This document shows positions 1 through 42,464 of a DNA stretch of 42,464 bases, piece by piece (the stretch's first letter is position 1; each line of letters starts with the position of its first letter). The position numbers and the translations under genes were made by a program. The notes under the pieces are model-generated. The model was given only the letters and a program-made list of their open reading frames with translations. It did no database searches and had not been told where the DNA came from. Origin of the DNA: a virus. The stretch spans positions 1 through 42,464 of the IMG/VR virus record IMGVR_UViG_3300025896_000050. One strand, given 5' to 3'.

Positions 1-104
1 CCTACAAGCTTATGACCTGAGAAGTGCAGGAAAGCAGCGTATGGTGTATCCGAAGTTTTATACGGCTCAAGGTTAGTTGAGGGCTCGTCCTGTGTCGGGG
101 TCAT
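1..104 (-). CDS. DUF5659 protein, N-terminal part only (second copy of the gene at 42104-42394)
   Basis: This is the first 34 or so codons of the DUF5659 gene, cut by the window edge because the terminal repeat begins inside it. The start codon at 104 overlaps the 3' end of the terminase gene by 32 bases, so on the circular map the gene directly follows terL. It is preceded by an AAAGGA ribosome site. It is not a separate gene; see the full copy at the other end. Confidence 0.9.
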   Translation of the reverse strand, partial: MTPTQDEPSTNLEPYKTSDTPYAAFLHFSGHKLV

Positions 105-174
105 AGTCTCGTTTCCTTTTTTCTTTCTTAATTGGTTTTGCTTTATCCAACGCCATGTACCTAATTGCGTCCAT
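1..174. repeat. Terminal direct repeat, copy 1 (partner 42291-42464)
   Basis: The first 174 bases recur as the last 174 bases of the window. They differ at two positions only (45 and 48 here). This is what an assembly of a circular or terminally redundant phage genome gives, with a unique unit of about 42,290 bases. Both differences are silent in the DUF5659 gene read leftward through the repeat. This suggests two real sequence variants rather than random error. Confidence 0.95.
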
Positions 175-1410
175 TGCGTGGTTAAAATCATCTTCTGGAG
201 TATTCAATATCGTGCCATCTGATGTGCGTTCAAATGAATACCTCTGGAATTCTTTAATGGTGTTTTTACATGAGGCGTGGACAAACAGCTTAGGTTTACC
301 AGTGCCTTCACGTACTGCTAACAGTGCTCTGACTTCTTTAATACCTGCGTAAATAGAGTCAGCACCCTTCTTTGATGGACTAATGCGGAAGCGGCGTGAA
401 CGTAAGAACTCCATCTCGAACTTACCTCGGGAGTCACCGATGATACGGGTGTACATGTCGTAGCCCATCTTATCTCGGAGAATTTCTACAAGTTGGTCCG
501 GCTTGGTATCTGGTTTGTAGAACTCATCAAAAATCCACCAGTTCCCGGCATAGTCAATACGGATAAATATGGCGGCGGTAGGGTCTGTCATACCAAAGTC
601 GATAGACAGATTGAGTGTTCCTTCACGAGGGATCAGGTTTACGTCGTTAAAGACGTGGGTATCGTAGTCAAAATCAGCATAAACCAACTGAGTAGGGTTG
701 ACGAACTCAGCCATCCACTCCTGATTAAACTGGTCAAGCTTACCTTCTTTTTCATACTCAGATCGGGCTTCTTCAAACTCGGTGTTTGTGAAGTATGGGT
801 TGTCAAGTGCGGTAGCGTGAGAGAAGAAGTATCGGTCCGGGTCTAATTTTGCGTTCTGAATAAGGTCATAAAAGTGGTTCTGGATACCATTAGGCGTAGA
901 AATGAAAACAGCCCAACCGTTGCGGTCTGCAAGTGCCGGGCGAACAATAGTGTCGTAGAGATATTTACCATCACTCATGAAGGCGTACTCATCCATGACT
1001 GCACCACAAATACCAGTACCACGGAGGGAGTCAGGGTTGTCAGCACCCTTTAATTCGATACGAGTAGGAGGTAGTTCTGGGTCGTGATTGATAAGAAGCT
1101 TGCCGGAAGTAGTCTCAATTTCCATTCCAGACAAGTGATCGAACGTGATAGATAGTTCTTGTTCGTTAAACGTCATAAAGTCGCCTTTATACGTCTTACA
1201 AATGTCACGCCAGTAAATAGACTTAGCCTGTTTGTAGGTAGGGGCAATGATATAGTACGTCCCTTGACGCAACATACCTTCCAAAACTACCTTTTCCCAG
1301 ACGGCTACTGATTTTCCCGTTCGACGACCCCAGTTCAGCACCTTGTAGCGGTGCGTATCTGCGAGAAATTCAGCCTGTTTGGGGTGGGGATTTGGGAGTA
1401 TTAGTGCCAT
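73..1410 (-). CDS. terL: Terminase large subunit (packaging ATPase/nuclease)
   Basis: 445 residues, the usual length. The motor that pumps DNA into the prohead through the portal and cuts the concatemer. Walker A GRRTGKS lies at 28-34 and Walker B ICGAVMDE at 134-141 with the catalytic D-E pair. A coupling-type STPNG motif sits at 171-175. The C-terminal RNase H-like nuclease shows SIDFG (D271), GDSRG (D326) and HAMDAIRY (D414). It is transcribed leftward from a strong promoter at 1467-1495 and is first in a long leftward late block that continues through the circle junction at 42.4 kb. The ribosome site before the ATG at 1410 is weak. The small subunit candidate is not adjacent but 3.8 kb away at 5207-5701. 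Confidence 0.97.
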   Translation of the reverse strand: MALILPNPHPKQAEFLADTHRYKVLNWGRRTGKSVAVWEKVVLEGMLRQGTYYIIAPTYKQAKSIYWRDICKTYKGDFMTFNEQELSITFDHLSGMEIETTSGKLLINHDPELPPTRIELKGADNPDSLRGTGICGAVMDEYAFMSDGKYLYDTIVRPALADRNGWAVFISTPNGIQNHFYDLIQNAKLDPDRYFFSHATALDNPYFTNTEFEEARSEYEKEGKLDQFNQEWMAEFVNPTQLVYADFDYDTHVFNDVNLIPREGTLNLSIDFGMTDPTAAIFIRIDYAGNWWIFDEFYKPDTKPDQLVEILRDKMGYDMYTRIIGDSRGKFEMEFLRSRRFRISPSKKGADSIYAGIKEVRALLAVREGTGKPKLFVHASCKNTIKEFQRYSFERTSDGTILNTPEDDFNHAMDAIRYMALDKAKPIKKEKRKRDYDPDTGRALN

Positions 1411-1466
1411 TTTTCATTGTGAAGCGAGTGCTTCGAGTACATTTTTGTTTTATTCGATTTGATACC

Positions 1467-1495
1467 AGTATAGCACAGATTTGACAAAATGTCAA
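1467..1495 (-). promoter_or_regulatory. Sigma70-type promoter for the terminase and late block
   Basis: Read leftward: TTGACA (1490-1495), a 17-base spacer ending TGC, then TATACT (1467-1472). The -35 box is one arm of the dyad TTGACA-AAA-TGTCAA (1481-1495), which could be an operator. It lies between a leftward terminator (1511-1538) and terL, so it is the obvious start of the late transcript. Confidence 0.85.
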
Positions 1496-1510
1496 GGGGT
1501 AATTGTGGGC

Positions 1511-1538
1511 AAAAATAAAAGACTCCGCTAAGAGTCTT
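1511..1538 (-). terminator. Intrinsic terminator, leftward
   Basis: Stem AAGACTC/GAGTCTT (1519-1525 with 1532-1538), 6-base loop, followed leftward by a U-rich tract (A-rich 1511-1520 on the + strand). It ends the short untranslated transcript that begins near 1803 and insulates the terL promoter from it. Confidence 0.85.
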
Positions 1539-1803
1539 CTAAAAAGGAGGGCAATTCTGGGTGAGAATTCCGATTTCTCGGGTAACTCACATGATCTCCC
1601 TCTGCACTAATAGCCAATTTATTGTCTAGTTAGTTTTTGGGTTGAAGGGAGATTGCTCATCATCTGTATTTCTACGATATATCCCTTTCCCCTTATCGGG
1701 TACTCCGGGCACAGCCCTTACGGGCAGATAACAAGGTCCTAGCCGTGCAGCCAGCTTATTGAACGACCAAAATTGTGAAAACGACACTACCTTGCGAGTA
1801 GTC
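1511..1803 (-). ncRNA. Candidate structured small RNA (about 290 nt), own promoter and terminator
   Basis: A self-contained transcription unit between the tRNA cluster and terL. The promoter at 1810-1838 puts the start near 1803; the terminator at 1511-1538 closes it. No reading frame with a ribosome site is present; the longest ATG frames are 14-16 codons. Two folded domains are visible in the leftward RNA. The first has a helix TTATC/GATAA (1693-1697 with 1727-1731) enclosing GCCC-GTAA-GGGC, a GNRA tetraloop hairpin (1714-1725). The second, just before the terminator, is a long arm: GAGGG/CCCTC (1547-1551 with 1598-1602), GTGAG/CTCAC (1561-1565 with 1586-1590) and tip CCGA-GAAA-TCGG, again a GNRA loop. 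The GNRA loops appear only in the leftward sense. It does not match tmRNA, RNase P, SRP or 6S RNA by eye. Function unknown. Confidence 0.6.
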
Positions 1804-1809
1804 CATTTC

Positions 1810-1838
1810 ATAGTAGCATAAGCGAGTTGATTTGTCAA
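1810..1838 (-). promoter_or_regulatory. Promoter of the 1511-1803 RNA unit
   Basis: Leftward TTGACA (1833-1838), 17-base spacer ending TGC, TACTAT (1810-1815). Its -35 box starts only about 10 bases past the CCA end of tRNA-Asn. Confidence 0.85.
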
Positions 1839-1847
1839 GTACTTTTT

Positions 1848-1922
1848 TGGCTCTCTCGGATGGGGTCGAACCCAGAACCGCCGCATTAACAGTGCGGTGC
1901 TCTACCATTGAGCTACAATCCA
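1848..1922 (-). tRNA. tRNA-Asn (anticodon GTT), badly paired acceptor and T stems
   Basis: Full-length 75-base cloverleaf with genomically encoded CCA and discriminator G. D stem GCTC/GAGC and anticodon stem CCGCA/TGCGG are perfect; the loop CTGTTAA gives GTT. The acceptor stem, TGGATTG against CGAGAGA, mispairs at positions 2-71, 3-70 and 4-69. The T stem CTGGG/CCATC pairs only at its inner two positions. Either a decaying gene or one needing editing. It is last in the tRNA array, three bases after tRNA-His. Confidence 0.7.
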
Positions 1923-1925
1923 TTA

Positions 1926-2001
1926 TGGGGTGACAGAGGAGGATTGAACTCCCATCTTCAGGACCACAACCTGACGTGATAACCATTTCACTACCGTCAA
2001 C
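1926..2001 (-). tRNA. tRNA-His (anticodon GTG)
   Basis: Loop TTGTGGT on stem TCAGG/CCTGA gives GTG. The D stem GTGA/TCAC and the T arm GGGAG-TTCAATC-CTCCT are sound. A G at -1 pairs with C73, the histidine identity signature, and CCA is encoded. Positions 2-7 pair with 66-71, but T1 faces C72, a mismatch at the first pair of the acceptor stem. Confidence 0.88.
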
Positions 2002-2032
2002 ATATGTTTTTCGTATCACTATGATACGATTT

Positions 2033-2107
2033 TGGCGTCCACAACGGGAATTGAACCCGTGATACTACCGTGACAGGGTAGCGTATTAACCGCTATACTA
2101 TATGGAC
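2033..2107 (-). tRNA. tRNA-Asp (anticodon GTC)
   Basis: Acceptor GTCCATA/TGTGGAC pairs throughout (one G-T). Anticodon stem CTACC/GGTAG carries loop CTGTCAC, anticodon GTC. T arm CACGG-GTTCAATT-CCCGT region is regular, discriminator G, CCA encoded. With tRNA-Met it is one of the two fully regular members of the cluster. Confidence 0.97.
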
Positions 2108-2111
2108 ATAT

Positions 2112-2185
2112 TGGTGAAGTAGGAAGGACTCGAACCTTCGCCTTCGGTTTTACAGACCGTCGTGCAACCTTTGCTCTACAACTTA
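2112..2185 (-). tRNA. tRNA-Tyr-like (anticodon GTA), short variable loop, mispaired
   Basis: Loop CTGTAAA gives anticodon GTA. T arm GAAGG-TTCGAGT-CCTTC is perfect; discriminator A; CCA encoded. Acceptor TAAGTTG against CTACTTC mispairs at 1-72 (T-C) and 6-67 (T-T). The D stem has an A-A and the anticodon stem an A-A at its base. The variable region is only about four bases, whereas bacterial tRNA-Tyr normally has a long variable arm. It sits two bases after the CCA of tRNA-Pro. Confidence 0.75.
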
Positions 2186-2187
2186 TT

Positions 2188-2261
2188 TGGTCAAGGTGAG
2201 TGGAGTTGAACCACCGACTGAGGTATCCAAGACCCCCATGTTACCGTTACACTACACCAAG
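2188..2261 (-). tRNA. tRNA-Pro (anticodon TGG)
   Basis: Anticodon stem GGGGT/ACCTC with loop CTTGGAT gives TGG. T arm GGTGG-TTCAACT-CCACT is regular, discriminator A, CCA encoded. Acceptor CTTGGTG against CACCTTG pairs at 1 and 4-7 but has two T-T mismatches at 2-71 and 3-70. It follows directly on the terminator-like hairpin at 2262-2291, so its transcription needs read-through or a start I cannot see. Confidence 0.87.
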
Positions 2262-2291
2262 ATATATAAAAAGCCCCTCAGATGGGGGCTT
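2262..2291 (-). terminator. Intrinsic terminator, leftward, just before tRNA-Pro
   Basis: Leftward AAGCCCC (2285-2291) and GGGGCTT (2271-2277) form a 7-bp stem followed by a U-rich run. It would end the short transcript starting near 2466. Because tRNA-Pro begins immediately after, partial read-through could set the amount of the five-tRNA array. Confidence 0.8.
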
Positions 2292-2466
2292 ACAGTAATT
2301 TTGTTATTTGTTTAAATACGCTAAACACCAGCCCCATCGGAATGTGGATCATAATTCTGCGGTTGGTGTTGGTTGAAATTACTCATATTTGGTTTGCGAC
2401 GCCTAGTTTTACTTTTCGATTAGCGTTATAGAGTGCATAGACAAAGAACACTAGGAAAGAAATCGT
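2292..2466 (-). other. Short transcript between tRNA-Met and the other tRNAs
   Basis: Promoter at 2473-2501 and terminator at 2262-2291 bracket about 200 bases. The only reading frame of note is 2321-2386 (21 codons, rich in Asn, Gln, His and Pro, ending in GAGV), without a visible ribosome site. It could be a small RNA, a tiny peptide gene, or a leader controlling the tRNA array. Confidence 0.45.
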
Positions 2467-2472
2467 ATTTAC

Positions 2473-2501
2473 ATACTAGCATACTTCTTATGTTTTGTCA
2501 A
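2473..2501 (-). promoter_or_regulatory. Promoter, leftward, downstream of tRNA-Met
   Basis: TTGACA (2496-2501), 17-base spacer ending TGC, TAGTAT (2473-2478). It begins nine bases past the CCA of tRNA-Met, the same layout as the promoter after tRNA-Asn. Confidence 0.85.
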
Positions 2502-2509
2502 GTACTAAA

Positions 2510-2585
2510 TGGTGCTGGGGGTAAGATTTGAACTTACGACCTCCTGCTTATGAGACAGGCGAGCTGACCACTGCTCTACCCCAGC
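2510..2585 (-). tRNA. tRNA-Met type (anticodon CAT)
   Basis: All stems pair: acceptor GCTGGGG/CCCCAGC, D stem GAGC/GCTC, anticodon stem CCTGT/GCAGG with loop CTCATAA, T arm GTAAG-TTCAAAT-CTTAC. Discriminator A and CCA are encoded. CAT could serve elongator Met or, if modified to lysidine, Ile; I cannot decide from sequence. A first pair G1-C72 argues against an initiator tRNA. Confidence 0.95.
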
Positions 2586-2657
2586 GAGAGAAAACCCCCG
2601 TCACGGGACAGGGGCAGGAGAAAAGCCACGAAGGTCTAGGACCATCACGACTCTTGC

Positions 2658-2686
2658 ATTATAACATAACCTTTATGATTATGCAA
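2658..2686 (-). promoter_or_regulatory. Promoter for tRNA-Met, embedded in a dyad
   Basis: TTGCAT (2681-2686), 17-base spacer ending TGT, TATAAT (2658-2663). The promoter lies inside an imperfect inverted repeat with arms starting GCATTAT and ending TTATGC (about 2656-2685), which could be an operator. A short CCCG/CGGG hairpin follows in the leader. Confidence 0.75.
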
Positions 2687-2690
2687 GCTT

Positions 2691-2990
2691 TTACTGACAA
2701 CCTTCGCAAGCGAGAGCGTCAGATGGGTCGATAGGGGCGTCAACCGAGGTGCCTTCGAGGGCACTAACCAAGGCACCGATATTGAAACCTGAGATTACCT
2801 TCTCACCCACTACAGTCACTGGAACCATCATTCGTCCGGACAACTCGACAACCTTTTCAATAAGCGACGGATCAGAGTCAACATCTTTCTCGATATAGTC
2901 GATGTTTTTGTTTGTCATGTATGCTTTCATCATCTTGCATGGTGCACAAGTTGATCGGGTGTAGATTTCTACTGGGCTACTTACTGTCAT
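2691..2990 (-). CDS. Glutaredoxin-like thiol-disulfide protein
   Basis: 99 residues with the thioredoxin fold signature of small glutaredoxins: beta strand, CAPC redox pair (15-18), and a VPVTVVG strand with the cis-proline near 56-62. Phage glutaredoxins usually reduce ribonucleotide reductase or keep proteins reduced, but no reductase gene is in the window, so a host partner is inferred. The C-terminus has an added Cys pair (CEGC) two residues from the end, which is unusual. Ribosome site AAAGGA precedes the ATG at 2990. It is read leftward from the promoter at 3438-3466 behind a leader of about 440 bases. Confidence 0.85.
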   Translation of the reverse strand: MTVSSPVEIYTRSTCAPCKMMKAYMTNKNIDYIEKDVDSDPSLIEKVVELSGRMMVPVTVVGEKVISGFNIGALVSALEGTSVDAPIDPSDALACEGCQ

Positions 2991-3431
2991 TTGATTTTTC
3001 CTTTGTTTTGTGTTTTAGTTTGTATATCAACCCATAGTCCCCCCTCTTATCCCGTGAAGGAATGGGGAAGCAGAGCAACCGCCAGACCGGGGGATAATTC
3101 GGGAGTTTGATCTTCAATTAGTCTAACAAATACTCAAGGCGTAAGCTGGTATGTTTAAATTGGTTGACTTCGCTTACTTCTACGCTGGGGGGTTATCTAG
3201 GAGCGTAGCCCGTGAACCTTGTTTGTTAAAAGTTTTTGTCTTGCCTTTGACCATCCGGGCTGCGAGCCCCTTCACTTGCCGTCGATGATACCTAGAGATC
3301 AGAGCGACGATTTAGCCAAAGTTGGGAGTTTTAGGTTTTTTTTATCGAGAGGCTTCCTAAAAACCACGCTGTTGAAGATGTTTGTTTCCTGCGAGAGGAA
3401 GGTATTTTGCACTCTAAACGCATAAATACTG
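2991..3431 (-). other. Long 5' leader of the glutaredoxin gene (about 440 nt)
   Basis: No conventional gene fills this stretch. Read leftward it holds the hairpin GGGCT-CGC-AGCCC, a 7-bp stem CTACGCT/AGCGTAG, and a long-range pair TTATCCC/GGGATAA close to the glutaredoxin start. A 24-codon frame (3180-3254) with a basic, protein-like N-terminus is present, but its nearest purine-rich stretch is 12 bases upstream. One AAAACTCCC motif lies at 3324-3332. It may be a regulatory leader or carry a small RNA. Confidence 0.5.
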
Positions 3432-3437
3432 TGTCTA

Positions 3438-3466
3438 ATACTAGCACAAAACGCTTATTTTTTCAA
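3438..3466 (-). promoter_or_regulatory. Leftward promoter (glutaredoxin leader)
   Basis: TTGAAA (3461-3466), 17-base spacer ending TTGTGC, TAGTAT (3438-3443). It is back to back with the rightward promoter at 3479-3507; the two -35 boxes are 12 bases apart. Confidence 0.85.
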
Positions 3467-3478
3467 GTACATTTATGC

Positions 3479-3507
3479 TTGACATTTACGTACAAGTATG
3501 CTACAAT
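3479..3507 (+). promoter_or_regulatory. Rightward promoter, divergent from 3438-3466
   Basis: TTGACA (3479-3484), 17-base spacer ending TATGC, TACAAT (3502-3507). It starts the short transcript that meets a terminator at 3578-3608. Confidence 0.88.
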
Positions 3508-3513
3508 GTATTA

Positions 3514-3608
3514 CAGATCGCAACATTTTAACACAATTCAGGAACAGTCTAGCACGTGCATTTGACGTGTTCCGCCTAAGCCCCACTTTTTCGTAGGGGC
3601 TTTTGTAT
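3514..3608 (+). ncRNA. Short RNA of about 95 nt or attenuated leader
   Basis: From the expected start near 3514 to the terminator there is no reading frame. A hairpin CACGT/ACGTG (3553-3557 with 3565-3569), extended by GGAA/TTCC, precedes the terminator. It may be a stand-alone small RNA, or a leader whose terminator controls read-through into the genes from 3759 on. Confidence 0.5.
3578..3608 (+). terminator. Intrinsic terminator/attenuator, rightward
   Basis: Stem AAGCCCC (3578-3584) with GGGGCTT (3596-3602), loop of 11 bases, then TTTTG. It lies only about 65 bases after a strong promoter start. Confidence 0.85.
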
Positions 3609-3611
3609 TAT

Positions 3612-3682
3612 GGGGATGAAATAGATGATCGACCATAGCCTAGACTATTGGGACTCCGGGGCAGTACCGGACATCTCCACCA
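3612..3682 (+). ncRNA. tRNA-like structure with CCA end, no D arm
   Basis: A 71-base stretch with tRNA geometry at both ends. GGGGATG (3612-3618) pairs with CATCTCC (3672-3678) over seven positions (one G-T), followed by A and CCA. Directly inside is a 5-bp stem TCCGG/CCGGA with a 7-base loop, exactly where a T arm belongs, but the loop is GGCAGTA, not TTCRANY. An arm ATAG-CCTAGA-CTAT stands in the anticodon position and contains CTA. No D stem can be formed. It may be a decayed tRNA or a tRNA mimic at an mRNA 5' end. Automated tRNA finders would probably miss it. Confidence 0.45.
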
Positions 3683-3758
3683 GACAGTATAAATTTGAAG
3701 TGATAAGAAAAAATAGTGGGTGCACAAGGTGTTCACCCCATCGAGGATGTAACAGAAC

Positions 3759-3920
3759 ATGGCGAAAGCACAGAATAAAAAAGCAGTGGCAGATAAACCG
3801 AGGAAGAAAAAGTCGCATATCGTACCGCACCAGAATTATCTATGGCAATACTTTTCCACAGATCAGAAAAAGGTACTGCTAAATATCAAGAAAACGGTTG
3901 ACAAAACGCAAGCTTTTTGA
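3759..3920 (+). CDS. Small basic protein, 53 aa, unknown
   Basis: ATG at 3759 opens 53 codons ending TGA at 3918-3920. The N-terminal half is very rich in Lys and Arg (MAKAQNKK, then PRKKKSH); the rest contains an aromatic stretch YLWQYF and more lysines. This composition suits a nucleic-acid-binding peptide, but I recognise no family. A GAGG about 12 bases before the start is a loose ribosome site. An 85-codon frame (3625-3882) overlaps it in another phase and looks less like a protein. Confidence 0.5.
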   Translation: MAKAQNKKAVADKPRKKKSHIVPHQNYLWQYFSTDQKKVLLNIKKTVDKTQAF

Positions 3921-4123
3921 TACACTTATTAGTAGAAGATAGGGCACCTTCCTAACTTCGCAAAAACACACATGAGGTCTTCGGACCAATACAAAAACTC
4001 CCAGACTCGGCTTAGTAAATCATTGCCCCGAGCCAAGTTACCGGATCTTGACAAATACCGGGTCCTAGTTATAGATCATACGTAAATTTATAACTTTCAT
4101 ACAAAACAAATAGAAAGAATTAT
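3921..4123 (+). other. Intergenic stretch with hairpins and an AAAACTCCC motif
   Basis: No gene seen. It holds a GGTC-TTCG-GACC hairpin with a stable UUCG loop (3976-3987), an AAAACTCCC motif (3994-4002), a CTCGG/CCGAG stem (4006-4010 with 4028-4032) and the promoter at 4048-4075. Confidence 0.5.
4048..4075 (+). promoter_or_regulatory. Probable promoter of the 4.1-4.9 kb small-gene operon
   Basis: TTGACA (4048-4053), 16-base spacer, TATAGA (4070-4075), about 50 bases before the first gene. The spacing is one short of the family and TGC is missing, so this is weaker than the others. Confidence 0.5.
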
Positions 4124-4360
4124 ATGCCTAAAAATAGTACATATACCCCTGCTTCGACGAACCCTAACAACGCTCGAAGTCTTATATTGGATAGTCACAG
4201 CGAAGCAAACAACGCTATCGTTGCTGATCCTGTAACAGCTCGTCGTACTGACGTTAATAAAGGTGCTGAAACACAAGCAGCTTACAACCTCCGTGTCAGT
4301 CCCGGCACTCAACCAGTCCAGCCCGGACCAACTAAAAGCTACTTAGGAAACAACCTCTAA
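4124..4360 (+). CDS. Small protein with QAxYNxR...YLG motif, copy 1
   Basis: 78 residues, no family recognised. The N-terminal 40 residues are Asn/Ser-rich. The C-terminal segment (47-75) closely resembles that of the next protein: both contain E-x-QA-x-YN-x-R, then G-x-QP, and finish K-x-YLG (14 of 28 aligned positions identical). The two genes are therefore tandem paralogs or share a peptide module. The stop overlaps the next ATG by one base (TAATG). The ribosome site is weak. Possibly a small virion or host-takeover protein; I cannot tell which. Confidence 0.75.
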   Translation: MPKNSTYTPASTNPNNARSLILDSHSEANNAIVADPVTARRTDVNKGAETQAAYNLRVSPGTQPVQPGPTKSYLGNNL

Positions 4361-4569
4361 TGGGTATTCTTAACCGTAAGAAGACTGACACTAAGCCAGT
4401 CGAGGAACCTAAAGAGTTCGTACACCCTGGCGAACGCTTCTACTCAGCAGAAGAAATCCAACGCAAAGAAGGCGAGTCTCAGGCTGATTATAACGCTCGT
4501 ATACCTGTAGGTGTCCAGCCTATCGTTCCTGTAGCTGATAAAGACTACCTCGGACGACCACGAGCCTAG
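4360..4569 (+). CDS. Small protein with QAxYNxR...YLG motif, copy 2
   Basis: 69 residues. The N-terminus (1-37) is charged and different from copy 1, while residues 38-65 share its motif, so the shared part behaves as a domain. It starts inside the stop codon of copy 1, indicating translational coupling, and is followed two bases after its stop by the next small frame. No transmembrane or zinc motif. Function unknown. Confidence 0.8.
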   Translation: MGILNRKKTDTKPVEEPKEFVHPGERFYSAEEIQRKEGESQADYNARIPVGVQPIVPVADKDYLGRPRA

Positions 4570-4570
4570 T

Positions 4571-4729
4571 ATGGAGAAAAGCCCGGAACCATCATCCTTA
4601 GAAGGGCAGCTAACTTTATTCGAGGTTAGGACTTTCTTAGGTAGGACCGTGCTGATACTGGATAACATCTGCTATCCTCAGTTTACTTTAGAGGAAGAAG
4701 ATGGAACGCCGGAACCTCTTATCGGCTAA
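4571..4729 (+). CDS. Small acidic protein, 52 aa, unknown
   Basis: The ATG at 4571 follows the preceding stop by one base (TAGTATG), and the frame runs to TAA at 4727-4729. Composition is acidic at both ends with a hydrophobic middle (TFLGRTVLILDN). It overlaps the next gene by 29 bases. Support comes from tight packing in the operon; no homolog recognised. Confidence 0.6.
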   Translation: MEKSPEPSSLEGQLTLFEVRTFLGRTVLILDNICYPQFTLEEEDGTPEPLIG

Positions 4730-4940
4730 GAATGGATGGCTTGCTATTGGAGCAGGTGTCCTAGCGTATGAGATACTATGTCCTGAAGGCGAGTTACTAA
4801 GCGAGGGGGTAGATAGAGCCTTAGAACGCCATCCGACGCTTACACGGCTTGCAATAGGGGCTACAGCATTACACTTGCTGAATATGTTACCTGAACAATA
4901 TGATCCATTCCATAGACTCTCAAAAGTAATTGGCAAATAG
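4701..4940 (+). CDS. Small DUF7427-like membrane protein
   Basis: 79 residues. A hydrophobic segment near 12-25 (GWLAIGAGVLAYEI) is followed by an acidic patch (CPEGELLSEGVDRALE), RHPTLTRLAIGATALHLLNMLP, and DPFHRL near the end. This order, with the HP-x-LTR and HLLNxLP-x-x-DPxH elements, is what I recall of a small membrane protein family common in actinobacteriophages (DUF7427); assigned from memory. A strong AGAGGAAG ribosome site lies before the ATG. Last gene before the terminator at 4953-4988. Confidence 0.8.
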   Translation: MERRNLLSAKNGWLAIGAGVLAYEILCPEGELLSEGVDRALERHPTLTRLAIGATALHLLNMLPEQYDPFHRLSKVIGK

Positions 4941-4952
4941 TATAATATAAAA

Positions 4953-4988
4953 GGACCCCTCCTGCACCTGTGGGGGGTCTATTTTTTT
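4953..4988 (+). terminator. Intrinsic terminator, rightward
   Basis: Stem GACCCC (4954-4959) with GGGGTC (4974-4979), then TATTTTTTT. It ends the 4.1-4.9 kb operon. Confidence 0.88.
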
Positions 4989-5010
4989 GATTGAAATTAT
5001 TTTTGCGTAT

Positions 5011-5039
5011 GGTACCTACGCTTATATGGTACCTTTTTT
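5011..5039 (+). terminator. Second terminator-like hairpin from repeated GGTACC
   Basis: Two GGTACC palindromes (5011-5016 and 5028-5033) can pair with each other and are followed by six T. It may back up the terminator at 4953-4988. From here to 5206 there is no gene, only the repeat and dyad described separately. Confidence 0.5.
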
Positions 5040-5157
5040 ATTTGTTGGGTATACACATGGGGGTCATGATTTTCTATACTAGGGTGGATGGGACCCAATG
5101 AATTCTGGGGGTGTGGGTCAACCTAGCCCGGCACACATATAATATGCAAAATCAGCC

Positions 5158-5169
5158 TCACCCCTGTTA
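5158..5169 (+). repeat. 12-mer TCACCCCTGTTA, copy 1 (downstream of terS-like gene)
   Basis: Exact copy of a 12-mer found three times around the terS-like gene (also 5257-5268 and 5779-5790). Candidate binding site for the small terminase subunit or an operator. Confidence 0.7.
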
Positions 5170-5175
5170 TCTTAC

Positions 5176-5199
5176 GTCGCACAATATATGTTGTACGAC
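5176..5199. promoter_or_regulatory. 24-bp dyad GTCGnACAA-N6-TTGTnCGAC
   Basis: A perfect two-part inverted repeat (GTCG/CGAC and ACAA/TTGT) beside the 3' end of the terS-like gene. No U-run follows on either strand, so it is more like a protein-binding site than a terminator. Confidence 0.5.
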
Positions 5200-5206
5200 A
5201 CAAGGT

Positions 5207-5701
5207 CTATATATCCCCATCTATCTGGGCTGGTGTCAAGTAGTGATTGCCTAGCTTCACCCCTGTTAGATCAAGTGATACGTGCACAGTCCTTGACACT
5301 TGGTCATCTTTATGTCCTGCTTTGCCTTCTGTTCGATCTATGATGTCTTGGCTTGCTTTTAGTGCGATATTTTCGTTGTCACTATCCACCAATGACACCA
5401 CACGTTCCTTTGCCTTCTTAACGGCTGAAGCCTTATAGATCATAACGCTAGGTTTTGTCAATAGCTTAGAAGCCTCATTTTTGGCTACTGTTCTATTGTT
5501 AGTTTCATGTGTTTCTATATATGCTTGTGTTTGACTCATACCCGGATTAGCTAATAGTTTGTCTACCATTGCTTTGGTGTTTGGCTTAATCCCAAGTTGC
5601 TTAGCTAGTCTGATGTTCTTGTCTTCGGCGGTTAATTGCGGGGCATTACCTGTCTTTTTGTTCTTGCCACGATCCGCCCGTTGATTGTTCTTTATAGGCA
5701 T
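5207..5701 (-). CDS. terS: Probable terminase small subunit
   Basis: 164 residues, the right size for a small terminase subunit, which recognises the packaging site and loads the large subunit. The N-terminus is basic (KNNQRADRGKNKKTG). Residues about 50-90 (MSQTQAYIETHETNNRTVAKNEASKL, shown in part) resemble the helix-turn-helix part of terminase small subunits, where T-x-AYI is followed by N-x-x-T-V-x-x-x-AS-x-L. NIALKASQDIIDRTEGKAG resembles their usual C-terminal helix. The order fits but the call is by pattern only. It is read leftward while both sides are rightward, from the promoter at 5743-5772. It lies 3.8 kb from terL. One of the three 12-mers lies inside its 3' end. Confidence 0.65.
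   Translation of the reverse strand: MPIKNNQRADRGKNKKTGNAPQLTAEDKNIRLAKQLGIKPNTKAMVDKLLANPGMSQTQAYIETHETNNRTVAKNEASKLLTKPSVMIYKASAVKKAKERVVSLVDSDNENIALKASQDIIDRTEGKAGHKDDQVSRTVHVSLDLTGVKLGNHYLTPAQIDGDI
5257..5268 (+). repeat. 12-mer TCACCCCTGTTA, copy 2 (inside terS-like gene)
   Basis: Lies within the coding 3' end of the terS-like gene, where it encodes LTGV on the leftward strand. Phage pac sites are often inside terS itself. Confidence 0.7.
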
Positions 5702-5742
5702 TTGTATGTGTTTCCGTTGTTTTTCTCTTTCTATCTACTTAC

Positions 5743-5772
5743 ATTATACCACAAACCTATATACAAAGTCAA
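5743..5772 (-). promoter_or_regulatory. Promoter of the terS-like gene
   Basis: Leftward TTGACT (5767-5772), 18-base spacer ending TGG, TATAAT (5743-5748). Six bases upstream of its -35 box is 12-mer copy 3 (5779-5790), a position suited to autoregulation. Confidence 0.78.
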
Positions 5773-5778
5773 TAGCAA

Positions 5779-5790
5779 TCACCCCTGTTA
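5779..5790 (+). repeat. 12-mer TCACCCCTGTTA, copy 3 (promoter-proximal)
   Basis: Between the leftward terS promoter and the rightward promoter at 5826-5854. A protein bound here could act on both. Confidence 0.7.
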
Positions 5791-5825
5791 TTCAATAGTT
5801 ATCCACAGTTTTATACATTTTATTG

Positions 5826-5854
5826 TTGACATAAAAATATATCCGTGCTTAAAT
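5826..5854 (+). promoter_or_regulatory. Promoter of the first rightward early operon
   Basis: TTGACA (5826-5831), 17-base spacer ending GTGC, TTAAAT (5849-5854). The leader after it carries a 13-base direct repeat ACGAAGCAATAAG at 5877-5889 and 5921-5933. It drives the genes from 5962 to 7587. Confidence 0.8.
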
Positions 5855-5961
5855 GATTTCAGTCAAAAGCGACGACACGAAGCAATAAGCACATTAAGCA
5901 GCACGAGTCGATCAGCTCAGACGAAGCAATAAGTAAACCAAGCTATAAGGAGCATACTAAT

Positions 5962-6411
5962 ATGAACACTACAGAATACGGATACGGTCACACAAAAGAA
6001 GCCGCAGCCATTGTACGTGAAGCATTAAAAGAAGGTCTAAAGCGTGATATTAAGCCATTCGGTCTTAAAATATCAGTACGCAAGGCTGACAGTGGTTATG
6101 GTGGTCCACGTGTAGAGATCACTACTAACAATATAGGACTAGACAAGCGTTACGAGTATATCGTAAACAGTGACGGTTCTGGTATTGGTGACGGTCCCGG
6201 CGTCTTAGAGAGCCGACCAGTGAGCGAATTCCCTAACGGACGCCCACACTACAATGTAAGACTAGTAGAACCAGAAATGTTGACGGTTGTCAATACTAAG
6301 ATCAAAGCCATCCTATCACAGTTTGGTAAAGATAACGACGACGCAATGACTGACTACTTCGACAACACTATGCCCCTTTTCTACGGCGTAAGCTACAAGG
6401 AGGCAAAGTAA
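5962..6411 (+). CDS. Hypothetical early protein, 149 aa
   Basis: First gene of the early operon. A strong TAAGGAG ribosome site precedes the ATG. No family recognised. The sequence has an N-terminal helix rich in Ala/Glu/Lys, then a beta-rich middle (FGLKISVRKADSGYGG, then RVEITTNN) with repeated Gly, and a C-terminal helix; it looks like one compact cytoplasmic domain. No catalytic motif or membrane segment. Its position first after the promoter suggests high, immediate expression, so a host-takeover role is possible but unproven. It overlaps the next gene by one base. Confidence 0.85.
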   Translation: MNTTEYGYGHTKEAAAIVREALKEGLKRDIKPFGLKISVRKADSGYGGPRVEITTNNIGLDKRYEYIVNSDGSGIGDGPGVLESRPVSEFPNGRPHYNVRLVEPEMLTVVNTKIKAILSQFGKDNDDAMTDYFDNTMPLFYGVSYKEAK

Positions 6412-6578
6412 TGAAACTGCACCGATACATAATCACATTTGAGAATTGGGCAAGCCCTATCTTCGTCAACGCATACAAGCTAGAGAACGCCACAAAACGA
6501 GCCTACGCACTGTTTCCAGTCTGTGACTGTGGATGTGGCGAAGCAACAGAAATAAAGGAGGTGAGAAAGCTAAAATAA
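6411..6578 (+). CDS. Small protein with CDCGCG cysteine cluster, 55 aa
   Basis: ATG overlaps the preceding stop (TAATG) and has a near-perfect AAGGAGG ribosome site. Residues 1-36 are mixed aromatic/basic. Cysteines C38, C40 and C42 sit in FPVCDCGCGEAT, which could bind a metal, though only three cysteines are present, so a fourth ligand (His4 or a dimer partner) would be needed. It ends TAATG into the next gene. Function unknown. Confidence 0.75.
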   Translation: MKLHRYIITFENWASPIFVNAYKLENATKRAYALFPVCDCGCGEATEIKEVRKLK

Positions 6579-6721
6579 TGGTAATTACTCAAGAGATCAG
6601 GGAAGAAATATCCCGATTGATGGAAGAATACAAGAACAATCCAAGCAACTCAAACAAGTCACTACACTCAATGTATGCACTGTTTGAAGATGAACAAGTC
6701 TATAAGGAGGACGAGTTATGA
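6578..6721 (+). CDS. Small helical acidic protein, 47 aa
   Basis: The start is placed at 6578, inside the stop of the previous gene, rather than at an upstream ATG (6533) that would overlap it by 46 bases; AAAGGAGGTGA lies upstream. EEISRLMEEYKN and the C-terminal ALFEDEQVYKEDEL are helix-forming and acidic. No family recognised. Its stop overlaps the next start (ATGA), continuing a chain of coupled small genes. Confidence 0.65.
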   Translation: MVITQEIREEISRLMEEYKNNPSNSNKSLHSMYALFEDEQVYKEDEL

Positions 6722-6936
6722 AAACATTAGTAGCAATTTGGGTCGCCGTGTTGGTAACAGCACTAGGGACCGGGGCGTATGTAAACGCCGCAATAGATCA
6801 AAGAGTGGCACAATCCCAAGCGGAACAGCTACAGCCAGCAGCAACAGCACAGCAAATCCAGCCAGCCGGGACTATAGAAGTAAAGACCTATAACCCACAG
6901 CAGACCATAAACGGAAAGGAATTGCAAGGTAACTAA
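6718..6936 (+). CDS. Small membrane-anchored or exported protein, 72 aa
   Basis: The N-terminus is Met-Lys followed by a hydrophobic run (LVAIWVAVLVTALGTGAYV), a signal anchor or signal peptide; an AYVNAA segment could be a cleavage site. The rest is Gln/Ala/Pro-rich and probably disordered outside the membrane. A strong AAGGAGG site precedes it. Function unknown; possibly an envelope protein made early to alter the cell surface. Confidence 0.75.
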   Translation: MKTLVAIWVAVLVTALGTGAYVNAAIDQRVAQSQAEQLQPAATAQQIQPAGTIEVKTYNPQQTINGKELQGN

Positions 6937-6937
6937 T

Positions 6938-7099
6938 ATGTTGATAATGGCAATAGTCGGTCTGGTGCTAATGCTTGTATTCACGCAACCAGACAAGCAA
7001 CAACCTAAGAGAAAGAAGAAAAGTAATGGCAAAATCATTGAACCAAGTTATAGTAATGGGCAACCTAACACGCAGCCCGGAAGTCAAGCAAACGCCTAA
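6938..7099 (+). CDS. Small membrane protein overlapping ssb, 53 aa
   Basis: ATG at 6938, one base after the preceding stop, begins a hydrophobic N-terminus (MLIMAIVGLVLMLVF) followed by a basic patch PKRKKK and a polar Asn/Gln/Pro tail. The last 74 bases overlap the start of ssb in another phase, so the functional part may be just the first 30 residues. There is no strong ribosome site of its own; coupling to the previous gene is likely. Confidence 0.5.
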   Translation: MLIMAIVGLVLMLVFTQPDKQQPKRKKKSNGKIIEPSYSNGQPNTQPGSQANA

Positions 7100-7382
7100 C
7101 GGCAATAGCGTTGTATCATTCAGCCTAGCACTGAACCGATCATACAAAGACGCACAGGACCAGTGGCAAGAGGCTACAGACTACGTTGACATCGTAGCAT
7201 GGGGCAAGCTTGCGGATCAGGTAGCGGAACGCCTAGACACAGGCAGCCGGGCACTAGTAAACGGACGCCTTCAAAGCCGATCATGGGAAACAGACGGCGT
7301 TAAGCGTAGTAAGCTCGAAGTACTCGCTCAAGATGTCACATTCCTAGACGCAGCAGATAAGATTGATGTACAGTTAGGCTAG
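7026..7382 (+). CDS. ssb: Single-stranded DNA-binding protein
   Basis: 118-residue OB-fold SSB. Start chosen at MAKSLNQVIVMGNLTR, the conserved SSB N-terminus, rather than the upstream ATG at 6975. Typical elements follow: VVSFSLALNRSY (strand 2), ATDYVDIVAWGKLAD (strand 3), GSRALVNGRLQSRSW and LEVLAQDVTFL. The acidic tail ending in DDxPF that recruits repair proteins in bacterial SSB is missing, so it may not bind host partners in the usual way. It coats ssDNA for the replication/recombination genes downstream. Confidence 0.95.
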   Translation: MAKSLNQVIVMGNLTRSPEVKQTPNGNSVVSFSLALNRSYKDAQDQWQEATDYVDIVAWGKLADQVAERLDTGSRALVNGRLQSRSWETDGVKRSKLEVLAQDVTFLDAADKIDVQLG

Positions 7383-7383
7383 T

Positions 7384-7587
7384 ATGAAGGTTACACGCCA
7401 TCTACACAGCGACAAAGAGTCAAACTTAGATACAGCCGAAAGCTTAGGACTTGACGAAAAGGCTCAAAATGAGTTCATGTACGCACTGTACGAAGTCGAG
7501 TTCGATCTAGAAGTTAACAAAGACGGTACATACAAAATCCTCAAAGTAACATGTGGCGAAGATGTCCTGTTACCTGTGGAAAAGTAA
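7384..7587 (+). CDS. Hypothetical acidic protein, 67 aa
   Basis: Begins one base after the ssb stop (TAGTATG). Acidic, with ESLGLDEKAQNEFMYALYEVEFDLEV forming a helix and strand and a GTYKILKV strand; probably a small alpha/beta domain. Last gene before the terminator hairpin and promoter near 7.6 kb. No family recognised. Confidence 0.7.
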   Translation: MKVTRHLHSDKESNLDTAESLGLDEKAQNEFMYALYEVEFDLEVNKDGTYKILKVTCGEDVLLPVEK

Positions 7588-7596
7588 ATAAAGCAC

Positions 7597-7625
7597 TTGC
7601 TTTTTCATACCGTTTGTGCTATATT
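7597..7625 (+). promoter_or_regulatory. Promoter of the recombination/replication operon
   Basis: TTGCTT (7597-7602), 17-base spacer ending TTGTGC, TATATT (7620-7625). Inverted arms AGCAC (7592-7596) and GTGCT (7616-7620) lie 19 bases apart around the -35 box, an arrangement repeated exactly at the 13277 promoter. Confidence 0.85.
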
Positions 7626-7654
7626 GAGAGTAGGTTAAAAACTACTCTCTTTTT
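7626..7654 (+). terminator. Terminator overlapping the start of the next transcript
   Basis: Stem GAGAGTAG (7626-7633) with CTACTCTC (7642-7649), then five T. The transcript from the 7597-7625 promoter should start near 7632, so it lacks most of the 5' arm and escapes; RNA coming from the upstream operon contains the whole hairpin and should stop. Confidence 0.8.
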
Positions 7655-7688
7655 AGTTAGTAGGACCAAAATAAAAACAGGAGAAAAA

Positions 7689-8609
7689 ATGCCCGAACTA
7701 AAGTTCCCGGGTGGTCAAGTTGTCAGTGTTGAATTTGACGATGTAGCCCACTCGTATGTTATTGCCCATAAACTCGCAGATGGACAATTCACAGACACAC
7801 GACCAACACACGGAGCAACGGCACCGCTTGAGGTTGTTCCTAAGCCATTCTTAACGCCTTGGGGTGCAAAGATGGGTGTAGAGGCTATGGTTGAGGTCTT
7901 CCACGATCAGCCGCAAATTGTAGAACAACTACCACAGTTCTTTATTGATAAGAAAGCTATGGAAGAAAACGAGCGATTTGTCAATGATAAGGGCAAGGAT
8001 AGCCCGGTGATGTCTACTTATAAGTTTAAGAAACTATATCCGTGGTTTAGTCAAGCTAAGGCAGCGTACAAAGAGAAGTCAAAAGAAGGTAAAGAATTGG
8101 GCTCATGGCTACACTCTAGCATTGAGATATTCTACCGATCAGACCGTAAGACATTGCCTATTGTTACCCCTGACGTTCAGGGTATGTGGGATAGCTTTAC
8201 TATGTTTGATAACTTCTTTAAACCCACACCCGACGCAGACGGGCTTGAATTCTTAGTCTATTCACTTATGTTTGGTTACTCAGGACAGGGCGACTTTAGA
8301 GGTCACATGTCCGGCAAGCATTGCATAGGTGACTGGAAGTCTACTAACAGGTCAGATAGTAACGCCGACGGTATATCAGTCGAATACTTCTTTCAGGTTG
8401 GTGGACTAGCACAAGCAGAATATGAGCGAACAGGTAAATGGGTCGATGATCTGTTTATAGCGAACTTTGATAAAAAAGGAGGAGAACCAAGAGTTATATG
8501 GGCAAGTGAATTCGGTGCAAGCCCTCAAGACTGTGCACGAGCATACATAAGCTGTTTTAACAACTATCACACCATAAAAGAGTGGGATTACAAGTTCGGT
8601 AAAAGATAA
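7689..8609 (+). CDS. RecB/Cas4-like PD-(D/E)XK nuclease
   Basis: 306 residues. Start at 7689 behind GGAGAAAAA rather than at an in-frame ATG upstream. The catalytic core is in order: helix ELGSWLHSSIE with H142, LEFLVYS with E188, GDFRG with D202, GDWKS with D215 and K217, then FQVGGLAQAEY with Q236 and Y245, the QxxxY motif of RecB-family nucleases. No cysteine cluster for an iron-sulfur site is visible, unlike Cas4. Such phage enzymes process DNA ends for recombination-dependent replication. It is first in an operon with helicase, a ssDNA-associated protein and NinG. Confidence 0.88.
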   Translation: MPELKFPGGQVVSVEFDDVAHSYVIAHKLADGQFTDTRPTHGATAPLEVVPKPFLTPWGAKMGVEAMVEVFHDQPQIVEQLPQFFIDKKAMEENERFVNDKGKDSPVMSTYKFKKLYPWFSQAKAAYKEKSKEGKELGSWLHSSIEIFYRSDRKTLPIVTPDVQGMWDSFTMFDNFFKPTPDADGLEFLVYSLMFGYSGQGDFRGHMSGKHCIGDWKSTNRSDSNADGISVEYFFQVGGLAQAEYERTGKWVDDLFIANFDKKGGEPRVIWASEFGASPQDCARAYISCFNNYHTIKEWDYKFGKR

Positions 8610-8731
8610 TGAGTGAATTACTACTATTCGTCCTTTGTGGTTGGACTATCGCAGCAGCAACAGGCTACTTGATAGGTAAGATCATCTGGGAAACAGGCAA
8701 ACTAATTGTAAACAAACTTAGGAGAAAATAA
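8609..8731 (+). CDS. Single-span membrane protein, 40 aa
   Basis: Start and stop both overlap neighbours by one base (TAATG at each end), a strong sign of a real coupled gene. MSELLLFVLCGWTIAAATGYLIG is hydrophobic (one membrane helix) and the tail KLIVNKLRRK is basic, so the C-terminus should face the cytoplasm. Function unknown. Confidence 0.7.
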   Translation: MSELLLFVLCGWTIAAATGYLIGKIIWETGKLIVNKLRRK

Positions 8732-8925
8732 TGAAACTATTTAAACGCAAGAACGCACTAGCAAAACGTGTCGAGTCACTTGAGACATATCTCGGTGTGT
8801 TCTACCACGTAGACTCAGACGGTTACAACGAACACAAGCAGGATGGTGACGACAAGTGGACCAAACTCGGTAAACTTGAGCAACGTATCAAAGATTTAGA
8901 AGAAGCTAAGAAAGGTAAGAAATAA
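8731..8925 (+). CDS. Small coiled-coil protein, 64 aa
   Basis: Basic N-terminus (MKLFKRKNALAKRVESLE), a central aromatic/acidic segment, and a heptad-like C-terminal helix LGKLEQRIKDLEEAKKGKK. AGGAG lies before the ATG. It is coupled at both ends (TAATG). Possibly a scaffold or DNA-binding accessory factor; no family recognised. Confidence 0.75.
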   Translation: MKLFKRKNALAKRVESLETYLGVFYHVDSDGYNEHKQDGDDKWTKLGKLEQRIKDLEEAKKGKK

Positions 8926-9179
8926 TGGGACAAAACAACAATGTTGATACCAGTATCCCAACTGGTGCAGAAGAAGGAACCCCGAACGCTGAAAATCTCG
9001 CAGATTTACGAGTTGATCTCGCAGATTTGATCCGAGACACACAAAAAGCACAAGAAACTTGTGTACCACCAGCAGTTCAAGAAGTAGTATTAGCAGTTCG
9101 ACACCTTGAAGACGCTCGTATGCGTCTAGGGGTAGCACTCACTTATGTAAACGGTAATGACCCACTAGGAGCAAAATAA
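8925..9179 (+). CDS. Possible Acb2/Tad1-type hairpin protein (anti-CBASS candidate)
   Basis: 84 residues. After a disordered N-terminus comes a two-helix region (about 27-72). Its second helix reads VVLAVRHLEDARMRLGVAL, close to the pattern LA-x-x-x-LE-x-A-x-M-x-x-x-x-AL that I associate with the Acb2/Tad1 hairpin domain. In known members this small oligomer binds cyclic nucleotides and blocks CBASS or Thoeris signalling. The family link is from memory of the pattern, so it is tentative. A plain structural hypothetical is the alternative. Coupled at both ends by one-base overlaps. Confidence 0.5.
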   Translation: MGQNNNVDTSIPTGAEEGTPNAENLADLRVDLADLIRDTQKAQETCVPPAVQEVVLAVRHLEDARMRLGVALTYVNGNDPLGAK

Positions 9180-9436
9180 TGGATTACGACGGACCTCAAA
9201 CAATCGGTGAAGCACGAGTGGCACAACAGTCACCACTCTCGCAGTTGCTTGACCAGCAAGATAAGACAGCAGAACTTCTACGAGTCCTCGCTGATAAGTT
9301 ACAGCCTGTATCTAACCCACACCCGGTAGACAACAAAGAACGTGCAGATCGTGGCTACCACGTCGAGACAGCTTTGTATAAGCAGCGTGAAATCAATGAC
9401 GCAGTTGCATACCTTATCGACACGCTAGTAGTTTAA
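9179..9436 (+). CDS. Hypothetical protein, 85 aa
   Basis: Starts in the stop of the previous gene. Contains LSQLLDQQDKTAELLRVLADKL, an amphipathic helix, then a Pro/Asn linker and a second helix ending AVAYLIDTLVV. The two-helix build is like its neighbour's but I see no sequence identity that makes it a paralog. No family recognised. Confidence 0.75.
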   Translation: MDYDGPQTIGEARVAQQSPLSQLLDQQDKTAELLRVLADKLQPVSNPHPVDNKERADRGYHVETALYKQREINDAVAYLIDTLVV

Positions 9437-9457
9437 TAAGAACAGGAAAACACAAAA

Positions 9458-9967
9458 ATGTCAACATTTACAGTAAAAAGCACTATGCCTACGGGCAAGG
9501 CTAACGAAAAGTTCGGACAGGAGTTTTACGTCCAGTTCAACGAGTCAGAACAAGCCTTCCCCCTCTGGTTCAAATCAGCCCCCGAGATTGGCAAAGAAAT
9601 TGATGGTGAAATCTCAAACGGCAAGTTTAAGAAAATCCGCAAAGAGTGGAACCCTAACGCAGCACCAGAAGGTGACGCTAAGGCATCAGCCCCAGCACGT
9701 ACACCATACAAGGATAACTCCGATGGTATGCGACAGGGTATGTGTTTTAACAACGCCGCTAACTTTGTCAACACATTAGTATTCGAGAAGACACTAACGG
9801 ACCGAGAGTGGGCAGACCTTACGTTTGCTTACGCACAAGCACTATACTTAAAAGGTGATCTGAACGTTCCTGTTGAAGGCTCACAAGAGGAAGCAAAAGA
9901 CCCAATCGAAACTGTCAAAGAAGTCTTTGGTGGTGGAACTAAATTGGTAACGCCTCGTGGAAACTGA
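9458..9967 (+). CDS. Putative ssDNA-annealing/OB-type recombination accessory protein
   Basis: 169 residues. The N-terminal half (MSTFTVKSTMPTGKANEKFGQEFYVQF, in part, then FPLWFKSAPEIGKEIDGEI and KFKKIRKEW) looks like a small beta-barrel of OB type. A Ser/Ala/Pro linker (67-80) and a helical C-terminal part follow. Proteins of this outline lie beside helicase genes in many phages, but I cannot name the family. AGGAAAAC precedes the ATG. It sits between the nuclease and helicase genes, so a DNA-metabolism role is inferred from context. Confidence 0.55.
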   Translation: MSTFTVKSTMPTGKANEKFGQEFYVQFNESEQAFPLWFKSAPEIGKEIDGEISNGKFKKIRKEWNPNAAPEGDAKASAPARTPYKDNSDGMRQGMCFNNAANFVNTLVFEKTLTDREWADLTFAYAQALYLKGDLNVPVEGSQEEAKDPIETVKEVFGGGTKLVTPRGN

Positions 9968-10361
9968 TGAGATTATAGCCCAGCTTGATAACTTTCAGGC
10001 TAGGTTATTCATCCGACGCAATGGGCAGGTTGAGCCAGCCGACCCCAACACCCTAGCAAATAACCTTCTACTTATCCGTGGTCTATTGATCCAGTTAGTA
10101 GATAAGGTTGCAGAGTCAGAGTCAATATATCGCAAAACTAAAGCAGCAAGGTTCGATAGTTTCCTAACAGCACATAAGCCCGGCGAAAAAGCAATTAGCA
10201 AATCAGCCGCTATGGATAAGCTAGACATGGAAGACGACCTTATTAACATGAAGATAGGATCAGAACGTGTTAAAAACTATATGAAGTACGTTGACGGACT
10301 TTGTACATCTATCCAGTCAGTCCTCAAGGTCCAGTCCAGTTCTGAAAAATCGTCATACTAA
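9957..10361 (+). CDS. Hypothetical helical protein, 134 aa (GTG start)
   Basis: Start is GTG at 9957, overlapping the previous gene by 11 bases; no better start exists. Mostly helical, with ESESIYRKTKAARFDSF and a conserved-looking ERVKNYMKYVDGLCTSIQSVL tail (given in part). Such SESxYxxxKAxxxD helices are common in phage replication neighbourhoods, where the function is usually unassigned. It immediately precedes the helicase gene. Confidence 0.75.
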   Translation: METDEIIAQLDNFQARLFIRRNGQVEPADPNTLANNLLLIRGLLIQLVDKVAESESIYRKTKAARFDSFLTAHKPGEKAISKSAAMDKLDMEDDLINMKIGSERVKNYMKYVDGLCTSIQSVLKVQSSSEKSSY

Positions 10362-10362
10362 A

Positions 10363-10479
10363 ATGAACAGTTTAGAAAGGTTTAAGCTCTACTATGAAGC
10401 CCACCCAGACGAAAAAACCCGTCTCAAACGTCAAAGACCTGTTCGCAAATCCACAAGAGGAAAACGTATCAGTAAATGA
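10363..10479 (+). CDS. Possible small basic protein overlapping the helicase start, 38 aa
   Basis: ATG at 10363, one base after the preceding stop, opens a 38-codon frame rich in Arg and Lys that runs 86 bases into the helicase gene in another phase. Beginning MNSLERFKLYYEAHPDEK, it looks protein-like. Its translation would deliver ribosomes to the helicase ATG at 10394, which lacks a well-placed ribosome site. It may simply be a leader peptide or not be made at all. Confidence 0.35.
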   Translation: MNSLERFKLYYEAHPDEKTRLKRQRPVRKSTRGKRISK

Positions 10480-11275
10480 TATAGAGTTCTTGTCAATACA
10501 TGAGCAAGACGCTATGAAGTACATCGAGAACGAAGGCAAATACCTTGGTATCTCGACAGGCTACAATAGCATTGACTCTCTCATGGGATCGTTTCTACCG
10601 GGGGAAATAATGACTCTAGGTGGTGATACGGGGCACGGTAAGTCGATCTTGGCTATGAATATAGCACAGAACGCATACAAGAGTACCCAACAGCCCGTAT
10701 TGTTCATAAATCTAGAGCTTACCGTCGAACAGGCAGTACAGCGTTTCTATAGCCTTGCAGGTAAAGACCACGACTACGCAGGTATCATGGTCCAGTCACA
10801 GCTAGACATCAACTACACCGACATTGACCGTTTGATGGAACGAGCTAAAGAAGAAGACGTATGTCTTGTGGTCGTTGACCACTTGCACTTCTTCGATGAC
10901 TCTATAGGTGACAATGCAGCAGCAGCTATTACCCGGATAATGAAATACTTCAAGCGTTGTGCTATGAAGCACCAGCTACCAGTCCTATTACTTAGCCACG
11001 TGACCCCACAAACACGAGTCACAGCCCAAGGAATAGAGATTATACGCCCGGACCTTCACAGCTTTAAGAACTCACGAAGTATTCAGCAAGTATCTGATAT
11101 GGTAGCGTTTGTATTCCGTGACCCTAAAGAAACGCACAAGATTGACTTTTACATGAGGAAGAACCGTTCCCGTCCACTGGAACCAGAAGCCGTACAATTA
11201 ACACAAAGATCGTGGAAGATAGAGGATGACCCACAATGGCAACCCAAAAACTTGCCGCCGCTTGGCGGATACTAA
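10394..11275 (+). CDS. DnaB/RecA-type replicative helicase, ATPase domain only
   Basis: 293 residues. Walker A GDTGHGKS (77-84) and Walker B VCLVVVDHLHFF (D162) with LLLSHV (motif with the sensor residue) and a final FYMRKNRSRP, which holds the basic pair typical of DnaB. The N-terminal primase-binding domain of cellular DnaB is absent, replaced by about 45 polar residues. It unwinds DNA at the fork. No phage primase or polymerase is present, so it must recruit host replication proteins. The ORF ends overlapping the next gene by 40 bases. Confidence 0.92.
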   Translation: MKPTQTKKPVSNVKDLFANPQEENVSVNDIEFLSIHEQDAMKYIENEGKYLGISTGYNSIDSLMGSFLPGEIMTLGGDTGHGKSILAMNIAQNAYKSTQQPVLFINLELTVEQAVQRFYSLAGKDHDYAGIMVQSQLDINYTDIDRLMERAKEEDVCLVVVDHLHFFDDSIGDNAAAAITRIMKYFKRCAMKHQLPVLLLSHVTPQTRVTAQGIEIIRPDLHSFKNSRSIQQVSDMVAFVFRDPKETHKIDFYMRKNRSRPLEPEAVQLTQRSWKIEDDPQWQPKNLPPLGGY

Positions 11276-11445
11276 CAGCAGGTAGATCACTAGAGGCAAA
11301 GATGAAGCTTATGCTATACATCCGAGACTTTTATGCCTACCTCGCAAATGATATAGATGAAACAGCAATGAAGCAGGGAGAAGTTCGCACTTTGCAAGCC
11401 CTCCGTGCAGTCGTAGACGACAAGATTGAGAACAAAAATGAATAA
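11236..11445 (+). CDS. Hypothetical helical protein, 69 aa
   Basis: Begins inside the helicase gene behind AGAGGATGACCCACA. Helical: AAWRILTAGRSLEAKMKLMLY, then a charged segment and VRTLQALRAVVDDKIENKNE. Could be a helicase partner, since the overlap couples their synthesis, but that is inference. It overlaps the next start by eight bases. Confidence 0.75.
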   Translation: MATQKLAAAWRILTAGRSLEAKMKLMLYIRDFYAYLANDIDETAMKQGEVRTLQALRAVVDDKIENKNE

Positions 11446-11644
11446 CCTGAACATAAAACTCCAAAGACAGCACTATGCCTACGGTACGATGTTGTTTCAG
11501 ATGGCACCTAAGCACAGGCTCAAGGGTCGTCTAACAAACATTCAGCGTATGATACTTGGCTATACTAGCACACATAAAATGCGTAAAGTCAAGAAAGTAG
11601 CACGTCAGAACAGACGATTGGGGAGACTACACAATGGCAGGTAA
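11438..11644 (+). CDS. Small strongly basic protein, 68 aa
   Basis: Start chosen at 11438 (MNNLNIKLQRQ), overlapping the previous stop. Very rich in Arg, Lys and Gln, ending KKVARQNRRLGRLHNGR; likely a nucleic-acid binder. No family recognised. It overlaps the next gene by 11 bases. Confidence 0.7.
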   Translation: MNNLNIKLQRQHYAYGTMLFQMAPKHRLKGRLTNIQRMILGYTSTHKMRKVKKVARQNRRLGRLHNGR

Positions 11645-11873
11645 CAAAGAAGGGGCAGCAAAAGCCCGTGAAACAATACTAAAAAAAGACCCTGACTTCT
11701 ATCGTAACATCGGTGGTAAGTCGTGGAAAAACCCGGAACGATCCCGAAAAACTGGATTTGCACTACTCGATGAAAAAGAACACAAAGCCCTCAGTAAAAA
11801 AGGCGGTCAAAAAACCAAAGAAGACTATAACACTTCCAAGGTTAAAAGCCTCCGTTCAACAACTGGCGAATAA
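11634..11873 (+). CDS. Small KGG-type basic protein, 79 aa
   Basis: GGGGAG ribosome site before ATG 11634. Sequence has AKARETILKKDPDFYRNIGGKSW and a KKGGQKTKEDY motif reminiscent of short lysine/glycine repeats found in small stress-type proteins. Basic and probably disordered. Its last 104 bases overlap the N-terminus proposed for the NinG-like protein, so one of the two boundaries may be wrong. Confidence 0.6.
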   Translation: MAGNKEGAAKARETILKKDPDFYRNIGGKSWKNPERSRKTGFALLDEKEHKALSKKGGQKTKEDYNTSKVKSLRSTTGE

Positions 11874-12267
11874 ATATGCAAGACTACGGGATTGTTTTGG
11901 AGACAGTGGAAGTACCTGTATATCATGTGGAGTCTGGCACCCTTTTGAGAAGCTTGATGGCGGTCACTTTATACCGACGACCTACTCCTCAACTCGTTTT
12001 GACGAGAGAAATATCAATGCCCAATGCCACAAGTGCAACCGTTTCTTACATGGTGATCCCCGGCGGTACTTTAGAGGAATGGAAGCAAAGTATGGCAGAG
12101 ATGTCGTTGATGATCTTGAAGCCATTGCAGGTCCGAAAAAGTGGACCCGTGAAGAACTCGAAGATATACGACGCTATTATCGTGGAAAAATAAACGATAT
12201 TCTAGCCGGAAAAGACCCAAATCCACAAAAAGATACCTCTGTTATAAGCATTTTCGCTCCCCAATAG
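11770..12267 (+). CDS. ninG: NinG/Rap-type recombination endonuclease
   Basis: 165 residues from the ATG at 11770 (a GTG at 11713 is also possible). A lysine-rich N-terminus is followed by the NinG core: CISCG (C50, C53), WHPFEKLDGGHFIP with H66, SSTRFDERNINAQCHKCN with C86 and C89, then FLHGDPRRYFRGM. This zinc-stapled HNH-like fold is the lambda NinG (Rap) signature. Rap cuts branched recombination intermediates, which fits the preceding nuclease, SSB and helicase genes. Confidence 0.9.
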   Translation: MKKNTKPSVKKAVKKPKKTITLPRLKASVQQLANKYARLRDCFGDSGSTCISCGVWHPFEKLDGGHFIPTTYSSTRFDERNINAQCHKCNRFLHGDPRRYFRGMEAKYGRDVVDDLEAIAGPKKWTREELEDIRRYYRGKINDILAGKDPNPQKDTSVISIFAPQ

Positions 12268-12269
12268 TA

Positions 12270-12298
12270 TTGACAAAGCACTAACGCTTTGCTATAAT
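12270..12298 (+). promoter_or_regulatory. Promoter, rightward, after ninG
   Basis: TTGACA (12270-12275), 17-base spacer ending TTTGC, TATAAT (12293-12298): the closest to consensus in the window. A dyad AAAGC-N6-GCTTT (12275-12279 with 12286-12290) lies in the spacer. An AAAACTCCC motif is at 12313-12321 in the leader. Confidence 0.9.
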
Positions 12299-12374
12299 GT
12301 TGTTCAGAAGTTAAAACTCCCAAGTCTTAATCTTCAAACAAACGTCATAAACAATCTAAAAAAGGAGAATGAAA

Positions 12375-12545
12375 ATGACAAAAATAGAAACAGTAGTAAG
12401 CTTTTTAAGCCTGTGGGTTGCACGGTTCGCCCTTGCCCTCCTCGCTTCAGCAGGTATGCTTCACCTTCTTGGTGGTGTAGACCCGATCATAGCCTACCCT
12501 ATTACTATTATCGGTGTTGCTTTCTTAGTTAAAGAAACACTCTAA
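12375..12545 (+). CDS. Small integral membrane protein, 56 aa
   Basis: AAAGGAG lies before the ATG at 12375; TAA ends at 12545. Two hydrophobic segments: LSLWVARFALALLASAGMLH and IIAYPITIIGVAFLV, so two membrane helices joined by LLGGVDP. It is the first gene after a near-perfect promoter, so it should be strongly made. It precedes a membrane-anchored transglycosylase, which suggests a shared role at the envelope. No family recognised. Confidence 0.75.
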   Translation: MTKIETVVSFLSLWVARFALALLASAGMLHLLGGVDPIIAYPITIIGVAFLVKETL

Positions 12546-12586
12546 ATCACACGAAAGTATGGTATAATGGTATGGTTAGGTCAAAA

Positions 12587-12602
12587 AAGCCCCTTTTGGG
12601 GC
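12587..12602. promoter_or_regulatory. Hairpin at the transglycosylase ribosome site
   Basis: GCCCC-TTTT-GGGGC lies a few bases before the ATG at 12608 and would hide the only purine-rich stretch (GGGG). On the leftward strand it is followed by six U and could end antisense transcription. Upstream is an extended -10 (TATGGTATAAT) without a clear -35. Confidence 0.5.
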
Positions 12603-12607
12603 ATACT

Positions 12608-13264
12608 ATGAAAAACAAAAAACCAATAACCTTCCGCAAGAAGTTGGATAATCCAGTCTTCAAAAAATTAGCACTTGCTTTCGTCATCGTGATAATTGCC
12701 ACTGTTACTTACTTACAGTATTTAGCACCGCACACGCTTGAAGCTAAGCAGAGGGTCGAATTAGAAAGCACACAACATCAGCTCATAGAAACTAAACGTA
12801 CACTTCAGGATCAGAAGACACTCGACGCCCAACAGGACGCAGAGAAACAGAAGCAACTTGAAGAAGTACAAAAGAAGCTTGAAGAAACTGAAAAGGCTCT
12901 ACAAGCAAAACGATCTACGCCTCAGTCAACTGTAGCGTATGCAGCCGAAGCCCCAGCTTCTACACCCCAAAGGACATACACAGGTGGTGGTAATAAGGAA
13001 ACATGGATGGCAGCCGCTGGAATACCTCAGTCTGACTGGTGGGCAGTAGATAGTATCGTGACACGTGAAAGTGGATGGCGGCCAGACGCAGTAAACCCCA
13101 ATGGTGGTGCCTGTGGACTCGCTCAAGCCCTTCCGTGCTCAAAGTTGGGTCCTAACTGGAATGATCCAGTAACAGCCCTTAAATGGCAGTATAACTATGT
13201 CACACAGCGTTACGGTGGTTATTCACAAGCCGTTGCGTTCTGGAACATAAACCACTGGTATTAG
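12608..13264 (+). CDS. Membrane-anchored lytic transglycosylase (aggregation-promoting-factor type)
   Basis: 218 residues from ATG 12608 (an upstream ATG at 12572 would add 12). One membrane helix (about 20-38), a Gln/Lys/Glu coiled coil (44-102), an Ala/Pro/Thr linker, then a lysozyme-like domain from about 138. WWAVDSIVTRESGW holds the catalytic Glu (154), and ACGLAQALPCSK with a Cys pair follows, then YGGYSQAVAFW at the C-terminus. This version is typical of cell-wall enzymes of Gram-positive and Saccharibacteria-type hosts. It lies in the early operon, far from holin and amidase, so it may remodel the wall or block superinfection rather than lyse the cell. A GCCCC-TTTT-GGGGC hairpin sits over its ribosome site. 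Confidence 0.82.
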   Translation: MKNKKPITFRKKLDNPVFKKLALAFVIVIIATVTYLQYLAPHTLEAKQRVELESTQHQLIETKRTLQDQKTLDAQQDAEKQKQLEEVQKKLEETEKALQAKRSTPQSTVAYAAEAPASTPQRTYTGGGNKETWMAAAGIPQSDWWAVDSIVTRESGWRPDAVNPNGGACGLAQALPCSKLGPNWNDPVTALKWQYNYVTQRYGGYSQAVAFWNINHWY

Positions 13265-13276
13265 AGAAAAAAGCAC

Positions 13277-13305
13277 TTGCATTTTGATTGAGCTTGTGCT
13301 ACAGT
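13277..13305 (+). promoter_or_regulatory. Promoter of the RNA-repair/methyltransferase operon
   Basis: TTGCAT (13277-13282), 17-base spacer ending TTGTGC, TACAGT (13300-13305). Arms AGCAC (13272-13276) and GTGCT (13296-13300) are 19 bases apart, as at the 7597 promoter. Confidence 0.82.
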
Positions 13306-13311
13306 CAGGGG

Positions 13312-13583
13312 TAGGAGAAAACTCCCAGTTCTCAAAATTAACAAAACAACTTAGTAGGCAATCTGGTAAGCAGGTCAGACCGTGAAAGAGCGTTAACACT
13401 CGAAGGTACGGCAACTGGAAAATAGTCAAAGCCCAGATTAGGAAACGTCACCGCAAACCCTGCAACGTGAAGAATTCCAAGATCATAGTTAGCTACTGTG
13501 GTCGAGCATAGATTGTGATTTAGCTATAAGCAATCATGCTTACTGGTTTGCCTATTAGGAAACAAAAATGGAGAAATAGAAAT
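13312..13583 (+). ncRNA. Structured 270-nt leader
   Basis: No gene lies between the promoter and ATG 13584. The RNA starts with GGAG-AAAA-CTCC containing an AAAACTCCC motif (13318-13326). A 7-bp helix AATCTGG (about 13360-13366) with CCAGATT (about 13433-13439) encloses nested CCGT/ACGG and GAG/CTC helices. Nearer the gene GATTG/CAATC can pair. Candidate riboswitch, protein-binding leader or processed small RNA. Confidence 0.5.
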
Positions 13584-13940
13584 ATGGATTATGAAACGAA
13601 AGACTCAGGCGAACGTGTCGAGTATTCCTCTGGTATGCACCGGGATATACAAGACGGCAAGCCTGATTTTTCATTACTATTAACTGATATGCCATACAGT
13701 GAGCAAATGCTTACACGTTGGGCTAAGCTCATGGAACGTGGAGCAGCTAAGTATGGTCGTCGTAACTGGCAGTTAGCTAGTACTGATGAGGAACTAGAAC
13801 GCTTCAAAGCTTCTGCTTTCCGGCACTTTGTACAGTGGATCACTGGTGAAAATGATGAGGACCACGCAGCAGCCGTGATGTTCAACATAAACGCCGCTGA
13901 ATTTGTAAAAACAAAACAAAAGCAGGAGATACCTTTCTAA
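13584..13940 (+). CDS. dATP/dGTP diphosphohydrolase-like protein (DUF5664 type)
   Basis: 118 residues from ATG 13584 (GGAG 11 bases upstream). The pattern GKPDFSLLL (25-33), then ERGAAKYGRRNW (51-62), a RHFVQWITGENDEDHAAAVMFN stretch (in part) with the E-x-DEDHAA acidic/His cluster, matches small all-alpha NTP hydrolase-like proteins of the DUF5664 group. In phages these sit in nucleotide-pool control. No purZ-like gene is in the window, so a base-replacement pathway is not indicated. Stop overlaps the next ATG by one base. Confidence 0.72.
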   Translation: MDYETKDSGERVEYSSGMHRDIQDGKPDFSLLLTDMPYSEQMLTRWAKLMERGAAKYGRRNWQLASTDEELERFKASAFRHFVQWITGENDEDHAAAVMFNINAAEFVKTKQKQEIPF

Positions 13941-15208
13941 TGAAACTTTTAACACCAGAAAACGAAAACTATGCAGCAACCATCGTCACCCTTAAAGAAG
14001 TTCACCCCCTCGAAGGCTCAGACCGTATTGTTGGAACGACTATATTCGGTTCCCAAGCCATTGTTAGTGTTGGCACCGAGGTCGGTACTAAGGGGATTTA
14101 CTTCCCAGCAGAGACGCAGCTTAGCGAAGAATTTGCATTTGAAAATAATCTCCACGACCACGGAAATCTCAACAAGGACCAAGGGGCTAAAGGCTACCTC
14201 GGTGATAATCGACGAATTCGGGCAATTAGGCTCAGAGGACATCGAAGCGATTGTCTCTTTCTACCAATCGAAAGTCTCTCCTACATTAAAGGGCTGAAGC
14301 TTGACGATCTGAAAGAAGGCGACACATTTGACCAGCTACTTGACCACCCTATTTGTAAAAAATACGTACTCAAGCGTACTGTAAAGGAGACACGCCTTGA
14401 AAAAAACAAACACAAACCAATCCCAAGGATCGACAAAAAGTTCCTTCCAGAGCACTATGACACGGATAACTACTTCCGTAACTCAGAGGTTATACCTAAC
14501 ACTCGTTGGGTTTACATCACACAGAAGCTTCATGGTACTTCAATCCGAGTCGGGCATACAGTTGTTAACCGTAAGCTTACTATTCGTGACCGGGCAGCTA
14601 AACTAGCCGGGGTACAAGTCAAAGATACGGAAATGGACTACGTGTTCGGTAGCCGTAAGGTTATTAAGGACATCAACAACCCTAACCAAAACCACTTCTA
14701 CAGCACTGACATCTGGACCGAGGAAGGCAAGAAGCTTGAGGGTCTTATTCCTGAAAACTTCCTACTCTACGGAGAGTTGATCGGTTACACACCAGAAGGT
14801 GGTCCAATCCAGAAGAACTACACATACAAAGTCCCACAAGGCACCCGTGACCTTTACATTTACCGTGTGGCGTTCATTAACGCTAAAGGGTACGTTGTAG
14901 ACCTCTCATGGGAGCAAGTGCAAGAGTTCTGTCATGATCGTGGTCTAAAGACGGTCCCAGAGCTTTACAGCGGTCCTATGCCTACACAGCCTGAAATCGT
15001 TCAATGGTTCATCGACAAGAAGTTCCGTGAAGACGGTTATCCACAAGCGGTTGAGCTTGATGACGCAAGTCCAGTTGATGAAGGCGTATGTATCAGGGTC
15101 GATGGTATGTCACCGTATATATTAAAAGCAAAAAGTCCTAAGTTCCTTGAGCACGAGACAAAAATGCTCGACGAAGAAGCGGTGGACATGGAAGAAGAAG
15201 GAAAATAA
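13940..15208 (+). CDS. RNA ligase with N-terminal OB domain (DraRnl/Rnl5-like)
   Basis: 422 residues. The nucleotidyltransferase core has motif I QKLHGTS with the adenylated Lys196, then VFGSRK (238-240), LYGELIG with E279, EGVCIRVDG (381-389, motif IV) and ILKAKSP (motif V, K396 and K398). The first 140 residues form a separate domain with strands and an RLRGHRSDCLFLP segment, resembling the OB module of Deinococcus-type Rnl5 ligases. It seals RNA ends, most likely with the Pnk encoded 1.2 kb downstream. Confidence 0.9.
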   Translation: MKLLTPENENYAATIVTLKEVHPLEGSDRIVGTTIFGSQAIVSVGTEVGTKGIYFPAETQLSEEFAFENNLHDHGNLNKDQGAKGYLGDNRRIRAIRLRGHRSDCLFLPIESLSYIKGLKLDDLKEGDTFDQLLDHPICKKYVLKRTVKETRLEKNKHKPIPRIDKKFLPEHYDTDNYFRNSEVIPNTRWVYITQKLHGTSIRVGHTVVNRKLTIRDRAAKLAGVQVKDTEMDYVFGSRKVIKDINNPNQNHFYSTDIWTEEGKKLEGLIPENFLLYGELIGYTPEGGPIQKNYTYKVPQGTRDLYIYRVAFINAKGYVVDLSWEQVQEFCHDRGLKTVPELYSGPMPTQPEIVQWFIDKKFREDGYPQAVELDDASPVDEGVCIRVDGMSPYILKAKSPKFLEHETKMLDEEAVDMEEEGK

Positions 15209-15210
15209 AC

Positions 15211-15396
15211 ATGAGACTACTAATAATCTTTTCAGTACTGGCGTTTGTCGCACTGTTCACCGCAGCAGTAATGGCTTTGATCGCCTTTATACCAGCAGGG
15301 TTAGTATGGCTAATTCTGGCGGCTTGCAACGTCAACGTAAGCTTCTGGTTAGTATGGGGTATAGCAACACTAATTGGACTGATTGTCAAGGCGTGA
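15211..15396 (+). CDS. Small membrane protein with two spans, 61 aa
   Basis: Almost wholly hydrophobic: MRLLIIFSVLAFVALFTAAV and a second segment FWLVWGIATLIGLIVKA, joined by a loop containing ACNVNVS. GAAGGAAA precedes the ATG. Its stop overlaps the methyltransferase start (TGATG). Function unknown. Confidence 0.75.
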   Translation: MRLLIIFSVLAFVALFTAAVMALIAFIPAGLVWLILAACNVNVSFWLVWGIATLIGLIVKA

Positions 15397-16439
15397 TGAA
15401 GTACTTCTCAATGTTTACGGGTATCGGGGGCTTTGAGCGTGGTATTTCGCTTAGCCTCCAAGACGCTCATTGCGTTGGATACTCTGAAATTGATAAATAC
15501 GCAATACAAACATTTGAACACCGCTTTGGTAAGGAAATAAAAAACTATGGAGACGCAACAAAAATTAACACCGCAGAGCTTCCAGACTTTGATCTCTTGG
15601 TTGGAGGGTTCCCTTGCCAAGCATTTTCACTCGCCGGTAAGCGAGCTGGATTTGAAGACACCCGAGGTACGCTCATATTTGATGTCGTTAGGGTTCTCAG
15701 AGACAAAAGACCCAGACATTTTGTTCTTGAAAACGTCAAAGGTTTACTTAGTCACGAAGGCGGAAAAACTTTCGCGGCAATACTTGAAATTCTCACCGAC
15801 ACAGGGTACGACATTTCATGGAGCATACATAATTCCAAGAACTATGGTGTCCCACAAAACCGAGAACGTGTCTACCTTATCGGAAATCTTAGAGGAGAAC
15901 GTAGACCCCAAGTATTTCCTCTCAGAGCAAGCAATCAAGAAGCTACTGTCTCTAACACCATCCGAACAGGGGGGCAAGGTAGTCTAAGTAAAAAACACGC
16001 TTGGGACTTAATACAGATAAACAAACCAGTACATTCAAATGATCGAGTCTACTCAGACGAAGGTATCAGTCCAACCCTCAACACTATGCAGGGCGGTAAC
16101 AGACAACCATTCATAAGAGTCGTATCAGCTACAAAAACAGGTTACGAAGAAGCTGAAGTTGGTGACGGTATCAACATTGGAGCAGCAGGTTCTACTACTC
16201 GCAGAGGACGTGTCCAAAAAGAAGCCGCGCAAACACTGAATACTTCTGGTGACGTTGGGACCTTCGATGGTGTACGTATCCGTAGATTAACCCCAACAGA
16301 GTGTGAAAGGCTACAGGGCTTTCCTGATGGCTGGACGTTAGGATCAGACTCACAAAGATACAAACAATGTGGAAATGCTATCACAGTTAACGTGGTTGAG
16401 CATGTAGTAAGGAGCATATATGAAACTAATAATGACTAG
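15396..16439 (+). CDS. DNA (cytosine-5) methyltransferase
   Basis: 347 residues from ATG 15396, inside the preceding stop; a longer frame to 15147 exists but begins inside the ligase gene. Motif I FTGIGGFERG (7-16), motif IV GFPCQAFS with catalytic Cys74, motif VI FVLENV (109-114), motif VIII QNRERVYLIG (154-163), a target-recognition region, and motif X GNAITVNVVEHVV near the end. All are in canonical order. No partner restriction enzyme is visible, so it probably protects phage DNA from host restriction. It overlaps pnk by 20 bases. Confidence 0.94.
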   Translation: MKYFSMFTGIGGFERGISLSLQDAHCVGYSEIDKYAIQTFEHRFGKEIKNYGDATKINTAELPDFDLLVGGFPCQAFSLAGKRAGFEDTRGTLIFDVVRVLRDKRPRHFVLENVKGLLSHEGGKTFAAILEILTDTGYDISWSIHNSKNYGVPQNRERVYLIGNLRGERRPQVFPLRASNQEATVSNTIRTGGQGSLSKKHAWDLIQINKPVHSNDRVYSDEGISPTLNTMQGGNRQPFIRVVSATKTGYEEAEVGDGINIGAAGSTTRRGRVQKEAAQTLNTSGDVGTFDGVRIRRLTPTECERLQGFPDGWTLGSDSQRYKQCGNAITVNVVEHVVRSIYETNND

Positions 16440-17325
16440 GGGGCTACCAGCTTCCGGCAAATCTACATGGGCAAAAGAACAGGTTATAGCCTCTGGTGGA
16501 CGCACAAAGCGTGTCAACAAAGACGACCTTCGAGCCATGATAGATAACAGCGTATGGAGTAAACAAAATGAAAAAAATGTTCTGGCGGTTCGTGATTTTA
16601 TCGTTAAGCATTATTTGCTACTTGGCAATGATGTTATTGTCGATGACACCAACCTCACACCGAACCACGAAAAGCGGCTATCTGAGATTGCAGGGGAGAC
16701 GGGGGCTATATTTGAAATTAAGAGTTTCCTTGATGTGCCTCTGGCTACTTGCATTATCCGAAACGCACAGCGAGTCAATCCTGTCCCAGAGACGGCAATA
16801 CGATCAATGTACAAGTCATTCGTTAAACCTAAAGCCGTCATTAAGGACTACGTGAAGCCTCCATATAACCCAGACCTACCAAACTGTATCATTGTAGACA
16901 TCGACGGTACTCTAGCCCACATGAACGGCAGGAGCCCATACGACTACACGAAAGTTGGTACAGATATTGTAGATGAAGATGTAGCAGCCCTTGTACGACG
17001 CTATGCACAGCGTGACATCATGTTTGAAACCCCAGACACATACATCATTATCGTTTCTGGACGTGACGACACCTGTAAAGAAGAAACGCTCAAATGGCTT
17101 GCAGACAACAACATTCCTTTCGACGAGTTCTATATGCGTGACCATACTTTAGTTGACGAAAAGGGAAATAAGTTAGATGACACTGTAATTAAGAAGAACA
17201 TCTACGAAGACATGATTAAGCCACGCTTCAACGTCCGTTTCGTGCTTGATGATCGTGACCGAGTAGTAAAGATGTGGCGTGAGCAGGGTCTTAAAGTACT
17301 TCAAGTAGCGGAAGGAGATTTCTAA
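16420..17325 (+). CDS. pnk: Polynucleotide 5'-kinase/3'-phosphatase
   Basis: 301 residues, the same length and domain order as T4 Pnk. The N-terminal kinase has P-loop GLPASGKS (8-15), NKDDLR with D35, and DDTNLTPNH (74-82). The C-terminal HAD phosphatase has DIDGT (159-163, nucleophile D159), VSGRDD, and DDRDRVVKMW near the end. It removes 3' phosphates and phosphorylates 5' ends so that RNA ligase can rejoin them. Together with the ligase at 13940 and the phage tRNAs this makes a repair kit for cleaved tRNA. ATG lies within the methyltransferase end. Confidence 0.95.
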   Translation: MKLIMTRGLPASGKSTWAKEQVIASGGRTKRVNKDDLRAMIDNSVWSKQNEKNVLAVRDFIVKHYLLLGNDVIVDDTNLTPNHEKRLSEIAGETGAIFEIKSFLDVPLATCIIRNAQRVNPVPETAIRSMYKSFVKPKAVIKDYVKPPYNPDLPNCIIVDIDGTLAHMNGRSPYDYTKVGTDIVDEDVAALVRRYAQRDIMFETPDTYIIIVSGRDDTCKEETLKWLADNNIPFDEFYMRDHTLVDEKGNKLDDTVIKKNIYEDMIKPRFNVRFVLDDRDRVVKMWREQGLKVLQVAEGDF

Positions 17326-17735
17326 TGTCTAGTTACGCAAAAATAACCAAGCACCCTAACACTGGTAAGTACGCTTTAGCACGTTGGATAGATGACTACT
17401 TTGCACCTCATTACTACGGTGTGAAGTTCCCAGATGATGACAAGGTATACCCGGCTGAATTCGTCGAGGAGCGTCAGATACACGATTTCTGGGCAGAAGA
17501 CGTTATAAATGCCTACAAGTACGTTTTAGGTTTTGCGGCTAGTGACGAGAATGTTATCACGTTCTTAAACCAGATCGAGAAAGAATATAAGGAACGCTGG
17601 CGTAGGGACCCTCTAACGGGCGGTGGAGCCACAGAGCTATCCATAGTCGTCCAGAGGGCTGAAATGCCCTGTGAGCACGTCGTACAGCACGGAGAGTGCA
17701 TATACTGTCGTTTAGTAATAGAGGATGAAGAATAA
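17325..17735 (+). CDS. Hypothetical protein with C-terminal zinc knuckle, 136 aa
   Basis: A strong GAAGGAG site precedes the ATG. Residues 1-60 form an aromatic-rich domain (YALARWIDDYFAPHYYGVKFP), then a helix-rich middle. The C-terminus has CEHVVQHGECIYC, a C-x-H / C-x-x-C metal site. No family recognised. It follows pnk by a one-base overlap, so an RNA or DNA end-processing partner is possible. Confidence 0.8.
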   Translation: MSSYAKITKHPNTGKYALARWIDDYFAPHYYGVKFPDDDKVYPAEFVEERQIHDFWAEDVINAYKYVLGFAASDENVITFLNQIEKEYKERWRRDPLTGGGATELSIVVQRAEMPCEHVVQHGECIYCRLVIEDEE

Positions 17736-17923
17736 TGGAAGAATACATGCCTTGTGAACCATGCAGCAAGAAAGTAGGGGCTTACACCCTATGTGAGAGC
17801 TGTTTACACAACCGTAACACTATTAGCACACTCAGTCGTGATCGTGATAACTACATGGTCGAGGCGTCACGCCTGAAGGCTACGGTTAAATCAATCCTAG
17901 ACTATGTGGCAGGGAAAGCGTAA
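17735..17923 (+). CDS. Small zinc-ribbon protein, 62 aa
   Basis: Starts with CEPC (7-10) and CESC (20-23), two CxxC pairs spaced for one zinc, then a helical tail (STLSRDRDNYMVEASRLKA). The build suggests a small nucleic-acid or protein-binding module. Coupled at both ends with one-base overlaps. Confidence 0.8.
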   Translation: MEEYMPCEPCSKKVGAYTLCESCLHNRNTISTLSRDRDNYMVEASRLKATVKSILDYVAGKA

Positions 17924-18168
17924 TGTATGCAGCCTTCCTCATTGAGCTTGTCTCACACGCAAGACACCACAACCAAGACATGCGGTTCGGGCAGCTACTG
18001 TTCAATGCACTGTCCCTCCACGATAAAGCAAATTACACAGATGAATACGACTCGAACTTTCATCAGCGACTTTTTTACATCGAGGACACCGAGCTCGCTA
18101 CCGCTATATCCGAGTGGTATAAGTTCGTCGAAACCTACAAAGCCCCCAAAGAAGATACAAGTTCTTGA
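17923..18168 (+). CDS. Hypothetical helical protein, 81 aa (possible +1 frameshift at its end)
   Basis: MYAAFLIELVSHARHHNQDMRFGQLL and IEDTELATAISEWYKFVETY are helical; residues such as FGQLLFNAL and LFYIEDTEL recall small phage proteins of unknown role. It ends KAPKEDTSS then TGA. From 18143 a CCCCCAAAG run allows a +1 shift into an open frame that continues 56 codons to 18322, so the natural product may be about 132 residues. Confidence 0.7.
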   Translation: MYAAFLIELVSHARHHNQDMRFGQLLFNALSLHDKANYTDEYDSNFHQRLFYIEDTELATAISEWYKFVETYKAPKEDTSS

Positions 18169-18322
18169 CTTCTACTTTAACCCGGCGACTCTCAAGTGGA
18201 AGGGTAAGGAAGTAAAGGTATTCGATATAGAATTTTTCAATATGCTGATCGAGGACTGGAGAAAAAGATACAAATGGTCCAAGTCCCAAGCATACGATGA
18301 ATTCTTTGATATGACCCCCTAA
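18155..18322 (+). CDS. Reading frame lacking a start codon, probable frameshifted C-terminus
   Basis: Protein-like sequence (VLDFYFNPATLKWKGKEV, then FFNMLIEDWRKRYKWSKS, ending DEFFDMTP) in the +1 frame relative to the gene at 17923. No ATG, GTG or TTG with a ribosome site opens it; the nearest in-frame ATG lies far upstream in implausible sequence. Its stop lies within the terminator stem at 18313-18338. Programmed +1 shifting at CCCCCAAAG, an ATA start at 18155, or a one-base assembly error are the choices. Confidence 0.5.
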   Translation: MQVLDFYFNPATLKWKGKEVKVFDIEFFNMLIEDWRKRYKWSKSQAYDEFFDMTP

Positions 18323-18338
18323 CAGGGGTCTTATTTTT
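18313..18338 (+). terminator. Intrinsic terminator of the second early operon
   Basis: GACCCC (18313-18318), loop of six, GGGGTC (18325-18330), then TTATTTTT. The loop contains the stop codon of the last reading frame. Confidence 0.88.
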
Positions 18339-18342
18339 ATGC

Positions 18343-18371
18343 TTGCTTGTGGTTAAATTAACTGCTAGAAT
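18343..18371 (+). promoter_or_regulatory. Promoter of the 33-aa gene
   Basis: TTGCTT (18343-18348), 17-base spacer ending CTGC, TAGAAT (18366-18371), five bases after the preceding terminator's T-run. Confidence 0.8.
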
Positions 18372-18387
18372 GTGAAATATATTACTG

Positions 18388-18434
18388 TCCTCCCATTACG
18401 CTAGTGGTAACATACAGGGGTGAAAGGAGGAAAG
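18388..18434 (+). promoter_or_regulatory. Leader that can hide the ribosome site of the 33-aa gene
   Basis: TCCTCC early in the leader is complementary to GGAGGA of the ribosome site (about 18426-18431). Between them TTAC-GCTAGTG-GTAA forms a hairpin that would bring the two together. This would act as a translational switch. Confidence 0.45.
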
Positions 18435-18435
18435 T

Positions 18436-18537
18436 ATGAATAAACGATGGAGTAAACCACAAAGACGCCGCTTTCTAGAACAACAAGAAATTAAACTAGC
18501 TCGTAAAATAGGGCTTGACAAAGAAGCGGTAGCTTGA
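18436..18537 (+). CDS. Small Arg-rich protein, 33 aa, strong expression signals
   Basis: ATG 18436, TGA at 18535-18537, with the best ribosome site in the window (AAAGGAGGAAAGT). The N-terminus is basic (MNKRWSKPQRRRFLEQQE), followed by IKLARKIGLDKEAVA, a short helix-turn-helix-like ending. It has its own promoter, so it is likely a real monocistronic regulator or host-directed peptide. No family recognised. A weak CCCT/AGGG hairpin with TTTT (about 18553-18576) may end the transcript. Confidence 0.65.
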   Translation: MNKRWSKPQRRRFLEQQEIKLARKIGLDKEAVA

Positions 18538-18615
18538 TAAGATTAGAGTTGCCCTACTGTGAAAGGGTTTTATGGAGATGAGTAGCTTGGTGTGATTTAT
18601 GGGAGTTTTTCACAC

Positions 18616-18798
18616 CTACGAGGAAGGTGCTACACATTCATCGCCATCTATAGAAACTGAAACGGGGGGTATCTGCGAGAGCCCCTCGATTTCTTTTTCA
18701 CAGGCAAGACGAGCTATACGGTGCATAATCTCATGTACACGCTTGTCTGACCGTTCAAAGAGGTCGTCAACTAGATTTTCAAGCTCGATCCGTTCCAT
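18616..18798 (-). CDS. Hypothetical acidic helical protein, 60 aa
   Basis: MERIELENLVDDLFERSDKR and HEIMHRIARLACEKEIEGL are helical and acidic. It is the last gene of the leftward block and overlaps the preceding gene by 20 bases. It has no ribosome site of its own, so coupling is likely. Its stop is followed by a hairpin GGTGTGA/TCACACC (about 18589-18616) with an AAAACTCCC motif (18601-18609) in the loop. Confidence 0.6.
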   Translation of the reverse strand: MERIELENLVDDLFERSDKRVHEIMHRIARLACEKEIEGLSQIPPVSVSIDGDECVAPSS

Positions 18799-19003
18799 CT
18801 GGGAGCCATACGTAAGGGTGGTTAAACGCCTCTACGCCTTTGTCATTGGGTACAAAGAACTCCGTGTGGACGGGTGGTTGTGCCTGTTCGTCGTTTAATA
18901 AGATTGATAGTACATTGTGTGTACGGTACCAATAAAGAAATACTTCAACGCCATTATTCCGGCGGTGCATTAGTTCTTCACGGGTATCGTCAAGCCGTTC
19001 CAT
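18779..19003 (-). CDS. Hypothetical protein, 74 aa
   Basis: Start placed at the Met at 19003, eight bases after GAGGAG, rather than the ATG at 19027. Sequence begins MERLDDTREELMHRRNNGVE and continues FLYWYRTHNVLSILLND, an amphipathic helix with aromatic residues, then a Pro-rich tail. No family recognised. Overlaps the upstream gene by 14 bases. Confidence 0.65.
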   Translation of the reverse strand: MERLDDTREELMHRRNNGVEVFLYWYRTHNVLSILLNDEQAQPPVHTEFFVPNDKGVEAFNHPYVWLPDGTDRA

Positions 19004-19337
19004 TGGTCCACTCCTCTGGGACGCCATCAGCGGCTTTTAGATCGTCAAAATTGTGTCGTTCCCAAGCGTCTACGTCACACTGTCCTACTTCACGTAGAGC
19101 AAGGTGCTGAGGAAACTCGTGAGCAACGATAAGTTCTTCTAGGTTAGGGTACGTCGGGTGATCTGAGAAGATATACGCACCATAGGGCTGTGTTTCATCT
19201 TCACCCATTTCGAGGAAGATGTGGTTGTAGATAGCTAACCGTCCGAAGAATTGAAATAAAGTGGTGTTGTCCCGTGTAGCCTCGAACCTTTCACCGTTAA
19301 GGTTTAGTTCGATTATAGGTTCAGGGGAGTTTTCCAT
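18990..19337 (-). CDS. Hypothetical acidic protein, 115 aa
   Basis: IIELNLNGERFEATRDNTTLFQFFGRL and EMGEDETQPYGAYIFSDHPTY (both shown in part) form an alpha/beta domain; the tail is acidic. AAAGGT precedes ATG 19337. It has its own promoter at 19361-19389, unlike most late genes. The first codons (ATG GAA AAC TCC CC) carry one copy of the AAAACTCCC motif. No family recognised. Confidence 0.75.
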   Translation of the reverse strand: MENSPEPIIELNLNGERFEATRDNTTLFQFFGRLAIYNHIFLEMGEDETQPYGAYIFSDHPTYPNLEELIVAHEFPQHLALREVGQCDVDAWERHNFDDLKAADGVPEEWTNGTA

Positions 19338-19360
19338 TTTTATTTTTTACCTTTGATTGC

Positions 19361-19389
19361 ATTGTAGCATAACAGGGTTGAAAAGTCAA
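19361..19389 (-). promoter_or_regulatory. Leftward promoter for the 19.3-18.6 kb genes
   Basis: TTGACT (19384-19389), 17-base spacer ending TATGC, TACAAT (19361-19366), about six bases after the terminator of the upstream RNA unit. Confidence 0.85.
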
Positions 19390-19395
19390 TATAAA

Positions 19396-19425
19396 ACTAA
19401 AACCCCCCGGCGTATTCCGAGGGGC
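19396..19425 (-). terminator. Intrinsic terminator, leftward
   Basis: Leftward CCCCTCGG pairs with CCGGGGGG (one T-G), 6-base loop, then TTTTAGTTTTA. It ends the untranslated unit starting near 19627. Confidence 0.85.
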
Positions 19426-19627
19426 TCTTACCACTTTTGTTTTTAGAGCCCGATAGCTCTTTTAAGAAAGTGTTTGTTTTTGTTTTGCTTCTTTTCTGCT
19501 GCCAGCTATAGCGTACTAGGAAAGCGGAGAGATTAGCTTGGGACTGCGAGGAGCCCAAGAATGTGTGAGGGAGTTTTGGGAGGGTTTTTGTTTGTTAAAG
19601 AGACTTGAGGAAGGTACGAACTGGACT
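19396..19627 (-). ncRNA. Candidate small RNA of about 230 nt with C-rich loops
   Basis: A full promoter (19634-19662) and terminator enclose a stretch with no ATG at all on the leftward strand. An unpaired C/U-rich run, CCCTCCC then AAAACTCCCTC (19567-19584), is complementary to GGGAGG-type ribosome sites. Next is a 6-bp hairpin CTTGGG/CCCAAG (19537-19559) with CTCCTCG in the loop, and an AGAGC/GCTCT hairpin (19445-19460). Loops rich in UCCC are the pairing sites of many Gram-positive regulatory RNAs. Target unknown. Confidence 0.6.
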
Positions 19628-19633
19628 AGTTGC

Positions 19634-19662
19634 AGTGTAGCACAAGCGGTATAAAAAGTCAA
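19634..19662 (-). promoter_or_regulatory. Promoter of the 19.4-19.6 kb small RNA
   Basis: TTGACT (19657-19662), 17-base spacer ending TTGTGC, TACACT (19634-19639). The -35 box contains the TGA stop of the exonuclease gene. Confidence 0.85.
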
Positions 19663-20408
19663 GACTTAATTAGTTGACCTTTTTGCCAGTGTCCACAGTT
19701 ATTACAACGTAGGCGGTGGTAACGGCGTCGGTTAGTGTACCGGGTGCCTCTTTTTTGTAGGCTACTGCCACCACAGTTTTCACAGTGATCGGGGTTAGAG
19801 TGGTCGATAAGACCAAGATTGGGGTGGTTAACCATCCAAGGACGTAAGCGAAGATATACTTGCTCAAGTACGTTCACATCTTGTATGTTATATTCCTTCA
19901 TGTGAGCCCATGAGTCAGGATCACCAGCTAGACAGCCGTCCCAAGTCTTAATACCACCAGCGTCTGCTTTGTGGTCCAGTCCGAGTGCTATAGCTAGGTC
20001 TGACAGCTTATTGCTAGAAAAGCCAAAATATCGTTTAGCTACCTTTTTAGTATCAACTTGGAAGTAGTTAGACGGTGGATCAAAGCCGTGTATAGCGATA
20101 CGTGCGTTCGTCTTCTTCTGGTCGAACTGATCGCCATTGTGTGCAATAACAATATCTGCTTCACCAAACAGTTTCCACAAGCTTGCTACCACCATAAAGT
20201 CGTTATTTACGCCCGGAACATAGCCCGGTAAGTCATCTTGTGACACAATGTGTATTTCATCTTCACCTAGCCACTTGTAGGCGAAGCATAGTATTTGCAT
20301 GTCTTCTACTATCTCACGCTCGATAGGGTGATCGTCGTACAATCCCCACTTTTTCTCCTTGGTGACAAGATAGCTCGTCTCCAAATCATATAGTAATGTT
20401 TTTGCCAT
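19659..20408 (-). CDS. DEDD-type 3'-5' exonuclease with C-terminal zinc ribbon
   Basis: 249 residues. RNase H-fold exonuclease motifs: YDLET (D8, E10) for Exo I, AHNGDQFD (D93 or D96) for Exo II, and YNIQDVNVL (Asp of Exo III, with the Tyr). The last 45 residues hold CENCGG and CNNCG, a four-Cys zinc ribbon after a basic stretch. It resembles the proofreading domain of family-B polymerases standing alone. It may trim DNA or RNA ends; no polymerase gene is present for it to serve. The start at 20408 has no ribosome site and is preceded directly by an AAAACTCCC motif. Confidence 0.88.
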   Translation of the reverse strand: MAKTLLYDLETSYLVTKEKKWGLYDDHPIEREIVEDMQILCFAYKWLGEDEIHIVSQDDLPGYVPGVNNDFMVVASLWKLFGEADIVIAHNGDQFDQKKTNARIAIHGFDPPSNYFQVDTKKVAKRYFGFSSNKLSDLAIALGLDHKADAGGIKTWDGCLAGDPDSWAHMKEYNIQDVNVLEQVYLRLRPWMVNHPNLGLIDHSNPDHCENCGGSSLQKRGTRYTNRRRYHRLRCNNCGHWQKGQLIKS

Positions 20409-20460
20409 TGGGAGTTTTCTCTTTTCTTTTTTGCATTTTTGTTTGATTTATGCTACTTGC

Positions 20461-20489
20461 AGGGTATCACACTTGTGCTTAAAAGTCAA
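20461..20489 (-). promoter_or_regulatory. Promoter of the exonuclease gene
   Basis: TTGACT (20484-20489), 17-base spacer, TACCCT (20461-20466). The -35 box contains the TGA stop of the upstream HNH gene. The -10 is less regular than others. Confidence 0.65.
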
Positions 20490-20758
20490 GACGCCCGTCT
20501 CTGTGAGGCACTATATGTAGCGATAGCACCGATCATTTCAACCCTAGATGGCTTGCTTGGGGGCAATTCTGTAGCGTGTCTTTCATCGTGTTCATCACGG
20601 CACAACTGTTCTTTATTCTCTGGGAGTTCACGGAAGTCCCTTTCAGTAGGAGTTCTGTAATCTCGTCGGGGATAAAACAAATGGTGAGTGTCGCTAAAAC
20701 ACCCACCAAGTTCTGCATACTTACAATCGGGACGAGGGTTAGGACACTCGCCCTTCAT
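20486..20758 (-). CDS. HNH-type endonuclease-like protein, 90 aa
   Basis: Cys residues CPNPRPDC (5, 12) and GGC (20), then SDTHHLFYPRRDYRTP and a C-terminal NKEQLCRDEHDERHAT. The DTHH motif followed by N-x-x-x-LCRDEHDERH resembles small HNH nucleases found near lysis genes of actinophages, with HH as the metal/base pair. The final 20 residues are basic. Follows the holin stop directly. Could be a packaging HNH, a homing enzyme, or an inactive relative. Confidence 0.65.
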   Translation of the reverse strand: MKGECPNPRPDCKYAELGGCFSDTHHLFYPRRDYRTPTERDFRELPENKEQLCRDEHDERHATELPPSKPSRVEMIGAIATYSASQRRAS

Positions 20759-20759
20759 G

Positions 20760-21095
20760 TTAGTGTGCTTCTTTTACATAGTTGATTGTAGCCGTCACAG
20801 CAGCACTTAAAGCCGCTACAAGCGTGATCTGGTTAATCACGAAGCCAGTAGCCACTAGAGCCGCCCCAAAAGCCTGTACGAAGGTCATAGCAGCACGACC
20901 CGGTATGCTCGTAGGTGAGACGTTGAATAGGTTGGTGATGAAGGCTAGAATACCAGCTACAACACCAGTTATACCAGCAGTCAGCAGTAATGCACCAGCA
21001 GGTACACCGAGAGCTGATCCAATAACTACACCGATGAAGGTAGCAGCAAAGGTTTTGACAGCTCGGACAGCTATATCACGTAAGTTTCTGTTCAT
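20760..21095 (-). CDS. Putative holin, tandem r1t-like modules
   Basis: 111 residues, mostly hydrophobic, with about four membrane segments. The first half has IAVRAVKTFAATFIGVVIG and TAGITGVVAGILAFI. The second repeats the plan as PGRAAMTFVQAFGAALVATG followed by AALSAAVTATINYV. Each half matches the RAxxTFxQxxxAxL...ALSxAxxAxxxS outline of r1t-type holins, so it looks like an internal duplication. It would open the membrane for the amidase encoded next to it. AAGGAAA precedes the start. Confidence 0.7.
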   Translation of the reverse strand: MNRNLRDIAVRAVKTFAATFIGVVIGSALGVPAGALLLTAGITGVVAGILAFITNLFNVSPTSIPGRAAMTFVQAFGAALVATGFVINQITLVAALSAAVTATINYVKEAH

Positions 21096-21105
21096 TTTAT
21101 TTTCC

Positions 21106-22068
21106 TTATTTCTTAAAGTTAGTGAAAATACTTGACAAGAAGTCTACTATCTTTTGTACTAATGCTTCGAGAGCAGTAACACGCTTTTCAAGTGGATTTC
21201 CTTCAGGGTCAACAGGCAGTGGAGGTACTTCACCCGGACCCTCTTTTGGAGGCTCAACAGGAGGTGTAGGGACTGGTGTTGGGGTAGGAGTAGGGGTTGG
21301 TACAGGAACGGGTGCAGGTTCGACGTAATCTATACAGTCAGCCTTGCTTATACCGTTATTAAGACCACGGTCCCATGAGTATTTCGACAGGTAGTAGTCA
21401 GTAGAGCTTAATGGGTGGTCGTAGACACCAGCCACGTCAATGACAGTTCCAGCCTTGAGAGCAGTTACAGCCTTAGCGTTTGCAAAGCTAGTGAAGCTCA
21501 TATCCCACACGTTAGCGTCACGGATCAATACAACCTTTTTATCAGGTATATCAACACGGAGTCCGGCAGGTTGTTGTGCAGCTTGGTTTTCGACTGCAAT
21601 ACGGTTCTTAGCCTTGTTCCAGCAGTCCAGAGCGTACCCCTTGTGCTTCAGGTCGGCAGGACATTCAGTAAAGACACGTGCAACGTCTTGGTGGAAGTTC
21701 AGGATGAGGTTAGGGTATAGTTTTAGACACTGGTACATAACTTCTGTCAGGTTGTTGAGTGTTGCTTGGTCGAAGTATCCGTTACGCCAGTCACCACGAA
21801 CCTCACAGGTCAGGCTTTCGCTGTTACTGTCAAAGTTAGCGTTGGTCCAAGGTGTATCTTCAATATGTACGTACTGTTCACGAACAGAGCCACTTACATA
21901 GAAGGTGCTCGAAGCGTTACGATTAGGGTTTGCCCACAGGTAGCGTAGAGTTTCCTCGAAGCCAGCAGAGTGGTGGACCGTAAATGCACGAATAGGTGCA
22001 GCACGACCCGGTGTGTAGTTACTTGGGTCGGCTGGGTAAAATCCAGTTATATTTTTGAGTGTACTCAT
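21106..22068 (-). CDS. Endolysin: N-acetylmuramoyl-L-alanine amidase
   Basis: 320 residues. N-terminal amidase domain with zinc ligands at VHHS (H32/H33), LNFHQD (H126) and ECPADL (C136), the His-His-Cys set of T7 lysozyme-type amidases. A second domain (about 175-245, from KKVVLIRDANVWDMSF) is probably SH3-like and wall-binding. Then a Pro/Thr/Val linker of repeated PTP/PVP units and a C-terminal amphipathic helix. It cuts the stem peptide from glycan at lysis. GGAGGAAA precedes ATG 22068. Confidence 0.93.
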   Translation of the reverse strand: MSTLKNITGFYPADPSNYTPGRAAPIRAFTVHHSAGFEETLRYLWANPNRNASSTFYVSGSVREQYVHIEDTPWTNANFDSNSESLTCEVRGDWRNGYFDQATLNNLTEVMYQCLKLYPNLILNFHQDVARVFTECPADLKHKGYALDCWNKAKNRIAVENQAAQQPAGLRVDIPDKKVVLIRDANVWDMSFTSFANAKAVTALKAGTVIDVAGVYDHPLSSTDYYLSKYSWDRGLNNGISKADCIDYVEPAPVPVPTPTPTPTPVPTPPVEPPKEGPGEVPPLPVDPEGNPLEKRVTALEALVQKIVDFLSSIFTNFKK

Positions 22069-22080
22069 TTATTTCCTCCG

Positions 22081-22503
22081 TTAGGGTGTTACTTTTGGGA
22101 CGTTTATATCAACGCCTCCGTTACTTGTTTGCGTATCAGTCGCATTAGGATTGTCCACTTCAGGGCTCGAACCGTCTTTAGTGGACGTTTGAGATGTTGA
22201 ACCTGTTGGGGTAGTGGTTGTCGTCGTGCTTGACGTTGTTGGGTTGTTGGCGGTTGTGCCGGGTTTGATTACTACGAGGGCGATCAAGGCTACAAGAACA
22301 GCGGAAACTATGATACCCACGACGAAAGCGACGGCACTCTGTACCCACTTGGCAGCATACTTATTGTCCAAGTTGTCAATTTTAGTGTTTATAGCAGTGA
22401 CTTCGGTGTTCAAGGTAGTTTTAATATCCTTGACATCTTCTGCAATGCCGTCTACTTTGGTTTCTACCACAGAGAGCCTTTCAATTTCTGTTTTTGTCGC
22501 CAT
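22081..22503 (-). CDS. XhlA-like membrane protein (lysis accessory)
   Basis: 140 residues: an N-terminal coiled coil with regular hydrophobic spacing (VVETKVDGIAEDVKDIKTTL), one strong membrane helix (about 53-80, FVVGIIVSAVLVALIALVVI) and a Thr/Ser/Asn-rich tail of about 58 residues that should lie outside. Coiled coil plus helix is the XhlA/hemolysin plan; the polar tail is extra. It sits between tail fibre and endolysin genes. Confidence 0.75.
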   Translation of the reverse strand: MATKTEIERLSVVETKVDGIAEDVKDIKTTLNTEVTAINTKIDNLDNKYAAKWVQSAVAFVVGIIVSAVLVALIALVVIKPGTTANNPTTSSTTTTTTPTGSTSQTSTKDGSSPEVDNPNATDTQTSNGGVDINVPKVTP

Positions 22504-22514
22504 CTTCCATTCCC

Positions 22515-23669
22515 TTATATAAGTTCAACCAGCAAATAAATCGGCTGTACACCCGCTTGGGCAGCAACCTGTCCTGTACCACCACCAGCGATATTTATTC
22601 CTGCATTTAACGTAATGTTAGTAGAGGTTGGGGTATACATTGCGAAGTTAGTTTGTGTAGCTAATGAGGTGTTAGTGTTAAACTGTTGGGTGCTTTGTGA
22701 TCGTTTGGTACCAGAGGCTACAGCACCTTCCCACAGCGTAAGTTCCGTGTAAGTTCCTGCACCACTGTTAGTGACATAGAAACATCCGATGGAGACTCGA
22801 ATTTTACGACCCGTAGGCACTATTACAGGAGCACTTAGACCCGTAACCTGGATTGGTGTTGCCGTAGTGTGTGAAGTAGTTGTAAAGGTTTGTCGGTAGC
22901 CAATGATCTTACGTAGTGGGTCACGAGGACAGATTAAGTTACCTAGCGAGTCCGTGACTGAGTAAGCCACAGAAGAAGCGATAGGAAGCACCTTGTCTTC
23001 TTGCCCTTGGTTAACCGATCCGGCGTTAGCAATGTTTGAAGCACCAGTAATGATAATACCGATACGAACACTGTTGGCGGCTAAAGCAGGGCTTGCGGCG
23101 TTGTTAGCTACTTCTGTGTAGGTGAGCAGTGCTGTACCATCACCATTGTCAGAAGCGTCGATGTAAGTGTCTTTAGAAGCGGTGAATGAGCGCGACGTTA
23201 CTACAGCGGCTGTTAGGCGGCGACCATTGATGTATATTACTCCCGATGTCATCGAGGCGTTACGTGTAGAGCCGTAAGAGTCACCAGACCAGACAAGACC
23301 AGAAGCCACAAAGTCGAACCAACCTTCAGTACGGATAGGATCGGTTGAGAGTTCGCCACTTGCGAGAGCAGTGAACCATTTATCAACAGGTGCCATAATG
23401 ACCGTAGAGCCCGTCAAGTGGGCAGCAGGAGTCGTACCAGAGTAACCACGACCATCAGAAGGACAAGTGATAGTCGAAGCACCTTTAGAGGTGTATACGA
23501 TCACCTCACGGTTTGATGTTGAGTCTGGTTCTATAATTAAGATACCAGAGGTAGGGGTTGGAACTGTCGCCAGTCCGATTGTCAGGGTACCAGAAGTAAT
23601 ATCACCTGTTAACGTAGATGAATAAAAGTTCTGATAACCGAAGTTAGAGGGATTGAGTCGAGTTGCCAT
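22515..23669 (-). CDS. Tail fibre or minor tail protein
   Basis: 384 residues, Thr/Ser/Gly/Ala-rich and almost entirely beta, with little charge. N-terminal FGYQNFYSSTLTGDITSGTLTIG and the C-terminal TQTNFAMYTPTSTNITLNAG (parts) are typical of trimeric receptor-binding or baseplate proteins. No enzyme motif. It is the gene before lysis genes, a usual place for the tail fibre. It may bind the host surface. An extended -10 (TGT then TATAAT, 23699-23704) lies just upstream. Confidence 0.72.
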   Translation of the reverse strand: MATRLNPSNFGYQNFYSSTLTGDITSGTLTIGLATVPTPTSGILIIEPDSTSNREVIVYTSKGASTITCPSDGRGYSGTTPAAHLTGSTVIMAPVDKWFTALASGELSTDPIRTEGWFDFVASGLVWSGDSYGSTRNASMTSGVIYINGRRLTAAVVTSRSFTASKDTYIDASDNGDGTALLTYTEVANNAASPALAANSVRIGIIITGASNIANAGSVNQGQEDKVLPIASSVAYSVTDSLGNLICPRDPLRKIIGYRQTFTTTSHTTATPIQVTGLSAPVIVPTGRKIRVSIGCFYVTNSGAGTYTELTLWEGAVASGTKRSQSTQQFNTNTSLATQTNFAMYTPTSTNITLNAGINIAGGGTGQVAAQAGVQPIYLLVELI

Positions 23670-23698
23670 GTTTGTTTTTGTCCTTTTGGATTATCTCT

Positions 23699-23704
23699 AT
23701 TATA
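23699..23704 (-). promoter_or_regulatory. Possible extended -10 element before the tail fibre gene
   Basis: TATAAT preceded by TGT, 30 bases before the start at 23669; the -35 region is poor, so this is weak evidence for an internal late promoter. Confidence 0.4.
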
Positions 23705-23714
23705 ACATATTTTG

Positions 23715-26700
23715 TTACAAATTGATAGTCACTTTTTTGCTATTAGATTTCTTTGGAGTGCTTACATCCTTGAAGCTGATACCAGTAGTACGTCGCTTGC
23801 TAGAGAACTGAGGAGCCTCTTTTTTAGAGCCTTCAGCACCACTATTGACGTATGCTGATAGGTAAGCTCGTTTGGACTCACCGCTTCCTGATCCACCAGA
23901 ACCGCCGGAGCCACCACCACTTCCAGCCTTGCCGGGAGTAGCGTAACCATAGGTATTGCGGAATTTCTTGGAGAATTTCAGCGAACCAGTCAAGCCAGAG
24001 TTGTATAGTTCATCGTCAAGCTTGATTGCAGCAGCGAGGTCTTCTTTACTTATCTGTCCGTCATCAATCAGACTCTTGAGGTCGGAGCTTCCACCTTCAT
24101 TGAAGATGTCACGTTGGTCCTCGGAGTAGTTGTACTTGTAGGCTTTAGACTGGAAGGCACGAGCCTTGTTTTGCTTGTCGATATTGGTATATTCTGGGTG
24201 TTCAAGCAGGTCTTTTTCGTACTCTGCGTATTCCTTAGAAAGGTAGTTAGAAGGCTTGTATTCAGGTAGACCCTTGACACGCTGTTTGTTAAGTTCAGCA
24301 GCAACGGTCTTAGCGTTTTCATCTGGTGACTCTTTCAGCCAGTTTTCCTGATCCTTCTTAGTCATAGTGTTGTATTTAGCGTAGAAGTTCTTAGCGGCGT
24401 CAGATTTGACACTCTTAGGAACATCGACGCTCTTACCGTAGTCACTAACCCATTTCTTGATTTGGTCAAACTTGTCTTTTTGAGCCTGATCGAGGGAATT
24501 AGGGTCAGCTTGTCCAGTAGCGTACAGGTCGGCGTCTTCTTGCGAGAGGAGTGACTTAGCCTTCTTAGTGTAAGCTTCATTTGCAGCCTTTTTAAGTGCG
24601 GCTTTCTTCTCAACTTCAGAGGCGTCTTTGTCAAATTTAACCTTGACAGGACGGTTCTTTTCGTCCATAAATACGTTTCCTTCGTTGTCGAGGACCATAT
24701 TATCTTGGATTTTGCCACCAAAGGCGATCTTACCGTTAGAGTCAGTCTTTTGGTCTTTAGTAGCAGTTTCACCGTAAGTCTGTGTTCCGATACCGAAGAA
24801 GTTAGGCACATTCATAGCTAGAGATTTACCTACGTCACCAGTGTCATTGTAAGTGTCTACAAGTCCCTGTATACCAAGTGGAGTAACCAGTTTGCCTGTT
24901 TCCTGTGCTACGTTGATGTCCTCACCGAAGCGGTCTTTGCGGTCATTAGGGTTGCCAGTGTCACCGTCGCTAGACTGGAGCATACGTGCAGCATAACCCA
25001 ACAGAGGGTTTAGCTTGTTTTGCAACATATCTTGTGCTAAGTCAAGGCGGTTTGGTTGTCCAAAGCCTTCACCCATTGTCTGGATTTCACCAGTAGAGCT
25101 GTTTTTCTTCTCACCAGTAATCATACGGGCAAAGAATACGACGTTTTGCTGTAGACCACCGAAGATGTCAAAGCGAGTGTTACCCGTCTTGATCTTCATG
25201 AAGTCAGAACTTCGTGGGTCCATTTCTACGTCAGCACCAGAGGCTTCAGCAAGCCCTACGACTGCACCAGCAGCCCCAAGGAAGGAAGCCATGTTCTCAA
25301 TAGCCCGGCGTCGAGCGATAGGGCTCAGACGAGCGTAGTAAGCAGGGTTAATAGCGTTCAGACGAGAAGCCCACAGACGAGGTGCAAATAGAGTAGTTGC
25401 CAGCGTCTGCATGTTCTTTTCAGTAAATCCACCCTTTTTACCACCCGAACCAGTAGAAGTGTTAATCACTTCACCTATGTCACGGAGTTCTTTTTCAGAA
25501 AGGTTTTTCAATGCTTCGTCTGGACCACCAAGTGAGTCAATCCATTTCTTAGCAATGTTGTAACGGAGTTTCGTAAGACCACCAGAGTAAGCACGGTCAG
25601 AGGCTTCAATACCCCTACCATATACAGGTACTTTTTCAAGTATGTGTGCACTTGCCATGATTTCGTCGGAGTTACCTTCAACGGCTGGAAGTCGGACACC
25701 AAGCTTGTCAACAATAGTCTCGTAAGCGTCATCGTCAGCAATACGCTTCATTTCAGACTTGAAGTAGTCAGCGTTTTTAACGTATTTAATCGACTCTTTG
25801 TTTGCGTTTACCCAATCAGGGAAGTTACGAACAGCAACCTGTCCACCCTGTCGGAGTCCCATAGAGAAGTCGAAGCTTGCCATAGCAGCACGTGGCACAC
25901 CAGCAATGTCAACAATCTTATCACGCCATGTTTTAGGGTCTTCTGCAACTGCGTCTTCAATAGCTTTAGCCATTTGGTCGCCATCTTCGCCAAAGTATTT
26001 GCGGATCATGTTGATTTCACCCGGCGTTGGCTTACCGTCAGTAGCACCCCAGATTTTACGCATAGCGTTCTGGAGGTTCAATTTCTCGAATGATCGGAGG
26101 CTAGAGCTTTCAATATCATTAAGGATAGTGTTCTGTGTACTTTCAGAAGCTGTAATTGGGTTAAAGCCAGACTCAGCGTATTTGCCTTTAAGGGCACCAA
26201 GTTTAGCACGTACACCAGCTTCACCACCACCTGCACTTTGGAAAGCACCATCGGCGGCATTGATACGAGCAGCCTTTTGTTGTGTTCGGATTTTAGCAGC
26301 GTCGTCAAAGTTCTTTTGAGCACCATTTAGGTTGTCTAGGACTTCCTGAACGGCACGTTTTGTCTCATCATCGGCATTTGGTACGATTTCTTCAGCCTTT
26401 TGTGGAGAAACGCCCAGAGTAGGGCTAGGAGCCGTTTTGAGCGTACTTGCCCCATTTTCGGTAGATGTATCAAGTTGGTTGGCAAAAGTCGTTCCTGCGT
26501 CTTCTGGTGAGGTCGTTTTTACGGAGCCATCTGGTGCAGCGTCAGAAACACCAGTTTGTGCCTTAGCAACATCACCAACGGCTTGTTCCGGCGTTGGAAC
26601 AGCAGATTTAGCACCTTTTTCGATAACGGGAACATCCTCTATACCGAGTGCTTTGAGAGCCTCAAGGCGGTGCTTGCCGTCGTCTACTAATAACTCACCG

Positions 26701-28436
26701 TTCGGACCACGTTCCACGATCACGGGGTCGATTGGTTTACCGTTGGAGATGTCATCAATGTATTTGGCTACTTGAGCCATGTCAGGAGTTTCAGTCGGGT
26801 CGGTATTTGGACCAAGCTTCAAGTCGTTGATATTCTTTTCAAATATCTTGCCAGAAACAAGTCCTTCGTCGAATAGTTCTTGGTTGACCTTAGAGTTGAC
26901 TTTCGTCTTAAAATCTGTTGTAGGTACGTCTGTAGCTTTGGCACCAGCAATACCGAGGTCTTCTGCTTCATTAGCAGCGGTTTTAGCATATTTAGCAATA
27001 ACAGGACGGAGTTCTTCTGGAACCTCTTTAATACGCCCGGTTAGAGCTTTTTGCATGTAGTCAGAGAAGTCTTCGCTATCTATATCAGCTTGGGTGTAGC
27101 CCTCACGACCAGCAGCCTTTTGGCTTGCCTCACCAGTTCCCTTAAACAGAGCTTGTTCCTCTGGAGTAAGCTTGTTCTTGAAGATGTGGTGTCCAAGTTC
27201 GTGATATGTATTTTCATCAGTAGCGAACGACTGATCTTTGAAGTTAATGGAAGCGTCGTTAGGGTCATATTCTGCACCGTATTTGTTGTCTTTCTTACGG
27301 ACGGCAGAGATACCTTCTTCCTCAAGTCGTTTACGTACTTCGTCTGGAAGCTGGATGTTTGGGTCCAACTCCATTTGACGGAGCACCTCTTTAACAGTGT
27401 CTGGGTTAGTTTCCTGTGCCAGATAATTTGCAAGGTTATTGTCGATTTTCATGACCTGTTGAATACGAGCAGGGTCAGCTTCTTTTATAATGTCATCTAC
27501 GACACTTGCTGATTTCTCACCCTGACGGAACAGGTTTGTGAATTTACCAGCACCCTTAAAGACGAGGTTTGCACCTGCGTCGATAGCGGTACCAGTCGCT
27601 AAGTCCTGAACGAGACTAGTATCACGTCCACGGGCTTGGCTGATTGCTTCCTGAGTTAAACCACCACCGAGTGAGTCGGCGAGGAATGGCAGGACTTTTG
27701 AACCCGTGCTACCAGCAGCAATAATACGCTGTGCGGCAGGGATTTTACTTAGTAATTTAGCGGCACCAGCACCACCAGCTATAGTAAGACCGATGTCTGT
27801 ACCTACTGTGATTGGGTCAAATTCTTTACCAATTTGTCCGGCGGTGAAGTTGTCGAGCTGTTCTTGTACGTCTTTTTGATGACCAAAGTTAGCACCATTC
27901 ATAGTCCAACCGAAGGCTTTGTTGTTTGCAGCCTCTAGGAAGTCCCCGAAGGTACCAGTTAATTTACCATTGTCGTTAAGGACCTTGGCAGTGTTAAGTG
28001 CGACCTGATCGCCTTCTTTAGCTTTCTTGATAACGTCGTTAACATAGATACGTCGTACATCGTCACCAAGTTCATCATAGCTTTTAAGGAAGGAGTCAGA
28101 GTCGGACTCGTAGTCACGTCCGGCAGATAGCTTTGTAATCTTGCCGTAGTCACCCATAAACCTACCCACATCTAAGCCAAAGAGTTTCTTCGTCTCAGTG
28201 CCTTCATTCTTCAAACCCTTGAACTTGTTTGAGTATTGAGGGACCTGTGGGGCAGGATTAGGATTTTTTGGTACCGAAATGTTGTACTGCTTCGGCTGGG
28301 CAATACTAATTTGCGGTGTTGGTTGAGTTGGGGCTTTTGCTACAGTCAGTTTTTGTTGTGGCTGTGAAGCAATCCGAATACTAGGGCTTACGTTGTTAAG
28401 CACCTGTAGTCGGCGTCGTGGATCGTTCAAGTCCAT
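23715..28436 (-). CDS. Giant polyvalent internal virion protein with ParB-like and metalloprotease-like domains
   Basis: 1573 residues, the largest gene. After a Pro/Gln-rich N-terminus it has a Gly/Ala membrane-like stretch (LTIAGGAGAAKLLSKIPAAQRI). Near 412 is a zinc-protease motif HELGHH. At about 535-605 a ParB/sulfiredoxin-like domain ends VDDGKHRLEALKALG. The second half is mainly helical, with IARRRAIENMASFLGAAGAVVG as another possible membrane segment, and a Lys/Ser-rich end. This matches the large polyvalent proteins carried in podovirus heads and injected with the DNA, like T7 gp16. The protease-like and ParB-like parts may act on host proteins or DNA after entry. AAAGGAGG precedes the ATG. 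Confidence 0.82.
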   Translation of the reverse strand: MDLNDPRRRLQVLNNVSPSIRIASQPQQKLTVAKAPTQPTPQISIAQPKQYNISVPKNPNPAPQVPQYSNKFKGLKNEGTETKKLFGLDVGRFMGDYGKITKLSAGRDYESDSDSFLKSYDELGDDVRRIYVNDVIKKAKEGDQVALNTAKVLNDNGKLTGTFGDFLEAANNKAFGWTMNGANFGHQKDVQEQLDNFTAGQIGKEFDPITVGTDIGLTIAGGAGAAKLLSKIPAAQRIIAAGSTGSKVLPFLADSLGGGLTQEAISQARGRDTSLVQDLATGTAIDAGANLVFKGAGKFTNLFRQGEKSASVVDDIIKEADPARIQQVMKIDNNLANYLAQETNPDTVKEVLRQMELDPNIQLPDEVRKRLEEEGISAVRKKDNKYGAEYDPNDASINFKDQSFATDENTYHELGHHIFKNKLTPEEQALFKGTGEASQKAAGREGYTQADIDSEDFSDYMQKALTGRIKEVPEELRPVIAKYAKTAANEAEDLGIAGAKATDVPTTDFKTKVNSKVNQELFDEGLVSGKIFEKNINDLKLGPNTDPTETPDMAQVAKYIDDISNGKPIDPVIVERGPNGELLVDDGKHRLEALKALGIEDVPVIEKGAKSAVPTPEQAVGDVAKAQTGVSDAAPDGSVKTTSPEDAGTTFANQLDTSTENGASTLKTAPSPTLGVSPQKAEEIVPNADDETKRAVQEVLDNLNGAQKNFDDAAKIRTQQKAARINAADGAFQSAGGGEAGVRAKLGALKGKYAESGFNPITASESTQNTILNDIESSSLRSFEKLNLQNAMRKIWGATDGKPTPGEINMIRKYFGEDGDQMAKAIEDAVAEDPKTWRDKIVDIAGVPRAAMASFDFSMGLRQGGQVAVRNFPDWVNANKESIKYVKNADYFKSEMKRIADDDAYETIVDKLGVRLPAVEGNSDEIMASAHILEKVPVYGRGIEASDRAYSGGLTKLRYNIAKKWIDSLGGPDEALKNLSEKELRDIGEVINTSTGSGGKKGGFTEKNMQTLATTLFAPRLWASRLNAINPAYYARLSPIARRRAIENMASFLGAAGAVVGLAEASGADVEMDPRSSDFMKIKTGNTRFDIFGGLQQNVVFFARMITGEKKNSSTGEIQTMGEGFGQPNRLDLAQDMLQNKLNPLLGYAARMLQSSDGDTGNPNDRKDRFGEDINVAQETGKLVTPLGIQGLVDTYNDTGDVGKSLAMNVPNFFGIGTQTYGETATKDQKTDSNGKIAFGGKIQDNMVLDNEGNVFMDEKNRPVKVKFDKDASEVEKKAALKKAANEAYTKKAKSLLSQEDADLYATGQADPNSLDQAQKDKFDQIKKWVSDYGKSVDVPKSVKSDAAKNFYAKYNTMTKKDQENWLKESPDENAKTVAAELNKQRVKGLPEYKPSNYLSKEYAEYEKDLLEHPEYTNIDKQNKARAFQSKAYKYNYSEDQRDIFNEGGSSDLKSLIDDGQISKEDLAAAIKLDDELYNSGLTGSLKFSKKFRNTYGYATPGKAGSGGGSGGSGGSGSGESKRAYLSAYVNSGAEGSKKEAPQFSSKRRTTGISFKDVSTPKKSNSKKVTINL

Positions 28437-28447
28437 TAGAGCCTCCT

Positions 28448-29416
28448 TTAGGCTGTGGTTTCTGCTTGTTTCTGGATTTCTGAGTTAACGCCACTAAGTA
28501 GTGATTGAGCGTCTTCTGGGCTTAGTCCTGCACTCTGGATGAGTTGTCCGGCGATAGCAGATTTCATCTTAGGATCGGCATTACCTGCAACGATTTGGCT
28601 AAGAGTAGTTTTAAGTTGTTGTGTACGTTGGCTAGATGGAGCGATACCTTCAAGAGCACCCTTGTTTTGAGCGTTCGTGTTGTATTCAGCTTGTCCACCA
28701 CGGAGCTGTGCGATACGTGCGTCAAGTTGCGAACGAAGGCTAGTAAGTTCACCAACATCATCAGTTTCACCAAGGCGACCAACAATAGAGTCCATACCAG
28801 ATTTTTCAGCGTCAAATCCACCCTTCTGAGTAGCAACCCAAGAAGCGATTTTAGCGAGGTTATCTTGTAATTCAGTACCAAGGTCACGAATTTGGTTTTC
28901 ACCAGCGTGAGTAACGGTATCAACATTGTTACCACGGTAAGAGCTATCGAAGCTACCACCAGCGGCGTGTGCGGCACCAAGCTTCTGGTTTTCACCTTCG
29001 ACTTGCTGAGTAATGTCACCACTTTCAGTAGCGAAGCGACCATTCAGTTTACCAGTCTGTTCTTGTGCACCAGCGTCAACTAGACCGTAACGGCTGTTGA
29101 AGATGTCTTTAATAGAGTTAGCGATATTAGTAACTTCACCACGGAGTGATCGTACTTTCGCTTGGCGTTGTGCTTCAGCAGCAGCGGCTTGTTGTGCAGC
29201 AACTTGTTCAGCGGTCAGTGTAGGAGCTGTATTGACCAGACCCTGTGTACCAGTAGAGGCACCGAGAGTAGCACCACCACCGCCCTGTGGATTGTAAGTA
29301 GGTTGTAGGTTAGGGCTTGAGCCTTGGATAGTAGGAGAACTACCTTGGATTGGAGCCGTGCTACCACCCTGAAGGAGAGAAGACGAACCTCCTTGGAGCA
29401 TGTAACTTGGAAACAT
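28448..29416 (-). CDS. Internal virion/coiled-coil structural protein
   Basis: 322 residues. The N-terminus has repeated Gln-Gly-(Gly/Ser)-Ser units (LQGGSS, LQGGST, IQGSSP twice), then a long Ala/Gln-rich helix (about 70-260). Composition fits an ejected internal protein similar in role to T7 gp14/gp15 in order just before the giant protein. AAAGGAATT precedes the ATG. No enzyme motif. Confidence 0.68.
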   Translation of the reverse strand: MFPSYMLQGGSSSLLQGGSTAPIQGSSPTIQGSSPNLQPTYNPQGGGGATLGASTGTQGLVNTAPTLTAEQVAAQQAAAAEAQRQAKVRSLRGEVTNIANSIKDIFNSRYGLVDAGAQEQTGKLNGRFATESGDITQQVEGENQKLGAAHAAGGSFDSSYRGNNVDTVTHAGENQIRDLGTELQDNLAKIASWVATQKGGFDAEKSGMDSIVGRLGETDDVGELTSLRSQLDARIAQLRGGQAEYNTNAQNKGALEGIAPSSQRTQQLKTTLSQIVAGNADPKMKSAIAGQLIQSAGLSPEDAQSLLSGVNSEIQKQAETTA

Positions 29417-29509
29417 ATTAGTTTAATTCCTTTGTTTTAATTTCTGAGTGTTTGTATTCATTTAAGACGCATTGTTTTCATATATTGTATCACAAAACCC
29501 GTCAAAAGT

Positions 29510-31174
29510 CTAGAGGTAAATTTTAGCACTAGAGTCAAAGACGTAGTGTGATTTCGGATAATAAGCATAGATCGTACCGAGGAGCACAAAGTTCTCGTCA
29601 ATACGGTTATTGTAAATTTTGTATTTTATGGTACGGCTATCTAGATTTAATCCGATAGACTGGGGGTTATCAATGAAACTAGCAGTACTCGAAGTGGAGG
29701 GAGCCTCACCGTCAAGACCCAAAATAACGGTTCCTAACATGTTTAGTCCCATACCACGAGACGAGATTGTACCGATCACGGCACTACCTACTGTTACACC
29801 ATCATCTTGGTAAACTGTAAAGGTTATTTGTCCAGACAGACGACGGAAGATAAGACGAAGGTCTACCCAGAATTTAGTAATATCAGGGTTGCCAAGGTCT
29901 TGTGCTTTTGAAACAATGTAAGCTTCGATTGCGGCACCGTTGTCGTTATAGGTACCCGTAACACGCTTGTATACTTGCGTACCACCATCATCTAGGAAAT
30001 ACAGGTCTTCGTTGTTTTGGCTATCAATGTAGCGAACCATTGCTTGGGCGTTAAAGTTTGTCCACAGGGAATAGGCTTGGAAACGACGATCATACGTCAT
30101 AGTCTTGCTAATTGCGGAACTACCTACGGGATAAGCAAGGATGTATTTGTTATCGAAATAGATACCATTGCAGCGACTGTAGTACTGTTTGTTAATTGCG
30201 TCCATTGACGGCTGAATACGAATACTCAAAACCTGTGTACGGATGGCAGTAAAGAACTGCGGCTCGTTACCAAGAACACGGTGTCCCTCACGACTCATAA
30301 AGCTAATGTCGTTTTCGATGTTGACTACAGACTTGTGAGATACACAGCCAGTAGCGTAAGTAACGGGGGTGACGGTTGGGTTGCCCGAACTGTCGAACGT
30401 GACTTGGAAGATCGAGCGTTCTTTGAAAACAATAAGTACGTCTTGGAATACACCAAGGGCGGTGATTTTATCACCATCGTTTTTACGAATGTCAAGTACG
30501 TTAGCTTCTGTGAGGGCTGGGGTTCCAGCGAATACAGTTGCACCCGGTACGTTAGGGTTGCCGTTTTCAGAGTCGTTCGTTGAGTCAGGTTGTGGTTGAG
30601 TACCACCAGTAGTAACAGTAAAGTCAGCGGCGTTAGTTAGGTTAGAGATAAACAGCCGTGATGGTTGTCCGTCCACACCTGCGGCAATGTGCTTGTTCTG
30701 GTAGTAAACAGAGAACTTAGCTTTTGGCATGGTTCCGGGTCGTGTAACGGCTGATCCGTCAAAGTAGGCACCACCATCTTGACCGTTCCAAATGAACAGT
30801 TTAAGGCGAGCTTGAGTAAACGCCGTGTCTTTTCCTGCGGTGAACGTGTCCCCTGTAGCAGTTGACCAGTTACCAGTAGTGCGATATTTAAGCTGTGTGC
30901 CGTCGATTGTCACCATATAGTTAGATGACTCAGTGGAGAAGGTACCAAGCCCTCTAGCGGCGGTTAGAGAGTTTCCGGCAGCAACATATCCAGCACGTTT
31001 GCGGATAACACCGCCTTCGTCATACTCCATGTTCTGCATGTCGGAGAATTCTTTATTGTCAATAAGTGAAGGAGAGACTAAGTTATTTAGTCCCTTAGAC
31101 GGGTTCATAACCACAAGCCTTTGTGGCGGTTTGACCTTCTTAGCCGGAATGTCAGTATTACTGCGTCGGCTCAT
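29510..31174 (-). CDS. Tail hub/DNA stabilisation protein (P22 gp10-like)
   Basis: 554 residues. Starts with a basic tail, then LVVMNPSKGLNNLVSPSLIDNKEFSDMQN (in part), MEYDEGGVIRKRAGYV, and repeated Trp/Tyr-Gly beta strands such as LKLFIWNGQDGGAYFDGS and YILAYPVGSS. This is the beta-propeller plan of the tail needle-hub proteins that close the portal channel of short-tailed phages. Follows the adaptor by a one-base overlap. AGGAGACTTCT precedes the start. Confidence 0.8.
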   Translation of the reverse strand: MSRRSNTDIPAKKVKPPQRLVVMNPSKGLNNLVSPSLIDNKEFSDMQNMEYDEGGVIRKRAGYVAAGNSLTAARGLGTFSTESSNYMVTIDGTQLKYRTTGNWSTATGDTFTAGKDTAFTQARLKLFIWNGQDGGAYFDGSAVTRPGTMPKAKFSVYYQNKHIAAGVDGQPSRLFISNLTNAADFTVTTGGTQPQPDSTNDSENGNPNVPGATVFAGTPALTEANVLDIRKNDGDKITALGVFQDVLIVFKERSIFQVTFDSSGNPTVTPVTYATGCVSHKSVVNIENDISFMSREGHRVLGNEPQFFTAIRTQVLSIRIQPSMDAINKQYYSRCNGIYFDNKYILAYPVGSSAISKTMTYDRRFQAYSLWTNFNAQAMVRYIDSQNNEDLYFLDDGGTQVYKRVTGTYNDNGAAIEAYIVSKAQDLGNPDITKFWVDLRLIFRRLSGQITFTVYQDDGVTVGSAVIGTISSRGMGLNMLGTVILGLDGEAPSTSSTASFIDNPQSIGLNLDSRTIKYKIYNNRIDENFVLLGTIYAYYPKSHYVFDSSAKIYL

Positions 31175-31812
31175 TAGAAGTCTCCTGTATTCGATCCTGA
31201 TTGTGACTGTGCGGTTTTGCGACGCTTACGTGGTGAGTTAACCTGTTGGAAGGCAATGTCTTGTGAAAGCTTATTCTGGAAAATCTTTTCGTCCTGAGAA
31301 ATGTCAGCGTCTGGGTTTTGCCCAAGTTTAACGTATCGCCGGGCACCGAGAGCGATAGTCATTTTGTTTGGGTATGGCGTAACAACAGTTCCAGCACTGT
31401 CAAGTACTGGTGGCTTTTTCTGGTATCGGACTAAGGCAGTTGTTACATCAGCGTCCTTAGTTCTAATGACAAATACATCATCGGCTACGGTTTCAATCCA
31501 AGCAGCACGATCACCCTGCGAGAGGTCTTCTGCGTCGTCTGGGTCAACTAAATCAAGTTCAGTCTCTACTCCATTGTTGAATTTGACGTGGGCAAGTTGG
31601 GAGTCGTCGTAATTCGTTGGGAGAGTAGCAATACCGTTAGAGATGGTAAGGGTAGCGTTAGCACGTGCAAAACGCCAAGGATAAGCTTGGTATGCTTCTA
31701 CTAGAGTCTGTTGAACAAAATCTGCACGGGGTGCACTCGTCGTAGCATTGACGGAGCGTTCTCCAAGCAGATAAGCGAGAGTTGTGAGAATGTCTGATTG
31801 ATTGATTGTCAT
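31174..31812 (-). CDS. Head-tail adaptor (tail tubular protein A-like)
   Basis: 212 residues. VQQTLVEAYQAYPWRFARANATL followed by ISNGIATLPTNYDD and YQKKPPVLDSAG matches T7 gp11-type adaptors (residues given in part), where YPW-x-FA is the most conserved part. It joins portal to tail. Ends with a basic, Ser/Gln-rich tail. Position between capsid and hub genes supports this. Confidence 0.82.
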   Translation of the reverse strand: MTINQSDILTTLAYLLGERSVNATTSAPRADFVQQTLVEAYQAYPWRFARANATLTISNGIATLPTNYDDSQLAHVKFNNGVETELDLVDPDDAEDLSQGDRAAWIETVADDVFVIRTKDADVTTALVRYQKKPPVLDSAGTVVTPYPNKMTIALGARRYVKLGQNPDADISQDEKIFQNKLSQDIAFQQVNSPRKRRKTAQSQSGSNTGDF

Positions 31813-32186
31813 TAGTAAAGCCTTGCTATTCTATATTCAGGGAAAGCGTCATATAGTTGCTTCCCAATTTTTTCTTCCAAACCTTTGTTGCGTCCACTCA
31901 TTTCAACCGCTAATTCAGGGTCGAGTTTGGTCATAGAGTTGTATACTGGTCCAAAGAGTTTCATTGTGTTACGCATGGTTCCAGACTTGCTAGACGCATA
32001 TTTATTCTCATTCTTGGTTCGGAGCTCTTTACAGGCTTCTGAGTGTTCAGTTTCCAGTGGAGCATACCAAGGCTTTAGCTCAAGTGTGAGCTTACGGATG
32101 AGACGCCATTTCTCTGGACGTGGCGTGTTCTCGATCTTTTCTATTGCTTTAAGGTATTTTTGTCGTTGTTCGGGCGTTAAGTCCAT
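31812..32186 (-). CDS. Hypothetical structural protein, 124 aa
   Basis: Basic, helical: MDLTPEQRQKYLKAIEKIEN and PRPEKWRLIRKLTLELKPWY. Between major capsid and adaptor genes, so probably a head completion or minor virion protein. GGGGAGGAAAACAA precedes the ATG, a strong site consistent with a virion component. No family recognised. Confidence 0.75.
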   Translation of the reverse strand: MDLTPEQRQKYLKAIEKIENTPRPEKWRLIRKLTLELKPWYAPLETEHSEACKELRTKNENKYASSKSGTMRNTMKLFGPVYNSMTKLDPELAVEMSGRNKGLEEKIGKQLYDAFPEYRIARLY

Positions 32187-32240
32187 TTGTTTTCCTCCCC
32201 TGAACCCCCGAAGGGGCTCTAGGCAAGAACCAAAGGTATC

Positions 32241-33170
32241 TTAGAAGAATACTGTACCTTGAGCGTTTGCAAGCTGGTTGCGAGACTCAAGAGTAACTTC
32301 TTGGATAAGTTGCTTAGCGGTGAAGTCACCAGTTTCAGCAAGGTCTTTGGTAAATGGACGACGGTAAAAGGCAGCACCCCAAGTGTCTTCAACAAGCGAT
32401 AGCAAGTCAAAGCCAGGAGTAGCAGTCGTTCCGTAGTCACCTGAACGAGTCACGTGACGGTGTGGGAACAGTTTAACCATCTTTGCAGCGTCTGATTGGT
32501 AAACATCAACGGCAAGGATCAGACGACGGTCCTTGAGGTCAACTTGCTTAGTAGCACCAGCGGTGAAGCTAGAGACACGTCGTTTACCCTTCATAGAAGT
32601 GTAAACAGAGTCAGCGTTAGCACCTTGGTTCCACTGAGCCTCGAAAATATCGTTTAAGATAGTCTCGGTCAGGGATACACCTGAGTAGTTTGAAGCGTTA
32701 GTCGTGATCCAGCTCTTAACACCACGAAGGCGACGAGCAGAAGCAGCACTGTTAGAAGCAACACCAGAAGCAATCGTTCCACGAATGAAAGCGAGCTCAG
32801 TGTCGTTTTTCAGAGCCTTCATTTTCTTAACTAACTCACGGCTCATGCGTTTGCCAGAAACCCTTTTGAGGTTATCTGCGTTTGCAGAACCAGTGACCTT
32901 AGCAGTTTTACTAAGGATTTGAGTGACGTTCTGAGGACGGGTTGGGTCGTTAGAAGCGTCAGCAGGAGCGTCGGCACCTTCAGCTTGGGCGTTGTCGCCT
33001 ACTGCTTCAAGAGTGTCGATTGTCCATTCGTGCAGCGTGTTGTTTGCTGGACCCTGCATGATACCGCTTAGCAACTGAGTATCAGTTGGTTCAAGCATGT
33101 TCATAGCGTCAAGCAGTGACTCACGTCGTGCTACGTCAGGATAGGTATATACGTATCCACCTACAGCCAT
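32241..33170 (-). CDS. Major capsid protein (SU10/DUF5309 type, HK97 fold)
   Basis: 309 residues, a normal size. TRPQNVTQILSKTAKVTGSA is the E-loop/N-terminal signature of the DUF5309 capsid family, preceded by HEWTIDTLEAVGDNAQAEGAD and followed by RELVKKMKALKNDTELAFI (partial strings), then GVKSWITTNASNY. The C-terminal SLVEDTWGAAFYRRPFTKDL completes it. It is next to the scaffold gene. AAAAGGAAA before ATG 33170. Comparison to the SU10 group is from pattern only. Confidence 0.88.
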   Translation of the reverse strand: MAVGGYVYTYPDVARRESLLDAMNMLEPTDTQLLSGIMQGPANNTLHEWTIDTLEAVGDNAQAEGADAPADASNDPTRPQNVTQILSKTAKVTGSANADNLKRVSGKRMSRELVKKMKALKNDTELAFIRGTIASGVASNSAASARRLRGVKSWITTNASNYSGVSLTETILNDIFEAQWNQGANADSVYTSMKGKRRVSSFTAGATKQVDLKDRRLILAVDVYQSDAAKMVKLFPHRHVTRSGDYGTTATPGFDLLSLVEDTWGAAFYRRPFTKDLAETGDFTAKQLIQEVTLESRNQLANAQGTVFF

Positions 33171-33241
33171 ATTTTTATTTTTCCTTTTCTTTTTATTTTT
33201 TAACTTCGGCGAACACCGATTAGTTAACTAAAATTAAATTT

Positions 33242-34111
33242 TTAAACTTTTCCGTCTTCGAGCCAGCCACCCATGAGTTCCTCAAAGGCACTTGTATCGT
33301 TCTTTTGTAGACGTTTTGTGAGGTTATCAGATTTAGACGAGTCTGGAGATTTTTTCTGAGTAGCCCCTTTTGTTTCAACAGCAGCATTTTTCTGAATAGT
33401 GATCGAGGTCTTAGCGGATTGGATACCTGCACTCTTATTTGTACTAGCTACCTTGTCGAGGCTGTTACGTAGCGACTTGGCTACATTTACAGTTTCGTCA
33501 GCGTTCAGCGTTCCATAGTAAGTATTGCGGATGGCAGCCTGTAATGCTGGGTCCTCTTTGATCTCTGGCAAAATCTTCTCTACGGTATCAAACGTGGCGG
33601 TAATCAACTTAGCGTTGTATTCCTCTACCTTGTTCTCGTATCGTATCTGAGCCCTGATATAGTCACCATACTCTTTAGGATCAATTTGACCTAATTCATC
33701 TGGTTTAGGTGGTTCTAATGTGAACTCACCGGGATCAGCCGGAAGACTAGCTTTCCAGTCATCTGCTTCAGTTTGTGTTTCTGTGTTTGTTTGTGAAGTT
33801 GCGTCTGTCGTTTCAGTGGTTTGTTCTTCTGGGGCTTCATTCGTGCTAGGAACTGGTTCTCGGGAAAAATCCTGTTCGTCCAATCCTTCAGCGTTGTCGC
33901 CTTCGTAGGAACCGTCATCATCGTCAGAGTCTGTTGGTTTTTGTGTTTTTTGTTTTGTTGGGGTACCACCACCTGTTTCGCCTGTAGCGGCTGGGTCGGT
34001 TGCGGCTTTGTCGAGTTGTCCCCGTGAAGCGTATGTTTCGTGATTTTGTTCAGCTACTGCTGCGAAAATTCCGTCATTAACGGCTTCGTTGTTACCTGCA
34101 TTAGGGTCCAT
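33242..34111 (-). CDS. Scaffolding protein
   Basis: 289 residues, acidic and disordered in the first 140 (Glu/Asp/Thr/Gln-rich, with TEQTTETTDATSQTNTETQT), then helical (YIRAQIRYENKVEEYNAKLI), with a basic C-terminus (KRLQKND). This charge layout and the place directly upstream of the capsid gene are those of internal scaffolds. GGAGACAAC precedes the ATG; a GTAAG/CTTAC hairpin (about 34122-34143) lies in the leader. Confidence 0.85.
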   Translation of the reverse strand: MDPNAGNNEAVNDGIFAAVAEQNHETYASRGQLDKAATDPAATGETGGGTPTKQKTQKPTDSDDDDGSYEGDNAEGLDEQDFSREPVPSTNEAPEEQTTETTDATSQTNTETQTEADDWKASLPADPGEFTLEPPKPDELGQIDPKEYGDYIRAQIRYENKVEEYNAKLITATFDTVEKILPEIKEDPALQAAIRNTYYGTLNADETVNVAKSLRNSLDKVASTNKSAGIQSAKTSITIQKNAAVETKGATQKKSPDSSKSDNLTKRLQKNDTSAFEELMGGWLEDGKV

Positions 34112-34153
34112 GTTGTCTCCATGTAAGCTTTATAAAAGCCTTACGTAAGTTTT

Positions 34154-34303
34154 TTATTTTGTGTTAGGAGTAATATAGAAGCCTACGCCACATTCGAGAT
34201 TTGTACAGCCGTGGTAAATTGCTTCACCAATAGTATCTGTAGGGTCAGGAACGAGGTTTGGGTGCCTACATTCTGTATCGTTGACCGGACGTTGTTCGTC
34301 CAT
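34154..34303 (-). CDS. Small Cys/His protein, 49 aa
   Basis: Start placed at Met 34303 behind AGAGG (8-base spacing), not at the ATG at 34363, which lies in the spacer of the promoter at 34343-34371. Sequence CRHPNLVPDPTDTIGEAIYHGCTNLECG has Cys and His spaced for a zinc site (C, H, C, C; given in parts elsewhere). No family recognised; likely a small zinc-binding head or regulatory protein. Confidence 0.7.
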   Translation of the reverse strand: MDEQRPVNDTECRHPNLVPDPTDTIGEAIYHGCTNLECGVGFYITPNTK

Positions 34304-34342
34304 CTTTACGACCTCTACATTTTCATCATTTGAGTTATCTGT

Positions 34343-34371
34343 ATTATAACTTGTTTCTTCCATAAAGTCAA
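34343..34371 (-). promoter_or_regulatory. Internal late promoter before the head genes
   Basis: TTGACT (34366-34371), 17-base spacer, TATAAT (34343-34348). The -35 box contains the TGA stop of the HNH gene upstream. It would start a transcript about 33 bases before the Cys/His gene and serve scaffold and capsid. Confidence 0.8.
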
Positions 34372-34685
34372 GAACTTTCTTTTAAATAGGTTATTGCACT
34401 CTGTAAAATGGCTATATTTCGGAGTTGACCTATGCCCTGATTGCACCTACTGCACAGTAAGCCCCGGACTTTGCCTGTGTCATGGTCGTGGTCTACTGCA
34501 AGGTTTCTACCAGTGAGACACACCCCTTTGCATATTGCACACTTGCCGTCCTGTTTTGCGAACATTCGTTCGTATTCCTCTAGTGTTATCCCGTAGCGAC
34601 GTTTGAGCATACAACGACGATAGGCAAGCTTGGTCTTCTCAGGGTTACGTTTATTCCACTCGTACTGAGCAGAATACTTAGTCAT
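34368..34685 (-). CDS. HNH endonuclease of the endonuclease VII type
   Basis: 105 residues from ATG 34685 (GTGAAG seven bases upstream); a longer frame to 34775 is unlikely because it lies inside the preceding gene. CAIC (49-52), LAVDHDHDTGKVRGLLCSRCN with DHDH (65-68) and CSRC (78-81), then GIGQLRN. This is the T4 endonuclease VII zinc/His-Asp core. Could be a free-standing homing enzyme or take part in resolving branched DNA during packaging. Confidence 0.88.
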   Translation of the reverse strand: MTKYSAQYEWNKRNPEKTKLAYRRCMLKRRYGITLEEYERMFAKQDGKCAICKGVCLTGRNLAVDHDHDTGKVRGLLCSRCNQGIGQLRNIAILQSAITYLKESS

Positions 34686-35007
34686 CGTTTTCTTCACCAA
34701 GTTTCTGGCGTATTTTAGCCTTGCGTTGAGGACTTCCAGCAACCTGCATAGCCTTGAGCATATACTTATAGGCATTGAGGTCTGCGAGGGCGTTATTATA
34801 GCCCGTGATGTCCTTGCGGTACTTGTCGGAAGTGATTTCCTTGATAATGAGGTTGATCTTCTTCGTGGCTAGTTGCGTGAACAACTTACCTGTGGCTTGC
34901 TCAAAGAACTGCTCGGCGGCTACAGCCTCACGGAGCTGATCTTCAAGCTTTTCAATTTCTTCTGTTTCAGGGTTACTGGCTTCCAGTTCCCGTTGTCGGT
35001 TGTCCAT
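34678..35007 (-). CDS. Hypothetical helical protein, 109 aa
   Basis: Acidic and helical: ETEEIEKLEDQLREAVAAEQ, then LFTQLATKKINLIIKEITSD, then a basic RKAKIRQKLGEENDD end. Placed between two HNH genes in the head block. It may be a minor head protein. No family recognised. Confidence 0.75.
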   Translation of the reverse strand: MDNRQRELEASNPETEEIEKLEDQLREAVAAEQFFEQATGKLFTQLATKKINLIIKEITSDKYRKDITGYNNALADLNAYKYMLKAMQVAGSPQRKAKIRQKLGEENDD

Positions 35008-35333
35008 TAAATTTCTCCATATTTTTCTATGTACACCTCGTACTTCTTAATGAAGTTACAATTAGCACATAATAGTTGATATTTATTCTCTGTGTCATTC
35101 ATGACCGCCATGTATCTTTGATATACAGACTTGAGCTTCTTACGATCTTCGTAACCGTCATTGTTAACGTGATCTACGTGTAGTGCCCGATGGTCTGAAA
35201 AGCCACATTCGACACACTTGCCGCCTAGCTTTTCTAGGACCTCTACACGCTTTTGACGGTTGAGTTTCCTATAGTAGCCTTCAGCGACACGCTTAGCTTG
35301 CCGGAGCTGTTGGCGTTCCTTGGTTTGCGGCAC
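35007..35333 (-). CDS. HNH endonuclease, 108 aa (GTG start)
   Basis: Start is GTG at 35333 with ACAGGAG upstream, inside the portal gene by 41 bases. Basic N-terminus, C40-x-x-C43, HVDHVNNDG (52-60) and CANC (89-92): the common HNH-with-zinc-ribbon plan (as in phage HNH near terminase/portal). A homing enzyme or packaging partner. Two HNH enzymes flank one small gene, which looks like insertion of mobile elements. Confidence 0.88.
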   Translation of the reverse strand: MPQTKERQQLRQAKRVAEGYYRKLNRQKRVEVLEKLGGKCVECGFSDHRALHVDHVNNDGYEDRKKLKSVYQRYMAVMNDTENKYQLLCANCNFIKKYEVYIEKYGEI

Positions 35334-37293
35334 TTGGTTCTCCTGTCATTACTGGTTGTGGGTTTTCAGCGGTTGCCTGTCGTGTACCTGCTTCGGCAGC
35401 TTGGGTTACAAGATCGGTGTCGTGCATTGCTGAAGGCTGAAGGTTATACATAGCTTCAATCTGAGCCTTTACATCAGGCGGTGCGTCCTTGTAGTTAAAG
35501 TTGAGCAACTCTTTCGTGTTATCGACTGGCTGTTCTTGTGGGATTTCTACCTTGCTATCTAATAGGTAACGGTTAAAGTCCTTCTTAGAATAGAGTTCGG
35601 CAGTATCTTCAAGTACTTCGTGGAAGTTAATACGTGGGACGTCGGCAGGTTGTTTGAAGATTTGAGACTGCGTAATAGCGGCTTGTTGTAGACCGAGAAT
35701 GTTCTGTACAAACTCATTGTTCATGTCACGCTTCTCTGCTTTAGAGAGTGGTGTCATTGAGTCGTCGTCAATATCAAGCTCTAGTTCACCTTGGTAGTCG
35801 CTAGGCATAACGACATCAGGTACTTCCTTACCGTTAATAACACGGCGGATTTCAGATGGTTCGTCAGCGAATTGCTGTAAGTTCGATAGCCAAATTTGAC
35901 CAACGACACGCATAGACTGCTTGAAGTTGTCACGGAAGAAGCCAATCTTTGTAGTAGCGGCTTCGGTGATAGTACGGACACCGTAGGCGGTACCCTGTGT
36001 CTTGTCGCTTGAGCTGTTCGGTACACCACTAGCATACTGACTGAATGTAGCGTTTTCGATACCCTTTTCAAGCACACCCATGACGAGTGATAGCTGTTGA
36101 GGGTTTGGTTCTGGGAACTTAAATTGCTTAGGCGGTTCACCAGTAAACGTGATCTCTCCACCCGGCTCAATTATGAAGTCGTTTGTCAGAGTACCATCTT
36201 CGTACATCAGCATAGACTCAATAGAGAGGTTCCAGTTGTCTAGGTAGTGGTTAAAGAGGTCGTTGGTAGCAGATTGCAGTGTACGGTTGTTCTCAAAGAG
36301 AGACTCACCGAATGGGCTAAAGCTCTTGCGTCGGCAGTAGAAAGGTACGACAGGATAGAAGCCGTGCCAATATGGGACAGATGTAGGTCGGATTTCAACC
36401 CAGTTCGCTTCTTCGCTACCGTCGGCAGCTTCGCCTTCAGCATACGTTGTAAGCTCGATACCCTTAGCGGTACGTTCGTAACACTCGTAATAAGTAACCA
36501 TATCGACTGACTCATCACGCTCAATTTCTTCCTCGTTCACAACACGGTTACGTGATTGGTTTAGGAGAGTGGCGTCATCAGATTTAAAGCTAGTGTTGAC
36601 TTTATCAAGATTAGAATATATATTCTCGTCCATGTCAACTAGTGGTTTTTCACCACGGACAATAAGGTATGGTACCTTAAAGAAGCTTGGTCCATCAGCA
36701 GGGAATACGTTATAGAAGTTGATCGGCTCAAAGCCGTTGTGACCTGTTTGAGTGGTCTTGACAACTACGTTTTCGTTGTCCATGTTACCGTCTTCGTCAA
36801 ACTGACGTGCACGGGATGTCTTTTCCTCAAATGTCCAAGGGGCATAAGCAAATCCAGTTCCGGCTACAACTGCGTCAACAAGTGGATCGAAGACACGTAG
36901 CTTCATTGGTTCCTCGTCACCACACTTGTAATCGTGGTGGAGTTTTGCTTCAATACGCTGTTGACGTTCTAAGACGCCATCGGCAAGTTTCATACCCTTA
37001 ACGACTTCTTCACCTTTTTCATCCGTCTCGGTATCTTCGGCAAGTTCGTTCTTGATGTTAACGTTGAACAATGGAACAACGTCTGACATCCTAGAGATTA
37101 AGTCCCACGCTTTGCTTGCTAAGACAGGAACGTATACTTTAGATTTCCAAGGGCTGATCTTGGTCGTGTTTTGCACAGCATACATGATGTCATAGTATTT
37201 TTGAGCGTCTTCGTGCATTTTTAGAAGCTTTTGTTGACGATTTTCAAATCGTTGCTTCCACACAGAGGCTTTCTTCTCTTGTTTTTTGGTCAT
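35293..37293 (-). CDS. Portal protein
   Basis: 666 residues, near the size of podovirus portals. Dodecameric ring at the packaging vertex. N-terminal VWKQRFENRQQKLLKMHEDA and WKSKVYVPVLASKAWDLISR; a middle part with GEEVVKGMKL and VDAVVAGTGFAYAPW; C-terminal EFVQNILGLQQAAITQSQIF and a Gln/Pro/Ala-rich disordered tail. No short motif is diagnostic; the call rests on size, order (upstream of HNH, scaffold, capsid) and portal-like sequence. It has a promoter at 37365-37393 and AAAAGGAA before the ATG. Confidence 0.85.
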   Translation of the reverse strand: MTKKQEKKASVWKQRFENRQQKLLKMHEDAQKYYDIMYAVQNTTKISPWKSKVYVPVLASKAWDLISRMSDVVPLFNVNIKNELAEDTETDEKGEEVVKGMKLADGVLERQQRIEAKLHHDYKCGDEEPMKLRVFDPLVDAVVAGTGFAYAPWTFEEKTSRARQFDEDGNMDNENVVVKTTQTGHNGFEPINFYNVFPADGPSFFKVPYLIVRGEKPLVDMDENIYSNLDKVNTSFKSDDATLLNQSRNRVVNEEEIERDESVDMVTYYECYERTAKGIELTTYAEGEAADGSEEANWVEIRPTSVPYWHGFYPVVPFYCRRKSFSPFGESLFENNRTLQSATNDLFNHYLDNWNLSIESMLMYEDGTLTNDFIIEPGGEITFTGEPPKQFKFPEPNPQQLSLVMGVLEKGIENATFSQYASGVPNSSSDKTQGTAYGVRTITEAATTKIGFFRDNFKQSMRVVGQIWLSNLQQFADEPSEIRRVINGKEVPDVVMPSDYQGELELDIDDDSMTPLSKAEKRDMNNEFVQNILGLQQAAITQSQIFKQPADVPRINFHEVLEDTAELYSKKDFNRYLLDSKVEIPQEQPVDNTKELLNFNYKDAPPDVKAQIEAMYNLQPSAMHDTDLVTQAAEAGTRQATAENPQPVMTGEPSAANQGTPTAPAS

Positions 37294-37364
37294 TAGTATT
37301 CCTTTTTTGTTTTCGAGGTTGGGTGTTTTTTTGTCAGAAACTAAGTCTGCGTCATCTTATCCAC

Positions 37365-37393
37365 ATTATACCAGAAAAGTCAAGTATTGACAA
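37365..37393 (-). promoter_or_regulatory. Internal late promoter before portal
   Basis: TTGTCA (37388-37393), 17-base spacer ending TGG (extended -10), TATAAT (37365-37370). It begins three bases past the stop of the methyltransferase gene. Confidence 0.8.
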
Positions 37394-37395
37394 GT

Positions 37396-38091
37396 CTATT
37401 TATAGTGTACGTTGATGAGTTCAGAGTACACTCCCATTTCGAGAACACGGTCTTTACCGATTTCCTTCGTGATAGAGGTAGCCTTTCGGACAGTTCCGAA
37501 TTTGTTTGCTCGTTCGTAGTCTTCGTCAGCGGTGGTGTAGAGTCGAATGTGACACTTGTTCACTTCATCATCTGCACCGTAAAGAGGCGACTCAAAATCA
37601 GGCGTTGATACTAGCACCGAGCCGCCGGGTGCTAAGACTTTATCAATGAGGCTTAAACAGAGTTGAACGTCTTTAACGTGCTCAATAATCTCAAAGAAAG
37701 TTATGACTTCAAACTTGCGTCCTTCTTTGGCGAACTTGGCAAGCCATTCTTCGACAGTCCCCTGATGGAAGTCAGCTCTGACGTTGAAAGTCGTAGCTCG
37801 TTCTTTGGCAATGTCAATCCCTTCTTGTGTGAGATCAACACCAGTGACGGTAAGTCCGAGTTGATGTCCAATCGTGAGTGCGAACGAACCATCAAGACAC
37901 CCAAGATCAAGGAGAGTTTTAGCTTCCAGTTCTTCAATCTTGTCAAAAGCCCACCCAAAGCGAGGGATGACTTCGTTGACTGTTGTGCAGAGTTTCTCTG
38001 GGATTGGTTCAAAGTTGTGGTGTTCGTAGAATTCTTCATAGTTCTCCATATCGAATTTAGTGTCATGTTTGCTTGGATCACCTACCATCAT
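37396..38091 (-). CDS. Class I SAM-dependent methyltransferase
   Basis: 231 residues from the ATG at 38091, eight bases behind AAAGGAG and overlapping the glycosyltransferase stop by four (ATGA). Motif I LLDLGCLDGSFAL, then TVTGVDLTQEGIDIAKER (acidic end of strand 2), FFEIIEHVKDV (motif III) and APGGSVLVSTPD. The overall order is that of small-molecule or glycan methyltransferases. Next to glycosyltransferases it may methylate a sugar in virion or host glycan. Confidence 0.9.
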   Translation of the reverse strand: MMVGDPSKHDTKFDMENYEEFYEHHNFEPIPEKLCTTVNEVIPRFGWAFDKIEELEAKTLLDLGCLDGSFALTIGHQLGLTVTGVDLTQEGIDIAKERATTFNVRADFHQGTVEEWLAKFAKEGRKFEVITFFEIIEHVKDVQLCLSLIDKVLAPGGSVLVSTPDFESPLYGADDEVNKCHIRLYTTADEDYERANKFGTVRKATSITKEIGKDRVLEMGVYSELINVHYK

Positions 38092-38672
38092 GATAGTTTC
38101 TCCTTTATAACTGCGTCCCATTGCTTAGCAACATCGGACCAGTCAGAGTTATCCACAGGTTTGCCCGTTTTTTCCTCAAGAAGTGCGGATACTACCGCCT
38201 CTATAAATTTAGACTGCTTGTATTCATCTGTGTATATCTTACGAGTTTTAATCTGTGTTCCACACTGGACAGTTTCGGCTAAAGCTGCTACGTTGGTCGT
38301 AACAGGATAACAGCCAGCCTCTTGTGCTTTTAGTGCTGTAATACAGTGAATTTCTGGAAACTCAGTAGGGTAAGCCCATACTTGAGTCTGCTTCATAGCC
38401 TTGGCTAGTTCTTCGTGCGAAACCCTGCCATGTACAGTAACACCCTTGTCAGCCAGTTCAGCGAACCGTTGTTCCATTCGCTCGTAGAAATCATCCTCAC
38501 CCTGTAGGGCGACCCATGACTCCCAACCGTAATAGACATCGAGGGTTGCTTCGGGGACTTGTTCTTTGATAGACTCCCACATGTTGAGCAAACACTCCAG
38601 CCCTCTGTAGTAGGCTGAGAAATATCCGACGCTGTATTTTCGTTTTTCATTAGTGACTCCTTTAGTCATCAT
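38088..38672 (-). CDS. Glycosyltransferase C-terminal (GT4 nucleotide-sugar) half, separated from its N-terminal half
   Basis: 194 residues. KRKYSVGYFSAYYRGLECLL, ATLDVYYGWESW, GVTVHGRVSHEELAKAMKQT, YPTEFPEIHCITALKAQEAG and CYPVTTNVAALAETV are strand order and motifs of the second Rossmann domain of GT4 (GT-B) enzymes, including the E-P-x-x-x-x-x-A-x-E-like donor-binding region (EFPEIHCITALKAQEAG). The first Rossmann domain is missing here; it ends the protein at 40233. The start is at 38672 or the adjacent second ATG at 38669, within the end of groEL. Confidence 0.85.
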   Translation of the reverse strand: MMTKGVTNEKRKYSVGYFSAYYRGLECLLNMWESIKEQVPEATLDVYYGWESWVALQGEDDFYERMEQRFAELADKGVTVHGRVSHEELAKAMKQTQVWAYPTEFPEIHCITALKAQEAGCYPVTTNVAALAETVQCGTQIKTRKIYTDEYKQSKFIEAVVSALLEEKTGKPVDNSDWSDVAKQWDAVIKEKLS

Positions 38673-40233
38673 CCTTCTCCAAATCTTGTTTTTCTTTTTT
38701 ATTACAGATCAGTACACCAGTGGTTAGGACTGAACCTGCAACCGAAGTGGCGTTAGTGATAGCTTGGCGAATAACCATGACTGGATCAATGACACCGTGT
38801 TCCTTGAGGTCCACAAGTTCCATGTCACCCATAACGTCAAAGCCTTTACCAAACTCTTTAAGTTGTTCGAGACGAAGCCCGGCACGTTCTCCTGCGTTCT
38901 GCATAAGAATACGGAATGGCTGTTCCAGTGCTTCCTTCAATAGTGCTGTGCCGTCGTCAGAGCCCGTCAGACGCCTTGCAAGCTCAATATAGGTAGTTCC
39001 ACCACCCGGCACTATTCCGTCCTTCAGGGCGGCTTCTGTGGCTGCTACGGCGTCATCAACAAGGTACTTGCGTTCTTCCGCTTCCATTTCAGTGTTACCA
39101 CCAACACGGATTTGACCAACCTTAGCATTGAGTTGTGCAATACGTTTTTCAATCTTCTCTTTGTCAAACTGACTCTTAGCGAGCTTTAGTTTGCCGTCGA
39201 GGTCTTTGATGTAGGACTTTACGTCACTACCACCAGTTACTACAGTTTCGTTCGGAGTGATTACCAATTCTTTACAGGTTCCAAGGTCAGCAACACTTAG
39301 GCTATCTACCTTGCGAGGTAGGTTGTTACCGACAGCTTCAGTGCCGCATACGGCTGCGAAGTCCTTCAACAGTTCGGCACGGTTGTCACCGAAGCCGGGT
39401 GCTTTAACACCGATAACATAGAAGTCTTGCGTCATAGATCGGAGAGCTGTATCGAGTAGGTCGTTCTTGAAGTCGTTACAGACAATCACAAGAGCGTCGT
39501 GCTTGCCACTGTCATAGACATCCTGAATAAGTGGGCGTACATCTTTTTCTGATAGCGTGTTATGAGCAACAAGTATTGCAGGATTTTCAAGAGTCGTGCT
39601 TTGGGTTCGGGCGTCAGTAATCTGCATAGGGTTAATGAAGCCACGGTCAATAGTGTAGCCTTCGACAATTTCATACTCTGTTTCAGGTTTGGTGCCAATC
39701 TCTACAACGACCATCCCGTTCTTGCCGAGGACGTGGTACATGTGACCAACCTTCTTACCAACCTCTGGGTTCTCACTAGAGATGGTGGCGATTTCGATAG
39801 TCTGCTTTTCAGTTTCAATAGGGGTTGACAAATCTTTCAAAAGATTGAGTGCTTGTTCTGCGGCTTCGTCAAGTTCACGGCGTAACACCATAGCGTTCTT
39901 ACCGTTCTTGATTTTTTCCATTCCCTTATCCATTAGGTGGTAGGCAAGGATTGTACTAGAGGTAGTACCGTCACCTACGTTGTCGTTGGTCTTGCTTGAG
40001 CTTGCTTTAATCATCTCAATACCAACCTGAGCACCGGGGCTTGCAGCCTCGACGTTCTCGATTGACTTAGCGACAGTCACACCGTCGTGAGTTACAATAG
40101 GTTCACCAAAAGCTTGAATGACGGCGTTGTTTCCTTTCGGACCGAGAGTAGTAGACACAGCGTCATACAATAGATGGGCACCTTCTAGTAGCTGTTCTTT
40201 GGCGTCATTGCCAGTAATGATGAGTTTCTTCAT
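38662..40233 (-). CDS. groEL: GroEL-type chaperonin (Cpn60)
   Basis: 523 residues. TLGPKGNNAV (29-38), THDGVTVAKSIEN, NVGDGTTSSTILA (85-97, the ATP site DGTT with D88), ALKDGIVPGGGT and ITNATSVAGSVLTT are canonical. The ring chaperonin folds proteins in ATP cycles. Host groEL ends in GGM repeats; this one ends acidic (KEKQDLEKDDD). No groES is in the window, so it works with the host co-chaperonin or without one, as phage chaperonins can. It lies exactly between two halves of a glycosyltransferase gene, with TAATG overlap at its start. Confidence 0.97.
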   Translation of the reverse strand: MKKLIITGNDAKEQLLEGAHLLYDAVSTTLGPKGNNAVIQAFGEPIVTHDGVTVAKSIENVEAASPGAQVGIEMIKASSSKTNDNVGDGTTSSTILAYHLMDKGMEKIKNGKNAMVLRRELDEAAEQALNLLKDLSTPIETEKQTIEIATISSENPEVGKKVGHMYHVLGKNGMVVVEIGTKPETEYEIVEGYTIDRGFINPMQITDARTQSTTLENPAILVAHNTLSEKDVRPLIQDVYDSGKHDALVIVCNDFKNDLLDTALRSMTQDFYVIGVKAPGFGDNRAELLKDFAAVCGTEAVGNNLPRKVDSLSVADLGTCKELVITPNETVVTGGSDVKSYIKDLDGKLKLAKSQFDKEKIEKRIAQLNAKVGQIRVGGNTEMEAEERKYLVDDAVAATEAALKDGIVPGGGTTYIELARRLTGSDDGTALLKEALEQPFRILMQNAGERAGLRLEQLKEFGKGFDVMGDMELVDLKEHGVIDPVMVIRQAITNATSVAGSVLTTGVLICNKKEKQDLEKDDD

Positions 40234-41879
40234 TAAAACTGCTCCTTCTTAATTCCGTTACCGATGATTTTGAATTTGTCATCTGGTACTTCTGGGTAGA
40301 GATCACGGTGGTATTTAGTTTTTACAAGGTAGGTTACATCTGGGTAGTCTTTGATAAGAGCTTCAGGTAATACATCGTGAATGTCGGCAAGTTTAACCTT
40401 GGCGTTCACTCGTTCGAGGTATTGTGGTGCCCTCCAAGAAATGAACACGTTGAAGTGGTCACGCATGTCAATCTCTTTCCAAGGTAGCCATGTCACACCA
40501 TCGACAACGGTTTTCTCTGGAACTTCACCGTAAACAGTGACGTTGTATCCGAGCTTAGCGAGTTCAGGTGCGAGGTAGACAACTGCTTCTTCTGATCCAC
40601 CCATACCCTTATCGAGTGTGTGTGGTCCCCATTCTTCGTAGCCTTGACCACAGAAGATGACGATAGATTTTTCAGTCCATGAAGTTGGGAGTGTAGCGAT
40701 ATTGCGGAGTTGTTTGATACGCTTGTCGTACTTGATAGCGTCACACAGTGCGTTAAACAGTGCTTCGTCACTTACGAAAAACTTGCGGATTTTTGGTAGT
40801 AGATTTACAAATGCTTCAGCGTCAGCTTGTTCGTAGAAGTCTTCAACGACATCACGTACTTCTGGTAGGTGCTGAACTTTACGCATGTACTGGAGTGCTT
40901 CGTTGTAGCGTTCCAGCATGAATAGACATCGTGCGGCAATCAAGTTTGCACGGTCACGTGAACTTGGGTCCCATACTGAGAGAGTCTCAGGGTCTGGTTT
41001 GCTTTCCGATACCTTCACCCATTCAAGGGCTTCCAAGTAGTTATCCTGATCGGCTTCGTACTGAGCGAGTAGCCAGTAAGCCATCGGATATTCAGGTTTA
41101 AGGGTAGCACACTTGGTAGCGTATTCAAGAGCAAGATCGAACTTGCCAAGGTGGTAAGCACACTCAGAGAGTAGACCGAGGGTACGGTACACGTCTTCTA
41201 TACTTCCACCAACTTCTAGATAATCTGTCAATAGCTCCCCTGCCTTCTCGTAGTCTTTACCAGTAAAGTAAGACATCCCTAGATAGTGTAGGTAGCGTGG
41301 GTCTTTCGTTGCAGCATAGGCTTCTTCGAGGATAAGGTGGTTGCGTTCGTATGACCCCTTAGCGTCATCAACAGTAGCGTTGTGCTTGACCTCAAAGTTT
41401 ACTTTATGGGTAACTACCTTTTCATCAGAGATACAGGTTTCGTGAACCCATCCCCTCCAAGAGTAGCCTCTACCTAACCTTACAAGCCTCTCACGCCAGT
41501 GTCGGGTAATACAGTTTCCTTGTTCATCCTGCATGTAGTTGTATGGCATGAAAATAGCGTCTATACCATTTTCTTCAGCTATGTCAACTAATTGTGGGAT
41601 TGCACGGAAGTCAAAACTATCATCGGCGTCAAGCCAAAAGAAGAAGTCGGTAGTACACATGTCGAGTGCGACGTTACGTGCCTCGTCAAAACGGTTGTTC
41701 CACTCCCGGTACTTCAAGTTCACCTTAGCGTCAGGGAAGTTTTTCTTTAGTTTGTTGTATGTTGGTTTGTCAGATACGACAACGTTTAGTTGGTCGAAGT
41801 AATCAAAGGCTTGCGACAGCAGTACTTCTACTTCTGCGAACTCATCCTTGACGATCATTGATAGTGCTACTGTGCTCAT
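40233..41879 (-). CDS. Glycosyltransferase: GT2 domain, TPR-like middle, and N-terminal half of GT4
   Basis: 548 residues. An N-terminal GT2 (GT-A) domain: STVALSMIVKDE, FWLDADDSFD with the DADD metal site (84-87), GWVHETCI. Then about 190-400 is TPR-like helical repeats (YLHYLGMSYFTGKDYEKAGEL). From about 406, SIVIFCGQGYEEWG, KGMGGSEEAVVYLAPELAKLGYNVTVY and FVISWRAP-like segments form the first Rossmann domain of a GT4 enzyme. The protein stops at GNGIKKEQF, the hinge between GT4 domains. The other half is at 38088. Likely decorates virion or host glycans. Confidence 0.88.
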   Translation of the reverse strand: MSTVALSMIVKDEFAEVEVLLSQAFDYFDQLNVVVSDKPTYNKLKKNFPDAKVNLKYREWNNRFDEARNVALDMCTTDFFFWLDADDSFDFRAIPQLVDIAEENGIDAIFMPYNYMQDEQGNCITRHWRERLVRLGRGYSWRGWVHETCISDEKVVTHKVNFEVKHNATVDDAKGSYERNHLILEEAYAATKDPRYLHYLGMSYFTGKDYEKAGELLTDYLEVGGSIEDVYRTLGLLSECAYHLGKFDLALEYATKCATLKPEYPMAYWLLAQYEADQDNYLEALEWVKVSESKPDPETLSVWDPSSRDRANLIAARCLFMLERYNEALQYMRKVQHLPEVRDVVEDFYEQADAEAFVNLLPKIRKFFVSDEALFNALCDAIKYDKRIKQLRNIATLPTSWTEKSIVIFCGQGYEEWGPHTLDKGMGGSEEAVVYLAPELAKLGYNVTVYGEVPEKTVVDGVTWLPWKEIDMRDHFNVFISWRAPQYLERVNAKVKLADIHDVLPEALIKDYPDVTYLVKTKYHRDLYPEVPDDKFKIIGNGIKKEQF

Positions 41880-42100
41880 AGTTCTACTTCCTCAATCGTT
41901 ACTGTCCCGTAGTCACCGTTAAGTGTGGCGTCATCACCGGGTACACCAGCGATTGTGATTTTCATATTGTTTACATTACATCCAGCACTGTAAAGTGCTT
42001 CCTGAAGTGCATTAACTGCATTGGTTATTTCTGGATTAACCCACTGGTCTTCAGGTCCCAAGTCGATTAGTAAATGGTCTTCACTTGTGTCAGGCTCCAT
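41876..42100 (-). CDS. Hypothetical acidic protein, 74 aa
   Basis: GAGGAAGAATAAGCA precedes ATG 42100. Acidic, with NPEITNAVNALQEALYSAG (helix) and VNNMKITIAGVPGDDATLNG, ending TVTIEEVEL (strands). Small alpha/beta domain. It overlaps the glycosyltransferase start by four bases. No family recognised. Confidence 0.75.
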   Translation of the reverse strand: MEPDTSEDHLLIDLGPEDQWVNPEITNAVNALQEALYSAGCNVNNMKITIAGVPGDDATLNGDYGTVTIEEVEL

Positions 42101-42103
42101 TGC

Positions 42104-42394
42104 TTATTCTTCCTCTCTCTTTTTACGTGCTTCGTTTACAAAGCGGTTTACAATTTTTAGTGAACGGTGGTATCGTTTCAAATCACCAACTGCTTTACCG
42201 AAACGCCACTCTTGTTCAAGTTGCGGTATCTTATCTGAGTAGATAAATACACACACTTCACGTTTGTAATCGTTAGGGTCCTGCACCGAACCTACAAGCT
42301 TATGACCTGAGAAGTGCAGGAAAGCAGCGTATGGGGTGTCCGAAGTTTTATACGGCTCAAGGTTAGTTGAGGGCTCGTCCTGTGTCGGGGTCAT
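42104..42394 (-). CDS. DUF5659-type protein, 96 aa
   Basis: YKTSDTPYAAFLHFSGHKLVG (21-41, in part), a VFIYSD strand, EQEWRFGKAVGDLKRYHRSLK and a basic end fit the DUF5659 outline: S-D-x-x-x-A-A-x-L-x-x-x-G-H followed by F-x-x-GxAxxD. The family is of unknown function and common in phages. First gene after terL on the circular map, with AAAGGAAACGAGACT before the ATG. Its first 104 bases recur at the window start. Confidence 0.75.
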   Translation of the reverse strand: MTPTQDEPSTNLEPYKTSDTPYAAFLHFSGHKLVGSVQDPNDYKREVCVFIYSDKIPQLEQEWRFGKAVGDLKRYHRSLKIVNRFVNEARKKREEE

Positions 42395-42464
42395 AGTCTC
42401 GTTTCCTTTTTTCTTTCTTAATTGGTTTTGCTTTATCCAACGCCATGTACCTAATTGCGTCCAT
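42291..42464. repeat. Terminal direct repeat, copy 2 (partner 1-174)
   Basis: Second copy of the 174-base end repeat. It covers the start of the DUF5659 gene and the 3' end of terL. It differs from copy 1 at two silent positions. Confidence 0.95.

Follow-up and report, generated by a model that had tools for sequence, protein, structure and literature searches.

A groEL gene inside a split phage glycosyltransferase gene, and signs of recurrent fission at the same hinge

The three-gene locus and its unbroken relatives

The window, by which we mean the whole stretch of viral DNA analysed here (42,464 nucleotides; IMG/VR record IMGVR_UViG_3300025896_000050), carries on its minus strand two small genes followed by the N-terminal half of a glycosyltransferase (N-half), groEL, the C-terminal half (C-half), a methyltransferase and an SU10-like portal gene. 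An SU10-like major capsid protein is encoded further downstream of the portal on the same strand. The features of the locus are listed below.

40233..41879, minus strand: N-half glycosyltransferase, 548 aa, with a GT2 (GT-A) domain, TPR repeats and the first GT-B lobe (GT4 N-domain)
40231..40235, minus strand: stop/start overlap TAATG of N-half and groEL, 1 base, in a TAATGA context
38662..40233, minus strand: groEL, complete chaperonin of 523 aa
38662..38672, minus strand: 11-base overlap ATGATGACTAA of the groEL stop and the C-half start, with GGAG just upstream
38088..38672, minus strand: C-half glycosyltransferase, the second GT-B lobe (GT4 C-domain), 194 aa counted from the first ATG
37396..38121, minus strand: SAM-dependent methyltransferase, downstream of the C-half

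The three open reading frames, their motifs and the 1-base and 11-base overlaps on the minus strand are as the first-pass annotation had given them. In Pfam the N-half matches Glycos_transf_2 and TPR, and weakly Glyco_transf_4 (426-458). It ends in the hinge motif GNGIKKEQF and is alignable to unsplit relatives through its final residue, 548. Matches of the C-half are confined to C-lobe models (PF13692, PF00534), and it covers positions 174-333 of the 374 in phrog_2170, the back half of a glycosyltransferase. Its start is more likely the second ATG (38669), 7 bases behind GGAG, than the first. The groEL product is full-length and matches PF00118 (2e-50) and phrog_5725 (4e-116); the ATP-site motifs GPKG, DGVTVAK, GDGTT, PGGG and DDA are all present, and the C-terminus is a short charged tail. 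No Cpn10/groES match was found in the window record or in the eight groEL relatives searched, and the GroES partner could be that of the host.

The overlapping stops and starts point to successive translation of all three proteins from a single message, probably with translational coupling. The methyltransferase is probably in one operon with the split-gene locus, and it is kept in the same position across the whole groEL clade and in the unsplit relatives L007-L009. Promoter and terminator scans of the region gave results near chance level. An 81-codon ORF is nested in the C-half in another frame (38405-38650, minus strand), with AAAGGAG, a good ribosome-binding sequence, before its ATG. Just downstream of the portal gene lie an endonuclease VII-like gene (34368-34775) and an HNH gene (35007-35333), both on the minus strand, and the latter overlaps the end of the portal gene.

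The gene is truly split, at the hinge between the lobes, because related phages encode the same protein as an unbroken ORF. Many phage contigs have this unsplit version, for the most part 735-850 residues long, among them L007 (761 aa), L008/L009 (753 aa) and MW202743 (annotated as 761 aa). In L007 the hinge reads GNGLKKSQFDMAIHKKRHTVGYFSAYYRGLESLL in one frame; in the window it reads GNGIKKEQF followed by a stop and then, past groEL, NEKRKYSVGYFSAYYRGLECLL. It had been proposed from the window alone that the two halves are parts of one GT4 enzyme behind GT2 and TPR-like parts, and a search for phages with the unsplit gene had been suggested. Such genes were found in L007, L008/L009, L011, L012, L018 and others, all crossing the hinge in one frame. 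The two-protein form is thus tied by descent to the one-protein form and is not an independent two-protein enzyme. The order N-half, groEL, C-half in nine more contigs, together with the unbroken homologues, is beyond chance.

Two proteins of uncultured Caudovirales in BFVD, A0A6J5QFS6 (547 aa) and A0A6J5SEY0 (200 aa), are an apparent N-half and C-half, respectively 43% and 66% identical to unsplit L008. Deposited as separate proteins, they carry no annotation beyond GT2-like for the first and glycosyl transferases group 1 for the second. Searches of bacterial genomes gave only five weak relatives, every one on metagenome-assembled contigs, and therefore no host is assigned. A second GT4-like glycosyltransferase is encoded a few kb downstream of the first, split or unsplit, in L010 (4442-5323) and in similar places in L036, L037, L039, L058 and L085.

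Occupants of the hinge and repeated splitting

Of the 119 usable relatives found by profile searches, 50 have the gene split and 69 have it whole. All splits are at the same hinge, in a census that would see breaks upstream of the GT4 lobe and in which breaks in the C-lobe would escape notice. The N-half stop falls 0-13 residues past an NG(I/V/L) motif, most often two, in every split row (50/50), and 65 of the 69 unsplit ORFs have at least 340 residues before the GT4 N-lobe. Three loci were left out. L074 and L083 were rejected as split pairs, being different multi-GT proteins; L169 (4193-5981) has a frame break in the GT4 N-lobe before a separate C-half, either a sequencing error or a decaying copy.

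The space between the halves holds groEL in 10 of the 50 split rows, an HNH endonuclease in 6, other ORFs in 15 and almost nothing in 19. At near-empty junctions, ATGA often serves as both stop and start. The HNH inserts, identified by Pfam, are in L061, L112, L122, L125 (with NUMOD3), L167 and L168. Among the other ORFs, one in L039 encodes a DNA methylase (PF01555), one in L067 a SAM methyltransferase and one in L081 a protein weakly similar to Dam; further ones encode short proteins of unknown function. The C-half is fused to other sequence in several loci: in L093 (5383-8001) and L113 it follows an N-terminal extension of ~200 residues, and in L063 (5974-7290), L065, L068, L140, L147 and L175 a long C-terminal extension comes after it. 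The contig of one split pair, L098 (JAHKLX010000105.1), is catalogued as a Micrarchaeota genome and may be a phage sequence that was binned in.

The groEL arrangement is found in ten contigs, the window included; the other nine are L001/L014, L002/L015, L003/L004, L005, L006, L013/L020, L016, L017 and L030, with L017 (MW202497) a complete circular public genome. These loci form one clade (98/88; 96% of bootstrap trees), and their nearest kin, L007, L008, L031 and L033, are all unsplit. No groEL was found in 16 further records searched outside the clade, some of which are fragments (L007 just 5.7 kb). Because the groEL loci form one clade and none was found outside it, groEL was probably gained once, at the split site. 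Identity of the protein to phage GroELs beyond this clade reaches no more than about 36%.

One or two small ORFs of variable presence lie between N-half and groEL in most members of the clade, and L016 has one also between groEL and the C-half. The window has none, so the earlier remark that no coding base is wasted holds for the window but not for the clade. The N-half/groEL interval of L016 (7671-7957) and of L017 (5135-5425) encodes one such protein with a metalloprotease-like motif, HEVIHA/HEILHA; in L017 it matches phrog_1233, whose function is unknown. No endonuclease was found at the split in the window or in the groEL clade, where groEL and the small ORFs are present instead. In L009, a groES-like gene (6519-6782; Cpn10, phrog_3188) is directly downstream of the unsplit glycosyltransferase, and no groEL was found within that 23 kb contig. 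Because this gene lies behind an unsplit glycosyltransferase, chaperonin genes reach the neighbourhood by more than one way.

On a tree of 104 rows, at least 8 changes between the split and unsplit states are required (bootstrap 7-9), 7 of them forced by well supported branches. With an unsplit outgroup the number is 9, or 10 fissions when fission is taken as irreversible. The sequences thus suggest that the hinge is a recurrent fission site with groEL merely one of its occupants, and groEL itself cannot therefore be assumed to be the opener. The six HNH rows have six separate placements on the tree. The clearest instance of an endonuclease beside a fresh split is L167, which carries HNH at the hinge in a clade with 11 unsplit rows (100/100) and has no tight-split relative there. 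Since HNH genes occur in six separate lineages, one of them within an otherwise unsplit clade, endonuclease invasion is likely a way in which the gene gets opened. Two HNH loci carry what look like traces of recombination at the hinge: a second, divergent copy of the N-half tail forms the end of the HNH ORF in L125, and a remnant of the start of the C-half lies ahead of the HNH gene in L061. Three HNH rows adjoin tight-split sisters (L061 with L153, L122 with L119, L112 with L140), so an endonuclease can also enter an already-split gene. Probably both routes occur. For the groEL lineage, where no endonuclease trace remains, an endonuclease may have been the opener.

Conservation and predicted structure of the two halves

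All 50 split rows keep four motifs without change: in the N-half a glycine-rich GGSE and an HD pair, in the C-half RG and a Glu. In known GT4 enzymes (PimA-like), these residues line a common cleft. In the EX7E motif the first Glu is invariant in split rows and the second is Lys in the window; most members carry Lys there whether split or not, so this change is not a sign of decay. For the unsaturated split pairs (L034/L035, L036-L038), dN/dS is 0.02-0.13 in both lobes; comparisons of the window with its relatives are mostly saturated at synonymous sites. Unsplit pairs have values mostly of 0.03-0.28, and the split pairs are no higher than most of them. These ratios point to purifying selection on both halves. 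The expectation from the window that both pieces had been kept is borne out: the ten groEL phages, and the 50 split loci taken together, have both halves intact and under constraint.

Pairwise distances of the N-lobe and C-lobe correlate over the split rows (r 0.89; 0/2000 permutations as high), and weakly within the groEL clade (r 0.40; 24/2000 permutations as high). This agreement mostly reflects shared descent and is expected of any two linked genes. Nearest neighbours by N-lobe and by C-lobe agree in just 18 of 50 rows, and strict pairing lacks clear support.

The joined chain was modelled on a natural unsplit relative, L008, and not on the window's own pair. The predicted L008 structure (pLDDT 93) is a confident one and places the split between residues 564 and 574, in the loop that joins the final element of the N-lobe to the first strand of the C-lobe. 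Together with the existence of unsplit relatives, this agrees with the first-pass view that a GT4 gene was opened at a domain boundary. Residues 412-753 of L008 match whole GT-B enzymes (MshA, Z 29.2, 306 aligned, 2.6 A; PimA, Z 27.5). Predicted alone, the C-half of the window (pLDDT 92) matches the C-lobes of TarM (313-492, Z 18.6), PimA (179-362, Z 17.9) and glycogen synthase. It had been read as holding the second domain only, with a complete enzyme of another family as the alternative; the model folds as, and matches, C-lobes only, as do the profile matches. The structural matches include 2bfw, a glycogen-synthase C-domain in isolation, and receptor fusions bearing that domain, and therefore such a C-lobe can be a stand-alone folded unit. 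From the sequences and predicted structures, we infer that the two halves most likely assemble as an active two-chain enzyme.

Explanations for the locus and relation to known systems

We consider it quite likely that the locus reflects recurrent fission at a tolerant hinge, partly via homing endonucleases, with both halves kept and probably working as a two-chain enzyme. A phage gene of GT2-TPR-GT4 type was cut in two at the linker joining the Rossmann lobes of its GT-B fold, and groEL came into the gap in an ancestor of the ten known phages. The halves, intact and constrained, would meet as two chains with the active cleft between N-half and C-half. Free-standing HNH endonucleases would open the gene at the hinge in some lineages; elsewhere other genes, or none, lie there.

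The main competing account concerns the order of events and fits with a retained two-chain enzyme: the gene may have split first, for example by a small shift to an ATGA overlap, with groEL, HNH and other genes landing later and the endonucleases as passengers. We give this a little less than an even chance. The 19 split rows with almost nothing between the halves, many with ATGA, and the HNH rows that adjoin such rows are in its favour, and in phage 25 a seg endonuclease may have entered a pre-split gene 43 (PMC2988022). Tight junctions may equally be remnants after loss of an insert, however, and the HNH gene of L167, among unsplit rows and lacking tight-split kin, is hard to fit to it. That the two-gene state is ancestral and the unsplit forms are later fusions appears improbable. 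Split rows do occur in several deep clades and there is no independent root, but the distant relatives beyond the split clades are unsplit, and rooting there requires 9 changes with an unsplit ancestor versus 12 with a split one.

It is also unlikely, though slightly less so than ancestral separation, that the gene was simply broken and the halves are leftovers, the N-half persisting as a GT2 enzyme and the C-half decaying or otherwise employed. The complete GT2 domain might function alone, but the N-half retains the GT4 N-lobe up to the hinge, and none of GGSE, H, D, R, G and E varies among split rows. Both halves are retained in order in the ten groEL phages and the 50 split loci, L169 being one other locus, frame-broken in the N-lobe; dN/dS is low (0.02-0.13), and within the groEL clade conservation is higher for the C-half (70-80% identical to that of the window) than for the N-half. 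Rejoining of the parts into one polypeptide by a group I intron, an intein or ribosomal frameshifting seems very improbable. Introns and inteins are common in interrupted phage genes, and tight junctions are one frame apart. Against this, no Rfam match was found in the window region or at seven insert loci, the N-half stop at most 13 residues past the hinge motif leaves no space for an intein half, and the C-halves have their own start codons. In the window the halves are separated by a complete groEL ORF of 1.57 kb, which rules out joining by frameshift there. We thus retain recurrent fission with both halves kept as the best explanation.

For groEL, a role in folding virion proteins is as plausible as one in aiding the split enzyme, because the gene precedes the portal and capsid genes. 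Phage-encoded GroEL-like proteins are also known from EL (gp146) and AR9 (PMC7185714, PMC9598537); these are giant phages, whereas the chaperonin of the window lies inside a split gene of a phage of ~42 kb.

Phage enzyme genes opened by a free-standing gene, with the pieces kept, are known from nrdA/MobE of Aeromonas phage Aeh1, gene 43 of phages 25 and 44RR, and topoisomerase 60/39/MobA of T4, and activity has been demonstrated for split NrdA and gp43 (PMC2988022). UAAUGA-type stop/start overlaps are described at endonuclease genes, for example nrdA/mobE of T4, and the TAATGA at N-half/groEL resembles that context (PMC2988022). In contrast to the nrdA/MobE type (PMC2988022), the gene here is a GT-B glycosyltransferase, with at least 7 state changes at one hinge and a varying occupant; the endonuclease that defines that type is absent from the window and the groEL clade and present in related loci. 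Alg14/Alg13 and EpsE/EpsF likewise divide the two lobes of a GT-B enzyme between separate chains whose common cleft holds the active site, and fused forms are also known (PMC8993221). These are cellular enzymes of other GT families that transfer GlcNAc to lipid carriers, likened here by their two-chain layout, and the available part of that source describes no invading genes at the joint (PMC8993221). We found no split phage glycosyltransferase in the literature searched, nor one containing groEL, which does not prove absence elsewhere.

What is new is that a GT-B enzyme gene appears to have been split repeatedly at its domain boundary, in a manner akin to known split phage genes but with an occupant that differs from case to case. 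The hinge may be a reusable docking site, which homing endonucleases and other genes enter time after time because lobes made as separate chains still form the active cleft, and at which selfish occupants give way to cargo such as a chaperonin or DNA methyltransferases, a reading for which we see the balance as even. Invaded split genes are known as single cases, such as nrdA of Aeh1, and the replicated changes seen here at one joint, at least seven, with different occupants and unsplit relatives alongside, allow asking how cut genes survive, whether splitting begins with selfish genes and how cargo takes over. Database entries in which apparent halves stand as unrelated proteins are also flagged, and the many natural candidate two-chain GT-B enzymes may serve the study of how lobes find each other.
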